This document shows, one piece after another, positions 1 through 64,000 of a stretch of 64,000 nucleotides of DNA. The stretch's first letter is position 1. Each line of letters opens with the position of its first letter. The translations under genes were made by a program, and so were the position numbers. A model generated the notes under the pieces. The model was not told the DNA's origin. It did no database searches and saw only the letters and a list, made by a program, of their open reading frames with translations. Where the stretch lies: assembly GCF_020510705.1 (NCBI RefSeq), contig NZ_CP075184.1, positions 3,906,001 through 3,970,000 on the forward strand. The letters are read 5' to 3'. The DNA comes from Acidovorax radicis (GTDB lineage: Bacteria; Pseudomonadota; Gammaproteobacteria; Burkholderiales; Burkholderiaceae_C).

Positions 1-678
1 GTCGCCCGCGATATGCCCCCAGACATCGTTGACCGCCTTGAACAGGTCGATGTCCACCACCAGCAGCGACAGGGGGTGGTCAAAACGCTCGGTGCGCTTG
101 CATTCGTTGGCGCCCAGCTCCATCAGCGTGCGCCGGTTGGACAGCCCCGTCAGCGAATCGTTCGCCGCCAAGAGCTCCAGGGTGGTGTTGAGTTCTTGCA
201 GCAGCCGGTTCTGCTCTACCAACTGGCGGTTGATCTGCGCGATCTCGTCTTCCTTGTGCTTGCGGTCATGGATGTTGAAGGTGACCCCGATGAGGCGTTT
301 GCCCGGGGTGGCGCTGCTGCGGTCCATGATGCGGCCGTAGTTGGCAAACCACACCCACTCGCCGGCCTTGGAGCGCAGGCGAAACTCGGCACGGTATTGC
401 GGGGTAACGCCCGCCACATGATCGGCGACCGCCTGGCGCACCATTTCGAGGTCGCCGGGGTGAAACAGGCCAAAAATATCCTGCACGCCCGACACGATTT
501 CGTCTTCGGTGAAGCCCAGCTCCAGAAAGGTCTTCATCGCCTTGTGGGTGACCTGGCCTGAGACCAGGTCGTTCTCCCATAGATCCAGCCCGGCGGCCTC
601 CAGCACCAGCTCCAGCCGCTCCTTGTTCAGGTCTGCGTCATCAGCCATGGAGACAAACATCAGTTCCGGCGTGTCCAT
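1..678 (-). CDS. PAS-GGDEF sensor diguanylate cyclase (3' end beyond window)
   Basis: Predicted to make cyclic di-GMP in response to a signal sensed by its PAS domain. The 226 visible codons hold a PAS/PAC domain (roughly residues 15-145, ending in the PAC-like stretch GVTFNIHDRKHKEDE), a short coiled linker (about 145-170), and the start of a GGDEF domain with DSLTGLSNRRTL and VVDIDLFKAVND, the Mg-binding aspartate region. The GG(D/E)EF loop itself lies outside the window, so activity cannot be judged. The start at 678 is chosen because its ATG overlaps the stop of the upstream DUF917 gene as TGATG, implying translational coupling; an in-frame ATG six codons later is an alternative. No transmembrane segment is seen, so the protein is probably cytoplasmic. 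Confidence 0.88.
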   Translation of the reverse strand, partial: MDTPELMFVSMADDADLNKERLELVLEAAGLDLWENDLVSGQVTHKAMKTFLELGFTEDEIVSGVQDIFGLFHPGDLEMVRQAVADHVAGVTPQYRAEFRLRSKAGEWVWFANYGRIMDRSSATPGKRLIGVTFNIHDRKHKEDEIAQINRQLVEQNRLLQELNTTLELLAANDSLTGLSNRRTLMELGANECKRTERFDHPLSLLVVDIDLFKAVNDVWGHIAGD

Positions 679-1859
679 CAGACCGACGGCATGGCGCCGG
701 CATACCCCATATTGCGCAGCAGTGCCGCAAATGACGCGACAACGCCTGGTGTGTTGTAAAGCTGCGGTGCGGCCTCGACCGCAATCACGCTCACCGCCTG
801 GCCGGTGCTCTTGCCGGTGGCGGCATCAAAGTACAGGGCCAGGTCATCGCTGGCATTGGAGAACCCACGGCCCGTGCTCTCGGAGTAGTAGCAGATGGAG
901 TCCGGCGCAATGATGTCCGGCACCGGGCTGGAGGACGAGTACATGATGAGGTTCTCGTTCAGGTTGTAGAGATAGTGCGTCTGCGTGCTCTGGCCGGGGT
1001 CGGGGGTGTTGTCCAGGCGGATGACACCGGAGTCCAGCGACGCGCTGGAGGTGGACTGCGTGACCGCCGTGATGAAAAAGTTGGTCACCACCGCAGTGGC
1101 CGCGCGGCCGGTGATGGTGGTGATGGCGCTGGCCACCGCGCTGGTGGCCAGTGGCGTGACCGCCTGCAGGAGTTGCAGCCCCAACGCGCGCGCCTGCCCC
1201 AGCGTGCCCTTGATGTAGCTGCCCGACAGAGCAAAACCATTGCTGGCGTTGGATGGCCACATGGCGATGCCTGAATAGCCGCCAAACCCGGCCACCACCC
1301 CGCCCGCCAGTGTCTCCACCCGCGCCGCCGTGGACGCACCGAGCACGGCCGATTCCATAAAGGCGGGCACCGAGGCATCACTGGCCAGCGCGGCGGGACA
1401 CGGCGCCAGCAACGCCGCGCCCGTGAACGTGGTTTGCGGCAGCTCGGGCACGGCGCGTCCGGCGCCATCACCGTCCACCACCCACAGGGCGCCTGGCCAC
1501 ATCGCGGCACCAATCAGCGGCACCAGCGAGTTGATGGGGCCGATCTCCACAGGGATGAACGCCCCGAGCGCGGCGCCGGTGCTCGCTTGCAGCACTTGCA
1601 CGGTGTTGGCAATGGAGTTCTGGATGGCCGCCAGCGTCAGGCCGTCCGCTGCGTCCGGCGAGCCCATGATGGCCAGCACACAGGCATTGGTGGCGCCGTC
1701 ATAGTCCTGCACCGGCACGGTGCCGCTCCAGCCCTGGTCGGCCAACTGCTGAAGGACCCCGCAAGCATCGTGATAACTGCCGCCGCCCCCACTGGCCAGC
1801 ACGGCAGCGCCCGTGGCAACCGCCTGAAAATCAGTCAACCCGTAGCTCTCTGCGCCCAT
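678..1859 (-). CDS. DUF917 family protein (hydantoinase/desulfurase-like)
   Basis: A 393-aa protein that I assign to DUF917, a family with some members described as S-methyl-thiohydantoin desulfurase or hydantoinase-related proteins. The N-terminus has the family's glycine-rich pattern (GAAVLASGGGG, residues about 12-22) and, further on, VDGDGAGRAVPELPQTTF, which resembles the conserved D-x-D-G-R-A-x-P-E segment. The start at 1859 is preferred over an upstream GTG because a GAGGGGG ribosome-binding site precedes it. Its stop overlaps the start of the PAS-GGDEF gene, so the two are co-translated. No signal peptide is evident. The substrate is unknown, and the assignment is by motif recall rather than search. 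Confidence 0.62.
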   Translation of the reverse strand: MGAESYGLTDFQAVATGAAVLASGGGGSYHDACGVLQQLADQGWSGTVPVQDYDGATNACVLAIMGSPDAADGLTLAAIQNSIANTVQVLQASTGAALGAFIPVEIGPINSLVPLIGAAMWPGALWVVDGDGAGRAVPELPQTTFTGAALLAPCPAALASDASVPAFMESAVLGASTAARVETLAGGVVAGFGGYSGIAMWPSNASNGFALSGSYIKGTLGQARALGLQLLQAVTPLATSAVASAITTITGRAATAVVTNFFITAVTQSTSSASLDSGVIRLDNTPDPGQSTQTHYLYNLNENLIMYSSSSPVPDIIAPDSICYYSESTGRGFSNASDDLALYFDAATGKSTGQAVSVIAVEAAPQLYNTPGVVASFAALLRNMGYAGAMPSV

Positions 1860-2106
1860 CGCACGCCCCCTCTTGTATGGTTGGAACGATACGCCTGCGC
1901 TATGGGTTGTCAACCCGCAGCATCCCGCGCAGCACCAAGGCAACAAGCCAGCGCCATGGCAGGGGGCGCCATATTTCTGTCATCAACACCACAGCGAGGC
2001 GACAGCACACCGGCGATAACCGAAAACCACTCTGTTCGAGCAACGCGCCTTCGCCTATGCTCTGCACAGCGCGTATATCCTGACAAAACACTCCCCAGAC
2101 CACACC
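1860..2106. promoter_or_regulatory. Divergent intergenic region between DUF917 and DUF3334 genes
   Basis: A 247-base gap between two divergently transcribed genes, so promoters for both must lie here. No clear sigma-70 hexamers or operator palindromes stand out by eye. Confidence 0.4.
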
Positions 2107-2793
2107 ATGAGCCTTCCAGAAAAAAACACCGTATACGGCACCGAAGACCTGCTGATCAGCCTGTGCAATTCCGTCACGCGGGTGCTGAACGTCGCCACGC
2201 ACAGCCAGATCCACTACTCCGGCATGGTGCAACGCATCAGCAAGACCTGCCTGAAACCCGATATCGGATGCTTCGTGCTGTTCGATGGCGGCTTCTCGGG
2301 CCTGGTCATCATCAACTTCTCGGCCCAGGCGGCGATGGAGCTGTATGCCAATTACCTGTTGAACATGGGCATGTCCAAGGACGACCTAGTCAGCTCCTAC
2401 ACGTCTGATGAAGTCAGCAACGTGATGGGCGAGCTCATGAACCAGGTGGTGGGCGACTTCACCGGCAAGGTGCGCCGCGAGCTGCAGACCCACATCACCC
2501 AGAACCAGCCCAAGATGCTGGTGCTGAACAAGCAGGTGATGCTGAGCGTGGACGCCAACCTGGACAAGCCCGAAGCCCGGCGCGTGACCTTCTACACCAG
2601 CAACAACAACATCTTCTACCTCGAACTGGCCATCGACCGCACCGAGTTCATCAAGCTCTATGACTTCGAGGCCCAGGAAGTGCCCGATGCCGATGCGCTC
2701 ATGGCCCAGTCACAGGGTGCACCTGCCGTGCCCGCTCCCGCCCCAGCGGGCCAGGACGATACGGACGCGCTGCTGAAGTCGCTGGGGATGTGA
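2107..2793 (+). CDS. DUF3334 family CheX-like protein
   Basis: A 228-aa soluble protein matching DUF3334 in length and in its highly conserved central block, for example DIGCFVLFDGGFSGLVIINF and EVSNVMGELMNQVVGDFTGK. The pattern of a conserved glutamate and asparagine pair in E-x-x-N-x-x-x-x-E-x-x-N resembles the CheC/CheX/FliY phosphatase fold, so a role in dephosphorylating a response regulator or in chemotaxis is a reasonable inference. The family itself is uncharacterised as far as I know. The C-terminus (from about residue 195) is a low-complexity Ala/Pro tail ending in TDALLKSLGM. It stands alone, convergent with mgtA and separated from it by a palindromic repeat. Confidence 0.75.
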   Translation: MSLPEKNTVYGTEDLLISLCNSVTRVLNVATHSQIHYSGMVQRISKTCLKPDIGCFVLFDGGFSGLVIINFSAQAAMELYANYLLNMGMSKDDLVSSYTSDEVSNVMGELMNQVVGDFTGKVRRELQTHITQNQPKMLVLNKQVMLSVDANLDKPEARRVTFYTSNNNIFYLELAIDRTEFIKLYDFEAQEVPDADALMAQSQGAPAVPAPAPAGQDDTDALLKSLGM

Positions 2794-2825
2794 TGCCGGG
2801 GATGTGACACCTGACGAATCACATC

Positions 2826-2875
2826 AAAATTCATAGCTGCTAGCGCCTATCCCATAAGCGCTAGCAGCCAAAAAG
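2826..2875. repeat. Family A palindromic repeat, copy A1
   Basis: Inverted repeat with arms GCTGCTAGCGC and GCGCTAGCAGC around a short loop, flanked by an A/T run on each side. It lies between the convergent 3' ends of the DUF3334 gene and mgtA and could serve as a bidirectional terminator. It belongs to the family recurring at 13346, 14349, 18144, 26280, 49139, 55403 and 62064. Confidence 0.85.
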
Positions 2876-2932
2876 GCTCAAATGGGCGGCCCCCAGCACG
2901 GGGCCCCATCGTGGCGTCGCAGGTCGCAGTAT

Positions 2933-5749
2933 CTATTGCCAGCCATAGCGGCGAATGTAGAAACGCTTCATGACGGTCGTCAGCACCACATAGCCAGCCA
3001 GAATCCCCAGCACCCAGGGGAAGTAGGACCAAGGCAACGCCTGCAGTTTGAAATGCCCCGCCAACGGCCCCATCGGGATGAAGATGCCCACGGCCATGAT
3101 GAGCGCCGTGGCGGTGAGCAACGGCACCGACGCAATGCTCTCCACAAAAGGCAGCTTGGGCGTGCGGATCATGTGCACGATGAGGGTTTGCGTGAGCAGG
3201 CCCACCACAAACCAGCCCGACTGGAACAGGGTCTGCGCGCCCACGTTGTCGGCGCCGAACACGTACCACATGACCACGAAGGTGGTGATGTCGAACACCG
3301 AGCTGATCGGTCCAAAAAACACCATGAAGCGCCCGATATCACCGGGATTCCATTTGAGCGGGTTGCGGATGACTTCCTCGTCCACATTGTCAAAGGGAAT
3401 GGCGATCTGCGACACGTCGTACAGCAGGTTTTGCACCAGCAGATGCAAAGGCAGCATCGGCAAAAATGGCAAAAACGCACTGGCCACCAGCACCGAGAAC
3501 ACGTTGCCAAAGTTGGAGCTGGCCGTCATGCGGATGTACTTGAGCATGTTGCTGAAGGTCTTGCGGCCTTCCATCACGCCCTCTTCCAGCACCATCAGGC
3601 TCTTTTCCAGCAGGATGATGTCGGCCGCCTCCTTGGCGATGTCCACCGCGCTGTCCACGCTGATGCCAATGTCGGCAGCACGCAGCGCGGGCGCATCGTT
3701 GATGCCGTCGCCCATGAAGCCCACCACATGGCCGCCGGCGCGCAGTGCACGCACCAGGCGCTCCTTGTTCAGCGGCGAGAGCTTGGCAAACACGTTATGG
3801 GATTCGGCCGCCTGCGCCAGGGCCGCATCGTCCATGGCGTCCACATCCTTGCCCAGCAGCACCCCCTGCACCGCCAGGCCCACCTCGCGGCAGACCTTGA
3901 GCGTGACCAGTTCGTTGTCACCGGTCAACACCTTCACCGTCACCCCGTGCGCGGCCAGCGCCTTGAGCGCGGGCGCGGTGGATTCTTTCGGTGGGTCCAG
4001 AAAAGCCACGTAGCCAATCAGGGTCAAACCAGATTCGTCGGCCACGCCGTACACACTCTGGTGGGGCGGGGTTTCTTTCATGGCCACGGCCACCACGCGC
4101 AGACCTTCGTTGTTCAGGCCCCGGGTTACCTCCAGCACGCGCGCACGCAGGGCTTCATCCAGCGGCAGGTCTTGCGCGCCAGCGTCTTCCACCACACGCA
4201 CCCGGGTGCATATGTCCAGCATTTCTTCCACGGCGCCCTTGCAGATCAGCTCGTGGTGGTCGTCGCGCTCACTGACGATGACGGACATGCGCCGGCGCAC
4301 AAAGTCAAAGGGAATTTCATCCACCTTGCGGTAGTCCTGCGCCAGGCGCAGGTCGGCCTGCAGCTCCACATGCTCCAGCACGGCGTGGTCCAGCAGGTTC
4401 TTGAGGCCGCTCTGGTAATGGCTGTTGAGGTAGGCAAAGGTGAGCACTTCGTCGGACTCGTGGCCGAAGACGTCGGTGTGGCGCTCCAGAAAGATCTTGT
4501 CCTGCGTGAGCGTGCCGGTCTTGTCGGTGCACAGCACATCCATGGCGCCAAAGTTCTGGATCGCATCCAGCCGCTTGACCACCACCTTCTTGCGCGACAG
4601 CAGCACCGCGCCCTTGGCCAGCGTGCTGGTCACGATCATGGGCAGCATCTCGGGCGTGAGACCCACGGCCACCGACAGCGCGAACAGAAAGGCCTCCAGC
4701 CAGTCGCCCTTGGTAAAGCCGTTGACCACCAGCACGATGGGCACCATCACCAGTGCAAACCGAATGAGCAACCAGCTCACGCTGTTGACCCCCGCCTGGA
4801 ACGCGGTGGGCGCGCGGTCTATGGCTGTGACGCGCGTGGCCAGCGTGCCAAAGTAGGTGTGGTTGCCTGTGGCCACCACCAGCGCCGTGGCCGAGCCCGA
4901 GACCACGTTGGTGCCCATGAACAGCAGGTTGCGCGCATCCAGCACGCTGGCGCCCGGTGCGGAGCTTTCTGCAAATTTCTCCACTGGCAGCGACTCCCCC
5001 GTCATGGCCGACTGGCTCACGAACAGGTCTTTGGCCGTCAGCACGCGGCAGTCCGAGGGGATCATGTCACCCGCCGACAGCACCACATGGTCGCCGGGGA
5101 CCAGTTGGCTGATGGGTAGTTCGCGCTGGCCAGCAGCGGCCGCCTTGAGCGTCATCGCATGCCCCCCGCCAGGCGTGGGTGCGGGCGCGGGCGCGGGCAC
5201 AGTGGCTGGCGTGGGCACATATGCATCCCCTTGCGCCGATGGGCGCCGCAGCACGGTGGCCGTGTTGCTGACCAGCGACTTCAGGCGCTCGGCGGCTCGG
5301 TTGGACCGCCCCTCCTGCACAAACCGCAACAAGGTGGACAACACCACCATCGCCAAAATGACGACCGTGGCCTCCCGGTCATCGGTCAGGTAAGAGATCA
5401 ACGCCAGCACGGTAAGCAAAACGTTGAAGGGGTTTTTGTAGCAGTGCCACAGGTGCAGCCAGCCGGGCAGCGGCTTTTCGTGCTCTACCTCGTTAGGGCC
5501 ATGCAATGCGAGTGCGGCGGCGGCCTGCGTGTCAGTGAGGCCGTTTTTGTCCGAGCCCAGCCGGTCCAGCAAGGTGGGCACATCGTCGGTCGCGGCGCGC
5601 AACAGATCGCGGGTGAGCGGGTCGGGCATCGTGGCCGGGGTCGCGGCGCGGCCCAGGGTGAGGGTGTCGAGCATGAGTCGCCGCGCAAAGTGGCGCGTGA
5701 CATGCCGACTGCGCAGGAAACGGTCGAAAAGGTGGTGAAAGAAGTTCAT
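2933..5749 (-). CDS. mgtA: Magnesium-translocating P-type ATPase (MgtA/MgtB, P3B class)
   Basis: Inner-membrane ATPase importing Mg2+. The 938-aa product carries all P-type landmarks: TGES in the actuator domain, the phosphorylated aspartate in CTDKTGTLT (about residue 407), the hinge GDGINDAP, and the P3B membrane motif PEMLPMIV. Ten membrane helices are expected. A Pro/Ala-rich insertion (around residues 180-215, containing PAPAPAPTPGGG) precedes the actuator segment and is likely a flexible loop. The start at 5749 is chosen over an upstream in-frame GTG because GGGAG lies just 5' of it. Upstream lies a possible leader ORF and hairpin, the kind of place where Mg2+ transporters are often controlled. 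Confidence 0.95.
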   Translation of the reverse strand: MNFFHHLFDRFLRSRHVTRHFARRLMLDTLTLGRAATPATMPDPLTRDLLRAATDDVPTLLDRLGSDKNGLTDTQAAAALALHGPNEVEHEKPLPGWLHLWHCYKNPFNVLLTVLALISYLTDDREATVVILAMVVLSTLLRFVQEGRSNRAAERLKSLVSNTATVLRRPSAQGDAYVPTPATVPAPAPAPTPGGGHAMTLKAAAAGQRELPISQLVPGDHVVLSAGDMIPSDCRVLTAKDLFVSQSAMTGESLPVEKFAESSAPGASVLDARNLLFMGTNVVSGSATALVVATGNHTYFGTLATRVTAIDRAPTAFQAGVNSVSWLLIRFALVMVPIVLVVNGFTKGDWLEAFLFALSVAVGLTPEMLPMIVTSTLAKGAVLLSRKKVVVKRLDAIQNFGAMDVLCTDKTGTLTQDKIFLERHTDVFGHESDEVLTFAYLNSHYQSGLKNLLDHAVLEHVELQADLRLAQDYRKVDEIPFDFVRRRMSVIVSERDDHHELICKGAVEEMLDICTRVRVVEDAGAQDLPLDEALRARVLEVTRGLNNEGLRVVAVAMKETPPHQSVYGVADESGLTLIGYVAFLDPPKESTAPALKALAAHGVTVKVLTGDNELVTLKVCREVGLAVQGVLLGKDVDAMDDAALAQAAESHNVFAKLSPLNKERLVRALRAGGHVVGFMGDGINDAPALRAADIGISVDSAVDIAKEAADIILLEKSLMVLEEGVMEGRKTFSNMLKYIRMTASSNFGNVFSVLVASAFLPFLPMLPLHLLVQNLLYDVSQIAIPFDNVDEEVIRNPLKWNPGDIGRFMVFFGPISSVFDITTFVVMWYVFGADNVGAQTLFQSGWFVVGLLTQTLIVHMIRTPKLPFVESIASVPLLTATALIMAVGIFIPMGPLAGHFKLQALPWSYFPWVLGILAGYVVLTTVMKRFYIRRYGWQ

Positions 5750-5759
5750 GGCCCGCTCC

Positions 5760-5870
5760 CTACCGCGTCGCAAATCTGGTGCGACGCCCAAAAACCGCAG
5801 TGGTCAAAGTGGCTGTGCGCAGCACGCTAGGCAATGCGGCGCGCGCTGGAAAAACAATACAACGAAACAT
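5760..5870 (-). CDS. Possible 36-codon leader ORF upstream of mgtA
   Basis: An ATG at 5870 opens a 36-codon frame (starting MFRCIVFPARAALPSV) that ends in TAG ten bases before the mgtA start. Its only Shine-Dalgarno-like sequence (AGAAGGG) lies within the 3' arm of a 10-bp hairpin at 5881-5908. Position and layout recall leader peptides of enteric mgt genes, but the peptide is not notably Pro- or Asp-rich and no homology is claimed. It may be chance. Confidence 0.25.
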   Translation of the reverse strand: MFRCIVFPARAALPSVLRTATLTTAVFGRRTRFATR

Positions 5871-5880
5871 GATGGGTAAA

Positions 5881-5908
5881 CCCTTCTGGCCTGCGCCTGC
5901 CAGAAGGG
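5881..5908 (-). promoter_or_regulatory. 10-bp perfect hairpin in mgtA leader
   Basis: CCCTTCTGGC and GCCAGAAGGG form a perfect stem with an 8-base loop about 130 bases upstream of the mgtA start. On the mgtA transcript it is followed by mixed sequence rather than a clean T-run, so it is not a typical intrinsic terminator. The 3' arm contains the only Shine-Dalgarno-like sequence ahead of the candidate leader ORF. A regulatory role is inferred from position only. Confidence 0.4.
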
Positions 5909-6103
5909 CTTGCTCACGCGGTCACGCAAGCAGGCGCTTCTGGGTGTAGGCCCTGGCCAAATTTGCAGAAATCGACAACAAACAAACAATCCGTAAACAC
6001 ACGGTGCAATGGAGCGGCGCTTCAGAGCGCCAGCGCGGGTCTGGGTCCATGGAGCCTCCTGCGGTAAGAATGGGAAAAGGGGCGCGCGCTGATGGTGCAG
6101 CGT

Positions 6104-6388
6104 TCAACGCCAGCGGGGCACGCCACGCGCGGGCTGCGCGTGCAGAAAACACCGAATGCGGTGGGTAGGCCAGGCGGTGCTGAGATCCAGATCGGCCAGG
6201 GCCTGGATCGGGTCATTGCCATCGTTACGCCCGTGAGTGCGGCCAGTCGCAAGACCTGCCTGCGGCGCCTGCGCAAGAAATGCGGGCGCTAGCTGTGCAC
6301 CCAGCGGGGGCTGGCGCAGCACCGCACGGCCAACGCGCAGCGCAAGCGCACGCCTGAAAAGAATCTGCAAATCAACAAAACGAGGCAT
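6104..6388 (-). CDS. Hypothetical small protein, 94 aa
   Basis: Unrecognised. The frame has high third-position GC and codon use like neighbouring genes, with an AAGGA about ten bases before the ATG, so it could be a real gene in the 1.2-kb gap between mgtA and the EamA gene. It is Arg/Ala/Leu-rich (opening MPRFVDLQILFRRALALRVG) with a basic amphipathic N-terminus and no transmembrane segment or known motif. It would be read toward mgtA, ending some 230 bases before the leader region. Confidence 0.4.
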   Translation of the reverse strand: MPRFVDLQILFRRALALRVGRAVLRQPPLGAQLAPAFLAQAPQAGLATGRTHGRNDGNDPIQALADLDLSTAWPTHRIRCFLHAQPARGVPRWR

Positions 6389-6964
6389 GGCCGTGGTCCT
6401 TGGCAGGGTTCACGGAGCAGACAGACGCGGGTGTTCGCCGGAGCGCGTCTGCACAGGCAATCACGGCCCAACCAAGGGCCTTGCCTGTGCACACGGCACA
6501 CACGCAGGGGAAACGACAAGTCGGGGAAACCATCAACCTCCCATCGCTGCATGGCAGACGCAAGGGGCTGCGCAGACAGGACGGCAGATGGCTGAAAGGG
6601 ACGGGGCCTGGGTCTGCACAAGGCGACCCATGACCCGGGAGCGGGCGTCAGGAGGCCTGGCAGGCAGCAACCGTCACGGCTTGCTGGTGTTCACTGCGAC
6701 AACTGGCACATTCCACGCTGGGGCTCCGGAAATAAAGGTGCGCGATTATTGCACTGCAGCATTTGAGGGTCAACCCGCCGCACGCATAAAAAAACGAGGC
6801 GCCAGGAATGGACCCCATCGCGGTTTGCAGCCAGTGATTCGGCATTCCACCGACGCGGCATTCACACCCTGTTGAGCCCCCGTTCACCATTGAAACTGCA
6901 GCGGCGGATACCGCTGCGGGCGACAGCCCATCGCCAGCGCTGCCTGTCAGGGGCATGGGCAGGG
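6389..6964. other. Intergenic stretch without a supported gene
   Basis: About 576 bases between the small hypothetical gene and the 3' end of the EamA gene. It is GC-rich with overlapping open frames on both strands that look like chance. A short A-run next to CGAGGCGCC near 6787-6802 might be part of an EamA terminator, but no stable stem is obvious. I see no RNA gene or repeat. Confidence 0.4.
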
Positions 6965-7897
6965 TCAACGCCGCGCGCCCAGTCGCTCCGCGATCCAGAT
7001 GCCGCCAAGCACCATCGCCAGCGCCACGGCGTGATAGGCCCCGACAGGCTCGCCGAGCATGCCCACGGCCAGTGCAGGGCCGAAAACGGGGTTCAGGTTG
7101 AGGAACACACTGGCGCGCGCCGGGCCAATGAGCTCCACCGCACGGATGAAAAAAATCTGCGAGACGAAGGACGGCAGCAAGCCCACATACACCAGGATGA
7201 GCCACCCCAGCGGCGTGGGCCAAAAAAACCGCCCCGCCGCCACTTCGGCCGCCAGCAGCGGCAAAGACGCCAACGCCGCCACGCCCGCCACGGCAGAGAA
7301 GAACACCAGCGGGGGCACGGACGGCCGCGCCCGCAGCCCCAGCGTGTAGCCGGCATAGAGCAGCGAGGCCAGCAAAATCCACACATCGCCCAGGTTGAAG
7401 TCGAGCGCAGCCATCACCGCCCAGGTGCCCCGCGAGGCCACGATGGCCACGCCCGCCAGCGTGATGACCACGCCCAGCATCTGCAGCGCAGTGACCCGCA
7501 GGCGCAGGAACAACACGCCGCCCAGCAGCACCAGCACCGGGATGATTCCCTGAATCAGCGGAGGTTGACGGCCGTGGTGTGGTGTGCCGCCGCGTAGAAC
7601 AGCGCGTTGAAGGCGGTAAAGCCGCTGGTGCCCATCAGGGCCAGATACGTCCAGCGCCCCCGCAGCGCGGGCAGGTGTTGCGCCACCTGCTGGCGCGCAA
7701 CGAACCACAGCGCCATGCAGGCAATGCTCCAGCGTGCCGTGGTCAGCATCATGGGAGAAACGTGACCTACGGCCATGCGCGCCGCGACGGCATTGCTGCC
7801 CCAGATGAGGGTGGTGACGATGAGGAGAAGTGCGGGGCGCTGGTACAGGCTGCGCCAGAAAGCGCCGCGCGTGGCGGCAGGGGGGGGATGCAGACAT
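6965..7897 (-). pseudogene. EamA/DMT-family transporter, two compensating frameshifts
   Basis: A ten-helix drug/metabolite exporter of about 310 aa by reconstruction. The natural N-terminus (MSASPPAATRGAFWRSLYQ, then LLLIVTTLIWGSNAVAARM) is read only if the eight-G run at 7880-7887 is counted as seven. The frame then runs to HTTAVNL near 7561, where one base is missing, and resumes as LIQGIIPVLVLLGG down to the stop. Net length is divisible by three, so the C-terminal half lies in the frame of the start codon but the N-terminal half does not. Either two real mutations or two sequencing/assembly errors; the homopolymer favours error or slippage. Substrate unknown. Confidence 0.8.
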
Positions 7898-7987
7898 GGC
7901 CGCGAGCGTAGCAAACCCGGTGCAACCGGCCACTCACGCAGGTCGCCAGCGCGCACGCCAAGGCATCGATCCAGAACGTCCAGCCAT

Positions 7988-9058
7988 CTACCCTTCAAAT
8001 TGCGGATGCAATTGCCGGATGCGGTTCATGGCCATGGCCGCCGCTGCCGTGCGTGTTTCCACGCCCAGCTTGGCAAACACGCGCTCCAGGTGCTTTTTGA
8101 CGGTGGCGGGGCTGGCGCCCAGGATGTCGCCGATGTCGCGGTTGATCTTGCCCTTGACCACCCAGTACAGCACCTCGGCCTCGCGCGCGGTGAGCCTGAA
8201 CGACAGGCTCATGGACTCGATGATCTTCGCGTCCGACACCTCGCGCATCACGATGAGCCAGTCGCCGCCGCCCGCGCTGTCGCCCGCCTGCTGGTGCAGG
8301 CGGAAGGTAAGCCGGCGCGCGCCCTGCTCCACCGCCAGGCGCGGTGGCTCGGCCAGCGATGCGGCCAGCAGCTCTGCCGCGTTGTCGGCCAGCACATGGC
8401 GGCGCAGCCAGGCCTGCACGGGCTCGGGCGCCCATTGGCCAAGGGCGGCGGGCGTGCCGTCCGGGCCCACCTCGCCGAAGTAGCTTTGCAGCAGCTCGCG
8501 CGCCAGCGGGGTCTGCCACACGATGCGGCCGTCCACCGCGCGCACGGTGATGCTGGCGTAGCCGAAGGCATCAAGCGCGTTGCGCGCCTCGCGGGCCTGG
8601 CGCGCGTCCTGCCGGGCCTTGCGCGCCGCGCCCAGGTGCACGCCCATGCGGGCCATCACCTCGCGCGGCTTGATGGGCTTGGTGACGTAGTCCACGCCAC
8701 CCGCCTCCAGCGCGGCCACGAGGTGCTCGGTCTCGGTCAGGCCGGTCATGAAGATGATGGGAATGTGCGCCGTCAGGGGCGATGCCTTCAGGCGCCGCGC
8801 GACCTCGAAGCCGTCCATGCCGGGCATCATGGCGTCGAGCAGCACGATATCGGGCAGGGCCTGGGCGGCACGCTGCAGCGCGGCCTCGCCGTGCATGGCC
8901 ACGAGCACGGTGTAGCCCGATTCATCGAGCGCGTCGTGCAGCACGGCCAGGTTGTCGGGCACGTCGTCCACGATCAGCACCACGTCGCTGTCGCTGCGGT
9001 CCAGCGCGGCACCGGGCGCTGCTGGCGCCGGAAAGGAAGGGGGAATTGCGGTGGTCAT
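7988..9058 (-). CDS. Response regulator, receiver plus LuxR-type HTH
   Basis: A 356-aa DNA-binding response regulator. The N-terminal receiver (about residues 25-145) has VVLIVDDVPDN, the phosphoacceptor in LLDAMMPGMDG, the conserved Thr in FMTGL and Lys in VTKPI. A middle segment (about 165-280) looks PAS-like. The C-terminus is a NarL/FixJ HTH (LTAREAEVLYWVVKGKINRDI, then SPATVKKHLERVFAKLGV). The start at 9058 overlaps the stop of the histidine-kinase gene as TGATG, so the two proteins are translated together and are almost certainly partners. The divergent neighbour is the urease operon, a plausible target. Confidence 0.9.
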   Translation of the reverse strand: MTTAIPPSFPAPAAPGAALDRSDSDVVLIVDDVPDNLAVLHDALDESGYTVLVAMHGEAALQRAAQALPDIVLLDAMMPGMDGFEVARRLKASPLTAHIPIIFMTGLTETEHLVAALEAGGVDYVTKPIKPREVMARMGVHLGAARKARQDARQAREARNALDAFGYASITVRAVDGRIVWQTPLARELLQSYFGEVGPDGTPAALGQWAPEPVQAWLRRHVLADNAAELLAASLAEPPRLAVEQGARRLTFRLHQQAGDSAGGGDWLIVMREVSDAKIIESMSLSFRLTAREAEVLYWVVKGKINRDIGDILGASPATVKKHLERVFAKLGVETRTAAAAMAMNRIRQLHPQFEG

Positions 9059-12000
9059 CACGGTGGCGCCTGCTCCAGGATCTGGCCCATGGCATCGAAC
9101 TGGAACTGCTTGGCCAGTTGCCGCATGGTGTGCACAAAGGCGCTGTGCGCGGGCTGGCTGCGTTCGATGTCGTCCAGGGTGTTGAGGATGCCACGGTAGT
9201 AGCCCAGTGCCACGGCCTGCGCCAAGGCGGCCAGGGCGGTGGTGTCGGGGTACGTGAGGGGCGCATCCGCTGCCGCAGGCAAGGCGGGAGTCACATCGGC
9301 TTCGCCGTATTGCCACTGCAGGCCCAAACGGCGCTCCAGCCAGTCGAGCAGCTCGCTGTGGCGCACGGGCTTGACAATGAAGTCCTCGGGGCGGATGCCC
9401 ACGTCGTTGTCGAGCGCCTTGTCAAACGCATTGGCGGAGACGATGGCGCAATGGATTGACCCCCACGCTCCGCACTCCGTGTCGTCGCTGCCCCCCGAGG
9501 GGGCCCCGTCCGGCTTGGGGCGGCCCGGCGCCGGACGGATGCCAGCAAGGTGCATCTGCCGCACGCGCCGCAGCGTCTCCCATCCATCAATGCCCGGCAT
9601 GGCCAGGTCCATGAAGATGGCGTGCGGCCGGTAGCCCGTGGCCAGCAGGTCCAGCGCATCGTGGCCGCTGGCGGCCTGGCGCAGCTCAAAGCCCAGGGGT
9701 TCCAGCAGTTGCAGCAGCAGTTCGCGGTCGGGCTCCTCGTTGTCCACCACCAGGATGCGGCGGCGCTCGCCTTCATACCCCCTGCGGGCGCGCTGGGCTT
9801 GCACCGCCACGGGCGCCGCCGCCTTGCCCAGCACATCCCCATGCACCTCGGGCAGGAACAGCTTGACGTGGAACACCGAGCCTACGCCCGGGGTGCTGCT
9901 CACCGTCAGCTCGCCACCCATGAGCGCGGTGAGCATCTTGGCAATGGTCAGGCCCAGGCCCGCACCCGGAGCGGCTGCGGTGCTGCCACCGCCCGAGCCA
10001 CCGCGCGCAAAGGGCTCGAAGATGCGCTCGATCTCGTCGGACGTGAGGCCTGGCCCCGTGTCTTGCACCTCGATGCGCGCCATCTCGCGGGCATAGCGCA
10101 CGCGCAGCGTGACGGTGCCGTGCGCGGTGAACTTGACGGCGTTGCCCAGCAGGTTGATGAGGATCTGGCGCAGGCGCTTTTCGTCAGCGCGCACCACTTC
10201 CGGGATCACGCCCAGCACGTCGAACTGGAACGCCAGGCCCTTGGCGGCGGCCTGCAGCTCGAACAGGCTGGCCATCTCGTGCAGGCCGTCGGCAAAGCGC
10301 ATGGGCGTGACATCGAGCGTGAGCTTGCCGGATTCGATGCGCGCAATATCGAGCGTGCCTTCGATGAGCGACAGCAAGTGCTCGCCACCACGCCGGATCA
10401 CGTGCACCGCCTGCTTGCGGTGGGGCGGCACGCCTGCATCCTCGCCCATCAGCTGCGCGTAGCCCAGGATGGAATTGAGCGGCGTGCGGATCTCGTGGCT
10501 GATGGCGCTGATGTAGCGGCTCTTGGCCTGGTTGGCCTGCTCGGCGGCGCGCTTGGCTTCTTCGGCCACCTGGCGCGCCTGCTCGGCCACGCTGCGCGCA
10601 GTCTGCAGGGCCTCGTCGGTCTGGCGGTGCAATTCGATCTCGCGCACCAAAAGGCCGGTCTGGCGATTGGATTCCTCTTGCGCCACCTGGCGGCTTTTGT
10701 GCGCCAGTACCAGCCACCACGCCACGATGCCCGAGATGACCAGCAGCGCGAGATAGACCTTGAGCAGGCCGGAGCGCAGAGCCACTTCGGGTGCAGCCAT
10801 CACCTCGGTGTCGGTGGCGGCCTGTGCGATGGTGTTGAGTTCCTGGTGGTACAGCAGGCCCATGACGGACGCCAGCAGTGGCGCAATCACCAGCATCAAC
10901 AGCAGGAAATGGCCAAGGCCCGTGTCCAGGTAGCGCCAGATGGCGCGTGGCAACACCCAGCGCAGCGCGGCAGACCACTGCACCGCCATGCTCGCGTGGG
11001 GCTTGCACAGGTCGCCACAGCGCGCATCGAGCGTGCAGCACAGCGAGCAGATGGCACCCCGGTAGGCGGGGCATTGGGCCATGTCGGGCGCTTCGTATTC
11101 GCGCTCGCAGATCACGCAGCGCTGCACGGTGGTGCGCATGGTGCTGCCCATGTCCTGCCCCAATTTGCCCGGGCCGTGCATGGGCACTGCCACCACATCG
11201 GTCAATGTGGCGGGCTCAGGCTGGCGCGCAATGTAGTAGCGCCCCCCGGTGGCCCAGGCAATGAGCGGCGCCGACACAAACGCCACCGCCATCGCAATCA
11301 CCGCCGAGAACGCCTGCGGCAGCGGTCCGAACAGGCCCAGGTGCGCGCTGATGGACAGGATGGACGCGAGCGCCATGGAGCCCACGCCCACCGGATTGAT
11401 GTCGTACAAATGCGCGCGCTTGAACTCGATGCCCTTGGGCGACAGACCCAGCGGCTTGTTGATGACGAGATCGGCCACCACCGACATGATCCAGGCGATG
11501 GCGATGTTGGAGTACAGCCCCAGCACCTCGCCCATGGCGCGGAACACGTTCATCTCCATCAGCATGAAGGCAATCAGCGTGTTGAACACCACCCACACCA
11601 CGCGCCCCGGGTGGCTGTGCGTAAGGCGCGAGAAAAAGTTGGACCAGGCCAGCGAGCCCGCGTAGGCGTTGGTCACATTGATCTTGAGCTGCGAGATCAC
11701 CACAAACAATGCCGTGGCCGCCACCGCCCAGCCATAGTTGGGGAACACATATTCATACGCGGCCAGGTACATCTGGTTCGGGTCCACCGCCCGGTCGGCG
11801 GGCACCATGTGGGTGAGCGCCAGGTAGGCGAGCAGCGCGCCGCCCAGCATCTTGAGCACGCCCAGCACCACCCAGCCCGGCCCACCCACCAGCACACCCA
11901 GCCACCAGCGCCCACGCGTGGCGGGTGTGCTGGCGGGCATGAAGCGCAGGTAGTCGGCCTGCTCCCCCATCTGGGTAATGAGTGCAATACCCACCGTGAG

Positions 12001-12747
12001 CGCCGCACCAAACAAGGGCAATTGAAACGAGGCGCCCCGCATGAATTCACCACCGTAGTGCGCAACCCCAGAAAACGCACCAGGATCGCGCACCAACACA
12101 TAGGCAAACGGCACCACCAGCATCACCAGCCACAGCGGCTGCGTCCACACCTGCAGCCGGCTGATGGCCGACACGCCATGCGTGACCAGCGGAATCACCA
12201 CCATGGCGCAGATGAGGTAGCCCCAGGTGGGCGGAATGTCGAGCGCCAGCTCCAGCGCATAGGCCATCACGGCGGCTTCGAGCGCGAAGAAGATGAAGGT
12301 GAAGCTGGCGTAGATGAGCGAGGTGAGCGTGGAGCCGATGTAGCCAAAGCCCGCGCCGCGCGTGAGCAGGTCCATGTCCACGCCATAGCGGGCCGCGTAC
12401 ACGCTGATCGGCAGCCCCGCCAGGAAGATGATGAGCCCCGTGGCCACGATGGCCCAGAACGCGTTGATGAAGCCGTACTGCACCAGCAGCGTTGCGCCCA
12501 CGGCTTCGAGAATCAGGAACGACGCCGCGCCAAACGCCGTGTTGGCCACCCGCCATTCAGACCACTTGCGAAAGCGCTGGGGGGTGTAGCGCAGCGCGTA
12601 GTCCTCCATGGTCTCGGTGGCCACCCAGCTGTTGTAGTCGCGGCGGACCTTGACGACCTGCTGGGGCGCCTGCGCGTCGGCATCCGGCCCCAATGCGGGC
12701 GCCGAGGCCACGTCGGGCGGGGCAAGAGAGGCGGTGGAAGGGGGCAT
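9058..12747 (-). CDS. NCS1 permease-hybrid histidine kinase fusion
   Basis: A 1229-aa transporter-sensor. Residues about 25-500 are a full NCS1 permease (cytosine/hydantoin/allantoin type) with some 12 membrane helices. A cysteine cluster follows (about 541-582, CVICE...C...CSLCC...C...C), perhaps metal-binding, then two more helices, a coiled coil, HisKA with AISHEIRTPLN (His near 748), HATPase with NLLGNAVKF, DTGPGL and GAGLGLTI, and a receiver with ILVVDNEEPDR, FMDLAMPG and VKPVRH. A 33-residue insertion at about 1066-1098 in the receiver is a family B repeat. The start is uncertain: ATG at 12747 lacks a strong ribosome-binding site and a GTG at 12843 is in frame. Likely senses a nitrogenous ring compound or its uptake. 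Confidence 0.88.
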   Translation of the reverse strand: MPPSTASLAPPDVASAPALGPDADAQAPQQVVKVRRDYNSWVATETMEDYALRYTPQRFRKWSEWRVANTAFGAASFLILEAVGATLLVQYGFINAFWAIVATGLIIFLAGLPISVYAARYGVDMDLLTRGAGFGYIGSTLTSLIYASFTFIFFALEAAVMAYALELALDIPPTWGYLICAMVVIPLVTHGVSAISRLQVWTQPLWLVMLVVPFAYVLVRDPGAFSGVAHYGGEFMRGASFQLPLFGAALTVGIALITQMGEQADYLRFMPASTPATRGRWWLGVLVGGPGWVVLGVLKMLGGALLAYLALTHMVPADRAVDPNQMYLAAYEYVFPNYGWAVAATALFVVISQLKINVTNAYAGSLAWSNFFSRLTHSHPGRVVWVVFNTLIAFMLMEMNVFRAMGEVLGLYSNIAIAWIMSVVADLVINKPLGLSPKGIEFKRAHLYDINPVGVGSMALASILSISAHLGLFGPLPQAFSAVIAMAVAFVSAPLIAWATGGRYYIARQPEPATLTDVVAVPMHGPGKLGQDMGSTMRTTVQRCVICEREYEAPDMAQCPAYRGAICSLCCTLDARCGDLCKPHASMAVQWSAALRWVLPRAIWRYLDTGLGHFLLLMLVIAPLLASVMGLLYHQELNTIAQAATDTEVMAAPEVALRSGLLKVYLALLVISGIVAWWLVLAHKSRQVAQEESNRQTGLLVREIELHRQTDEALQTARSVAEQARQVAEEAKRAAEQANQAKSRYISAISHEIRTPLNSILGYAQLMGEDAGVPPHRKQAVHVIRRGGEHLLSLIEGTLDIARIESGKLTLDVTPMRFADGLHEMASLFELQAAAKGLAFQFDVLGVIPEVVRADEKRLRQILINLLGNAVKFTAHGTVTLRVRYAREMARIEVQDTGPGLTSDEIERIFEPFARGGSGGGSTAAAPGAGLGLTIAKMLTALMGGELTVSSTPGVGSVFHVKLFLPEVHGDVLGKAAAPVAVQAQRARRGYEGERRRILVVDNEEPDRELLLQLLEPLGFELRQAASGHDALDLLATGYRPHAIFMDLAMPGIDGWETLRRVRQMHLAGIRPAPGRPKPDGAPSGGSDDTECGAWGSIHCAIVSANAFDKALDNDVGIRPEDFIVKPVRHSELLDWLERRLGLQWQYGEADVTPALPAAADAPLTYPDTTALAALAQAVALGYYRGILNTLDDIERSQPAHSAFVHTMRQLAKQFQFDAMGQILEQAPP
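9447..9546 (-). repeat. Family B GC-rich repeat, in frame within a receiver domain
   Basis: The block reads on the plus strand as TGACCCCCACGCTCCGC, then a CCCCCCGAGGGGG stem, then CTTGGGGCGGCCCGGCG. It resembles the intergenic blocks at 50628, 51643 and 57616. It is read through in the kinase gene as a Gly/Pro-rich 33-residue insertion between VRQM and CAIVSANAFD, where receiver domains are normally contiguous. Confidence 0.75.
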
Positions 12748-12971
12748 GGACAGGGGTTGCGACAAGCCCTGCAAGTGCAGTTTCCATGCCACGGCCGCCC
12801 CGGGTGGGCACCACCCCTGCGCCCTCTGGCGTATGGCGGGCACGGGGCTTGCTGCCTATGATGAATCCGCTGCCCTTCGGACCACACGGCCATCGATGAC
12901 GATTGCCCCGTGTGTCCGGCCTGGACAACCCGCCACACGAGCCCACCCCTCCTTACATTGAGCAGAACGAC
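12748..12971. promoter_or_regulatory. Divergent control region, sensor kinase / urease
   Basis: This 224-base region separates the NCS1-histidine kinase start from ureA on the opposite strand, so it should hold promoters for both and binding sites for the paired response regulator. No unambiguous operator or promoter hexamers can be named by eye. Confidence 0.45.
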
Positions 12972-13274
12972 ATGGAACTGACCCCTCGTGAGAAAGACAA
13001 GCTGCTGATCTTCACCGCCGCCCTGCTGGCCGAGCGCCGCAAGGCCCGAGGCCTCAAGCTCAACTACCCCGAGGCCATGGCCCTGATCAGCGCGGCCGTG
13101 ATGGAGGGCGCACGCGACGGCAAGACCGTGGCGCAGCTCATGAGCGAAGGCCGCACGGTGCTGACCCGTGCGGACGTGATGGACGGCATCGCCGAGATGA
13201 TCCCGGACATCCAGGTGGAGGCCACCTTCCCCGACGGCACCAAGCTCGTCACCGTCCATCAGCCGATCGTCTGA
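12972..13274 (+). CDS. ureA: Urease subunit gamma
   Basis: The 100-aa gamma chain of nickel urease, which hydrolyses urea to ammonia and carbamate in the cytoplasm. Length and sequence are standard, with [17 protein letters not shown] at the start, [11 protein letters not shown], and the C-terminal [14 protein letters not shown]. The ATG at 12972 is chosen over an upstream in-frame ATG because this is the conserved N-terminus. First gene of the operon; in many relatives ureD lies just before it, but here the upstream neighbour is the divergent sensor kinase. Confidence 0.97.
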
Positions 13275-13317
13275 CGCGCTCCGCCGCCGTCGCCTGTCCC
13301 TTTTTGGAGATTCACCC

Positions 13318-13926
13318 ATGCTTTCCACCCGCACCAAATCCGCTCTTTTTTTGATAGCTTCTAGCGCTTTATCCATGAGCGCTAGCGCCCATACAGGCGT
13401 AGAAACGCACAGCCACAGCGGTTTCACCAGCGGCTTTGTGCACCCGCTGTTTGGTCTGGACCACCTGGCCGCCATGGTGGCCGTGGGCCTGTGGAGCGCA
13501 CTGGCTGCGCGCAAGGCCGGTAGCGAACTGCTATGGGGCCCCGTGGGCTTTGCAGCCATGCTGCTGGCGGGCGCAGTGCTGGGCTTGCAGGGCGTGGCCG
13601 TGCCTGCGGTGGAGCCGATGATTGCTGCGTCGCTGCTCGTCACCGGGCTGCTCGTGGTGTCGCGCCTGCGCGTGCCCGGCCTGGTGGCCGCGCTGGGCGT
13701 GGGCGTGTTTGCCGTGTTCCACGGCGTGGCCCACGGCTATGAGCTAGCAGGCAGCAACAGCGCCTGGCAAACCCTGGCGGGCATGCTGGCTGCCACCGTG
13801 CTGCTGCATGGTGCGGGTCTGGCAACGGGCTGGGCGCTGCGCAACCGCACGGTATGGGTAGCGCGCGCGGCAGGTGTTGGCGTGGCCGCGTTCGGAGGTG
13901 CATTGCTGTTGCAGCAGGTGGCGTGA
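13318..13926 (+). CDS. ureJ: HupE/UreJ family metal permease
   Basis: A 202-aa inner-membrane protein with about six helices, of the family thought to supply nickel (or cobalt) to urease and hydrogenase. The family signature HPLFGLDHLAAMVAVGLW follows a His-containing N-terminus. Residues 1-24 form a signal peptide with cleavage predicted after ASA, leaving a mature N-terminal His. Remarkably, the hydrophobic and cleavage regions (FLIASSALSMSASA) are encoded by a family A palindromic repeat. It sits between ureA and ureB, the common position in beta-proteobacterial urease operons. A ribosome-binding site TTTGGAG precedes the ATG. Confidence 0.93.
   Translation: MLSTRTKSALFLIASSALSMSASAHTGVETHSHSGFTSGFVHPLFGLDHLAAMVAVGLWSALAARKAGSELLWGPVGFAAMLLAGAVLGLQGVAVPAVEPMIAASLLVTGLLVVSRLRVPGLVAALGVGVFAVFHGVAHGYELAGSNSAWQTLAGMLAATVLLHGAGLATGWALRNRTVWVARAAGVGVAAFGGALLLQQVA
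13346..13390 (+). repeat. Family A repeat, copy A2, encodes the UreJ signal peptide
   Basis: TTTTTGATAGCTTCTAGCG, then CTTTATCCATGAGCG and CTAGCGCCC, aligns closely with the other family A copies. Here it is translated in frame as residues about 11-24 of UreJ and supplies the signal-peptide core and the signal peptidase site. The inner palindrome (CTAGCGCTTTATCC ATGAGCGCTAG) is preserved. Confidence 0.85.
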
Positions 13927-13965
13927 TGGCCTTGACCCTCACCACGCATGCCAGGCACACAAGCC

Positions 13966-13993
13966 CCTCTCCCACAAGGGGAGAGGGAGCAAC
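13966..13993. repeat. Inverted repeat between ureJ and ureB
   Basis: CCCCTCTCCC and GGGAGAGGG-type arms separated by a few bases, in the gap between ureJ and ureB. It resembles common CT-rich intergenic palindromes, and is distinct from families A and B. It could form an mRNA hairpin that sets the ratio of upstream to downstream gene products. Confidence 0.55.
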
Positions 13994-14015
13994 CCCCAAC
14001 CATGGATAACCCACC

Positions 14016-14321
14016 ATGATCCCAGGCGAACTCATTACCGAACCCGGCGAGCACCCGCTCAACACCGGCCGCCGCACCGTCACGCTGGTGGTGCGCAACA
14101 CCGCCGACCGGCCTATCCAGGTCGGCTCGCACTACCACTTTGCCGAAACCAACAACGCCCTGGGCTTTGACCGCGCGGCTGCGCGCGGCATGCGGCTGAA
14201 CATTGCGTCGGGCACCGCCGTGCGCTTTGAGCCCGGCCAGGAGCGCACCGTGGAGCTGGTGGACTACGCGGGCGAGCGCAAGGTGTACGGCTTTCAGGGC
14301 CTGACGCAGGGTGCGCTGTAG
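14016..14321 (+). CDS. ureB: Urease subunit beta
   Basis: The 101-aa beta chain of urease, opening [19 protein letters not shown] as is typical, with the conserved [15 protein letters not shown] and [17 protein letters not shown] blocks. It packs with UreA and UreC in the cytoplasmic holoenzyme. It lies 89 bases after ureJ, and ureC follows after a 113-base gap that carries a family A repeat. Confidence 0.97.
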
Positions 14322-14348
14322 CACTGAACCACCAAAATTTAAGCCAAA

Positions 14349-14390
14349 TTGGCCTCTAGCGCTTGATGGATAAGCGCTAGCAGCTATTAA
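14349..14390. repeat. Family A palindromic repeat, copy A3
   Basis: CTCTAGCGCTT and AAGCGCTAGCAGC arms around GATGGAT, with flanking A/T. It sits in the ureB-ureC gap, inside an operon, so if it folds in mRNA it must be read through and may act as a processing or stability element instead of a full terminator. Confidence 0.85.
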
Positions 14391-14434
14391 AACAATAGTA
14401 TTTATCGCCCACCGGAAAAGCGGAGCACCCCACC

Positions 14435-16180
<1,746 letters not shown>

Positions 16181-16191
16181 GGTCGCGGCCC

Positions 16192-16671
16192 ATGAACACC
16201 TTGCGGCACGACCTGCGGATCCGCCTGGACGACCTGAGCGATCCGCGCATCGAAGCCTTCATGCAGGAGCATTTGAAGGACATGCGTGCCACCTCGCCGC
16301 CGGAGAGCGTGCACGCGCTCGACATGGCGCAGTTGCGCCAGCCTGATATCCGCTTCTGGACAGCCTGGCGGGGCGACGGCGAGCTGGTGGGCACCGGCGC
16401 GCTCAAGCACCTGGATGCAGACCATGCCGAACTCAAATCCATGCGCACAGCAGCCAGCGTGCGCGGCCAGGGCGTAGGCCGCGCCGTGCTGGAACACATC
16501 CTGGGCCAGGCGGTGGACCTGGGCTACCAGCGCATCAGCCTGGAGACGGGCACCCAGCCCTTCTTTGAACCCGCGCACCAGCTGTACCTGCGCTATGGCT
16601 TTGCCGACTGCGCCCCGTTCGGCAGCTACCGGCTCGACCCCCACAGCCGCTACATGAGCCGCGCGCTGTAG
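16192..16671 (+). CDS. GNAT family N-acetyltransferase
   Basis: A 159-aa acetyltransferase of unknown substrate inserted between ureC and ureE. The acetyl-CoA binding motif A is visible as VRGQGVGRAVLEHIL (about residues 89-103), followed by ISLETGTQPFFEPAHQLYLRYGF, typical of small YncA/ElaA-like GNATs. The ATG at 16192 is the natural start because it lies 11 bases after ureC in an operon arrangement. GNAT genes occur inside urease operons of some relatives, but no role in urease maturation is known to me. Confidence 0.88.
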   Translation: MNTLRHDLRIRLDDLSDPRIEAFMQEHLKDMRATSPPESVHALDMAQLRQPDIRFWTAWRGDGELVGTGALKHLDADHAELKSMRTAASVRGQGVGRAVLEHILGQAVDLGYQRISLETGTQPFFEPAHQLYLRYGFADCAPFGSYRLDPHSRYMSRAL

Positions 16672-16753
16672 AGCATCCGCCCATCGCCCATCACCTTCCG
16701 GCCAAGGCCACAATGTTGTCCTCGCCCTTCCGGCACCGTCATCCCCTTCAGCC

Positions 16754-17422
16754 ATGATCCAGGTCTCCAAACTTCTCCCCCAAGGCCAAGGCCTCGCCCC
16801 CGTGCTGCTCAAACGCGCCACCACCATCGAACTGGACTGGGACGTGCGCCAAAAAAGCCGCTTTGCGGCCACCGACTCCGCCGGGCGCGAACTGGGCATC
16901 TTCTTGCCGCGTGGCACGCTGGTGCGTGGCGGCGACGTGCTGGTGGCCGAAGACGGCTCCATGGTCCGCGTGATCGCTGCCCCGCAGCCGGTGCTGGTCA
17001 TCACCCACTGCGCCAACCACGGCACCCCGTTCGACCTGACCCGCGCTGCCTACCACCTGGGCAACCGCCATGTGCCGATTGAGCTGCAGCCCGACCACCT
17101 CAAGATCGAGCCCGATCACGTGCTGGCCGACATGCTGCGCGCCATGCACCTCATCGTCAAAGCGCAAGACCTGCCGTTTGAGCCCGAAGGCGGCGCCTAT
17201 GCAGCAGGACACAGCGGCGGCCATGACCACGGGCACAGCCATGACCACGGGCATGCGCACGGTGCCGGTCACGACCATGCGCACGAGCACCCCCATGACG
17301 CCGCCCCGGCCCGCGCCCGCACTGTGTCCATCCCGGTCGTGGCCCAGGGCCATGTGCACGGGCCCCACTGCAACCACGGGCACGACCATGACCACGGAGA
17401 ACACGGGCACAACAGCCACTGA
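16754..17422 (+). CDS. ureE: Urease accessory protein UreE (nickel chaperone)
   Basis: A 222-aa nickel-binding metallochaperone that delivers Ni2+ to the UreF-UreG(-UreD) complex. The two-domain body (peptide-binding domain about 1-70, metal-binding domain about 75-150) contains the central H-x-x-x-x-P region in LGNRHVPIELQPDHLKI. The C-terminus from about residue 155 is a very long His-rich tail made of GHDHGHSHDHGHAHG-type runs, longer than in the Klebsiella protein, suggesting nickel storage. It lies 82 bases after the GNAT gene and 23 bases before ureF. Confidence 0.95.
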   Translation: MIQVSKLLPQGQGLAPVLLKRATTIELDWDVRQKSRFAATDSAGRELGIFLPRGTLVRGGDVLVAEDGSMVRVIAAPQPVLVITHCANHGTPFDLTRAAYHLGNRHVPIELQPDHLKIEPDHVLADMLRAMHLIVKAQDLPFEPEGGAYAAGHSGGHDHGHSHDHGHAHGAGHDHAHEHPHDAAPARARTVSIPVVAQGHVHGPHCNHGHDHDHGEHGHNSH

Positions 17423-17445
17423 TGGGCTGAGAGCCCTTCGCCGCC

Positions 17446-18156
17446 ATGCGTCTCGACCGCGCCACGCCCCTGCCCGCCGCCAGCCTGCTGCAACTCATCT
17501 GGCTTGCCTCACCCGCACTGCCGGTGGGCGGCTTCTCGTATTCCGAAGGCCTGGAAAGCGCCATTGAAAACGCAGGCGTCGCCAGCGAGGCCGCCGTGGG
17601 CGACTGGCTGCTGGACCAGCTTCACATCACCCAGGCCCGTGGCGACATGGCCCTCATCGCCAAGGCTGTAGGCGCCTGGCGCCGCGCCGACTGGGCGCAC
17701 GTGCGCGAGCTCAACGACTGGGTGCAACACACCCGCGAGACCAGCGAACTGCGCTTGCAAACCGAGCAGATGGGCCGGTCGATGGCCGACTGGCTGCGCA
17801 ACCAGTACCAGGGCGACGAGGCCCTGATGCCTGCCGTGCGCAACTTGGCGGCTTTGCCACCCACCTACCCCGTGGCATTTGCGCTGGCCGCCTCCACCAC
17901 CCAGGCGCCCGTGCGCGATGTGCTGCTGGCCTATGCCTTTGGCTGGGCGGAGAACATGGTGCAGGCCGCCCTCAAATCCATGCAGTTGGGCCAAAGCGCG
18001 GGCCAGCGCATCCTGGCGCGGCTGGCCGACGCTATTCCCCCTGCCGCAGACCACGCCATCGGCCTGATGGACAGCGAGCGCCAGGCTTTTTCTCCCATGC
18101 TCGCCATCCTGAGCGCCCAGCACGAAGTGCAATATTCAAGACTTTTCCGCTCCTAG
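17446..18156 (+). CDS. ureF: Urease accessory protein UreF
   Basis: A 236-aa all-helical accessory protein that acts with UreG (and UreD/H) in GTP-dependent nickel insertion into urease. The N-terminal motif [21 protein letters not shown] is diagnostic. The last codons and the stop lie inside a family A repeat (18144-18192), so the C-terminal FRS may be repeat-derived. ureG follows 50 bases downstream. Confidence 0.95.
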
Positions 18157-18192
18157 CGCATGCAACGCCTGCGCCAGCAGCTATTGATTTGA
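18144..18192. repeat. Family A repeat, degenerate copy A4
   Basis: TCCTAGCGCATGCAACGCC then TGCGCCAGCAGCTATTGATTT. The arms are diverged but the flanks (CAGCTATTGATTTGATAG) match the family. The ureF stop codon TAG is within the left arm and the element ends about 15 bases before the ureG start, leaving that gene without an obvious ribosome-binding site. Confidence 0.65.
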
Positions 18193-18206
18193 TAGTAAAC
18201 AACGCC

Positions 18207-18884
18207 ATGACCAACACACTGCACCACATCCCGAACCGCACCAAAAACCTGCCCCCCCTGCGCGTCGGCATCGGCGGCCCCGTGGGCTCCGGCAAGACCA
18301 CGCTGCTGGAAATGCTGTGCAAGACCATGCGCGATGACTACGACCTCATCGCCATCACCAACGACATCTACACCAAGGAAGACCAGCGCCTGCTCACCGT
18401 GAGCGGCGCCCTACCCGCAGAGCGCATCCTGGGCGTGGAAACCGGCGGCTGCCCCCACACCGCCATCCGCGAAGACTGCTCCATCAACCTCGAAGCCATC
18501 GACCGCATGCTGGGCGAGTTCCCCAACGCCGACATCGTGTTTGTGGAAAGCGGCGGCGACAACCTGGCCGCCACCTTCAGCCCCGAGCTGAGCGACCTGA
18601 CCATCTACGTCATCGACGTGGCCGCCGGCGAAAAAATCCCCCGCAAGGGCGGCCCTGGCATCACCAAGAGCGACCTGTTCATCATCAACAAAACCGACCT
18701 GGCCCCCCACGTGGGCGCCAACCTGGAGGTAATGCACGCCGACACCACCCGCATGCGCACCAACGCCCAGGGCCTCAAGCCCTTCGTGATGACCAACCTG
18801 AAGACCCTGGCCGGCGTGGCTGATGTGGTCAAGTTCATCGAGACCCGAGGCATGCTGCAAAAATCAGCCCCCGCAGTCAGCTAG
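18207..18884 (+). CDS. ureG: Urease accessory GTPase UreG
   Basis: A 225-aa SIMIBI-class GTPase that powers nickel insertion. Seen are the P-loop [13 protein letters not shown] (about residues 26-38), the metal-binding CPH equivalent in [34 protein letters not shown], and the NKTD guanine-recognition motif. The ATG at 18207 is preferred over an upstream in-frame TTG. Last gene of the urease operon; a tRNA-Ser starts 20 bases after its stop. Confidence 0.97.
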
Positions 18885-18903
18885 AATTCGCGCCTTCCCT
18901 CCC

Positions 18904-18991
18904 GGAGACTTGGGTGAGTGGTTTAAACCAGCAGTCTTGAAAACTGCCGACGGGCAACCGTCCGTGAGTTCGAATCTCACAGTCTCCGCCA
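18904..18991 (+). tRNA. tRNA-Ser (anticodon UGA)
   Basis: An 88-base class II tRNA with acceptor GGAGACT pairing with AGTCTCC, a long variable arm, T-loop GTTCGAATC and an encoded CCA end. The anticodon loop CTTGAAA gives UGA, reading UCA/UCG codons. The stop codon of the next gene on the opposite strand lies within the T arm, marking this tRNA as the left border of a prophage remnant. Confidence 0.95.
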
Positions 18992-19240
18992 GCTATTGAC
19001 ACGGTTTTTCAACCGTGCGAGCAGTTCGCTGTCCTTCTCCGCCTCAAGCGCGGCCACAGCTACCCAGTGTTCTGGGTTCTCTCCTAATTCCATAGCAACA
19101 TTTCCAGCCATGACAGGGCTTAGGCGTCCTTTGCTCTTGGCTACGTAGAACGCTTCCGGCGTTACGTTGAACTCCCGCGCCCATTGCGCTGGATGCTGTT
19201 TTTCTAGGGCTTTTGCCCAAAGTTCCATCGTCGTGTTCAT
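18977..19240 (-). CDS. Small phage-type regulator (DUF3693-like)
   Basis: An 87-aa protein with a predicted helix-turn-helix-like core (WAREFNVTPEAFYVAKSKGRLSPVMAG, split about residues 21-47) of the type found in filamentous prophages near the replication gene. It is transcribed away from the small phage genes, and the intervening region carries overlapping GTTAGC palindromes, so it is likely the prophage repressor. The ATG at 19240 is chosen for its upstream AGGT and because it removes an unlikely leader. Its 3' end runs into the tRNA-Ser gene, and its C-terminal residues are encoded by the tRNA complement. Confidence 0.6.
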   Translation of the reverse strand: MNTTMELWAKALEKQHPAQWAREFNVTPEAFYVAKSKGRLSPVMAGNVAMELGENPEHWVAVAALEAEKDSELLARLKNRVNSWRRL

Positions 19241-19293
19241 GCTAATTACCTGTTTGGAATAACGGGGTTTTAGCATTTTTTGCTGCTCCTGTT

Positions 19294-19326
19294 GCTAACA
19301 CATCGTTAGCCTAACGAACTGTTAGC
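19294..19326. promoter_or_regulatory. Overlapping GTTAGC palindromes, likely phage operator
   Basis: GCTAACACATCGTTAGC (19294-19310) is an inverted repeat. It overlaps CGTTAGCCTAACG (19304-19316), a perfect palindrome, and a further GTTAGC half-site follows at 19321-19326. The cluster lies between the divergent repressor-like gene and the first rightward phage gene, 15 bases before its ATG. Confidence 0.6.
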
Positions 19327-19340
19327 ACACAGGAGCCGCC

Positions 19341-19643
19341 ATGACCCCATCAAATCCCGTTCGCACCCCCCCAGCACCCCAAGGCGCTGCCCGCGCTGTG
19401 GCGGCTCCTGCATCGCCTTTGCTGGGGGTGTGCAACCTCAAAGGCCCAAACCTTGACCTGAACGACAAGCTCGTAAAACGCGGCTTGCTCGTGTCTTGGT
19501 ACGGTCGCCGTGGGACTGTCCAGCGTGTTCGTACTGGTCGCTGCCTCATTTCTTTTGTCGTATTTGATCGGCGTTTTGACGTCACGCGTTACGTCGAAAA
19601 AATGTGGCTCTCCTGCCGCTCCGTTCAGGTGGTCGAGGCATGA
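19341..19643 (+). CDS. Hypothetical inovirus protein, 100 aa
   Basis: Unrecognised. A Pro/Ala-rich N-terminus (about residues 1-28) is followed by a compact basic region with LDLNDKLVKRGLLVSWYGR and RTGRCLISFVVFDRRFDV that might form a small beta-barrel. An AGGAG precedes its ATG directly after the operator cluster, so it is the first gene of the rightward phage operon. Its stop overlaps the next start as ATGA. Confidence 0.6.
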   Translation: MTPSNPVRTPPAPQGAARAVAAPASPLLGVCNLKGPNLDLNDKLVKRGLLVSWYGRRGTVQRVRTGRCLISFVVFDRRFDVTRYVEKMWLSCRSVQVVEA

Positions 19644-19720
19644 AGTTCATGTTGGGTTGCGCCTACTGCTTCTGCTTCTCTTGCTTGCTGTGCTATGTGC
19701 TGGGGCTTTTTCCCCAATGA
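19640..19720 (+). CDS. Tiny Cys-rich membrane peptide, 26 aa
   Basis: A 26-codon frame overlapping both neighbours by ATGA. The product (MKFMLGCAYCFCF then SCLLCYVLGLFPQ) is one hydrophobic segment containing five cysteines. Inoviruses commonly encode such short membrane peptides between the regulator and rep. Support comes from the double ATGA overlap and hydrophobicity; no homolog is claimed. Confidence 0.45.
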   Translation: MKFMLGCAYCFCFSCLLCYVLGLFPQ

Positions 19721-19944
19721 CCGCCGCCAACCGATCCGCATGGCTCCAGATCGCTGCAGCCCTCGACAAACACCCAGATCGCAACCTTTTCGATCACGCT
19801 CGTTCTGTAGGTGCAATGCAAGCTGCGCGCCCGGCAGAAGGGGCCCCGCAACGCGGGGAAGTGGCCGGAAGCGCATCGCTCCCCCTTGCTATCATTTTTG
19901 GGGGGGTGCGTAGCGCCAAACACAGCTTGTTGCCCCGATGGTAA
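19717..19944 (+). CDS. Hypothetical inovirus protein, 75 aa
   Basis: Unrecognised. Begins at an ATG overlapping the preceding stop (ATGA) and reads MTAANRSAWLQIAAALDKHP, an amphipathic helix, then a Gly/Ala-rich middle and a basic tail. It ends 30 bases before the replication gene. Part of the small-gene array of the prophage. Confidence 0.45.
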   Translation: MTAANRSAWLQIAAALDKHPDRNLFDHARSVGAMQAARPAEGAPQRGEVAGSASLPLAIIFGGVRSAKHSLLPRW

Positions 19945-19974
19945 TCACGGGGACAACTTTTCAGGGCGTGGCGT

Positions 19975-21198
19975 ATGACCAATCCCACCCCCCTTGTTCT
20001 CGACGGCAACGAAGTGAAGCTCCGCCTCCAGGCTGAGCGCAGTCACACCCGTTCGTCGGTGCATATCGATTGGCTCCGTTTCACCGTCAATCTGCGGTTT
20101 GCACCAGTGTCCACCGTTGAGCACCTTTTCCCGCCTGCACAGCGCGATGAATTCGACCTGCAATCAGAGCACCAGCGAAGCGAAGACGACCGCCGTCGAG
20201 ACAAGCTTTGCCACCTCCTGCGCGACATTCCAGACCCTGATTTTGCCGCCAGCACGCAAGCCCTAGAACTCGCTAACAACGTCTGCGAAATCCTCGGCCA
20301 AGGCTTCACTGTTGACCCTGAAATGAAGAAGGGCCACGACTTCTATCGTCATCGCTGGTCCATCGTGCGTGCCGGCGTCGAATGCGGCTGGGTAGGCTTC
20401 CTCGCCTCTGGTGAAAGTCCTCGCCAGCGTGCCCAGTCCAAGACCATCCACTGCAACCTGTACGGCGTCGCCTGCACCTTTGCTGCCCCCGGCTGGTCCG
20501 TGCCCATGGCTGACTACGTGGACGAACACCGCGGACTGATAACCCGTTGCGACCTCGCCCTCGATTTCTTCGAAGGCATCAGCGGCGGAATGGACCGCAT
20601 CGCCACCGACTACGACAACGGCTGCATGGACCACCTCGGCCACCGACCCGAACATAACATGGTCGGCGCATGGCGTGCTGGTGGTGTGGGCCGCTCTTTC
20701 TACTTCGGCAGCAAAGCCGCAGGTAAACAGACAAACGTCTATGACAAGGGCGTTCAGCTCTACGGTAAACAAGACGCCACCGGCTGGCAACGCATCGAGC
20801 TGCGCTATGGCAACCAAAAGCGCCTGTTGGTTACAGAAATGCTCCGCCGCCCCGCTGATTTCTTCGCAGGCGCCAGCCTCTGGCACGCGCAAATGATCGA
20901 AGAGCACGGCTCTATCGCAATCCCCGAACCCGTCAAAACAGAGCCACGTCTGCCCCTCGAAACCCTGCTTGCAGAGTGCACACGAAACGCCCGCTGGCTC
21001 TTTTCAACGGCTGGCAAGTCCGTTGCTCTCGCGCTCCGTTACATGGACCTGGAAACCCTCAGTTCCTTCGTTGAACACGAAGCAGAGCTGCCCGGTCGCC
21101 TGTCGAAATTCAAGCGCTCCGAAGTCGAAAGCGTCTACCAAAAAGTGTTCAAAAAAATCTCGGGCTCCGGTGCTGGCCACACTGCGCTTGCCTACTAA
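19975..21198 (+). CDS. Inovirus replication initiation protein (Rep)
   Basis: A 407-aa rolling-circle replication initiator of the replication initiation factor family seen in filamentous phages of Neisseria, Xanthomonas and Ralstonia. Features include the N-terminal [12 protein letters not shown], the conserved [11 protein letters not shown] (about residues 187-197) and [14 protein letters not shown]. It would nick the double-stranded replicative form and start plus-strand synthesis. Full length with no internal stop. GC and codon use are less biased than the surrounding host genes. Confidence 0.85.
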
Positions 21199-21222
21199 AC
21201 CCGGCCACGAAAGCTCAACAAA

Positions 21223-21359
21223 ATGAAGATGCAAAGCAAAGCCGTGCTGCACGGTATCAAGTCCAGCAAAGGTGATTACGAAGGCCGCGCCTTTGACTCC
21301 ACCCAGTTCCATTTGTCGGTGGATATGGGGCAAAGCTCCAGCGGTGAAAGCATGGGCGT
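21223..21359 (+). pseudogene. Truncated inovirus ssDNA-binding protein-like gene
   Basis: Begins [19 protein letters not shown], followed by [18 protein letters not shown], matching in position and style the small ssDNA-binding protein genes immediately after rep in filamentous phages. After about 45 codons the sequence passes into an IS3-family orfA on the opposite strand, so the C-terminal half is missing. Confidence 0.6.
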
Positions 21360-21599
21360 CGTCACGCACGCCGGAATCGACCTCGGCACGCTTGACCCAC
21401 TCGTGCAAGGTCTGCGGCACGCAGCCAATCTTGGGGGCGATGGATTCAATGGCAGCCCACAGCGAGGGGTACTCGCCTCGGTGCTCACGCACCATGCGAA
21501 CAGCGCGCTCGCGGACCTCAGGTGAAAACTGGTTCGACTTCTTGCTCATGGCTCAATCCTCTCAGAGAAAAGAGCCTCCTCAAAACGCGGGGCGGTTCA
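21360..21599 (-). mobile_element. IS3-family fragment (end plus orfA N-terminus)
   Basis: A terminal inverted repeat starts at 21599 reading TGAACCGCCCCGCGTTTTG on the minus strand, followed by the orfA ATG at 21549. OrfA runs [19 protein letters not shown] and keeps the HTH helix ([16 protein letters not shown]) for about 62 codons before homology is lost. The orfB catalytic part and the other end are absent. The fragment bridges a deletion that removed phage genes between the ssDNA-binding and adsorption proteins. Confidence 0.8.
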
Positions 21600-22977
21600 T
21601 TTTTGCGCTGGTGCAAATGCTGGGTACGCTCAGCTTAATCCGCCCCCCGGTTGGTCTCCCGGTGCTTACGCGCCATCTGCCAACGATGCTAGTTATGGCC
21701 GAGTTATTCACACTCCAAATGGCCCGACGGCTACTGTCGGTGGTCAGGCTGTAAAAATGCCCGCCGCTTACCGGCTTGCAGCAAATGCCCCTCGTATTGC
21801 CGCCGCTGCAATCTTTGCAAACCCTTATGTTCGCGGTGGTGTGGCAATAGCAAGCTGGCTTGGCTTGGCTGGGCTTGTTTGGGATGCTGCCAATCGAGTC
21901 TGGACGAAACCTAATTCAGATCAAGCCGGAAATTATGAGTCTGATGGCTTCTTATATCGCTCAAATGCTCCAGGAATTGATTCCAGTAGGTCGTATTCTT
22001 CCCCACAAGAGATTTGTGCCATTTCTTTAGCTAACCGCCAAAAAGGCGAGTTGCCAACTAAGACGTATTCAATCGCTCGATGTGATGCGGGCGGTTTCAC
22101 TATGCGTCTTACTGTTGGTCCATCGGTAAGTGAATACAACTATTCAATGGTGAAGGCTGGCCCGTCTTCGTGTCCCGCTGGCTGGTTTGTAACCCCTGCT
22201 GGGTGTGTTCAGACACCACCACCTAAGACCTTGACTCAACAAGAATTTGAGGACGCACTCGCCCCAAAACCAATGCCTGAGCGTGTTCCACAAGAGCTTC
22301 CGCAGCCAACGCCTTTACCAATCGAGCAGCCATCACCTTGGATCAACCCAGACCCCGGTCCAAACCCGCAGCATAAGCCGCGATTTGTCCCCACTGGCGA
22401 CCCCGCGCCTAACCCTAGCTACGACCCGAACTCACCCTCTAGTCCAGAAAATCAGCCTTGGTATCAGCCTGGAGTGCGCATTGTTCCAAGTCCAACCGTA
22501 AGTGAACCATGGCGCGTGGACTATCAGCCAGTAGCTCGGCCACAGCCTACAAAAGATCCAGTAACTCAGCCAGAAAACTCTCCAGGTACAAAGCCAGGAG
22601 ACAAGGCAGAACAGCCGGACCTCTGCGAGAAAAACCCCGGAATCGCTGCCTGTGAAAACGGCGATATCAATGATGTCGCGCTGCCCTCCATTCCTACCCT
22701 CTACGAACGTAAATATCCTGATGGGTTGATAGGCATTTGGAACCAAAAAAGCGATCAGATAAAGCAAGCATCAGCCTTCACCCTTGCATCGCAATTGATG
22801 CCTACTGGCCTCACTTCCGGCACCTGCCCAACATGGCCAATTACCCTTGAGTTCGCTTGGTGGGCCAGCTACGGTGAACGCGACGTTGCGCCACCTTGCT
22901 GGATCTGGGATGTCGCCAAAACGATTGTCATTATTTCGGCCTTGATGCTCGCTCGCTCTTTGATCTTCGGCGGGTGA
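21600..22977 (+). pseudogene. TspB/pIII-like minor coat (adsorption) protein, 5' truncated
   Basis: The frame is open from the IS border, well before the first ATG at 21757: it reads AGYAQLNPPPGWSPGAYAPS, then SYGRVIHTPNGPTATVGG, before MPAAYRLAANAPRIAA, so the N-terminus with its signal peptide was lost to the IS3 event. A hydrophobic segment (IASWLGLAGLVW) follows, then a Pro-rich linker (about 190-330) and a C-terminal domain with CEKNPGIAACENG and a membrane anchor (AKTIVIISALMLARSLIFGG). The pattern matches TspB/pIII-like proteins that sit at the tip of filamentous virions. Confidence 0.75.
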
Positions 22978-22978
22978 C

Positions 22979-23031
22979 ATGCTCGCTAAATTCTTCAATC
23001 TGATCATTGGCAAGATCGCCGCCGTACTCAC
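22979..23031 (+). pseudogene. Stub of inovirus pVI-like (DUF2523) gene
   Basis: MLAKFFNLIIGKIAAVL starts one base after the adsorption-protein stop, the position of the small hydrophobic pVI gene in inoviruses. After about 17 codons it runs out of frame into a host gene. The Zot-like assembly ATPase normally next is missing. Confidence 0.5.
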
Positions 23032-23508
23032 ATGGATCAGGTCTATAGGTGCGGCAACACCTATACCGACGACCCGTGTAAGGGTGGCAAGGAGATTGAT
23101 GCGTCGCCCGCAGTTTCTGACCTTCAAGGCCCAAAAACAAAACTCATTTACTTCTGCTCAAGCAAGCAGGGAAAGCAGTTTTGGACCGTTGAGCCATGCC
23201 ATACGCGTGGGTGGACTTTGGACCGTACAGAACGCGTTCCCATAAACATGGATTGGGATGATCAGGTTAGCTTGGCGGATCGACAAAGGCGCCAGGCAGA
23301 GCACGCGGCGTTGCCTCCGGTAGCACCTGTGCAATATCCCCGGCAAGAACAGCAACAGCCAAGCCGAAAGGCTGAGTGCGCAGCACTTGATGATCGTGTT
23401 AGGCAGTTGGACAGCATGGGGCGTGCGGGGAGTCTGCACTATGACCTGGATTGGATTAGGCGCGAGCGGAAGTCTGCACGCGATATTCAATTCAGATTGC
23501 GTTGCTGA
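23032..23508 (+). pseudogene. Host conserved hypothetical gene, beheaded by prophage
   Basis: The frame reads DQVYRCGNTYTDDPCKGGKE, the look of a mature secreted Cys-containing protein (five Cys, ending RLRC), but the expected signal peptide is missing and the sequence before it belongs to the phage. An ATG at 23032 could still give a 158-aa cytoplasmic product. The C-terminal half (LDDRVRQLDSMGRAGSLHYD and DWIRRERKSARD) resembles small DUF4124-like periplasmic proteins common in Comamonadaceae. The function is unknown. Confidence 0.6.
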
Positions 23509-23597
23509 TTTTGACTGTCTGCGGCTGCGCCTGCGTATCCACCACAGAGCAAAACACAGCTGCCTTATGCGCTTCTGCGGGACCAAATAACACGAAA

Positions 23598-23620
23598 AAA
23601 AACCCGCTCGAAGCGGGTTT
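23598..23620. terminator. Rho-independent terminator
   Basis: AAACCCGCTCGAAGCGGGTTT: a GC-rich stem with a TCGA-type loop, A-run before and T-run after, able to stop transcription in both directions. It lies 90 bases after the truncated host gene. The rest of the 23509-23927 gap shows no gene. Confidence 0.85.
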
Positions 23621-23927
23621 AACACTTGCATATCGCAAGCGGGAGGGATGTCGAAGGGGTATCGACAACGCCATGGTAAAGATGGGAACGGGGCAAAGAT
23701 GTAGGACGTCGCCGATTTTTATCGATGGACCCCTTTCACCTTGGCGCTCAGCGGCCGGCACGTCGCGACTGCTGATGAAAAACGGATGACAACCGATGTT
23801 TTGCAGTGCGCGGGGCGCCGAAAACCGGCATGAGCACCATCCCATTTTTTGCGGCCTGTTACGCGCAGTCACCCCGGCGGCATGGGCTTCCGGTATGGTG
23901 GCGGTTTTGCCTTCACGACCTCATACC

Positions 23928-24263
23928 ATGACCAAACTCCCAATGAGAACCTTAGGCGCCGTGACCCTCGTGGCGATGACCGGCTGCTCGGGCTATGGGC
24001 AGCCTGCAGGCGGCGCCCCTGCACCCAATGCCCAAGGCAATGCGGCAGCAGCACCTGTCGTTGTTTGCAACGCACAACCCGCGCAATCGATGGTGGGGCA
24101 AAACAGCACGGCGACGGTGGTGGAGTCTGCCCGGGTGCGCTCTGGCGCGCAGTTGGCCCGCATCCTGCGTCCGGGTCAGATCATTACCAAGGAGTTTGAT
24201 CCACAGCGCCTCAACCTTGACGTGGATGCCAATGGCCGCATTCTGGCGGTGCGCTGCGGCTGA
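23928..24263 (+). CDS. I78-family peptidase inhibitor lipoprotein
   Basis: A 111-aa predicted outer-membrane-anchored or periplasmic lipoprotein. Lipobox VAMTGCSGY places the lipidated cysteine near residue 19. After an Ala/Pro-rich linker the C-terminal 70 residues have the Inhibitor_I78 pattern: MVGQNSTATVVESARVRSGA, then RILRPGQIITKEFDPQRLNL and VDANGRILAVRCG, with the terminal disulfide-forming Cys. The family inhibits serine proteases. The ATG at 23928 is chosen over a longer frame because it gives the signal peptide. Confidence 0.82.
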   Translation: MTKLPMRTLGAVTLVAMTGCSGYGQPAGGAPAPNAQGNAAAAPVVVCNAQPAQSMVGQNSTATVVESARVRSGAQLARILRPGQIITKEFDPQRLNLDVDANGRILAVRCG

Positions 24264-24377
24264 CGGCAGTCCATGTACCACAGGCCTTGATCAACACCAC
24301 CTCAATCAACACCATTGACGCAGCGCCTGGCCCGACCGGACGGGACTGAAACGCTGCGCGCGCACCGCGGGCGGCCG

Positions 24378-25658
24378 TCAATCTGCCAGGAATAGTTCTT
24401 GCAGATCGCTCAGAAAATCAAACCCACGCTCAGTCGGCCGCACCCGGGCCATGTCGCGCTCTATCAGGCCCTTGCGTTCTGCGGCCTCCAGGCCTTTGGC
24501 GATGGCCGTGACGGGTAGCCCCGTGCGGGCCATGAAGTCCTGCAGCGCAAACCCTTCGCGCAGGCGCAGGGCGTTGAGCATGTACTCAAAGGGTAGATCG
24601 GCACGGCGAACGTCGTCGTCTTGCGCCACGGCACGCCCTGCCAGCGCGTGGTCCATATACAAACGTGGATCACGGAACCGCACCTGCCGCACCACGCGGT
24701 GCGCAAAGCTGAGCTTGCTGTGTGCACCGGCACCAATACCCAGATAGTCGCCAAACTGCCAATAGTTGGTGTTGTGAAAACAGGTGTGGCCGGGCCGGGC
24801 GTAGGCCGATATTTCATACCGCGCCAGGCCCCCCGCTGCCGTCATCTCGGTGATGCGATCGAGCATGGCGTAGGCTTGGTCGTCTTCGGGAATGACCGGG
24901 GGATACTTGGCGAAATAGGTGTTGGGCTCGATGGTGAGGTGGTAGATGGAGATATGCGGTGGCTTGTGGGCCAGCGCCGTCCCCATGTCCTGCTCCAGCT
25001 CCTGCAGGGTCTGGCCTGGCAACCCATACATGATGTCGAGGTTGAAGGTGTCAAAGGTCTCGGCGGCCTCCTGCACGGCTGCCAGAGCCTGGTCGCGGTC
25101 ATGCACGCGGCCCAGCGCCTGCAGATGCCGGTCGTTGAAACTCTGTACCCCCACCGACAGCCGCGTGACACCTGCGGCCCGGTAGGCGCGGAAACGGTCT
25201 TTCTCAAAAGTGCCCGGATTGGCCTCCAGGGTGATTTCGCAATCGGGCTCCAGGCGCAAGCGCGCGCGAATGTCGCCGATCAACTGGTCAATGGCTGCGG
25301 GCGCAAACAGGCTGGGTGTGCCACCACCAATGAAGATACTGTGCACGGTGCGGCCCCAGATCAATGGCAGGGCGGCCTCCAGGTCAGCCATCAACGCGTC
25401 GATATACCGCTGCTCTGGCACATGGGCTGTTCTCCCCGCGCCCGCGCCCTGAACGCCAGCAGCATCGTCGCGGTATTCATGCGAATTGAAATCGCAGTAA
25501 GGGCATTTTTTGAGGCACCAGGGCAGATGCACGTACAGCGACAGGGGCGGCAGGCTGGACAACTGCAGCGTGCCCGAACGCATGTAGTGCTGGATGTCAC
25601 GCACCGCCGCAGGCGCGTCCCCTGCGGGCGGGACGGGGGTGATGGGGATGGTGGTCAT
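24378..25658 (-). CDS. hemW: Heme chaperone HemW (radical SAM)
   Basis: A 426-aa radical SAM protein related to coproporphyrinogen III dehydrogenase, now regarded as a heme chaperone. The cluster-binding motif is PWCLKKCPYCDF (C-x3-C-x2-C), and the SAM glycine patch is GGGTPSLF. The start at 25658 overlaps the rdgB stop as ATGA and is preferred over the longer GTG or ATG frame. The order rdgB-hemW with rph just upstream is conserved in beta-proteobacteria. Confidence 0.93.
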   Translation of the reverse strand: MTTIPITPVPPAGDAPAAVRDIQHYMRSGTLQLSSLPPLSLYVHLPWCLKKCPYCDFNSHEYRDDAAGVQGAGAGRTAHVPEQRYIDALMADLEAALPLIWGRTVHSIFIGGGTPSLFAPAAIDQLIGDIRARLRLEPDCEITLEANPGTFEKDRFRAYRAAGVTRLSVGVQSFNDRHLQALGRVHDRDQALAAVQEAAETFDTFNLDIMYGLPGQTLQELEQDMGTALAHKPPHISIYHLTIEPNTYFAKYPPVIPEDDQAYAMLDRITEMTAAGGLARYEISAYARPGHTCFHNTNYWQFGDYLGIGAGAHSKLSFAHRVVRQVRFRDPRLYMDHALAGRAVAQDDDVRRADLPFEYMLNALRLREGFALQDFMARTGLPVTAIAKGLEAAERKGLIERDMARVRPTERGFDFLSDLQELFLAD

Positions 25659-26275
25659 GGCCGCGTTGGAGGCGTCTGCAGCCAACGGTCACGCAACAGC
25701 GTCAGCATCTGCTGCGCGGCGCGGCCCCGGTGGCTGTGGGCATTCTTGATTTCCACCGGCAACTCGGCAAAGGTTTTGCCAAATTCCGGGATGAACATCA
25801 CAGGATCAAAGCCGAAGCCATTGGTGCCGCGGGGCTCCGCAGTGATCTCGCCCACCACGCGACCGACGGCAATCAGGGGCTCCGGGTCTTCCGGGCTGCG
25901 CACTGCGACCAAGGTGCTGACCATGGCAGCACGCCGGTTGGTCACGCCCTGCAATTGCTCCAGCAGCGCGCGCACGTTGTTGTCGTCGCTTTTTTCGTAG
26001 CCAAACCGGGTGCAGTAATACGCCGTATCGACACCGGGCAGGCCGCCAAAGGCGTCCACACACATGCCTGCGTCATCGGCCAGCGCGGGCAAGCCGGTGT
26101 GCGCCGAGGCAAATCGGGCTTTGGCCAGGGCGTTCTCGACAAAGGTGCGAAAAGGCTCTGGCGCCTCGCCCACGCCCAGGTCGGACTGGCGCACCAGTTC
26201 CACGCCCAGCGGTGCAAACATGGCCTGCAGCTCGGCCAGTTTGCCGCGGTTGTTGGATGCAAGAACAATTTTCAT
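25655..26275 (-). CDS. rdgB: Non-canonical purine NTP pyrophosphatase (ITPase)
   Basis: Hydrolyses dITP, ITP and XTP to monophosphates, keeping deaminated purines out of DNA and RNA. The 206-aa product has the Ham1/RdgB landmarks: KIVLASNNRGKLAEL at the N-terminus, TFVENALAKARFA, ALADDAGMCVDAF and GTNGFGFDPVMFIP near the end. The ATG at 26275 gives MKIVLASNN, the conserved start. Its stop overlaps hemW. Confidence 0.95.
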   Translation of the reverse strand: MKIVLASNNRGKLAELQAMFAPLGVELVRQSDLGVGEAPEPFRTFVENALAKARFASAHTGLPALADDAGMCVDAFGGLPGVDTAYYCTRFGYEKSDDNNVRALLEQLQGVTNRRAAMVSTLVAVRSPEDPEPLIAVGRVVGEITAEPRGTNGFGFDPVMFIPEFGKTFAELPVEIKNAHSHRGRAAQQMLTLLRDRWLQTPPTRP

Positions 26276-26279
26276 GATC

Positions 26280-26325
26280 AAAACAGCCTGTAGCGCTTAT
26301 GCAGAAAGCGCTACCAGCTATCAAT
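26280..26325. repeat. Family A palindromic repeat, copy A5
   Basis: CTGTAGCGCTTATGC and AGAAAGCGCTACCAGCTAT form the usual arms with A/T flanks. It lies between rph and rdgB, which are transcribed in the same direction, so it is an intra-operon element. Confidence 0.8.
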
Positions 26326-26342
26326 AAATGAGTAAATACCCG

Positions 26343-27077
26343 TCATTGGGGTGCGAGAAGCGCTCGCTGTTGCAAGTGCACCAGCTCTGCAATGCCTTTT
26401 TCGGCCAGCGCCAGCAGTTGGTCCATCTCGGCCCGGGTAAAAGCCGCGCCCTCTGCCGTGCCTTGCACTTCCACAAAGTGGCCTGCGGCGGTCATCACCA
26501 CGTTCATGTCGGTGTCGCAGCCCACGTCTTCGACGTATTCCAGATCGAGCACCGGCGTGCCCTGCACGATGCCCACAGAAATCGCCGCCACCGGTTGCAG
26601 CAACGGCGTCTGCGTGATCTTGCCGCTGGCCAGCAACTGGTTGACCGCATCCTGCGCGGCGACCCAGGCGCCGGTGATGGCGGCGGTGCGCGTGCCCCCG
26701 TCGGCCTGGATCACATCGCAATCGAGCTGAATGGTGCGCTCGCCCAACAGCTTGAGGTCAAACACTGCGCGCAGCGAGCGGCCGATAAGCCGCTGGATCT
26801 CTTGTGTGCGCCCGGTTTGTTTGCCCCGGGCGGCCTCGCGGTCGCTGCGTGTGTGTGTGGCGCGCGGCAGCATGCCGTATTCGGCCGTCACCCAGCCTTC
26901 ACCGCTGCCACGTTTGTGGGGCGGCACGCGTTCTTCAACCGACGCGGTACAGAGCACTTTGGTGTTGCCGAACTCGATGAGTACCGAGCCTTCGGCGTGC
27001 ATGGTGTAGTGGCGGGTAATGCGCACGGCGCGCAACGCGTCGGTTGCCCGCCCTCCGGTACGAACGAAATCGGTCAT
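26343..27077 (-). CDS. rph: Ribonuclease PH
   Basis: A 244-aa phosphate-dependent 3'-5' exonuclease that trims tRNA 3' ends. The protein shows [76 protein letters not shown] and the C-terminal phosphate-site [14 protein letters not shown] stretch. Start ATG at 27077 gives [10 protein letters not shown], the conserved N-terminus; the longer open frame upstream is not needed. It is full length, unlike the frameshifted allele of E. coli K-12. Confidence 0.95.
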
Positions 27078-27225
27078 GGTCGAATGGCTCACAAAATTCA
27101 CACAGAGGGAGAAACAGGGACAGTGAAGAAACGGCTGAACGACTCGACTCGGCCTGTACGCAGAATCACCTTTGCAAACACAACCCTGCCACCCGCCAAG
27201 CGGTCTGGCGGGCAATGCTGGCTCA

Positions 27226-28128
27226 TCACGCCTTGCGCGCCGCAGAGCGGCGAATGGCTTCGTTGATCTCGGCAATGGAGCGTTCGATGGCGGCATCGTC
27301 CAGGTCATCGACCAACCCGTCGAGCGGACCTGCCTGGATGGTGGAGGCAAAAACACCGTCGCTGATGCTGTCGGTCGAAACGCCCTGGGTGGATTCAAAG
27401 GCGTCGGGGGTTTCCCATTCCAGCGCGATCACGGTGACGTTATCGCTGCTTTCACCCGCCTTGCGCAAAGCGTCTTCCACGAGATCGGGTACCGCGGTCG
27501 AGACCGTGTGGTGCCCCAACTGCTTGGCGATTTCTTCATCACTCAAGGTGCCCCACAGGCCGTCGGAACACAACAGGATGCGGTCGCCCTGCTCCAGGTA
27601 TACGGGGCCGGTGATGTCGTAGATGGGCTTGGTCGGCGAACCCAGGCAGGTGAACAACACGTTGCGATTGATGCGCTCCAGGCCGGGTGGTGGCGTGTTG
27701 CGCAACTCCATATAGGAATGGTCCCGCGTGCGGGTGAGCAGATCGCCATCGCGAACCATGTAAAGGCGCGAATCGCCACAGTGAATCCAGGTAGCGGTGC
27801 CCCCTTGCAGCACAGCCGCGACGAGCGTGGTGCGAGGGGTGTCGAGCATGCCCTTATCGGTGGCATAGCGCAATATCTGGTGGTGTGCCGCCAAAAGAGC
27901 TCCCGAAAGAAACTCTTGGACATCCTTGAGCTGGGGTTTGGCCTGGCGTTGAAACAGCGCAGAGATGGTCTGCAGCGCAATCTGCGCCGCCACCTCGCCT
28001 TCGGGGTGACCACCCATACCATCGGCGAGCACAAAAAGACCTGACTCGCGCGTGTAGCAATAGCCCATGCGGTCTTCGTTCTTCTCGCGGCCACCTCGGC
28101 GGCTGATCTGGAATACGGAGAATTTCAT
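27226..28128 (-). CDS. PP2C-family serine/threonine phosphatase
   Basis: A 300-aa cytoplasmic Mn/Mg-dependent protein phosphatase. Metal-binding motifs are intact: [27 protein letters not shown] and [11 protein letters not shown]. No membrane segment. It lies 82 bases downstream of a protein kinase on the same strand, forming the familiar kinase-phosphatase pair, so it probably reverses phosphorylation by that kinase. An ATG at 28128 is chosen; a GTG two codons upstream is possible. Confidence 0.93.
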
Positions 28129-28210
28129 AGGCACTCACGCAAACAGGGATGCACGAATGCACCACCAATGAAGAGGCACCTTGCCAGAACCCGCGTGGGG
28201 TGAGTCGTGT

Positions 28211-29227
28211 TCATTTAGGCTTGGCTCCGATACCAGTGGCTTCACCGACCTTTTGTACATTTTTCTTGGTGTCGGACACCAGCGTGTCCAGTTGCAGCCG
28301 CATCTTCTCGGCCACGGTGAGCTTGGTGTAGCGGCGCTCGCCCTCACGCGACAGTTCTTTTTGAAGGGCAAACACCGACTGGGGACGTGACAGCGGGTCG
28401 AGCGCCATGCACCATTCCACGACCTCAATGAGGTTGTCAGAGTACACACCGCGCAGCTTGGTCAGCGCCAGCGATAGACGGTCTTTGTCGATGCGCTGAG
28501 GCGCCTCGTTGGGCGGGAAACCCTGCATGCAGGCGTAGATGCAGGCACCAATGGCGTAGATGTCGGTCCACGGCCCCATTTGCGAATCGCGCCGGTACAT
28601 CTCGGGGGCGGCAAAGCCGGGCGTATACATCGGGCGGATGAAATTCCCTTCTTTGGACAGCACTTCTCGTGCGGCGCCAAAGTCGATCATCACGGCCTTG
28701 TTGTCATCGGTGACGAAGATGTTGGCAGGCTTGATATCCAGGTGCAGCATCTTGTGCTGGTGCACGATGCGCAGGCCGCGCAACACCTCGTCGAACAACG
28801 AGCGAATGGTGGACTCGCGAAAAACCTTCTGCGTCTTGAGGTCGCGCGCCGTGATGATGAAGTCCTGCAGGGTCGCGCCCTCCAGGTAGTTCATCACCAT
28901 GTAAACCGTTTCATTCTCGCGAAAGAAATTGAGCACGCTCACCACAGAGGCGTGCGAAATTTGCGCCAGCGAGCGCCCCTCTTCAAAGAAACTCTTGAGC
29001 CCCAGGCGGTAGAGCGAAAGCTTTTCGGAGGGCACTTTGGGCAGCAACTCGCCAGGGACGCGCGTGGCCAGCGATGAAGGAAGGTATTCCTTGATGGCGA
29101 CCTGCTGGCCCTCGGCGTCGAGGGCGAGATAGACCACACCAAACCCGCCGGAGGACAACCGGCGTACCACGCGGTAGCCGCCAATTGCGGTATCGGGCGG
29201 CAACGGGGCCGGTTTGATTTTTGACAT
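28211..29227 (-). CDS. Hanks-type serine/threonine protein kinase
   Basis: A 338-aa soluble eukaryotic-like kinase. Seen are the Gly-rich loop LSSGGFGVVYLA, the catalytic lysine in VAIKEYL (residue 46), the HxDxKPxN loop in HLDIKPANI (about 160) and DFG in MIDFGAARE (about 180), with an activation-segment APE-like AAPEMY. There is no transmembrane segment or extracellular sensor, unlike most PknB-type kinases; the C-terminal 70 residues may be regulatory. Divergent from yicC with 75 bases between. Confidence 0.93.
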   Translation of the reverse strand: MSKIKPAPLPPDTAIGGYRVVRRLSSGGFGVVYLALDAEGQQVAIKEYLPSSLATRVPGELLPKVPSEKLSLYRLGLKSFFEEGRSLAQISHASVVSVLNFFRENETVYMVMNYLEGATLQDFIITARDLKTQKVFRESTIRSLFDEVLRGLRIVHQHKMLHLDIKPANIFVTDDNKAVMIDFGAAREVLSKEGNFIRPMYTPGFAAPEMYRRDSQMGPWTDIYAIGACIYACMQGFPPNEAPQRIDKDRLSLALTKLRGVYSDNLIEVVEWCMALDPLSRPQSVFALQKELSREGERRYTKLTVAEKMRLQLDTLVSDTKKNVQKVGEATGIGAKPK

Positions 29228-29302
29228 ATTTTGCGAAGATGACTCGGGGGTAGAGCGGAACCCGGATAATCGCCGGATCGCAAGCAACCATCAAAAAGTC
29301 CA

Positions 29303-30220
29303 ATGCCAGTTTACAGCATGACCGGATACGCCAGCGCACAGCATGGCGCACCCGCCACTGGCGCTGATACCGACGCCCGCGCACCCCAATCGCGCCGACT
29401 GGGGCTGGAAATCCGCTCGGTCAACAGCCGCTTCCTGGATCTTTCATTTCGCCTTCCCGACGAATTGCGCGCCATGGAGCCCGTTCTGCGCAGCTTGCTC
29501 ACCGCCCGCCTCAAGCGCGGCAAGGTCGAGGTGAGGGCCGCACTCGAAAATGACGACAGCAACACGCTGCAAGACCCGCCCGCGCGGTTGCTGCAGCGTC
29601 TGAACTCGTTGCAAGACTCCATCAAGGCTTGGCTGCCAAGTGCTGCGCCCCTTACGGTGGCCGATGCAATGCGCCTGTGCGCCAACGCCCACTCGGGCAC
29701 CGAAGACTGGAGCGCGGCCGTTCCAGCGCTGGCCGAAGAGGCCCTGACCGCGCTCATGACCGCACGGGAGCGTGAGGGTAAGCGCTTGGCGGCAATGCTC
29801 ATGGATCGGCTCAAGCAACTTCGCTCACAGGCACAACAAGCCGTGCCGATGGTGCCCCTGCTGGTGGAGCAGCAGCGTCTGCGATTCATGGAGCGCTGGA
29901 AGGAAGCCATGGCGCTGACCGATGGAGCCGTATTGCCCGAGGCGGCCCGTGACCGAGCCCTGACCGAAGCCACGGCCTTTGCCATTCGCATTGATGTGGC
30001 CGAAGAGGTCACCCGACTGGAATCCCACCTCGACGAAATCGAACGCCTGCTTAAAAAGGGCGGGGAAGTGGGCAAACGTCTGGATTTTCTTATCCAGGAA
30101 TTGCACCGCGAAGCCAATACCCTGGGCTCCAAATCTGCGGCCTTGGACCTCACCCGCATCAGCGTGGACATGAAGGTACTGATCGAGCAGATGCGAGAGC
30201 AAGTGCAAAATATCGAATAA
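29303..30220 (+). CDS. yicC: YicC family endoribonuclease
   Basis: A 305-aa protein of the YicC/YloC family, members of which have been shown to act as endoribonucleases in E. coli. Conserved start MPVYSMTGYASAQ, RSVNSRFLDLSFRLPDELR, and the C-terminal FLIQELHREANTLGSKSA with LDLTRISVDMKVLIEQMREQ-type ending (split as seen). It begins the yicC-gmk-rpoZ-spoT series found across beta- and gammaproteobacteria. Confidence 0.94.
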   Translation: MPVYSMTGYASAQHGAPATGADTDARAPQSRRLGLEIRSVNSRFLDLSFRLPDELRAMEPVLRSLLTARLKRGKVEVRAALENDDSNTLQDPPARLLQRLNSLQDSIKAWLPSAAPLTVADAMRLCANAHSGTEDWSAAVPALAEEALTALMTAREREGKRLAAMLMDRLKQLRSQAQQAVPMVPLLVEQQRLRFMERWKEAMALTDGAVLPEAARDRALTEATAFAIRIDVAEEVTRLESHLDEIERLLKKGGEVGKRLDFLIQELHREANTLGSKSAALDLTRISVDMKVLIEQMREQVQNIE

Positions 30221-30256
30221 AACTCATTTTTTGATAGCGCAAGGCGCACATCAACT

Positions 30257-30877
30257 ATGGACTATCCAGGAAATCTCATCGTAGTGGCAGCCCCCAGCGG
30301 CGCCGGCAAGTCCAGTTTGGTCAAGGCTCTGCTGGAGCTGGACTCCCACGTTCACCCCTCCATATCGCACACCACCCGGCCTCCCCGCGGCCAGGAGAAA
30401 CACGGCCGCGAGTATTTCTTTGCGTCGGAGTCCGAATTCGACGCGATGATCCAGGGCAATGCCTTCGTAGAGTGGGCCCATGTGCATGGCAACCGCTACG
30501 GCACCTCCAAGAAGGCAATTGAAGAACGCATAGCCCAAGGCACCGATGTGATTCTGGAAATTGACTTCCAGGGGGCCCTGCAGATCAAGCAGGCCTTTGC
30601 CAATGCTGTGCTGGTCTTCATCCTGCCGCCCAGCTGGGAAGAACTGCGCTCGCGCTTGGAGCGCCGGGGCGAAGACTCCTCGGATGTCATCGAAGTCCGC
30701 CTCAAGAACGCGGCCATAGAGATGGCGCAGGTGAGCAAATTCGACTTCGTTATAATCAATGAGTTGTTTGAGCGCGCGCTTTTCGACCTGAAAGCCGTAG
30801 TTCACGCCCAGCGACTCAAGTACGTCGCCCAGCGCCGCGCACGTGCTGACACCTTCCAGTCGCTCAATATCACCTGA
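30257..30877 (+). CDS. gmk: Guanylate kinase
   Basis: A 206-aa kinase converting GMP to GDP with ATP, needed for GTP and hence (p)ppGpp supply. P-loop [11 protein letters not shown], then [19 protein letters not shown] (GMP binding) and [14 protein letters not shown]. Start ATG 30257 gives [18 protein letters not shown]. It lies 36 bases after yicC and 17 bases before rpoZ, so probably one operon. Confidence 0.96.
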
Positions 30878-30894
30878 ATCCCCGGAGTAAAACG

Positions 30895-31098
30895 ATGGCA
30901 CGCATCACTGTAGAAGACTGTCTGGAAAAAATCCCCAACCGGTTCCAGCTCGTTTTGGCCGCCACGTACCGCGCTCGCATGCTGAGCCAGGGACACGCAC
31001 CGCGCATCGAAAGCCGCAACAAACCAGCCGTGACCGCCCTGCGCGAAATCGCTGAAGGCAAAGTGGGCCTGGAAATGCTGAAAAAGGTTCCGGGTTGA
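30895..31098 (+). CDS. rpoZ: RNA polymerase omega subunit
   Basis: A 67-aa omega subunit that assists assembly of the beta-prime chain and forms part of a ppGpp-binding site. Sequence [20 protein letters not shown] is diagnostic, with [20 protein letters not shown] at the C-terminus. GGAG precedes the ATG. A strong terminator follows, separating it from spoT. Confidence 0.96.
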
Positions 31099-31130
31099 AT
31101 TGCTTCCCCCGGGAAACACGCCCTCGAAAG

Positions 31131-31158
31131 GCACCGCTAGCGCGGTGCTTTTTTTTGC
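31131..31158 (+). terminator. Rho-independent terminator after rpoZ
   Basis: GCACCGCTAGCGCGGTGC followed by eight T. A clean intrinsic terminator between rpoZ and spoT, implying that spoT has its own promoter or depends on read-through. The loop contains a CTAGCG, but the element is not a family A repeat. Confidence 0.9.
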
Positions 31159-31198
31159 TCTGATGTTTACCGATGCGCGCCCGCGCTACATTTAAGGC

Positions 31199-33478
31199 AT
31201 GAACGCGGTGCTCAACACCTCTAGCGCGACACCACCCAGGCCCGGCAACTCCTCGACGTCCGGTAGACCGGCTGTTGCCGCTGCGGCCGCCAATGCCGCA
31301 GCAGCCAGCTTTGCCGCGCTGACAGACAATCTCGACTATCTGGATGCGACAAGCATCGAGCAGGTGCGCCAGGCCTATCGCTTTGCCGACGAGGCTCATC
31401 TGGGCCAGCTGCGCAACAGCGGAGAGCCCTACATCACGCACCCCATTGCGGTCGCAGCACAATGCGCCACATGGAAACTTGATGCGCAGGCATTGATGGC
31501 AGCCCTGCTCCATGACGCCATGGAAGACTGTGGCGTGACCAAGGCGGATCTGATTGATCGCTTTGGCGCCCCTGTCGCAGAGCTTGTGGATGGGCTGACA
31601 AAACTCGACAAGCTCCAGTTCAACACCCGCGAAGAGAATCAGGCAGAGTCTTTCCGCAAAATGCTGCTGGCCATGGCGCGTGATGTGCGCGTTATCCTGA
31701 TCAAGTTGGCAGACCGCACGCACAACATGCGGACGCTGTCAGACATGCCACGCAGCAAATGGGGCCGCATTTCCTCGGAGACGCTGGAGATTTATGCGCC
31801 AATTGCCCACCGCCTTGGGTTGAACCAGACTTATCGCGAGCTGCAGGACCTTTCCTTTCGATACCTGCACCCGTGGCGATACGCCACGCTGTCCAAGGCG
31901 GTAAACAAGTCGCGCAACCGCCGACGCGACCTGGTTCAAAAAGTGCAAGTCGAAGTAGATGCTGCATTCTCGAAAATCGGCATGAAAGTGCGCCTCGCGG
32001 GTCGCGAGAAAACGCTGTACGCCATTTATCAAAAGATGGAGCTGAAACATTTGAGTTTTGCTCAAGTCACCGATATTTATGGCTTCAGGGTGATCGTCCC
32101 CACAGTAACCGACTGCTATACCGCCCTGGGTGTGCTCCACCAAATGTACAAGCCGGTTCCTGGCAAGTTCAAGGACCACATTGCGATCGCCAAACTCAAT
32201 GGTTACCAATCCCTGCACACCACGCTGGTAGGTCCCTCGGGCGTGAACATTGAGTTCCAGATGCGCACGGATGAGATGCATGTCATTGCCGAAGCTGGAG
32301 TGGCTGCACACTGGCTCTATAAGGCCCAGGACGGCGACGGTACGTCTGCTGAGCGCCTGGGGACCAAATGGCTGCAATCACTACTGGACATTCAGAACGA
32401 GACACGTGATGCCGCAGAGTTCTGGGACCATGTGAAAGTAGACCTGTTTCCGGACGCGGTCTACGTATTCACTCCCAAGAGCCAGATCCTGGCCCTGCCC
32501 AGGGGCGCTACGGTGGTGGACTTTGCTTATGCCATCCACAGCAATGTGGGAGATCGCACCACGTCGGCGAAGATCAACAACGAGCAGGTGCCATTGCGCA
32601 CCGAGCTCAAGAACGGCGATGTGATCGAGGTCATCACTGCCCCAGTCTCTACGCCCAACCCTGCGTGGCTGGGTTTTGTGCGAACTGGCCGAGCCCGTTC
32701 CAAAATCCGCCACTACCTCAAGACCTTGGCCCAAGCTGAGTCCGAGGGACTTGGAGAAAAGCTGCTCACACAGGCCATTCGTGCAGAAGGACTAGAAAGA
32801 CTGCCGCCCCTGGACGCGGCGACGCAACCGATGTGGGACAAGCTCCTTCGCTTCACCGGCAACCGCACACGTAGCGAATTGATGACGGACCTGGGCCTGG
32901 GCAAGCGCATCGCCAGCATCGTCGCAAAGCGGCTCATGGTGTTGATGTCAGAACACGGCCATCGCCCCGATGCCTTGCTCATGTCCCGTGAACGCTACAC
33001 ATCACATGAAACCTTGTCGCAAGGTGCCGTGACACTCGATGGCAGCGAAAATGCGTCGGTGCAATATGCGCACTGCTGTAGACCCATCCCCGGCGACAGC
33101 ATCGTCGGTTATCTTGGTCGCGGCGAAGGGCTCGTAGTGCACAACGCACACTGCGGTGTGGCAAAGCGGCTTCAACACAAAGACAGCGAGCGATTCATTG
33201 CGGTAGATTGGTCCGATGAGCCTACTCGCATGTTCGAAACAGGCGTAGTCGTCACCGTTACCAATGGCAAGGGCGTACTGGCACGCGTAGCGGCAGAACT
33301 AGCCAATTCAGAAGCCGATATCACCCATGTCGACATGGATGACGAAGCAGCCCTCGACACCACCGATTTGCGTTTCATTGTTGCCGTGCGAGACCAAGCG
33401 CATCTTGAGTCTGCGCTGCGCAATCTTCGGCGGACCCACGCGGTCCTCCGGACTGGCAGGATCACACCACAGGGCTGA
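31199..33478 (+). CDS. spoT: Bifunctional (p)ppGpp synthetase/hydrolase
   Basis: A 759-aa RelA/SpoT homolog controlling the stringent response. The HD hydrolase domain is intact (ALLHDAMEDCGV gives HD-x-x-ED), followed by DRTHNMRTL. The synthetase domain has AGREKTLYAIYQKM and TDIYGFRVIV, then a TGS domain (about 415-475, FTPKSQILALPRGATVVDFA), a conserved Cys-containing segment (AHCCRPIPGDSIVGY) and a C-terminal ACT domain. Keeping both catalytic halves argues for SpoT/Rel rather than the hydrolase-dead RelA type. The N-terminal 45 residues are Ala/Pro/Ser-rich. Confidence 0.95.
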   Translation: MNAVLNTSSATPPRPGNSSTSGRPAVAAAAANAAAASFAALTDNLDYLDATSIEQVRQAYRFADEAHLGQLRNSGEPYITHPIAVAAQCATWKLDAQALMAALLHDAMEDCGVTKADLIDRFGAPVAELVDGLTKLDKLQFNTREENQAESFRKMLLAMARDVRVILIKLADRTHNMRTLSDMPRSKWGRISSETLEIYAPIAHRLGLNQTYRELQDLSFRYLHPWRYATLSKAVNKSRNRRRDLVQKVQVEVDAAFSKIGMKVRLAGREKTLYAIYQKMELKHLSFAQVTDIYGFRVIVPTVTDCYTALGVLHQMYKPVPGKFKDHIAIAKLNGYQSLHTTLVGPSGVNIEFQMRTDEMHVIAEAGVAAHWLYKAQDGDGTSAERLGTKWLQSLLDIQNETRDAAEFWDHVKVDLFPDAVYVFTPKSQILALPRGATVVDFAYAIHSNVGDRTTSAKINNEQVPLRTELKNGDVIEVITAPVSTPNPAWLGFVRTGRARSKIRHYLKTLAQAESEGLGEKLLTQAIRAEGLERLPPLDAATQPMWDKLLRFTGNRTRSELMTDLGLGKRIASIVAKRLMVLMSEHGHRPDALLMSRERYTSHETLSQGAVTLDGSENASVQYAHCCRPIPGDSIVGYLGRGEGLVVHNAHCGVAKRLQHKDSERFIAVDWSDEPTRMFETGVVVTVTNGKGVLARVAAELANSEADITHVDMDDEAALDTTDLRFIVAVRDQAHLESALRNLRRTHAVLRTGRITPQG

Positions 33479-33560
33479 AGCGCTGGCCGCACGCGCTAAC
33501 ATGCGCAGGTATGGGTAGGGACCCTAATTGATCTGCCCATTAGCGTGACAGCGCCACGAT

Positions 33561-34136
33561 TTACAGATCGCCCTGCATCTGCAATCGGGCTGGTGGATAA
33601 ACCACATTCAAGATTTCCAGACTGCGAACACCACCCGGCGTAGGAAGTAACACGTCATCGCCGATGCGCCCCTTCAGCAAAGCGCGTGCTACAGGTGAAA
33701 CCCAGCTGACCTGCGACTCGCTGCTGTCGGCCTCATCAATACCCATGATGGTGATCGTCCGCTCGCCCCCTTCGTCATCTACATAGGTCACCGTCGCACC
33801 AAAAAACACCTGATCACTTCCGGAATGTACGGAGGGGTCAACGACCTCGGCGATCTCCAGTCGCTTTGTCAGAAACCGGATGCGCCGGTCAATCTCCCGA
33901 AGGCGCTTCTTGCCATAGAGGTAGTCTCCGTTCTCCGATCGATCACCATTGCTAGCTGCCCAATGGACCACGTCCACTATCTTGGGACGTTCGTTGTCGA
34001 TCAGGTCTAGCAACTCGTCTCGCAAGCGCTTATATCCTGCCGGAGTGATGTAATTTTTGCCATGCGCAGGCAACGCAGGCAACGACAACTCATCGTCGTC
34101 AGCACCATCGGTCTCTTTGGTAAAAGCCTTGCTCAT
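33561..34136 (-). CDS. greB: Transcription elongation factor GreB
   Basis: A 191-aa factor that rescues backtracked RNA polymerase by stimulating transcript cleavage. It has an N-terminal coiled coil with the acidic tip in AASNGDRSENGDYLYGKKRL and a C-terminal FKBP-like domain ending VSWVSPVARALLKGRIGDDV. The longer, GreB-type N-terminus and the basic KKRLREIDRRIRFL patch favour GreB over GreA. Convergent with spoT. Confidence 0.93.
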   Translation of the reverse strand: MSKAFTKETDGADDDELSLPALPAHGKNYITPAGYKRLRDELLDLIDNERPKIVDVVHWAASNGDRSENGDYLYGKKRLREIDRRIRFLTKRLEIAEVVDPSVHSGSDQVFFGATVTYVDDEGGERTITIMGIDEADSSESQVSWVSPVARALLKGRIGDDVLLPTPGGVRSLEILNVVYPPARLQMQGDL

Positions 34137-34175
34137 CACCAGATCTCCCCCATAAGCGCAAAGCGCTTAGACAAA

Positions 34176-34209
34176 TGAAAAAGCCTGCAATCTTTCGATT
34201 GCAGGCTTT
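34176..34209 (-). terminator. Terminator downstream of tRNA-Arg
   Basis: AAAGCCTGCAATC and GATTGCAGGCTTT form a 13-bp stem with a TTTC-type loop, followed on the minus strand by TTTTT. It directly follows the tRNA-Arg 3' end and should terminate that transcript, also separating it from greB. Confidence 0.88.
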
Positions 34210-34215
34210 AAACAT

Positions 34216-34292
34216 TGGTGCGGCTGGCAGGAATCGAACCCACGACCCCTTGGTTCGTAGCCAAGTACTCTATCCAGCTGAGCTACAGCCGC
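34216..34292 (-). tRNA. tRNA-Arg (anticodon ACG)
   Basis: A 77-base tRNA: acceptor GCGGCTG pairing with CAGCCGC, D-arm TAGCTCAGCTGGATAGAG, anticodon loop CTACGAA giving ACG (read as ICG after A-to-I editing), T-arm GTGGGTTCGATTCC, encoded CCA. Reads CGU/CGC/CGA. Confidence 0.96.
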
Positions 34293-34496
34293 TAAGCTTT
34301 GAATTATAGCATGTTTTTCAGATCTCTCTAAAAACCATCAATCTTTTTACCTACTACGCTCAAAAAAGCACGTGGACTCAAAGTAATTCAACGCAAGCCC
34401 GAATTGTAATGCAGGCCATAGACCGAAAAAAAACAAACCGATCAAATTGCCAAAAAAAAGGCTCCGGTCCTCATTGTCGTCCGCACAACAAGCGAG

Positions 34497-34573
34497 TGGT
34501 AGGGCGTGTTGGACTTGAACCAACGACCAAAGGATTATGAGTCCTCTGCTCTAACCAACTGAGCTAACGCCCC
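34497..34573 (-). tRNA. tRNA with CAU anticodon (likely tRNA-Ile2)
   Basis: A 77-base tRNA with encoded CCA and anticodon loop CTCATAA (CAU). The acceptor begins with G1-U72. The arms GACTCATAATC and TTGGTCGTTGGTTCAAG resemble the AUA-reading tRNA-Ile2 of E. coli, in which TilS converts C34 to lysidine, more than elongator tRNA-Met. Identity cannot be settled by eye. It lies between tRNA-Arg and hrcA. Confidence 0.85.
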
Positions 34574-34624
34574 CATCCAAGCTCTGCCGCCAAGCAACAG
34601 GACAAGCGCGGTATTGTAAGTTGT

Positions 34625-35629
34625 TTACTTGCGATGGCTAAGCGCGTTCGACACCAGCTTTGACGTGATATCGACGATCTGAATCATCCGGTCATAAGGC
34701 ATACGAGTAGGTCCTATGACCCCCAAAGTACCGACGACCCGACCGTCGACCTCGTAAGGAGAGCTCACGATAGAAAGCTCCTCGAAGGGCACGACCTGAC
34801 TCTCGCCGCCAATGTAGATTCGCACTCCTTCCGCCTGGCTGGATATGTCTAGCAGACGAAGGATCTGCGTCTTTTGCTCAAAAAGATCAAAAGCACGCCG
34901 CAAATTCCCCATATCACTAGAGAAGTCGCTGACCGCCAGCAAATTGCGCTCTCCAGAAATCACGACTTCATCCTGTGCGGCTGAGAGCGCCTCAGAACCC
35001 ACATTGACTGCAGCCTGCATGAGCGACGCAATCTCTCCCCGCAGCACATCCACTTCAGATTTCAAACGCTCACGCACTTGCTCCATGGCGAGCCCCGCAT
35101 AGTGCGTGTTCAGAAAGTTGGATGTCTCTATAAGCTGTGACTGTGTGTAGTCAGCATCGGTGAAGATGACGCGATTTTGGACGTCGCCTTCAGGAGAAAC
35201 AATGATGACGAGGAACCGCCGCTCCGAGAGCCTCAAGAACTCAATGTGGCGAAACACAGAAGTGCGCCGCGGGGCCATGACAACCCCCACGAACTGAGAA
35301 AGATTCGACAACAACTGCGCAGCGTTGGCGATCACCCGCTGTGGCTGCTCAGCGGCCAACTGCGGTGTCGTCAGGGGGTCACGCTGTACCGTCAGCATGG
35401 TGTCCACAAACAGTCGATACCCTCGGGCGGTAGGAATGCGGCCGGACGAAGTGTGTGGACTGGCAATCAACCCCAACTCTTCCAGATCCGCCATGACGTT
35501 TCGAATCGTCGCCGGTGACAAATCGAGACCCGACGCCTGGGACAAGGTCCTGGAACCTACAGGTTGCCCATCGGCTATGTAGCGCTCTACAAGGGCTTTG
35601 AGCAACAACTTGGCGCGGTCATCGAGCAT
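34625..35629 (-). CDS. hrcA: Heat-inducible transcription repressor HrcA
   Basis: A 334-aa repressor that binds CIRCE elements upstream of groESL and other chaperone operons. It has a winged-helix N-terminus ([20 protein letters not shown] then [20 protein letters not shown]) and the HrcA C-terminal GAF-like region ending [19 protein letters not shown]. Start ATG 35629. It diverges from nadK with only 28 bases between the starts; grpE or dnaK is not within view. No CIRCE-like 9-9-9 repeat is seen in its own upstream region. Confidence 0.95.
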
Positions 35630-35657
35630 GTAATGATTTTAGTGATGTAATTTCAAG

Positions 35658-36554
35658 ATGACGTCCAATTTCCGCCATGTTGCACTTATCGGCAAGTACC
35701 AGACTACCTCTGCAAGCGCTGTGGGCGAAAGTTCGCGCCAAGCACTAGAAGATATCGCGCATTTCCTGGAACGCCAAGGTTGCGACGTTGCGCTTGAAGC
35801 AGAGACTGCCAGCAATTCAGGACTCCTGCACTACCCATCTTTGAAAGTTGAAGACATCGGAACCAAGTGTGATCTTGGATTGGTGGTGGGCGGAGATGGC
35901 ACGATGCTGGGCATTGGCCGCAGGCTTGCTCGTTTCGGGACGCCCCTTATTGGTATCAATCAAGGGCGACTCGGGTTCATTACCGATATCCCATTGGACA
36001 CCTACCAAACAACGCTGCCACCCATGCTGCGCGGCGAGTACGAAGAGGACCTGAGACCTCTGATGCACGCGACCGTCGTGCGCGATGAGCGGGTCGTTTT
36101 CGAAGCCCTTGCAATGAACGACGTCGTGGTGAACAGAGGCGCGACTTCAGGAATGGTGGAGTTAAGGGTGGAGGTAGACGGGCGCTTCGTCGCAAACCAG
36201 CGTGCGGACGGGTTGATCATTGCCTCGCCAACAGGCTCCACGGCCTATTCATTGTCTGCGGGAGGGCCTATGTTGCACCCGTCGATCCCCGGCTGGGTAC
36301 TTGTACCCATTGCACCACACACGCTCTCCAATCGCCCCATTGTTTTGTCAGACGCCACGGAGATTGCTGTCGAGGTGGTTAGCGGTCGGGATGTCAGCGC
36401 CAACTTTGACATGCAGTCGCTGGCCTCATTGCTTCATGGAGATCGCATTCTTGTTAAAAGATCAGCGCACTGCGTGCGGTTCCTGCACCCAAAAGGCTGG
36501 AACTACTTTGCAACGCTGCGCAAAAAATTGCGCTGGAATGAGGGAGGCTCCTGA
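35658..36554 (+). CDS. nadK: NAD kinase
   Basis: A 298-aa ATP-dependent NAD kinase providing NADP+. The GGDG catalytic motif is in [13 protein letters not shown] (about residues 76-88), followed by [12 protein letters not shown] and [19 protein letters not shown], the NAD-binding segment. It precedes recN by two bases, the conserved hrcA/nadK/recN arrangement of beta-proteobacteria. Confidence 0.96.
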
Positions 36555-36556
36555 TC

Positions 36557-38230
36557 ATGGCGCTCAAGCGAATCACGCTTCGTGATTTTGCAATCGTTCA
36601 GGCACTTGAGCTTGAACTACACCTTGGCTTCACCGTGCTGACTGGCGAAACCGGCGCCGGCAAATCGATCTTGATTGATGCACTTCAGTTGGCACTGGGG
36701 AGCCGAGCAGATGTCGGCATGATTCGGGAGGGATGCGCCAAGACCGATGTCTGTGCGGAGTTTGATTGTCCCCCGCACACCAAACCGTGGCTGGAAGAAG
36801 CCGGGTTTGAGGTCGAGGATTTATTGCTCTTGCGTCGTACGGTGGACATACAGGGAAAAAGTCGCGCCTGGATCAACGGGACACCCGCCACGGCCGCACA
36901 ACTGAGGGCTTTGGGTGACATGCTGCTTGACATTCATGGGCAGCACGCATGGCAAAGCCTGACCCGCCCCGAATCTGTGCGTGGCCTGCTGGACGCCTTT
37001 GCAGGCATCTCCATTGCCCATACTTCTGACCAGTGGTCAAAGTGGCGCTCAGACCAAAAAGCGCTGCAGCAAGCGCTCCAGGCGCAATCGACCTTGCAAC
37101 AGGAGCGCGAACGTCTGCAGTGGCAAATCACCGAAATGGAAAAACTGGCCCCCGCAAACGATGAATGGGATGAACTAGAAGCAAGGCACACTCGCCTTTC
37201 TCATGCGCAAGCGCTTCTTGACGGCGCAAACGGGGCGCTACAAATCCTGCAAGAGGACGAAACAGGCGTTTTGACCGGTCTTTCGCGAATCCAGGCCATT
37301 TTGCAAAGCCAGGAACATATTGAACCGGAATTCGCGAATCTCGCAGACATTCTTTCGTCGAGCTTGGCGCAGGCGAGTGATGTGGCGCATTCTCTGCAGT
37401 CTTATTTGCGGCATGCCGACATCGACCCCACCAAGCTCGCAGAGCTTGATTCAAGGGTTTCGCTGTGGATGGGCTTGGCCCGTAGATACAAAACCCCCCC
37501 GGGAGAATTGTCGGCTCTACTTCACAGCTGGAAGACTCAGATGCGCCAGCTCGACGCGGCAACCGATCTGGAGAAGCTGCAAGCGACTGAAGCCACAAGC
37601 GCCAAGGCGTATCACACAGCAGCCCGCACACTGTCGATAGCACGTACCAAAGCTGCGCCCAGACTTTCAAATGCCATTACGCAGGCGATGCAAGGCCTTG
37701 GGATGGAAGGTGGAAAATTCGAAGCTTGCGTGGCGAAAGCGGAGGAGCCCGCATCGCACGGAATGGATGCGGTCGATTTCCTCGTTGCTGGGCACCCTGG
37801 CATGACGCCCAAGCCAATAGGTAAAGTGGCCTCCGGGGGGGAGTTGTCGCGTATATCCCTGGCCATTGCCGTCACCACCAGCGAGATTGGAATGGCGCCC
37901 ACCCTCATCTTCGACGAGGTGGATGCAGGTGTCGGGGGGGCCGTAGCGGAAACCGTTGGACGCCTGATGCAACAGCTAGGGGTAGACCGCCAAGTGCTTG
38001 CGGTAACGCACCTGCCTCAGGTCGCAGCCTGCGCCCACCACCACCTCAAGGTGTCAAAGCAAAAGAGTTCGAAAGGAACCACGAGTACCGTTTTTCTGTT
38101 GCAACAGGATCAACGTGTTGATGAGATCGCGCGCATGCTCGGTGGAGAGCGCACAACAAACACAACCTTGGCGCACGCACGTGAAATGCTGAGCACTGCA
38201 GTTCACACCACGTCGGAAAGGCGCGATTGA
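36557..38230 (+). CDS. recN: DNA repair protein RecN
   Basis: A 557-aa SMC-like ATPase acting in double-strand break repair. Walker A is [16 protein letters not shown] (about residues 29-44), the signature is [14 protein letters not shown], and Walker [14 protein letters not shown]. Between them are the two arms of a coiled coil (about 150-370). Its stop overlaps the rapZ start as TGATG. Confidence 0.96.
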
Positions 38231-39093
38231 TGGCTCTCGAAATAGTCCTGATAACCGGCATGTCAGGCTCCGGAAAATCCGTGGCGCTGCATGCGCTGGA
38301 GGATGCTGGCTACTACTGTGTGGACAACCTCCCACCGGAACTACTCCCAGCCTTCGTCGCGTTGGAACACAGACACCACGGAAACCGGGTGGCCATCGCG
38401 ATGGATGTGCGCAGTGCGACGTCATTGCACCAGGTACCGCAAGAATTGAACCGTATGCGCAGTCAAGGAATTGCCGTTCAGTCGATTTTTCTGGATGCCA
38501 CTATTGACACGCTCGTGCGGAGATTCTCTGAGACACGCCGCCGTCATCCGCTCTCGCACGATGATCTTCAACAGGGGCGCAAGGCCCTTGTACAAATCAT
38601 CGAACTGGAGCGAGAACTTCTCGCCAATTTGCGAGAGCAATCGCACGTCATCGACACCAGCACGATACGCGCCTCGCAATTGCAGAGTTACGTCAAGAGC
38701 CTGATGTCCAGCGCAAAAGGACAATTGACGTTGGTATTCCAGTCATTTGCGTTCAAACGAGGCATCCCCATGGATGCGGACTACGTTTTTGACGTGCGAA
38801 TGCTTCCAAACCCTCACTACGAGCCTTCACTTCGCGACCTCACGGGGATTGACCAACCCGTCGCAGACTTCCTGTACCACCAGCCTGAAGTCGTGCTTAT
38901 GCAGGATCACATCGAACGATTTCTGGCCCATTGGCTGGAAATGCTGGATCAAAACCATCGGAGCTATGTCACGGTCGCTATCGGCTGCACCGGAGGCCAA
39001 CATCGCTCGGTCTATCTGGTCGAAAGGCTTGCCGAAGCTTTCAGCAATCGGTGGCCAGCCTTGAAAAGACATCGAGAATTGGACGGTCGCTGA
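38230..39093 (+). CDS. rapZ: RNase adapter protein RapZ
   Basis: A 287-aa nucleotide-binding protein; in E. coli it directs RNase E to the sRNA GlmZ and so controls glucosamine-6-phosphate synthesis. Walker A is [18 protein letters not shown], with the conserved [13 protein letters not shown] next. The C-terminal domain holds [30 protein letters not shown] and [16 protein letters not shown]. Start at 38230 overlaps recN. The 3' end is convergent with mutY across 17 bases. Confidence 0.95.
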
Positions 39094-39110
39094 GTCGCAA
39101 CTCGCCTCAG

Positions 39111-40178
39111 TCACCACAGTTGAGCCTGGGCCTCGTCCAGCAATTTACGGATTGGCGCAGGCAATCCCACCGATGTCCATTGCTCTGGCCCCAACCAATC
39201 ACCTTCTTCCGTGGGCCGCCCTCCGACGGCCCCACGAATCAACACAGGATGCAGGTGCAAGTCCCGGTGGGTCAATACGTGAAGAAATGGCTGCAGGCTC
39301 TCTTGCACCCGATGAGATGCATCACCCAATGAGGCGATAAAGACAGCCAGCGAATCCTCATCAGCAAAAACCGGCACGCAGTGCATACCCGCCCAAATAC
39401 CTTTAGAGGGACGCCGCTGCAACCATACCCGACCTTGCTCGTCGCGAAGAATCGCCAGCCGCCAAGACTCAGAGCGACGAGACAATTTGCGCGTTCTGAC
39501 GGGAAAACGTTCAGGAGTGCCTGATTTGAACGCTTCACATTGGAGACTCAAGGGACACAATTCGCAGCGCGGTGCCTTGGATGCACAGACCGAAGCCCCC
39601 AAATCCATAAGCCCTTGCGTGTAGCGCGGCATGGTGGTTTCCAGGCCCTCCGTGGGTAACAGGCTCTCGGCAAGGTCCCACAGCAAGCGTTCATTCTTGG
39701 CTGAGGCCAAGTCTCTCTCAAACCCTAAAAAACGCGTCAGCACCCGCCGAACATTTGCATCCAGAATCGCGGCACGCTGAGAAAAACAAAATGCAGCAAT
39801 GGCACCAGCGGTGGATCGACCAATCCCAGGTAGTGTCGCCAAGGCCTGTGCGGTAGCGGGGAACTCGCCACCGTGATCAGACACGACCTGCTGCGCGCAA
39901 CGATGCAGATTGCGAGCGCGACTGTAGTAGCCAAGACCACTCCACAAGCCCATGACCTCGTCTACAGGGGCGTGCGCGAGTGATTGCACATTGGGAAACC
40001 GATCAAGAAACCGCGCGTAGTAATCCAGCACAGTGCTGACCTGTGTCTGCTGGAGCATTATTTCTGAAAGCCACACGCGATAGGGATCACGGGTTTGCTG
40101 CCAAGGCAGGTGATTGCGCCCATGCGAAGCTTGCCACGCCACTACACGCTCAGAAACCCATTGACCCGACACGTTCAT
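39111..40178 (-). CDS. mutY: Adenine DNA glycosylase
   Basis: A 355-aa base-excision enzyme removing A mispaired with 8-oxoguanine. The helix-hairpin-helix is in LATLPGIGRSTAGAIAAF, the catalytic Glu in WLSEIMLQQTQV, and the iron-sulfur ligands in CASKAPRCELCPLSLQC (C-x6-C-x2-C-x5-C). A NUDIX-like C-terminal domain recognises oxoG. The start at 40178 overlaps the preceding GTPase stop by four bases. Together with mutM at 42.2 kb, this groups two halves of the GO repair system within 4 kb. Confidence 0.95.
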   Translation of the reverse strand: MNVSGQWVSERVVAWQASHGRNHLPWQQTRDPYRVWLSEIMLQQTQVSTVLDYYARFLDRFPNVQSLAHAPVDEVMGLWSGLGYYSRARNLHRCAQQVVSDHGGEFPATAQALATLPGIGRSTAGAIAAFCFSQRAAILDANVRRVLTRFLGFERDLASAKNERLLWDLAESLLPTEGLETTMPRYTQGLMDLGASVCASKAPRCELCPLSLQCEAFKSGTPERFPVRTRKLSRRSESWRLAILRDEQGRVWLQRRPSKGIWAGMHCVPVFADEDSLAVFIASLGDASHRVQESLQPFLHVLTHRDLHLHPVLIRGAVGGRPTEEGDWLGPEQWTSVGLPAPIRKLLDEAQAQLW

Positions 40179-42136
40179 GCGGGGACTGGTTGCGCATCAG
40201 ACGCCGCGCGCTCCATCCCCGGCAGGGCAATGAGTTGCGATGTGAGTTCCGTGAGCTTTTGCTCGAGCTGAACCAGTTCCCCTTCACCCTCTTCAATCTC
40301 TGAGATGCGCTCCACCAGGCCACTAGCGGCCTGCTGAATGCGATCCACGGCTTCAATACGACGCGTGAAGCTGCGTCGACGTTCACGCAGTTGTGCATCC
40401 AACTGCGCAGTGGCAGATTTGCTCCACAACTCCAGATCATTGGCCGCCGATTCATACACCGCGCGCAAGCGCATCGCAAGAGCCCGCACCAACCGCTCGG
40501 AAAACTCCGGCTGCGCCAGCTTCAGCGCATTGCCCATTCCGAGGTACTGCAAATGGCTTTGCTCGATCTGACTGAGATCGTGAGTGAAGTGCTCCAACTG
40601 CGGCGGAGACGGCACCTGAAGCGAAAAACCAAATTCGGCATTCAGCTGCCTGAACGTTCCGCCTAGCATGGCCTGAATTTCGGTACCAGATGCTTGCGCC
40701 TTGTCCAGGGTTCCACGGAGTTTGTCAAAGGTCTGAACGTAGATCTTCCTGACACCGAGCTTGAGACCCTTTTGCTGCAGGGTCTGCGCAAGTTCAGCCA
40801 ACTCAAGCTTGAGCGCCTTAGCGCCCAATTGCTGGAATACATCACGAAGGAGCTTAAGGTGTACAGCACGTACGGCCTGAATTTTTGCCGCACTCAGATC
40901 GAATTCGCTGCGCTCTTGTTCAATGCGTTGGCGCATCGATTCAATCACCGAAGCGTTTTTCCCCCTAAGGCTCCGAAGTTCCGCCATCTGATCGTCTAGA
41001 TCCCGACGCCGGATATTGATGACGCGCGAAGTTTCTGCACGCAAACTTGCCACGCCAGTGACCACAGCCGCTCGCAAGATGGACTGCCGACTCCCCATAA
41101 TGCCTTGCGCCAAGGCTTCTTCCAGCAATGGCAACCCGCTGGACTCAAGCAACAGGTCGTCCGCTGTGATTTTCGCGACCAGACCCTTCTGAGCGGACAC
41201 CGGCACCACCCTGCTTCGGGGAATGCCCAGCATTTCTGCAGACGTGTTGCACTGCCGCTCCAACTGCGTCTGTACTTGTTCTGCTGTATTCAGCGTATCC
41301 CAAAGGGTGTCAATCTTGTTCAACACCACCAGCCGCGCATCTGTACTGTCGGGTGATATGGCGAGGTGCTCACGCCAGATCGACAAATCGGAACGTGTAA
41401 CGCCCGTGTCTGCGCTCAGAATAAATACGACAGCATGCGCTTGCGGAATCAGATTGACCGTCAACTCCGGCTCGGCACCCACGGCGTTCAAGCCGGGTGT
41501 ATCGAGAATAACGAGCCCCTGCTTGAGCAGAGGGTGAGGAACATTAATAAGAGCGTGCCGCCACATTGGCACCTCCACAAGACCATGCGCATCGGGCACA
41601 GGGTTCTCATCTGTCAGGTCGTCATGCCAAAAACCAAGCGCTCGTGCATCATCCAGACTGACCTTGCGAATTTCGGCAACCTTCTCCAGCGCTTTGGCAA
41701 TCTGGTCGGCATTGCCAATTTCTAGCGGGATCTCCAGCCAGCGATCGGGCTTCAGCCGCCACTCTGCAAGGCTCTGCATCTGCAGGCGTGTCTCAATGGG
41801 AAGCAGCCTGAGGCTAGGTGCAATAGCCGCGTCATAGCCCAACTCCGTGGGGCACATGGTTGTGCGCCCAGCACTCGCCGGCATGATGCGGCGCCCGTAG
41901 TCCGCGAAAAATATAGCGTTGATCAACTCCGACTTGCCGCGAGAAAACTCGGCAACGAAGGCCACCATCACCTTATCACTGCGGACCTGCTCCTCAAGGC
42001 GGTGCAGGCGCTCCTGCACTGCGGCATCCATGAGCTCATGCGAAGACATCCACTCGCCCAGCCGCTTTATCTGCTGGGCAAACTCGCGCCGCCACATGCC
42101 GTGCTGGTCGAACTGTTCGTTGAATGAAGGTCCCAC
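40175..42136 (-). CDS. Dynamin-family GTPase
   Basis: A 653-aa large GTPase. G1 is AFVAEFSRGKSELINA (about residues 58-73), G3 is LDTPGLNAVG, and G4 is VLNKID in LVVLNKIDTLWDT. A long helical region with coiled-coil character follows (about 370-640). There is no transmembrane span. It belongs to the bacterial dynamin-like group that includes E. coli CrfC (YjdA); roles in membrane remodelling or nucleoid/replisome positioning are inferred only. Operon with mutY by an ATGA overlap. Confidence 0.85.
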   Translation of the reverse strand: MGPSFNEQFDQHGMWRREFAQQIKRLGEWMSSHELMDAAVQERLHRLEEQVRSDKVMVAFVAEFSRGKSELINAIFFADYGRRIMPASAGRTTMCPTELGYDAAIAPSLRLLPIETRLQMQSLAEWRLKPDRWLEIPLEIGNADQIAKALEKVAEIRKVSLDDARALGFWHDDLTDENPVPDAHGLVEVPMWRHALINVPHPLLKQGLVILDTPGLNAVGAEPELTVNLIPQAHAVVFILSADTGVTRSDLSIWREHLAISPDSTDARLVVLNKIDTLWDTLNTAEQVQTQLERQCNTSAEMLGIPRSRVVPVSAQKGLVAKITADDLLLESSGLPLLEEALAQGIMGSRQSILRAAVVTGVASLRAETSRVINIRRRDLDDQMAELRSLRGKNASVIESMRQRIEQERSEFDLSAAKIQAVRAVHLKLLRDVFQQLGAKALKLELAELAQTLQQKGLKLGVRKIYVQTFDKLRGTLDKAQASGTEIQAMLGGTFRQLNAEFGFSLQVPSPPQLEHFTHDLSQIEQSHLQYLGMGNALKLAQPEFSERLVRALAMRLRAVYESAANDLELWSKSATAQLDAQLRERRRSFTRRIEAVDRIQQAASGLVERISEIEEGEGELVQLEQKLTELTSQLIALPGMERAASDAQPVPA

Positions 42137-42253
42137 TGTGCTCCCAAAGATCTATGAATAGCCCACGAGGCAGGCATATACAAAATATAGCATCGACGAC
42201 ACGCAGCGTGTCATTCCGTACTGTCGGCGTTTTCTATGTCTGAAAATCAAGCA

Positions 42254-43069
42254 TCAGCTGCGCTGGCAGTGAGGGCAAAAGTACGTGCTCCGCTGCCCCT
42301 GTCGCATGAGGCGTATGGCCGTCCCGCATACGTAACACGGTTCCCCATCACGCCCGTAGACATTGGTTGCCGTCTGAAAGTGTCCAGACAAGCCTTGCGC
42401 ATTCGAAAAATCCCGCAAAGTCGTCCCGCCCATCTCCACGGCACGGGCGAGCACAACACGTATTGCCTCATACAGTTTGCTCACTCGTGCAGCCCCAATG
42501 CGCGATGCCACAGTAGTCGGTCGAATCCCCGCCTGAAAAAGAACTTCACATGCGTAGATATTCCCTACGCCAACCACCAATCGCCCGCCCAGCAGGAGCT
42601 GCTTGACCGCCATCCGACTTTTTTTGAACCCTATTTGAAATGCTTGCAGCGAAAACGAATCAGAAAGCGGCTCCATCCCCAGCGATCCAAGCAACTTCGT
42701 GGCCACAGGCGACTGCTCATCGTCAGCAAAAACAACGGCGCCAAACCGCCGCGGATCGTGCAGTCGCAAGATGCCCTTGTCAGTCACCAAGTCAAAGTGA
42801 TCATGTGCGCCAGGGGATGGCAAACCATGGCCAAAGCGCAGACTGCCCGACATGCCCAGGTGCAAGAGCAAAAGTCCATGACTGATGTCCACAAGCAGAT
42901 ATTTGCCGCGGCGACGTAGCCCTACCACCTGCTGCCGCACCAAAAGCTGGGGATCGCACCCCAATGGCCAACGCAGGGGCTTCCCTACAACAATCGCTTC
43001 AATTTGCGCCCCCGAGATGGCCTCGGCAAAACTACGACGCGTTACTTCCACCTCGGGCAACTCAGGCAT
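42254..43069 (-). CDS. mutM: Formamidopyrimidine-DNA glycosylase
   Basis: A 271-aa glycosylase/lyase excising 8-oxoguanine. The N-terminal [12 protein letters not shown] supplies the catalytic Pro1 and Glu2 after Met removal, so the ATG at 43069 must be the start. [11 protein letters not shown] holds the conserved Lys, and the C-terminal zinc finger CYVCG...CPHC is complete. Divergent from the TPR gene with 29 bases between starts. Confidence 0.97.
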
Positions 43070-43098
43070 ACGAAGCACCGGGCAATAGGTTTACTGGC

Positions 43099-44877
43099 AT
43101 GGATTATTATGACCCGATGGTGCTACTTCACAGCTTTCGAATCGCCGCATTGGCCACCCTGATTTCGGTGCTCGGTCACCCGGCATGGGCGCAACAGCCC
43201 GACGGCGCCAACCTTACGTCGTCCAACAAGACCCCGCCAGAATCCAACCCGGCGCTGGACGCCGAGTTGTTCTATGAAATATTTCTGGGGGAAATAAGCT
43301 CGCAAACAGGTGATCCGGGTGCTGGCTATGCATTCATGCTTGAAGCGGCACGCCGCAGCGCTGACGGCCAGCTCTACCAAAGGGCTGCAGACATCGCGTT
43401 GCAGTCTCGGTCGGGTGAGTACGCTTTGGCGGCTGCCAAGGCGTGGAAGGAAGCCTTGCCTCAGTCGCGCGAGGCCAATCGTTACGTATTGCAGATACTC
43501 GTCGCGCTCAATCGGATTGGCGAAACACCCGATCCGCTGCGCCAGGAGCTTGCGCGCACTCCAGCACGAAGCAAGGCCGCGACATTGGCAGCCTTGCCAC
43601 AGATGTATGGACGTGCCAGCGACAAAGCGTTGGCAGCCAAGGTTGTCGAGCAGGCCCTTGCGGATGAACTGACAAACCCCGCCACAGGCCCCGTGGCATG
43701 GGTGTCATTGGGTCGGTTGCGGCTTGCGGCTGGGGACAAAAATGGCGCGCTCGGCGCCGCCCGAAAGGCGCAAGAGCTGGACAACGCCCATGAAGACGCG
43801 GCACGCTTGGCACTGAACCTGATGGAAGCAAACACGCCGCAAGCTGAATCGCTGGTGACCCAAGCGCTATCCAGGCAGCCCGCCCCCGATTTGCGCATGG
43901 CCTATGCACGCGTGCTTCTTGACCTGCAGCGCTATAACGACGCCAGCCGCCAGCTTGAAGTACTAACAAAGGACAAACCGGATCTCACGGAAGCATGGCT
44001 TGTGTTAGCCACATTGCAACTCGAAGACAACAGGTTGCCAGCCGCAGAAACATCGTTACAGCGCTTCATGGAGCTCGTTTCAGCCTCTGCTGACGCTGAA
44101 TTGCGACAAAAGGGCCTGACTCAGGCCTACCTGCTGTATGCGCAAATTGAAGAGAAGAAAAACAACTTTGCCGCTGCCGATGCGTGGCTCCAACGCATTG
44201 ATGGCGCGGACGAACTGTTCAGCGCACAAACGCGACGCGCTTCGTTGCTGGCGCGCCAAGGGAAAATTGAGGAGGCAAGGGCTCTGCTGCGAAATCTGCC
44301 CGGCACATCAGCCGATGAGCAGCGGATGAAATTGCTGGCCGAAGTCCAGCTGCTGCGCGATCAGCGCCTCTACCAGGATGCGTACCAAGTACAAGGTCAA
44401 TTGATCGCCTTGGCCCCTGACGATATCGAACTGCTTTACGACCAAGCAATGCTTGCCGAGAAGGCGGGCAAACCGGATGTGATGGAGCAGCTTTTGCGAC
44501 AGGTGATTGCTCGACAACCCAACTATCACCATGCATACAACGCGCTCGGCTATTCACTCGCGGACAGAGGCATGCACTTGGAAGAGGCCAAACAACTGAT
44601 TGTGAAAGCCCTGGAATTCGCTCCGAACGATCCCTTCATCATCGACAGCCTCGGATGGGTGGAATTTCGCATGGGTAACAAGTCAGATGCCAGGCGGCAC
44701 CTTGAAGCAGCCTATAAGGTACGTTCCGATGTAGAAATAGCCGCCCATTTGGGCGAAGTTCTGTGGAGCATCGGCGACACCGAGGGTGCTTCCAGGGTTT
44801 GGAAAGAGGGGCTGCGCGCAAGCCCGGACAACGACACCCTCAAAGAAACCTTGAAGCGCCTTGGAGTGAAGCTCTGA
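43099..44877 (+). CDS. TPR-repeat lipoprotein-neighbour protein (periplasmic)
   Basis: A tetratricopeptide-repeat protein of about 592 aa exported through a Sec signal peptide (SFRIAALATLISVLGHPAWA, cleavage after AWA). TPR units run from about residue 85 to the end, for example AHEDAARLALNLMEAN and NYHHAYNALGYSLADRG with the following LGWVEFRMGN. An ATG at 43117 would give a cleaner signal peptide and is a serious alternative start. The stop overlaps lolB by TGATG; the mutM-TPR-lolB-ispE order is conserved in Burkholderiales. Specific function unknown. Confidence 0.88.
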   Translation: MDYYDPMVLLHSFRIAALATLISVLGHPAWAQQPDGANLTSSNKTPPESNPALDAELFYEIFLGEISSQTGDPGAGYAFMLEAARRSADGQLYQRAADIALQSRSGEYALAAAKAWKEALPQSREANRYVLQILVALNRIGETPDPLRQELARTPARSKAATLAALPQMYGRASDKALAAKVVEQALADELTNPATGPVAWVSLGRLRLAAGDKNGALGAARKAQELDNAHEDAARLALNLMEANTPQAESLVTQALSRQPAPDLRMAYARVLLDLQRYNDASRQLEVLTKDKPDLTEAWLVLATLQLEDNRLPAAETSLQRFMELVSASADAELRQKGLTQAYLLYAQIEEKKNNFAAADAWLQRIDGADELFSAQTRRASLLARQGKIEEARALLRNLPGTSADEQRMKLLAEVQLLRDQRLYQDAYQVQGQLIALAPDDIELLYDQAMLAEKAGKPDVMEQLLRQVIARQPNYHHAYNALGYSLADRGMHLEEAKQLIVKALEFAPNDPFIIDSLGWVEFRMGNKSDARRHLEAAYKVRSDVEIAAHLGEVLWSIGDTEGASRVWKEGLRASPDNDTLKETLKRLGVKL

Positions 44878-45389
44878 TGCAGTCACGGCCCGTGTGTGCC
44901 GCCTCGCGCCCTCATCGCTGGATGTGGTGGTTCGTGTTGGGTCTGTTGTGGATGACCGGCTGCGCACAACCCGCTCGTCAGATCGCTGCCGAAGAGCCTG
45001 CATGGAGCGGTCGCATCGCCTTGCAGGTAGAAGACCAGTCTTCGCAGTCCTTTTCTGCGATGTTCGAGTTGCACGGCAACGCCCAAAACGGTGGCCTGGT
45101 GCTGTTGAGTCCTCTTGGTAGTCGGCTCGCGCAACTGGACTGGCAAAACGGGCATGCGCAACTGCAAAGCGGTCAGGAAACCCGCAGCTCGGACTCGCTG
45201 GATAGCCTTTTGCAAGAGGTGACGGGTACCCGCATTCCTATTGAAGCCCTGTTTGGCTGGCTCCAAGGCGTTCAAGTGTCGGCCACCGGGTGGCAGGCAG
45301 ACCTCTCGGGGATTGCCAGCGGGCGGCTCACCGCCCGCCGAGACGATCCTGCACCAAAGGCCACTTTGCGCATTGCTCTAACGCGCTGA
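44877..45389 (+). CDS. lolB: Outer-membrane lipoprotein receptor LolB
   Basis: A 170-aa lipoprotein that receives lipoproteins from LolA and inserts them into the outer membrane. Signal peptide WMWWFVLGLLWMTGC ends in a lipobox with Cys about residue 28. The mature part begins with AWSGRIALQVED, the LolB beta-barrel start. Its ATG overlaps the TPR stop. ispE follows after 61 bases. Confidence 0.92.
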   Translation: MQSRPVCAASRPHRWMWWFVLGLLWMTGCAQPARQIAAEEPAWSGRIALQVEDQSSQSFSAMFELHGNAQNGGLVLLSPLGSRLAQLDWQNGHAQLQSGQETRSSDSLDSLLQEVTGTRIPIEALFGWLQGVQVSATGWQADLSGIASGRLTARRDDPAPKATLRIALTR

Positions 45390-45450
45390 CGCATAGGCGC
45401 CGCGCCCCACCCTACCCCAGAGACGCGCTCACGCTCCGTTCACTCCTGCG

Positions 45451-46308
45451 ATGCAAGCCCTGTATGACGTGCCGGCGCCGGCAAAACTGAACCTGTTCCT
45501 GCATGTCACCGGTCAGCGCGCCGATGGATATCACTTGCTCCAGTCGGTTTTCATGCTCATCGACTGGTGCGACACCTTGCATTTTGAACGTCGCACTGAC
45601 GGCACCATTTCCCGTGAGGACCTGGGTGCACCCCTTCCCGAAGTAGATCTCACCATTCAGGCGGCCCGGGCACTGCAACGAGCAACCGGATGCAGACAAG
45701 GTGTGCACATAGGTTTGCTCAAAAGTATTCCCGCGCAGGCTGGCATGGGCGGGGGATCTTCGGATGCGGCCACCACCTTGCTTGTTCTGAACAGGCTGTG
45801 GGGCTTGCAACTCCCCCTTTCGGCGCTGGAAAAGATCGGTTTGCAGCTCGGTGCAGATATTCCGTTTTTTTTACGTGGTCGCAACGCTTGGGTGCAAGGA
45901 ATCGGTGAGACAATTGTGCCGCTTGAGAAAGAGCACCAACTGCCGCAAGCGCGCTTTGCCATCGTGAAGCCCGCAGCAGGTTTGGAGACAAAAGCAATTT
46001 TTTCGTCACCAAGTCTAAAACGCGATTCAGATAGTGCTACAATCTTAGGCTTTGCTGCAGCACACTTTGACTTCGGTCGAAACGACTTGCAGCCAGTCGC
46101 TCAGGCACTTTGCCCCGACGTTGCCAAAGCCATTCAATGGCTTGGCACCTTTGGATTGCAAGGCCGAATGACAGGCTCAGGCAGTGCAGTGTTTGCGCAT
46201 ATGTCACATGCAATAGATTTGGACGCAGCGCCTGAAGGCTGGCAAGTCAGAACATGTGACAACCTGATGATTCATCCTCTGGCAGGATGGGCATCAAGTG
46301 AAAATTAA
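45451..46308 (+). CDS. ispE: 4-diphosphocytidyl-2-C-methyl-D-erythritol kinase
   Basis: A 285-aa GHMP kinase of the non-mevalonate isoprenoid pathway. [21 protein letters not shown] at the N-terminus (split: [12 protein letters not shown], then GQRADGYH), and the ATP-binding [15 protein letters not shown]. The C-terminal [14 protein letters not shown] is the third GHMP motif. A tRNA-Gln starts 30 bases downstream. Confidence 0.96.
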
Positions 46309-46338
46309 GGTTGGTTGCTTTCGGCAATTGACCGGTGT

Positions 46339-46415
46339 AGGGGAGTCGCCAAGTTGGTTAAGGCACTGGATTTTGATTCCAGCATGCGAAGGTTCGAGTC
46401 CTTCTTCCCCTGCCA
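46339..46415 (+). tRNA. tRNA-Gln (anticodon UUG)
   Basis: A 77-base tRNA with acceptor AGGGGAG pairing with TTCCCCT, anticodon loop TTTTGAT giving UUG, T-arm GGTTCGAGTCC and encoded CCA. The ispE-tRNA-Gln-prs order is typical for beta- and gammaproteobacteria. Confidence 0.96.
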
Positions 46416-46462
46416 AATTTCTTTTCGCGTACGGGCTTTTTTTTCAGACTGCTGGGACGCTC

Positions 46463-47437
46463 ATGCAAGCCAACCACCCCGACTTCATGGTTTTTACCGG
46501 CAATGCCAATCCTGGCATGGCTGCTGAAATTGCTCAACACCTCGGCACCACTCTGGGTGCAGCCGATGTGGGACGCTTCTCTGACGGTGAGGTCACCGTT
46601 GAAATCAAGCAGAACGTGCGCGCACGAGATGTTTTTGTTGTGCAGTCGACTTGTGCGCCGACCAACGAAAACCTCATGGAACTGCTGATCATGGTTGACG
46701 CGCTCAAACGCGCATCGGCTGAACGCATCAGCGCCGTGATCCCCTACTTTGGCTATGCCCGCCAAGACCGTCGCCCCCGCTCAACACGCGTTCCGATCAC
46801 GGCCAAGGTGGTGGCAAACATGCTCCAGGCCGTGGGCGTTGCCCGCGTACTGACCATGGACCTGCATGCCGATCAGATCCAGGGGTTCTTCGATATTCCC
46901 GTGGACAACATCTACGCATCTCCTGTTCTGCTGGGTGACCTGCGTCAAAAGAACTACGAGGACCTGATTGTGGTCTCCCCCGACGTGGGTGGCGTGGTAC
47001 GCGCCCGCGCTCTGGCCAAGCAACTCAACTGCGATCTGGCCATCATCGATAAACGCCGCCCTCGGGCGAATGTGTCCGAAGTGATGCATGTGATTGGTGA
47101 AATCGAAGGCCGCAACTGCGTGATCATGGACGACATGATCGACACCGCCGGTACGCTGGTGAAGGCCGCCGAAGTGCTCAAGGAGCGCGGTGCCAAGAAG
47201 GTGTACGCCTACTGTACGCACCCCATTTTTTCGGGTCCTGCCATTGAACGCATCGCCCAGGGCTCGGCCCTCGACGAAGTGGTAGTGACCAACACCATCC
47301 CATTGAGCGACAACGCCAAGGGGTGTTCCAAGATTCGCCAACTCTCCGTGGCCCCGCTGATCGCAGAGACGATCCAGCGCATTGCCAAGGGTGAGTCGGT
47401 CATGAGTTTGTTCTCGGACCAAGACAATCTGTTCTGA
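46463..47437 (+). CDS. prs: Ribose-phosphate pyrophosphokinase
   Basis: A 324-aa enzyme making PRPP from ribose 5-phosphate and ATP for nucleotide, His and Trp synthesis. PRPP signature [17 protein letters not shown], catalytic flexible loop region RPRANVSEV, and the PRPP-binding [13 protein letters not shown]. The ATG at 46463 is taken because the longer frame would cover the tRNA. Terminator follows at 47473. Confidence 0.97.
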
Positions 47438-47472
47438 CCGCTTCTTTGAAAGCGTAGCAGGCGGGTTGCACG

Positions 47473-47494
47473 CAAGCCTCCTTCGGGAGGCTTG
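47473..47494 (+). terminator. Terminator after prs
   Basis: CAAGCCTCC-TTCG-GGAGGCTTG: nine-base perfect stem with a UUCG tetraloop, followed by a weak T-rich stretch. Ends the prs transcript before rplY. Confidence 0.85.
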
Positions 47495-47594
47495 TCTGTT
47501 CGGGGGCATTGCGTGGGCCTGCCGCCAATAGGTGGCATTGGCCTTTTTAAATCGGGGTCCGACTGGTCGCGGTCGACCTTTTTAGGAGCTAGTT

Positions 47595-48227
47595 ATGAAC
47601 TTCGTCGCTTTTGAGCGCGCCAAGCAGGGTACGGGTGCGAGCCGCCGTCTCCGCAATTCGGGCAAAACACCTGGCATCGTCTACGGCGGTACCGCAGAAC
47701 CCCAACTGATCGAGATCGACCACAACGCTTTGTGGCACGCTCTCAAGAAGGAAGCTTTCCATTCCAGCGTGCTGGACATGGAAGTGGCCGGCACCACCGC
47801 CAAGGTGTTGCTGCGCGACGTGCAATACCACCCTTACAAGCAACTCGTCCTGCACATCGACTTCCAGCGCGTGGACGCCAAGACCAAGCTGCACATGAAG
47901 GTGCCACTGCACTTCAGCGGTGCCGAAGAATCGCCTGCCGTGAAGGTGGACAAGTGCATGGTCAACCCGATCGTGAACGAACTGGACGTGACCTGCATGC
48001 CTTCGGACCTGCCAGAGTTCATTGCTGTGGACCTGTCCACACTTGAAAAAGGTTCTTCCTTGACCCTGAAGGACATCAAGCTGCCCAAGGGCGTGACGGC
48101 CAAGATCCGTGGCGGTCAGAACAACAATCCCGTTCTGGTGTCCGTGGTGCCCCCAGTCGTGGTGGTTGAAACCCCCGTTGAAGCAGCTCCTGCTGCCGAT
48201 GCCAAGAAGGGCAAGGGCAAGAAGTAA
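47595..48227 (+). CDS. rplY: 50S ribosomal protein L25 (long, CTC type)
   Basis: A 210-aa L25 that binds 5S rRNA. The N-terminal domain ([20 protein letters not shown], then [10 protein letters not shown]) and a C-terminal Ctc/TL5 domain are both present, twice the E. coli length and normal for beta-proteobacteria. It ends in an Ala/Lys-rich tail ([10 protein letters not shown]). A good GGAG precedes the ATG and a terminator follows. Confidence 0.96.
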
Positions 48228-48287
48228 TCCCTCGCGGACCTTGCTTGCATTTCGGTCAGCAGCCTGCCCAGCGGCACTGACCACCAG

Positions 48288-48312
48288 CGGCCCACCTTGG
48301 TGGGCCGTTTTT
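48288..48312 (+). terminator. Terminator after rplY
   Basis: CGGCCCACC-TT-GGTGGGCCG stem followed by TTTTT. It lies 60 bases after the rplY stop; the remaining 170 bases up to pth probably carry the pth promoter. Confidence 0.9.
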
Positions 48313-48482
48313 GTTGGTGGGCACCACAGTCGCCGTTTCCCTACGCATGTGCTTGTCCACACCCCAACCGATTCGGGGTGTTGGCAGCGGGGAAACGCAT
48401 CGCAGCTGCCGATACGCCTCTGGCTTCGGCTTCGCGCCGCTTTCACCTTCGCACCGCCCCATCTACTCGGATAATCCCCCAG

Positions 48483-49091
48483 ATGATCAAGCTGTTTGTA
48501 GGCCTTGGAAACCCCGGGCCAGATTACGAAGCCACCCGGCACAACGCGGGCTTTTGGTGGATTGATGCCTTGGCGCGCGAACTCAAAACCACCCTGGTTC
48601 CCGAGCGCCGCTACCACGGGCTTGTGGCACGCGCCACGGTGCACGGCGACAACGTGTGGCTGCTCAAACCACAGACCTTCATGAATCTTTCTGGCAAGGC
48701 GGTGGCTTCGCTGGCGCGCTTTTTCAAGATACTGCCGGAGGAAATCCTCGTCGTGCACGATGAGCTCGACATTGCCCCCGGCCAGGTCAAGCTCAAACGC
48801 GGCGGAAGCCATGCGGGCCATAACGGCCTGCGCGACATCCACGGACAACTGGGTTCCCCCGATTACTGGCGTCTGCGCATCGGCATTGGTCACCCCGGCG
48901 TCAAAAGCGAAGTCGCCAACTGGGTGCTCAAGAAACCATCCCCCGACCAGCGTACGCTGATCGAAGAAAGCATTGACCATTCCTTGAAGGCCTATCCGGC
49001 GATGCTGGCAGGCGAGATGGACAAGGCCACCTTGCTCATCCACACCACCAAGCCACCACGGCCCAAGCCGCCGCGTCTGGTGCAAGACTGA
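48483..49091 (+). CDS. pth: Peptidyl-tRNA hydrolase
   Basis: A 202-aa enzyme recycling tRNAs from peptidyl-t[23 protein letters not shown], then NAGFW, holds the catalytic His20-equivalent; also [13 protein letters not shown] and [19 protein letters not shown] and GHNGLRDI. The C-terminal tail is Pro/Lys-rich. ATG at 48483 is the conserved start. Confidence 0.96.
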
Positions 49092-49138
49092 GCGCAGCGT
49101 ACTTCCCGGTTTTCATTTGCACGCGACACCAAAGCTAC

Positions 49139-49192
49139 AAAATTGATAGCTGCTAGCGCTTTCAGAATAAGCGCCATAGGCCAAACAGCCTA
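49139..49192. repeat. Family A palindromic repeat, copy A6
   Basis: AATTGATAGCTGCTAGCGC, TTTCAGAATAAGCGC, then CATAGGCCAAACAGCC. The left arm is perfect while the right arm is diverged. It lies between the convergent ends of pth and the ferredoxin gene, as copy A1 does between DUF3334 and mgtA. Confidence 0.75.
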
Positions 49193-49196
49193 AAAA

Positions 49197-49652
<456 letters not shown>

Positions 49653-49662
49653 TTACCCACCC

Positions 49663-50625
49663 ATGGGACTCTTTTTTCTCAAGCGCTTCGTCACTTTGCT
49701 GGCCACCCTGATCGGCGCCTCTGTGGTCGTGTTCCTGGTGCTGGAAATCCTGCCGGGCAATGCCGCCCAGATGCTGATGGGCCCCGATGCGGCGCCCGAG
49801 GCGGTCGCGGCGCTGGCCAGCAAACTGGGCCTCGACCAGCCTGCAGGGATGCGCTACTGGCAGTGGATCAGCGGGCTGGTGGTGGGGAACATGGGCGAGA
49901 GTTATACCTACAGCTCTCCGGTGCTGGACCTTGTGCTGGAGCGCATGGCGCTCACGGTGCCGCTGGCCCTCATGGCCATGGTCATCACGACGGTGCTGGC
50001 ACTGGCCGCAGGTGTCTATGCGGCGGCACGGCACAACAAGATCGGCGATGTCGGTGTGATGGGCCTGGCGCAGATAGGCATCGCCATTCCGAATTTCTGG
50101 TTCGCCATCCTGCTGATCCTGCTGTTTTCGGTCAAGCTACAGTGGTTCTCGGCAGGGGGTTTCCCGGGCTGGACCGAAGCGGCAGGCGGCAGCCCCCTGG
50201 AGGCGCTCAAGGCCCTGCTTTTGCCCGCGATTTCGCTCGCGGTGGTTCAGGCCGCCATCCTGGCACGCATCACCCGCTCCGCCGTGCTGGAGGTGCTGCG
50301 TGAGGACTTTGTGCGCACCGCCCGCGCCAAAGGCCTGTCGCAACGCGCCACGTTGTGGGGCCATGTGCTGCGCAATGCATTGATTCCGGTGATCACGGTG
50401 ATGGGTTTGCAGTTCGCATCGCTGCTCGCGGGCACCATCGTGGTGGAAAACGTGTTCTACCTGCCCGGTCTGGGCCGGTTAATCTTCCAGTCGATCTCCA
50501 ACCGCGACCTGATCGTGGTGCGCAACTGCGTGATGCTGCTGGCCGCCATGGTGATCATCGTGAACTTCATCGTGGATGTGCTCTACGCCGTGATCGACCC
50601 CCGGGTAAAGGCCAGCGATATATGA
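49663..50625 (+). CDS. Peptide/nickel-type ABC transporter permease (DppB-like)
   Basis: A 320-aa inner-membrane permease with six helices; the N-terminal LKRFVTLLATLIGASVVVFL and the coupling EAA-like loop EVLREDFVRTARAKGLSQRA (about 228-247) are those of DppB/OppB/NikB proteins. First gene of a complete importer operon (two permeases, two ATPases, a binding protein, then an amidase). A family B repeat separates it from the second permease. Confidence 0.93.
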   Translation: MGLFFLKRFVTLLATLIGASVVVFLVLEILPGNAAQMLMGPDAAPEAVAALASKLGLDQPAGMRYWQWISGLVVGNMGESYTYSSPVLDLVLERMALTVPLALMAMVITTVLALAAGVYAAARHNKIGDVGVMGLAQIGIAIPNFWFAILLILLFSVKLQWFSAGGFPGWTEAAGGSPLEALKALLLPAISLAVVQAAILARITRSAVLEVLREDFVRTARAKGLSQRATLWGHVLRNALIPVITVMGLQFASLLAGTIVVENVFYLPGLGRLIFQSISNRDLIVVRNCVMLLAAMVIIVNFIVDVLYAVIDPRVKASDI

Positions 50626-50627
50626 GT

Positions 50628-50745
50628 TGCCCCCCTGAGTCGCTTCGCGCCATCCCCCCAAGGGGACGCCACCCGTGGCCTGGCAGAGCCGGTTCCACGG
50701 TGGCACTGGCCTTCGGACGCGCCGGTTTCAAGCGCCAGGGGCCAT
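50628..50745. repeat. Family B GC-rich repeat
   Basis: CCCCCCTGAGTCGCTTCGCG, a CCCCCCAAGGGG stem, then GGCAGAGCCGGTTCCACGG. It starts two bases after the DppB-like stop. The same series of blocks recurs at 51643-51770, including TGAGTCGC and GCC-GTTCCACGG, and less closely at 57616 and, in a gene, at 9447. Confidence 0.75.
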
Positions 50746-50767
50746 CCGAAAAAATCCACACCTCTCC

Positions 50768-51640
50768 ATGAGCACCGCCATCTCACCCGCCCTTCCCTCG
50801 CCGCCGCCCGGCTGGCTGCACCGCGCACTGCGCCACCGCAGCTTTGTAATCGGCGCCGTGCTCTCGCTCCTGGTGATCGTGGCGGCGGCTTTGTCGCTGG
50901 TCTGGACGCCCTCGTCGCCCTATGAGATGGACCTGGCCAACAAACTGCAGGGCCCTTCGGCCACACACTGGCTGGGCACCGACGCCTTTGGCCGCGACGT
51001 GGCTTCACTGATCATGGTGGGGGCGCGCAATTCGATTCTGGTGGGGGTGATTGCCGTGGGCATGGGCCTGACCATCGGCACTGCGTTGGGGTTGCTTGCA
51101 GCCGCCAAACGCGGCTGGGTGGAAGAATTGGTCATGCGGCTGGCGGACTTCACTTTCGCCTTTCCGGCGCTGCTGCTGGCCATCATGCTCACCGCCGTGT
51201 TTGGTGCCGGCATCGTCAACTCCATCATTGCGATCGGCATTTTCTACATACCCACTTTTGCCCGCGTGACGCGTGCATCGGCCAACGCGGTATGGGGGCG
51301 CGAATACATTCTGGCGGCACGCGCGTGCGGCAAAGGCACATGGCGCATCACACTCGAACATGTGCTGCCGAACATCCTGTCCGTGCTGATCGTGCAGACC
51401 ACCATTCAGTTTGCATTGGCTATTCTGGCCGAGGCAGCGCTGTCGTATCTGGGGCTGGGCACACAGCCACCGCAGCCGTCGTGGGGCCGCATGCTCAGCG
51501 AAGCCCAGACGCTGATGTTCCAGGCCCCGTTACTGGCAGTCTGGCCCGGCGTGGCGATCGCACTGGCGGTGCTGGGCCTGAACCTTGTGGGCGACGGACT
51601 GCGGGATCTGCTCGACCCCCGCCTGTCGAGGAAAAGATGA
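50768..51640 (+). CDS. Peptide/nickel-type ABC transporter permease (DppC-like)
   Basis: A 290-aa six-helix permease pairing with the DppB-like protein. The OppC/DppC signature region HWLGTDAFGRDVASLIMVGAR, split at about residues 67-87, is clear, as is the coupling loop REYILAARACGKGTWR. Start ATG 50768. Confidence 0.93.
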   Translation: MSTAISPALPSPPPGWLHRALRHRSFVIGAVLSLLVIVAAALSLVWTPSSPYEMDLANKLQGPSATHWLGTDAFGRDVASLIMVGARNSILVGVIAVGMGLTIGTALGLLAAAKRGWVEELVMRLADFTFAFPALLLAIMLTAVFGAGIVNSIIAIGIFYIPTFARVTRASANAVWGREYILAARACGKGTWRITLEHVLPNILSVLIVQTTIQFALAILAEAALSYLGLGTQPPQPSWGRMLSEAQTLMFQAPLLAVWPGVAIALAVLGLNLVGDGLRDLLDPRLSRKR

Positions 51641-51642
51641 CA

Positions 51643-51770
51643 CCCCTTGAGTCGCCTTCGGCGCCCTCCCCCTCTCCTTCGGGAGGGGGTCGCACCCGGT
51701 GGCCCGGCAAAGCCAGTTCCACGGGCGCACTGGTTTGGCGCCGCGCCGGTTTTGTCGGCTGCGGGCGTTG
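51643..51770. repeat. Family B GC-rich repeat
   Basis: CACCCCTTGAGTCGCCTTCG, a CCCCCTCTCC-TTCG-GGAGGGGG stem, then GCAAAGCCAGTTCCACGGG. Between the second permease and the first ATPase, starting three bases after the stop codon. Closest in sequence to the copy at 50628. Confidence 0.75.
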
Positions 51771-51808
51771 CAATGCACTCCTGATATCTGCGGGAAACCC
51801 ACAACACG

Positions 51809-52846
51809 ATGACGCTGCTTGAAGTCTCCAACCTCCAGATCCGCCTGCAGACCCACCGGGGCCCGGCCGACGCGGTGCGCGGCGTGAGTTTTTCGCTGGC
51901 ACGCGGCGAAACCCTGGGCCTGATCGGCGAATCGGGCTGCGGCAAATCGATCACCGCCATGTCGCTCATGGGCCTGCTGCCCGAGAGCGCGCAGGTCACC
52001 GGCAGCATCCGCTTCGACGGACAGGAACTGGTGGGCCGCACCGATGCGCAAATGTGCAAGATGCGCGGCAACCGCATCGGCATGGTGTTTCAAGAGCCCA
52101 TGACCGCACTGAACCCTGTGCACACCATCGGCCGCCAGGTGGCCGAGCCCCTGCGCCTGCACCGGGGCATGAACACAGCGGCTGCCAGCGCCGAGGCCAT
52201 TGCGCTGCTTGACCGCGTAGGCATCCCCAACGCAGCGCAGCGTTTTGATGCCTACCCCCATCAGTTCTCGGGCGGGCAGCGCCAGCGCATCACGATTGCC
52301 ATGGCGCTGGCTTGCGGGCCCGACCTGCTGATTGCCGACGAACCCACCACAGCGCTGGACGTGACCATCCAGCAGCAGATCCTGGACCTCATCAGCGACC
52401 TGGTGGCAGAGCGCAACATGGCGCTGATCCTGATCTCGCACGACCTGGGCGTGATCTCGCAGAACGTGGACCGCATGCTGGTGATGTACGGCGGCAGCGT
52501 GGTCGAGAGCGGCTCCACCGCCTTGGTGTTTTCGGCCATGGCACACCCCTACACACGCGGGCTGTTCGCGGCCAGACCCCACCTGGGTGCCGTGCACGCA
52601 CCCGGGCAGCGCCCGCGCCTGTCCACCATCCCCGGCACCGTGCCGGAACTGGTGGACCTGCCTGCAGGCTGCCCGTTTGCGGGCCGCTGCAGCTACACCG
52701 TGGATGCCTGCCACCACGAACGGCCACCGATCACCCTGGTGGCCACCGACGAGGATGGCGACCACGAGGTGCGCTGTATTCGCCGCGAAGCCATTGCCGA
52801 AGCCCAGAGTGCCAAGGCCGTGGAACCCATCGAGGTGACCGCATGA
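51809..52846 (+). CDS. ABC transporter ATPase (DppD-like)
   Basis: A 345-aa ATP-binding subunit. Walker [10 protein letters not shown], signature [11 protein letters not shown], Walker [14 protein letters not shown], switch His in LISHDLG, and the Cys-containing C-terminal oligopeptide domain ([14 protein letters not shown]). Its stop overlaps the DppF-like start (ATGA). Confidence 0.95.
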
Positions 52847-53760
52847 CGCAGGCACCCACCTCCGCAACGCCCACCACCCCGCCCGCGCACACCGGAACAC
52901 CCCTGCTCCAGGTGAACGACCTGGTGCGCCAATACACGCTGCCGCGTGAACACCTCTTTCGCCCACCTGGCAAGGTGCATGCACTCAACGGCGTGAGCTT
53001 TTCCATCGCATCCGGCCGCAGCCTGGGCATCGTCGGTGAATCCGGCTCGGGCAAGTCCACCCTGGCGCGCACGGTGATGGCGCTGGATGCCCCCACGGCC
53101 GGGACAGTGCACCTGCTCGGGCGCAATCTGCATGCGCTGACACCGGCCGAACTGCGCCATGCACGGCGCGACTTCCAGATGGTGTTCCAGGACCCTTACG
53201 GCTCGCTGGACCCGCGCCAGACGGTGGAACGCATCGTGACCGAACCGCTGCAAGCCCAGGGCGAGACCAGCCGCGCCGCCCAGCGCGAGCAGGCCGGCCA
53301 GGTGCTGTCGCAGGTGGGCCTGCGCTCCAACGACCTGGGCAAATACCCGCACGAGTTTTCGGGCGGCCAGCGCCAGCGCATTGCCATTGCCCGCGCGCTC
53401 ATCACGCGCCCGCGCCTCATCGTGGCCGACGAGCCTGTGAGCGCGCTCGATGTGTCGGTGCAAGCCCAGGTGCTCAACCTCATGCAAGACCTGCAGCAGG
53501 AGTTCGGCATCACCTACATGCTCATCAGCCACGACCTGGCGGTGGTCAACCACCTGTGCGATGAAGTGGTGGTGCTGTACCAGGGCCGCATCGTCGAACG
53601 CGGATCGCCGACCGAGCTGTTTCGCAACGCGCAGCACCCCTACACCCAGTCGCTGGTCGCCGCCGTGCCCCAGATACAACCGGGCCGGGCACGGGCGCGG
53701 CGGGCAGCCGCAGCGGCAACGGCCGCCCTGGCCGCCGCACACGCTGCAAAAACCGCATGA
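52843..53760 (+). CDS. ABC transporter ATPase (DppF-like)
   Basis: A 305-aa second ATPase. Walker A GESGSGKSTLARTV, signature [12 protein letters not shown], Walker B LIVADEPVSALDV, and LISHDLAVV. The C-terminus is an Ala-rich run. Dipeptide importers of this type use two different ATPases, matching the pair here. Confidence 0.95.
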   Translation: MTQAPTSATPTTPPAHTGTPLLQVNDLVRQYTLPREHLFRPPGKVHALNGVSFSIASGRSLGIVGESGSGKSTLARTVMALDAPTAGTVHLLGRNLHALTPAELRHARRDFQMVFQDPYGSLDPRQTVERIVTEPLQAQGETSRAAQREQAGQVLSQVGLRSNDLGKYPHEFSGGQRQRIAIARALITRPRLIVADEPVSALDVSVQAQVLNLMQDLQQEFGITYMLISHDLAVVNHLCDEVVVLYQGRIVERGSPTELFRNAQHPYTQSLVAAVPQIQPGRARARRAAAAATAALAAAHAAKTA

Positions 53761-53866
53761 CCCATTGCGCATGTGATGGTGTAAAAAGCGCTTGTTCACC
53801 CCGGCCACACTTTGCGCCGGGGTTTCTGTCTGGTTTTGTCTGGTTTTTTGTCTGGAGAGTCCGAAC

Positions 53867-55357
53867 ATGCTGAACCGCCGTACCGTCCTTGCCACGGGCG
53901 CCCTTGCCGCCGTGCCTTTGTCCACCCCGTTTGGCGCCCTTGCGCAAGGCCGCAAAGATGCGGTGACGCTGGCGATGACGCTGGAGCCCCCAGGCCTGGA
54001 CCCAACAGCCGGTGCGGCCTCTGCCATCGCCGAGATCGTTCAGTACAACATCTTCGAGACGCTCACCAAGATCAACGCCGACGGCAGCGTCTCGCCCCTG
54101 CTGGCCGAGAGCTGGGAGGTCTCGCCCGATCTCAAGACCTACACCTTCAAGCTGCGCCGGGGCGTGAAGTTCCAGAATGGCGAGCCCTTCACCGCAGCCG
54201 CCGTGAAGTTCTCGTTCGACCGCGCTGGCGGTGAAAAGAGCACCAACAAGGACAAGCGCACATTCGCCAATCTCACCACACAGGTGGTGGACGACTACAC
54301 CGTCGTGGTCCTCAACAAGGACATCGACCCCGACCTGCTGTTCATCCTGGGCCAGGCCACGTCGATCATCGTGGAGCCCAAAAGCGCAGACACCAACGCC
54401 AACAAGCCCGTGGGCACCGGGCCCTACCAACTGGGCACCTGGAACAAGGGTTCATCGATCGTGCTGACGGCCTGGCCTGAGCACCGCAACGCCTCGGCGC
54501 TCAAGATCAAGCGCGCCACGTTCCGCTTCATCTCAGACCCCGCCGCCCAGGTGGCGGCATTGCTGGCGGGCGATGTGGACGCATTCCCCCGCGTCACGCC
54601 ACGCAGCGTGGCCCAGTTCAAGAGCAACCCGCGCTTTCAGGTGGTGGTGAGCGGCTCGCGCGCCAAGACCATCCTGGCCATCAACAACGCCAAAAAGCCC
54701 CTCGACGACGTGCGCGTGCGCCGGGCCATCGCCGCCGCCGTGGACCGCAAGGCAGTCATCGAAGGCGCGGGCGACGGCTATGGCACGCCCATCGGCAGCC
54801 ACTATGTGCCTGGCGCCTTCGGCTATGTAGACACCACGGGCGTGAACCCCTACGACCCTGAAAAGGCCAAGAAGCTGCTGGCCGAAGCCGGCATCAAAAC
54901 GCCGCTGGAGCTCACCATGACCCTGCCGCCCACGCCGTACGCGCGCCAGGGTGGCGAGGTGATTGCGGCGCAACTGGCCAAGGTCGGCATTGTTGCCAAG
55001 ATCCAGAACGTGGAATGGGCCCAATGGCTCAGCGGCACCTACGGCAACAAGAACTACGACCTGACCATCATTTCGCACGTCGAGCCGTTCGATCTGGCCA
55101 ATTTCACCAAGCCCGATTACTACTGGGGCTACCAATCGCCCCAGTTCAACGAGCTGTTCAACCAGATCAAGAACGCGGCCCGCCCCGCCGACCGCTCGCG
55201 CCTGCTGGGCGAAGCGCAACGCCTGCTGGCCAATGATGCGGTGCATGCGTTCCTGTATTCCAACCAGTGGATCACGGTGGCCAACAAGAACCTCAAGGGT
55301 TTGTGGAAAGACATGCCCGTGTTCGTGAACGACCTCTCGGGGCTCTCCTGGTCCTGA
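53867..55357 (+). CDS. ABC transporter substrate-binding protein (family 5)
   Basis: A 496-aa periplasmic binding protein of the DppA/OppA class. The N-terminus MLNRRTVLATGALAAVPLST has a twin-arginine-like RRTVLA motif and a cleavable signal ending ALAQ. The mature protein shows YNIFETLTKINADGSVSP, ESWEVSPDLKTYTFKLRRGV and FQNGEPFTAAAVKFSFDR. Ligand (peptide, amide or nickel chelate) cannot be read from sequence; the following amidase hints at an amide. ATG chosen for the signal peptide and GGAG. Confidence 0.93.
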   Translation: MLNRRTVLATGALAAVPLSTPFGALAQGRKDAVTLAMTLEPPGLDPTAGAASAIAEIVQYNIFETLTKINADGSVSPLLAESWEVSPDLKTYTFKLRRGVKFQNGEPFTAAAVKFSFDRAGGEKSTNKDKRTFANLTTQVVDDYTVVVLNKDIDPDLLFILGQATSIIVEPKSADTNANKPVGTGPYQLGTWNKGSSIVLTAWPEHRNASALKIKRATFRFISDPAAQVAALLAGDVDAFPRVTPRSVAQFKSNPRFQVVVSGSRAKTILAINNAKKPLDDVRVRRAIAAAVDRKAVIEGAGDGYGTPIGSHYVPGAFGYVDTTGVNPYDPEKAKKLLAEAGIKTPLELTMTLPPTPYARQGGEVIAAQLAKVGIVAKIQNVEWAQWLSGTYGNKNYDLTIISHVEPFDLANFTKPDYYWGYQSPQFNELFNQIKNAARPADRSRLLGEAQRLLANDAVHAFLYSNQWITVANKNLKGLWKDMPVFVNDLSGLSWS

Positions 55358-55402
55358 CAGCCACACGCTGCACCCACCGAAGCGGGAGCATTAGCTCCTG
55401 AA

Positions 55403-55447
55403 ACAATAGCTGCCAGCGCTTTATTCATAAGCGCTGACAGCCTTTTT
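55403..55447. repeat. Family A palindromic repeat, copy A7
   Basis: CAATAGCTGCCAGCGCTTTA and TTCATAAGCGCTGACAGCC with a following T-run. Between the binding-protein and amidase genes, both read rightward; it may reduce read-through into the amidase. Confidence 0.8.
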
Positions 55448-55472
55448 TACTTAAAAACTCCCCGCGCCCGCC

Positions 55473-56876
55473 ATGACCGAACTACACGACCTGCCCGCCC
55501 ACGACCTTCTGGCTGCCTATCGCCAGCGCACGCTGTCCCCCGTGGAGGTCACGCAGGCCGTTCTGGCGCACATCGAAAAGTGGGAGCCCCACATCAAGGC
55601 CACCTACCTGCTGCGCCCCGACGCGGCCCTGGCGCAGGCGCGCGCGTCTGAAGCCCGCTGGCTGCGCGGCGAGCCCCAAGGCGCACTCGATGGCGTGCCC
55701 AGCACCATCAAGGAAAACATCGCCACCCAAGGCGACCCCACCCCGCTGGGCACGGCCGCCGTGGAGCTGGTGCCCGCCGCCGCCGACGCGCCACCCGCTG
55801 CCCGCATGCGCGAGGCGGGCGCCGTCATCGTGGCAAAAACCACCATGCCCGACTACGGCATGTTGTCGTCAGGACTGTCCACCTTTCACCCCCTTTCGCG
55901 CAACCCCTGGGATGTGAGCAAGGGCCCCGGTGGCTCCAGCGCAGGTGGCGGCGCAGCCGCTGCCGCAGGTTACGGCCCGCTGCATATCGGCACCGACATT
56001 GGCGGCTCACTGCGCCTGCCCGCCAGCTGGTGTGGCATCTTCAGCTTGAAACCCAGCCTGGGCCGCATTCCGATCGACCCACCCTACACCGGGCGCGCCG
56101 CTGGCCCCATGACACGTACCGTGGCCGACGCCGCGCTGATGATGCAGGTGCTCAGCCAGCCCGACGCCCGCGACAGCATGAGCCTGCCCGCACAGGACAT
56201 TGCCTGGGGTGACTTCAACCAAGGGGTCGAACGCCTGCGCGGCCTGCGCATCGGCCTGCTGCTGGAGGCAGGTTGTGGCCTGGGGGTGGAACCAGAGGTC
56301 AAGGCGGCGGTAGAGCACGCCGCACGGCTCATGGAGGCGGCAGGCGCCACCATCGTGCCCATGCAGCCCTTCATGACCCAGACCATGCTCGACGGCATGG
56401 ACCATTTTTGGCGCATGCGCTCGCACATCGACCTGCAGGCGCTGCCTGCCGCGCGGCGCGACAAGGTACTGCCCTACATCCGCACCTGGGCCGACAGCGC
56501 TGCGGGCATGAGCGGCTCCGAGGTCTTCCACGCCAGCCACCAGTTCCACCTGACGCGCGTGAACACGGTCAAGGCCTGTAGCGCGTTCGACTACGTGATC
56601 TCGCCCGTGGCCCCCATGCCCGCCTTCCAGGCCGAGCTGCCCTCGCCCACCGACGACCCGTTGCGCCCCCTGGAGCACATCGGGTTCACCGTGCCGTTCA
56701 ACATGTCCGAGCAGCCCGCCGCCTCGGTCAACTGCGGCTACACCGCCGACGGCCTGCCGATTGGCCTGCAGATCGCAGGCGCACGGTTTGACGACCTGGG
56801 CGTGCTGCAGGTGGCGCATGCGTTTGAGTTGATCCGCGGGCCCCAACGGGCCTGGCCCCAGCCACCAGCGGTGTAA
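55473..56876 (+). CDS. Amidase (amidase signature family)
   Basis: A 467-aa amidase with a Ser-cisSer-Lys triad. Lys in GVPSTIKENIATQG, the Gly/Ser signature GPGGSSAGGGAAAA with the cis-Ser, and the nucleophile in GTDIGGSLRLPAS are all seen. No signal peptide, so cytoplasmic. Position behind a peptide-type importer suggests it cleaves an imported amide, peptide-like or aryl-amide compound, possibly releasing ammonia. Confidence 0.93.
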   Translation: MTELHDLPAHDLLAAYRQRTLSPVEVTQAVLAHIEKWEPHIKATYLLRPDAALAQARASEARWLRGEPQGALDGVPSTIKENIATQGDPTPLGTAAVELVPAAADAPPAARMREAGAVIVAKTTMPDYGMLSSGLSTFHPLSRNPWDVSKGPGGSSAGGGAAAAAGYGPLHIGTDIGGSLRLPASWCGIFSLKPSLGRIPIDPPYTGRAAGPMTRTVADAALMMQVLSQPDARDSMSLPAQDIAWGDFNQGVERLRGLRIGLLLEAGCGLGVEPEVKAAVEHAARLMEAAGATIVPMQPFMTQTMLDGMDHFWRMRSHIDLQALPAARRDKVLPYIRTWADSAAGMSGSEVFHASHQFHLTRVNTVKACSAFDYVISPVAPMPAFQAELPSPTDDPLRPLEHIGFTVPFNMSEQPAASVNCGYTADGLPIGLQIAGARFDDLGVLQVAHAFELIRGPQRAWPQPPAV

Positions 56877-57002
56877 CCAAGGGCCCATGGCGGGTTGTTG
56901 GTACCCTTGAGGACTTACAGGCTTCGCCCGCTCGGCATATTCTTCGAGCAAGGTCGGCGCTTGGGGCCACCACCACCACGCAACACCTCACCGAATCACC
57001 GC

Positions 57003-57611
57003 ATGGACATTCTCATCCTGGCGATCCTCATCGCCACCGGCACCTTCATGCTCAACGCCAAAGAGCAGCGCAAACGCATCGTCCTGCTGGGCAGCCACCT
57101 GGCCAACTACCAGATTGAAAAGCTGATGGAAGCCCTCACCGACGGCTACCTGCGTGCCCTGGGCGAAAGCACCGACGAGCGGCGCAGCCAGATCTGGAGC
57201 CTGCTCAGCACCACCGAATCGCAGCTGAGCGAGCAATTCGGCCGCTTTGCGGCAGACTTTGCCAAGCTGGACGAAGACCGCACCCGCGTCAGCCGGCTCG
57301 CACTGTCCATTCCGTTTGCCGAAAAAATCCTGCCTGCGCTGACCTTCGACATGCGCAAGGCGCTCGCCATCCACGCACGCGGCATTGCCCATGTGGCACA
57401 AGACACCGGCCACCTCACGCCCAAAGACCGCGCCTACATGATGACGGCTGAACTGTTCCTCATGCAGCACACCTGCCACTGGTTCTGCAAATCCAAAACC
57501 GTGGCCACCGCCCGCATGCTGGCGCGCCACCAGACGCCCCACGAGCAACTGGTCGCCTCGGTGTCAGCAGAAACACGCAAGGCCTATCTGGCGCTGATCA
57601 AAGGCGGCTGA
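57003..57611 (+). CDS. Conserved hypothetical protein, 202 aa
   Basis: An uncharacterised protein with one N-terminal membrane segment (DILILAILIATGTFML) and a mostly helical cytoplasmic part rich in Arg, Leu and Glu, including LGSHLANYQIEKLMEALTDG and the Cys/His-containing HTCHWFCKSKT. Start ATG 57003. I do not recognise a family. It is followed by a family B repeat. Confidence 0.75.
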   Translation: MDILILAILIATGTFMLNAKEQRKRIVLLGSHLANYQIEKLMEALTDGYLRALGESTDERRSQIWSLLSTTESQLSEQFGRFAADFAKLDEDRTRVSRLALSIPFAEKILPALTFDMRKALAIHARGIAHVAQDTGHLTPKDRAYMMTAELFLMQHTCHWFCKSKTVATARMLARHQTPHEQLVASVSAETRKAYLALIKGG

Positions 57612-57615
57612 AATG

Positions 57616-57735
57616 AAGCGACACCCCCCTGAGGCCCTACGGGCCTTCCCCCCGCTCTCGCAACGCTGCGCGCTGCGGGCAGGGGGACGCAGCCAGCGCG
57701 GCGGGGCGGCCCTTGCGCGGCAGCCCTGGCCTGCG
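57616..57735. repeat. Family B GC-rich repeat
   Basis: ACACCCCCCTGAGGCCC, CGGGCCTTCCCCC, a long GC-rich stem containing CGCAACGCTGCGCGCTGCG, then AGGGGGACGC and GGGGCGGCCC. It has the same C-run, G-run and GGGGCGGCCC order as the copy inside the kinase gene. Confidence 0.65.
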
Positions 57736-57787
57736 CCGTGTCGAGCCCATGCATCGGGGGTGAGGCTTAACGCTGTGGATCACTGAC

Positions 57788-59119
57788 ATGCCTCCAAGAA
57801 CCGACAGCCTGGGCAACCCCGTCACCCTGCACGACGCGGCCAGCGCGGCGGCCTTGAATGACTTTGTGGAAGGCTTCATCGCCTGCGAGGCCCGCGCGGT
57901 GAATGTGCTGAACGCGGCGGCAGACACCAGCCCCATCGTGCAGGCCAGCTGCGCCGCGCTGCACATGTTTGCCGAATCGGCCGACGCCCCGCGCAACGCC
58001 CGCCCCTTCATCGACCAAGCGTTGGCCCATGCCCCTGAGGCCAGCGAGCGCGAACAACGCTTCGTAGCCGCCATCGCCGCCTGGGTGGATGGCGACCTGC
58101 CCCGCGCCGTTGCGCTGCACGAGGAGCAAGCCCGCTTGTTTCCCCGCGACCTCGCCTCCCTCAAGCTCGGCCAATACCACTTGTTCAACCGTGGCGACTC
58201 GCCCGGCATGCTGCGCATCGCCCTGCAGGCCCTGCCCGCCGCAGCCGACGTGCCCTACCTGCACGGCATGCTCGCCTTTGGCTGGGAGCAATGCCACCGC
58301 TTGCCAGAGGCCGAAAGCGCCGCACGCCACGCCATCGCCTTGTGCCGCAAAGAACCCTGGGCCCACCATGCGCTGGCCCACGTCATGCTGACCCAGGGCC
58401 GCATCCGCGAAGGTACCGACTTCATGGCCAGCGTGAGCGACACCTGGACGGGCCTGAACTCCTTCATGGTCACGCACAATTGGTGGCACCAGGCGCTGTT
58501 CCTGCTGGAGCAAGACCGCCACGCCGAAGTGCTGGCGCTCTATGACCAGCAGGTCTGGGGTGTGGTCAAGGAATACACGCAGGACCAGATCGGCGCCGTG
58601 TCACTGCTCGCCCGGCTGGAGCTGGCGAGCGTGGACGTGGGCGACCGCTGGACCGACGTGGCTGGCCACCTCGCACTGCGCCTGGCCGACCATGTGCTGC
58701 CGTTTCTGGACCTGCAATACCTCTACGGCCTGGCCCGCGCCGGGCGCATGGAGGCCGCACGCACGCTGCACAACAACATCGCCGCCCACGCCGCCACCCG
58801 CACCGAGTCGCATGAACGCACCGTATGGCAGCAGGTGTGCGTGCCTGCCGCTCAGGGGCTGATGGCGCATGCGCAAGGCGACTGGGCGACGGCAGTGGAG
58901 AAGCTGGGCACGGCCCTGCCACGGCTGGTGGAGATTGGCGGCAGCCATGCGCAGCGGGACTTGTTTCACCAGATCTGGCTGGATGCGCTGCAGCGCAACG
59001 GGCAGTGGGCGGCGGTGCAGAATTTGTTACAGCCGTTGGTGAATGGGCAGCCGGAGTCGGTGCGGTTGGCAATGCAGGTGGGAGTGGTGTGTGCCGCGTT
59101 GGAATTACCTGTAGGCTGA
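57788..59119 (+). CDS. TTC38-like tetratricopeptide protein
   Basis: A 443-aa soluble protein with helical repeats resembling the tetratricopeptide repeat protein 38 family. Recognisable blocks are GDLPRAVALHEEQARLFPRD, KLGQYHLFNRGD, EPWAHHALAHVMLTQGRIREG and THNWWHQALFLLEQ. No catalytic motif beyond conserved His residues. Function in bacteria is unknown. Family B repeat lies just upstream. Confidence 0.8.
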   Translation: MPPRTDSLGNPVTLHDAASAAALNDFVEGFIACEARAVNVLNAAADTSPIVQASCAALHMFAESADAPRNARPFIDQALAHAPEASEREQRFVAAIAAWVDGDLPRAVALHEEQARLFPRDLASLKLGQYHLFNRGDSPGMLRIALQALPAAADVPYLHGMLAFGWEQCHRLPEAESAARHAIALCRKEPWAHHALAHVMLTQGRIREGTDFMASVSDTWTGLNSFMVTHNWWHQALFLLEQDRHAEVLALYDQQVWGVVKEYTQDQIGAVSLLARLELASVDVGDRWTDVAGHLALRLADHVLPFLDLQYLYGLARAGRMEAARTLHNNIAAHAATRTESHERTVWQQVCVPAAQGLMAHAQGDWATAVEKLGTALPRLVEIGGSHAQRDLFHQIWLDALQRNGQWAAVQNLLQPLVNGQPESVRLAMQVGVVCAALELPVG

Positions 59120-59177
59120 GGGCGCAGGTAAGAGCCGCCGTTTCGCCCACTTGCCCCGGTCTTAGATTGGTCTAGCT

Positions 59178-59436
59178 ATGTCTTCCCCTCGCAAATTCAT
59201 CTCGGAGTTCGGGCTGCACGTCTGCACAAGCTACTGCTGGCTGCTGCAACAAGACGGACTTAGTCAGCTCAGCGATCTTCCGGACGATCCTCATATTTAC
59301 ATCGTAGGACGACGACCGAGAATTTCAATTGATCCTCGGTCCGTCGTTTTCACTTCTGACACTATCTCTGGACGCTGCTTCAAACATGTGCGCGACGAGA
59401 AGATTGAGATTCCATTTATTGCTAGAAACGAGCTAG
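59178..59436 (+). pseudogene. GIY-YIG-like gene, 5' fragment (split by IS)
   Basis: The first 86 codons of a gene cut by the IS5-group element. Sequence MSSPRKFISEFGLHVCTSYC then IYIVGRRPRISIDPRSVVF shows no known domain. The fragment can be read 22 codons into the IS. Joined in frame with 60628-61298 it makes 309 codons. Its base composition is clearly lower in GC than neighbouring genes, pointing to acquired DNA. Confidence 0.85.
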
Positions 59437-60623
59437 GGATTCTCTGCACAAATCCCTGCGTAATGTGCTTACGAAGGCTTGAAGCCGAGACAATAAGGCC
59501 ATGAAGCAAAGCAGCCTGGGCCTGAGCAATACCACCAAGCGCACACGCAAGCGCGAGTTCCTTGATGCGATGGAGTTGGTGGTGCCCTGGGCCGAGTTGG
59601 TCTCGCTCATTGAGCCCTACGCCCCAGAGATCGGACGCCGGGGCCAGCAGCCCTTTGCGGTGCAGACCCTGCTGCGTATCCATTTCATGCAGCAGTGGTT
59701 CAAGCTTAGCGACCCAGCCATGGAAGAGGCACTGCACGACGTGCCAGCCTTTCGGGACTTTGCCGGCCTGTCTCACTGGGACGAACACATTCCCAGTGAA
59801 TCGAGCATCCTGCGTTTTCGGCATCTGCTGGAGCGCCACAAACTGGCCGATCAGATCCTCGCTACGGTCAATGCCCTGCTGCAAGCCAAAGGGCTGCAAC
59901 TCAAAGCAGGCACGGTGGTGGATGCCACGCTGATTGCGGCGCCGACGTCCACCAAGAATGAAGGCAAGGCACGAGACCCCGAGATGCATCAAAGCAAGAA
60001 GGGCAACGAGTGGTACTTTGGCATGAAGGCTCACATTGGCGTGGATGCGGATTCAGGCCTGGTGCACAGCGTGCGCGGCACCAGTGGCAATGTGAACGAC
60101 GTGATAGAAGCCAACAGCCTGCTGCACGGGCAAGAAACGGATGCCTTTGGCGATGCGGGCTACCAAGGAGTGGACAAGCGGCCCGATGCCAACAAGAACG
60201 TGCGCTGGCATGTAGCCATGCGCCCGGGGTTGCGCCGGGCTTTGGACAAAAACAAGCCTGTGGATGCGCTGATCGACCAACTTGAACGCACCAAGGCCAG
60301 CATCCGGGCCAAGGTGGAGCACCCGTTTCGGGTGCTCAAGCAGCAGTTCGGGTACGTGAAGGTGCGCTACCGGGGGCTCATGAAGAACACGGCGCAGATC
60401 GTCACGCTGTTTGCGCTGGGCAATCTGTGGATGGCAAGGCACAAGTTGCTGGCCTGCATGGGGCAGGTGCGCGTGCAGGGGGCGTAAAGCCTCCGATATA
60501 GGGGCAATGGCCCTCGCCAAACGCCTGCTGGGTGCGCTGCGCACGCCTCATTACTCAAAGCGAGTGCTGTTTTAGTTCAGGCATCGCTGTGACATAGCCA
60601 GAACCGATTCGTGAAGAGCTTCC
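59437..60623 (+). mobile_element. Complete IS5-group insertion sequence (1187 bp)
   Basis: Imperfect terminal repeats start GGATTCTCTGCACAAATC at the left and, on the other strand, GGAAGCTCTTCACGAATC at the right. The element is flanked by a CTAG duplication (59433-59436 and 60624-60627), the YTAR target of the IS5 group. One intact transposase fills most of the length. Precise removal of the element with one duplication copy restores the host frame. Confidence 0.9.
59501..60487 (+). CDS. IS5-group transposase
   Basis: A 328-aa DDE transposase with intact frame. The catalytic Asp lies in TVVDATLIAAP, the second in FGDAGYQG, and the third block RAKVEHPFRVLKQQFGY carries the R-x3-E-x6-K signature. 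An N-terminal DUF772-type domain (GRRGQQPFAVQTLLRIHFMQ) precedes. Probably still active. Confidence 0.93.
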   Translation: MKQSSLGLSNTTKRTRKREFLDAMELVVPWAELVSLIEPYAPEIGRRGQQPFAVQTLLRIHFMQQWFKLSDPAMEEALHDVPAFRDFAGLSHWDEHIPSESSILRFRHLLERHKLADQILATVNALLQAKGLQLKAGTVVDATLIAAPTSTKNEGKARDPEMHQSKKGNEWYFGMKAHIGVDADSGLVHSVRGTSGNVNDVIEANSLLHGQETDAFGDAGYQGVDKRPDANKNVRWHVAMRPGLRRALDKNKPVDALIDQLERTKASIRAKVEHPFRVLKQQFGYVKVRYRGLMKNTAQIVTLFALGNLWMARHKLLACMGQVRVQGA

Positions 60624-60627
60624 CTAG

Positions 60628-61298
60628 GGGGCACGGACTTATCTGTGCAATCGAGCTATCCGTATACGGAAGTGGCATTCGTTGCGTCAGATGGAAAACC
60701 ACTGCTTTCCGCAAAGTCAGCAATGCTTTTGGGACTTTGCGGGCCAAGGTACTGTGAGCACTTGGATCTTGAAGTCCTTTATGTCGGGCAATCGTACGGC
60801 GACGGGGGCTCCAGAACAGCAGTGGAACGGCTTCAGAGTCACTCGACCCTCCAAGGTATTTATGCCGAGGCCATTCGTCAATCCCCTGACCAAGAAATCT
60901 GGCTAGTTCTACTTTGCTTTGAACGTTACATGCTTGCGAGCTTCGATGGCATCACAAAGAACTATCAGACGACTGAGGAAGAGGATGACCGCCACAGAAG
61001 TGACGTAATTTACAACCCGGTGTCGGAACAACAGGAGGTCAATTTCACTGAAGGAGCTCTTATCAAGTACTTTCGACCTGAGTTCAACATCAAGTACAAA
61101 GACTCTTTTCCAAGTCCTGCGCACGCCACGTACGAGGAGTGCTATGCGGTCGACCTGAATGCGGTTGCCGTAGAAGTGCAGACCGAGGACTTGATGCTCC
61201 GACTCTGGTCGTCTGCGATTGCTCCGCAGTGGACTCATATTGCCAAGTACCCACTTCACAGCGAGCAACAGAGACGGTCAATGTTTGAGTTAGTTTGA
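60628..61298 (+). pseudogene. GIY-YIG-like gene, 3' fragment
   Basis: The downstream 223 codons of the split gene. Nuclease-like marks in reconstructed numbering: a G-x-x-G-x-x-Y segment (LLGLCGPRY, about 120-128), VLYVGQS (about 136-142) in place of YIG, the Arg and His in RTAVERLQSH (150-158), and a Glu with the Pro-x-Phe-Asn ending in TEGALIKYFRPEFN (about 227-240). A start at GTG 60645 could still express this part. Partners and function unknown; a defence or mobile-element role is only a guess. Confidence 0.8.
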
Positions 61299-61354
61299 AA
61301 ATCGCCTTGACTGAAATAGAGACTATTACGTCTCAACGTCAGCAAAATCAACCC

Positions 61355-62026
61355 TCACCGCACCACCAACTTCGTCTGGTCATACACCGGCTGCTCCGGC
61401 AAATCCGCCAGGTGCCGCACATCGGCCCAGTCCAGCACCTCCACGGCATCGCCACGCACCCGCACGCGGTTGAGCCCCGCGTTGGGGATGTCGCTCTGGC
61501 GCGGGCCGTCCAGCCCGGTGCCGCGTGCAGTGCGCCAGATCATGTCGAGCACGCCGCCGTGGGTGACGACCATCACGGTCTGGCCGCTGTGCTGCTGGGC
61601 GATGCGGTAGACGGCGTCCATCACGCGGGTATGGAACTGGCGGGTGGTCTCGCCGCCAGGCATGCCGTAGTCGGCTTCAAAACGCAGCCATCGCGCCCAG
61701 GCGTCGGCGTGTTCCTGTTTGACGTCGTCCACGCGCTTGCCGTCCACCACACCAAAGTTTTGCTCGCGCAGGGCGCTGTCGGTCAGGGTGTCGATGCGGG
61801 CCTGGGGGAAGAGCACCTGCAGACTGGGCGTGGCGGTTTGCTGGGTGCGGATGAGGTCGCTGCAGACGAGGTGGTGCACCACGGGGCGCTCTGCGGCCAG
61901 GCGCTCGGCCAGGCGGCGGGCCTGCTCATGGCCGGTGGCGTTGAGGGGCACATCCACGTGGCCCTGAAAGCGCAGTTCGCGGTTCCAGTCGGTCTCTCCG
62001 TGGCGGATGAGGATGAGTTCGGTCAT
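61355..62026 (-). CDS. Histidine phosphatase (GpmB/CobC-like)
   Basis: A 223-aa histidine phosphatase superfamily protein. The catalytic His is in LILIRHGETDWN (residue about 10), the arginine partner in DLIRTQQTA, and the second His in VMVVTHGGVLDMIW. May act on a phosphosugar or cofactor phosphate; the true substrate is not shown. ATG 62026 gives the conserved MTELILIRHGE. Confidence 0.92.
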   Translation of the reverse strand: MTELILIRHGETDWNRELRFQGHVDVPLNATGHEQARRLAERLAAERPVVHHLVCSDLIRTQQTATPSLQVLFPQARIDTLTDSALREQNFGVVDGKRVDDVKQEHADAWARWLRFEADYGMPGGETTRQFHTRVMDAVYRIAQQHSGQTVMVVTHGGVLDMIWRTARGTGLDGPRQSDIPNAGLNRVRVRGDAVEVLDWADVRHLADLPEQPVYDQTKLVVR

Positions 62027-62063
62027 GCCTTGCATTATCGAACGCAGACACACTATTGCAAGT

Positions 62064-62112
62064 GTTTTTGGCTGCCAGCGCTTATTGGGCAAGCGCTAGC
62101 AGCTATGATTTT
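62064..62112. repeat. Family A palindromic repeat, copy A8
   Basis: GGCTGCCAGCGCTTATTGG and GCAAGCGCTAGCAGCTATG with A/T flanks. Upstream of the histidine phosphatase start and downstream of the small secreted-protein gene, both leftward. Confidence 0.85.
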
Positions 62113-62208
62113 TATAACACCCCAGCCAACACCTACGGCCATGAGGCGGCGGGCTGCAGTTGGCGCATAGGGCGACCTCGGCAGCGCCCGCCCGACTGCG
62201 CCCGCGCC

Positions 62209-62430
62209 TCAACGCATGGGGATCACCAGCACCTTGCGCCGGGGGTGGCAGCCCGGGCCGTCGTAGGCAGCGCTGTCGCGCTCCCAGTTGGGGCCGGGTG
62301 AGGTCTGTGCACACACCCGGGCGCCATCCAGCCTGCTGCGCCAGTAGTACCAGGGCGCGGGCGCGGCCTGGGCCAGCGTGACCAGCAAGCCCATGGCCCC
62401 GGTGAGCACGAAGCGTGAAATGAGTGACAT
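62209..62430 (-). CDS. Small secreted protein, 73 aa
   Basis: A signal peptide (FVLTGAMGLLVTLAQA) followed by a short mature part PAPWYYWRSRLDGARVCAQT, ending PGCHPRRKVLVIPMR, with two cysteines likely forming a disulfide. Similar small proteins occur in Comamonadaceae as I recall; function unknown. ATG 62430 gives a proper n-region and is preferred over the longer frame. Confidence 0.65.
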   Translation of the reverse strand: MSLISRFVLTGAMGLLVTLAQAAPAPWYYWRSRLDGARVCAQTSPGPNWERDSAAYDGPGCHPRRKVLVIPMR

Positions 62431-62508
62431 GAAGAGAAGAACGAGGGTAAAGGTAAAGGCGGCGAGGCAAGACCAGCAAGCAGGCACGCAGGTGCGCCTG
62501 CCGCCATG

Positions 62509-63393
62509 CTAGCCAGCCTGCGTGGGGCCAATGGCCTGAAAAGCGGCGGCATCGGCCGTCACGATCCAACCTTCGAGCGGGTCCAGCCCCGGCGGCAGGC
62601 CATACAGCGTGTCGCCGTCGTCCGCATGGCGCTGCTGGGCCCACGCAGCCTGCAGCAGGCACAACACGGCGTCCAGGCTGTCGCCGCTGGCGTCGTCGAT
62701 CAGCAGGTCGCGCTGGGCGTGGGTGAGCTTGAGGCGCAGGCCCAGCCGGGTCTGGCCCATCTCCAGCGCGTTCACCAGGTCCTTGCGGGCAATCAGGCGG
62801 TCGGGCGACTGTTTGGCGCGGTCGTCGCTTTTGTAGCTGCGCCGCTGCAGCACCTCACGCGCGAGCAGCCCGGGGTAGGCCTCCAGCGCCACGCGGCGGG
62901 GGTCGCCAGCATGCAGGCCTGGCAGGTGGACACCCGCATCCAGCAGCAGCGGTAGCCCCGCGTGCAGCATGTAGGCCACGGGTGGGTTCACCCATTTCAT
63001 CGACGGGCTGGAGCCGGCGGGGCCGTCAGTGGCGCGGTGGGCAAACTTGCCACCCACCGGGCGGGCGTCGCAGAACGCGGCGAACTGGTCGCGGATCTGC
63101 GCGCGGCTGAGCGCACGGTAGTGATGCATGCACGCCAGCCAGTCTGTGGGCCAACCCAGCGCTTGCACCAGTTCGCGCGGCAGGCCAAACGGCAAGTCGA
63201 AGCCGCCCACCCAGTCGCCCGGCTCGGCCAGCCACTGGCCCAAGGCGGCCAGGGTTTCAAAGCGCTGCAGCGCGGCGAGCTGAACCCGCGCGCCCTGGCG
63301 CTGGCCCAGGGCCAGCACAATGGACTTGCGCCGGGAGGGGCTGCTGGAGAAATCACAGCCCAGCAGCAAGGGGGTGACGTGGGTGCCCGTCAC
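62509..63393 (-). CDS. DUF429 family protein
   Basis: A 294-aa protein with the DUF429 outline (RNase H-like fold predicted): LLGCDFSSSPSRRKSI near the start, VGGFDLPFGLPRELV in the middle and ALEAYPGLLAREVL and DSLDAVLCLLQAAW with conserved acidic residues in the C-terminal half. Enzymatic role is unknown. It starts with GTG three bases after the stop of the upstream transporter, so the two are likely co-transcribed. Confidence 0.82.
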   Translation of the reverse strand: MTGTHVTPLLLGCDFSSSPSRRKSIVLALGQRQGARVQLAALQRFETLAALGQWLAEPGDWVGGFDLPFGLPRELVQALGWPTDWLACMHHYRALSRAQIRDQFAAFCDARPVGGKFAHRATDGPAGSSPSMKWVNPPVAYMLHAGLPLLLDAGVHLPGLHAGDPRRVALEAYPGLLAREVLQRRSYKSDDRAKQSPDRLIARKDLVNALEMGQTRLGLRLKLTHAQRDLLIDDASGDSLDAVLCLLQAAWAQQRHADDGDTLYGLPPGLDPLEGWIVTADAAAFQAIGPTQAG

Positions 63394-63396
63394 GGT

Positions 63397-64000
63397 CTAT
63401 CCCAATGCCAGCGCCGTGACGCCCGCGGCGATGCACAGGGCACCAAAAATGCGCGCCACTCGGTCGCCCTCGCCCAGCAGATGGCCGCCGATGAGTGCTG
63501 CAAACAACATGGACACCTCGCGTGCCGGGGCCACGTGCGACATGGGCGCCTGCTGCATCGCATAAAGCACCAGCACATAGGCCACGGGGCTTACCACCGC
63601 CACCAGCAGCGCAAACCGCCACTGCGCCAGCCAGAGCGTGCGGGCGGCGGGCAGATCCCGCAACACCACGGGCGCGAGCAGCCCCACGCGCACAAAGTTG
63701 CCCATGTAGTCGATGAGGATGGGCGACATCAGCAAAAACTTGACCGCATAGCCATCGACCACCGTGTAGCTGGCGATGAAGGCGCCCGTGAGCAAGCCAT
63801 AGGCCATGCCCTTGTGCACGCGCGCGCGGGCTGCAGGGTCGTGCGCGGTGCGCAGCAGACCGGGGCCACCGGCAATCAGAAACACGCCGCCCACCACGCC
63901 CACAATGCCCAGCGCGCCCAGCGCCGATATCTGCTCGCCCAGCAGCGTGATGGCCACCAGCGACGAAAGCAGCGGCCCCGAGCCGCGTGCCAGCGGGTAC
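63397..64000 (-). CDS. EamA/DMT-family transporter (5' end beyond window)
   Basis: The C-terminal about 201 residues of a second drug/metabolite transporter. It enters with YPLARGSGPLLSSL and has six visible helices including LGALGIVGVVGGVFLIAG and ALLVAVVSPVAYVLVLYAMQ, with the repeat motif PAREVSMLFAALIGG. Unlike the gene at 6965, the visible part shows no frameshift. Confidence 0.9.
   Translation of the reverse strand, partial: YPLARGSGPLLSSLVAITLLGEQISALGALGIVGVVGGVFLIAGGPGLLRTAHDPAARARVHKGMAYGLLTGAFIASYTVVDGYAVKFLLMSPILIDYMGNFVRVGLLAPVVLRDLPAARTLWLAQWRFALLVAVVSPVAYVLVLYAMQQAPMSHVAPAREVSMLFAALIGGHLLGEGDRVARIFGALCIAAGVTALALG

Follow-up and report, generated by a model that had tools for sequence, protein, structure and literature searches.

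Leader DNA of ureJ in Acidovorax and some relatives resembles a dispersed palindromic repeat

The ureJ gene and its predicted leader

The stretch of Acidovorax radicis DNA analysed here, called the window, is 64 kb of a genome of 4,995,154 bp in one contig. The ureJ gene lies within it at 13318..13926 on the forward strand, as an open reading frame of 202 aa. Its product, a relative of nickel transporters, belongs to the HupE/UreJ family, matching PF04955 (HupE_UreJ) with E 1.7e-52 and 178 bits against a cut-off of 23; among the matches listed, the closest named relatives are Acidovorax records. The gene is flanked by ureA (end at 13274; named by eye) and ureB (start at 14016; PF00699). Two other features of the neighbourhood, both on the reverse strand, are a 1,261-aa frame at 9058-12843, adjoining the urease genes, in which a permease appears by eye to precede histidine-kinase and receiver parts, and a match at 14596-14885 to the Rfam 5' ureB small RNA (RF02514, 106.4 bits), which runs antisense to the beginning of ureC.

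The first 24 codons of ureJ (MLSTRTKSALFLIASSALSMSASA; 13318..13389, forward strand) read as a predicted signal peptide, with a putative n-region, h-region and A-x-A cleavage site discerned by eye: a hydrophobic stretch is followed by A-S-A directly ahead of His25 (13390..13392, forward strand). An earlier reading of this DNA, made from the sequence alone, had proposed that the frame supplies a hydrophobic core and a signal peptidase site, and the predicted leader agrees with that proposal. Histidine is the first residue of the predicted mature protein in nearly all orthologs examined, and their A-x-A|H pattern points to cleavage ahead of His25; export of UreJ by this leader is likewise a prediction. 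A parallel, though not a proof, is offered by HupE/UreJ-2 fusion proteins, where, according to the relevant part of a paper on N-terminal histidine metalloproteins (PMC12537917), a metal-binding histidine comes first after the signal peptide; those fusions belong to PF13795, which UreJ here matches only below the cut-off.

The codons ATA, TTA, TCT and GCT, all present in the leader, are rare in the seven gene stretches of the window that serve as reference (mature ureJ included): ATA encodes 3 of 147 Ile residues, TTA 0 of 302 Leu, TCT 5 of 131 Ser and GCT 18 of 370 Ala.

A dispersed palindromic repeat and its copies

The DNA of the leader matches a repeat found throughout the genome. A covariance model of 69 positions (R1), trained on 14 copies without the one in ureJ, scores 49.5 bits (E 1.5e-8 for the 64-kb window) at 13339..13407 on the forward strand. 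The sequence-only reading had seen a repeat copy behind residues 11-24 of UreJ; the identification holds, and the match takes in all 69 model positions, beyond those residues. At its centre, within ureJ, is the core CTAGCGCTT-TATCCAT-GAGCGCTAG (13361-13385), whose left and right arms (13361..13369 and 13377..13385, forward strand) are recognised from sequence and fold.

Besides ureJ, the window has seven sites that match the full model at 45.5-80.1 bits. Six are training copies: three intergenic ones on the forward strand at 2818..2886 (66.6 bits), 49131..49199 (69.3 bits) and 55391..55459 (71.1 bits), and three on the reverse strand, one in the ureB-ureC spacer at 14334..14402 (80.1 bits) and two at gene edges, at 26268..26336 (66.5 bits) and 62053..62121 (68.1 bits; 18 of its 25 core bases in a predicted gene). 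The seventh, untrained, is a degenerate copy at 18131..18199 on the reverse strand (45.5 bits) that covers the end of ureF, TAG stop included. Seven further, weaker matches are the opposite strand of sites already scored.

A search of the whole genome, as the earlier reading had suggested, turns up copies in number. There are 92 sites with the strict core TAGCGCTT-N7-AAGCGCTA and 0 with the reversed-pattern control; when 150 of 2,428 candidates were scored with the model, ureJ lying outside those 150, all 150 matched. An even sample of 400 kb, drawn at ~250-kb spacing, holds 48 copies and its reversed sequence 0, which extrapolates to roughly 600 copies per genome. Over a 16-pair stem, 80.7% of cells pair in 45 copies other than that of ureJ; covariation within the stem of 45 copies is not above shuffles. 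Rfam gives no family at gathering score for the ureJ copy or the ureB-ureC copy, and weak matches below it.

Within the genus, 39 of 47 genomes have strict cores; of 200 genomes sampled across the family, 15 have them, and these represent 13 of 141 genera. The model was applied to 14 genomes, scoring no more than 150 candidates in each, and 11 contain repeats: eight have between 117 and at least 150 copies, G144 has 26, and G044 and G208 (the latter ~70% complete) have three each; on the same limit G008, G202 and G436 give 0 matches.

The ureB-ureC spacer allows one copy to be followed between genomes. Of the 34 Acidovorax loci L009-L042, 32 have a repeat scoring at least 25 there, and L043-L048 all lack one; comparison of these spacers by MITE criteria (terminal inverted repeats, target-site duplication) yields no clean empty site. 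Spacers of some other genera (L059, L063, L163, L169) contain related palindromes with different stems, so that single copies can persist for long. A repeat-like stretch is also seen in L173 (G000:C1:4621184-4621234); its opposite strand resembles what we take to be the N-terminal part of ProA.

Protein constraint

A leader rich in Ala and Ser might resemble the repeat merely because of the protein it encodes, and this was addressed by synonymous recoding. Best-match lists provide 162 ureJ loci with a usable His25 position, 131 of them distinct, including four distant relatives of ~40% identity or less. In each of the 131, the 19 codons before His25 were recoded 20,000 times and scored by a position matrix built from the same 14 copies as the model. 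The protein pattern does lift the scores: recoded leaders average -2.2 for locus L009 and about -44 to -69 for Variovorax. The real score is nevertheless reached by 0 of 20,000 recodings in 15 of the 131 orthologs, this species included (59.4, best recoding 38.8); among the others are L010, L011, L012, L013, L021, L160 (genus code g120), L100 of Paenacidovorax, L109 and L117 of Rhodoferax, L055 of genome G166 and L128 of Polaromonas. Codon usage in this comparison came from open stretches of at least 270 bp on one strand, shadow frames included; the test was therefore redone for this species with the codon usage of six real genes and a fixed background, and 0 of 200,000 recodings reach the real score (56.9, best recoding 38.1). 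The data thus support a relation between leader DNA and repeat beyond what the protein demands.

Orthologs with and without the repeat

Leaders of 41 of the 131 distinct orthologs are repeat-like (z at least 2.5), and all 41 match at offset 0 relative to His25. Another 81 score below -10, with a highest z of 2.3, and nine are ambiguous. Repeat-like leader DNA is found in Acidovorax, Rhodoferax and one Polaromonas group; it is lacking in the Variovorax examined, in a second Polaromonas group and in six Acidovorax loci (L043-L048). The loci without it still have leaders, so the alignment of orthologs proposed in the earlier reading does find relatives with a predicted signal peptide and no repeat DNA. 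The common register across several genera indicates that the repeat-like leader, judged by sequence, is probably old.

Differences in length are small. From the ureA stop to His25, repeat-like loci measure 119 bp in the median (82-256, n=41) and the others 102 bp (71-286, n=75), a median excess of 17 bp only, as compared with 45-66 bp for a simple insertion; there is no consistent jump of that size. The 29 Variovorax loci have a median of 100 bp (83-214), and four repeat-like Polaromonas loci 87-89 bp. Among repeat-free Acidovorax, the distance is 87-88 bp in L043-L046 and 122 bp and 169 bp in the remaining two loci; in their repeat-like congeners it is 109-256 bp. With the start set by rule, repeat-like leaders have a median of 27 codons (22-27) and the others 24 (20-40). 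Leaders with and without the repeat align gap-free beside the cleavage site. The leaders of repeat-free loci, taken with the small median excess, imply that a leader was replaced, or that an insertion was later trimmed. No empty site was found, and the insertion event itself is unseen. The idea that a new signal had arisen in this gene from a mobile palindrome is therefore not supported in its simple form: the register is shared by several genera, and repeat-free orthologs already have leaders.

A tree of mature ureJ with ureA and ureB, in 77 rows taken from the 131 with repeat-free rows thinned, places at least four changes between repeat-like and other leaders when the nine ambiguous rows are set aside; when these form a third group, the repeat-like state needs eight changes. 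One gain and three losses fit the four-change count, and several gains fit as well; such counts do not separate gain from loss. Leaders also appear to have been moved by recombination inside ureJ: L010 (genome G035) has a leader and upstream spacer of the type of this species, and a mature gene that falls in another Acidovorax lineage.

The predicted fold of 13339-13407 has three small hairpins with the 9-bp core stem, of nine pairs, and a z of -2.79 relative to dinucleotide shuffles. The statement of the sequence-only reading that the two arms can pair in mRNA agrees with this fold; its further suggestion, that pairing just after the start codon could affect translation, is unsupported. As stable as the real leader mRNA of this species, or more so, are 188 of 300 synonymous recodings; unusual stability is seen in none of eight orthologs tried; and eight or nine of the nine core pairs can form in only 6 of the 41 repeat-like orthologs, this species and five others.

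Repeat copies inside other genes

The repeat is not confined to intergenic DNA and ureJ. By simple gene calls made for this analysis, with the 25-bp core as criterion, 12 of the 48 copies in the even sample are in predicted genes, 32 are intergenic and four lie at gene edges; five of the 12 score above 45 and seven at 30-37. In 400 kb chosen around copies, together with the 64-kb window, the core falls within a predicted gene in 16 of 85 copies, one of which (L193:16382) probably reflects a misplaced gene start. When the 350 predicted genes of the even sample were recoded synonymously, 20 replicates together gave one match at the same threshold, as against the 12 real ones, so that coding sequence as such does not account for the in-gene copies.

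Strand and reading frame of the repeat vary among the host genes. Those with Pfam matches include genes for an M16 peptidase, the secretin GspD, a TctC-type receptor, CobS, CobD/CbiB, CobU, a biotin carboxylase fusion, an SDR enzyme, a NUDIX protein, IleS, an HI0933-like flavoprotein, a 2-oxoacid dehydrogenase E2, a GTPase that presumably resembles CysN, a protein that we take to be GlmU-like, and an SrkA-like kinase whose closest solved structure is YihE. Clean inserts of 23 residues were considered in the kinase, the carboxylase and IleS, and rejected: solved structures show variable segments there, with small net differences in length. On the opposite strand, the copies in CobS (L184:7650-7718) and CobD/CbiB (L243:3728-3796) read as hydrophobic, membrane-like sequence.

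Beyond UreJ, three more predicted leaders contain the repeat: those of the M16 peptidase, GspD (MTFLFSPRLRFTIKTIAASALLTCASGQIFAQT) and the TctC-type receptor, the last with its copy on the opposite strand and in another frame. The M16 peptidase, matched in 46 of 47 genomes of the genus, has repeat-like leader DNA at offset 0 in 28 of 30 Acidovorax loci examined; the other two come from genomes in which the strict core is absent, and their leaders are within one residue of the usual length. For the receptor, the leader pattern is common at the protein level to most of 19 homologous sequences. A search of this genome with the open-frame peptide gives nine matches, ureJ being the best (E 9.5e-4); neither the M16 nor the GspD leader is among them, so the search is no census.

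Origin of the leader

One way to understand these observations is descent. We consider it probable that the leader DNA of ureJ derives from a copy of the repeat acquired before the split of Acidovorax, Rhodoferax and Polaromonas, in place of an older leader; exaptation, in this broad sense, is likely. On this account a copy of the ~66-bp palindrome would have replaced the leader then present at the 5' end of ureJ, with little net change in length, in an ancestor common to Acidovorax, Rhodoferax and one Polaromonas lineage. By reading of the repeat consensus, one frame is usually open; in ureJ this frame reads as a hydrophobic Leu/Ile/Ala run and then Ser-Ala-Ser-Ala, which would make up an h-region and a signal peptidase site, so that the repeat could serve at once. 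Later drift may have left the palindrome best preserved in six Acidovorax species, this one among them, and partly decayed in others; it would be gone from some lineages, in which repeats are likewise scarce or absent. In favour of descent are the model match obtained without this copy, the synonymous nulls, the register kept in all 41 orthologs, the presence of repeats in 11 of 14 genomes, the in-gene copies beyond the coding-aware control, the repeat-like M16 leaders, and exact matches to the left arms of Rhodoferax and Acidovorax leaders (ATAGCTGCTTGCGCTT, ATAGCTGCCAGCGCTT) among those listed for genomes G038 and G056. Against it stand the lack of an empty site, the modest difference in length, tree counts that several gains fit too, the leader of L010, and leaders of ambiguous likeness in G202 and G208. 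What the sequences show is kinship with the repeat, a common register, the distribution over the loci examined and the missing jump in length; the direction from repeat to gene, the single origin and export are what we infer.

A second perspective supposes that leaders are rewritten by the genomic copies, through several independent overwrites or ongoing gene conversion, likeness to the repeat then tracking its abundance. Across congeners, strict copy number does correlate with leader likeness for ureJ (Spearman 0.68, n=40) and for the M16 peptidase (Spearman 0.75, n=30), and the missing 45-66 bp jump speaks for this view too. But the correlation is not demonstrably independent of kinship: with five independent pairs on well-supported branches, it is significant at neither threshold tried. 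Moreover, codons outside the core are shared between leaders, for instance those of L009, L053 and L128, which favours descent, and the same register in all 41 repeat-like orthologs would need a special reason; several overwrites are rather improbable as the account of ureJ. A wider version would make the repeat a portable signal peptide that repeatedly overwrote leaders, those of UreJ, the M16 peptidase, GspD and the TctC-type receptor, by a conversion-like process nearly in place and with little lengthening, its open frames being read as leaders or membrane segments; we entertain it tentatively, as possible although on the unlikely side.

Convergence would explain the likeness without any kinship between leader and repeat, and the lift that the protein pattern gives to the scores speaks for it, as does the gap-free alignment of both kinds of leader. 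It is strongly disfavoured, and very improbable, under the synonymous nulls, which reject it; the rare codons ATA, TTA and TCT, and the presence of the same repeat in other genes beyond the coding-aware control, tell against it as well. An insertion that is recent and limited to this species would suit the near-complete core stem (8-9 pairs, here and in five other species), but is rejected as exceedingly improbable, because leaders in other genera share the register and the jump in length is absent. That the family instead arose from a ureJ leader is suggested by ambiguous or partly repeat-like leaders in genomes where repeats are scarce or undetected (G202, G208); with two thirds of the even sample intergenic, and other genes carrying the repeat in both orientations and various frames, this direction is scarcely credible. 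The earlier reading had held that exaptation would fail if distant genera shared the sequence by descent and no other copy resembled it better than chance. The outcome is mixed: other genera do share the sequence, yet other copies resemble the leader far above chance.

Relation to known elements

To our knowledge, the origin of new signal peptides at the level of DNA is hardly documented. Here one dispersed repeat is present in the predicted leaders of several conserved proteins, it can be dated by comparison across genera, and it leaves a footprint at synonymous sites that is open to statistical testing. Whether repeats supply parts of proteins thereby becomes directly testable in free-living bacteria. 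A caution follows for comparative work: apparent conservation of leader DNA across genera may stem from a shared repeat.

Several families of small repeats invite comparison. REP and BIME elements are likewise short palindromes, mostly intergenic; REP elements have a REP-associated transposase. In the open-access literature, so far as its accessible parts go, no report was found in which leaders of several conserved proteins contain one repeat across several genera. Rickettsia palindromic elements are described in the relevant part of PMC2229807 as dispersed both between genes and in-frame inside conserved genes, a likeness to the present case; by that description they are set apart by their length of 105-146 bp and their host Rickettsia, as compared with a 69-position model in Comamonadaceae. 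The same source has a small repeat, Yersinia YPAL / RU-2, as part of a predicted signal peptide at locus YPO1552 (PMC2229807); that element is of 168 bp and the protein is a putative new exported one of Yersinia, whereas UreJ is a conserved protein whose relatives keep repeat-free leaders.

Closer at hand is the Beta-proteobacterial repeat element, BRE, of ~90 bp, with 29 copies in Polaromonas JS666 according to the pertinent part of PMC3110155; it too is dispersed in Comamonadaceae and others, with some copies in genes (PMC3110155). Judged by description rather than sequence comparison, BRE is probably another family: G436 and the JS666 record have identical ureJ leader DNA (L162, L115), and none of 150 candidates scored in G436 matches R1. 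Two motifs, given in 2017 as potential novel motifs in a paper whose section 13 treats neither leaders nor evolution (PMC5217627), stand nearer: GCTTAT(N)5AAGCG in Acidovorax ebreus TPSY, with 114 copies, five of them in genes, and ATAGCT(N)22CAAAAG in Polaromonas naphthalenivorans CJ2, with 125 copies, 18 of them in genes. By their letters, both very probably belong to the repeat family found in the ureJ leader.
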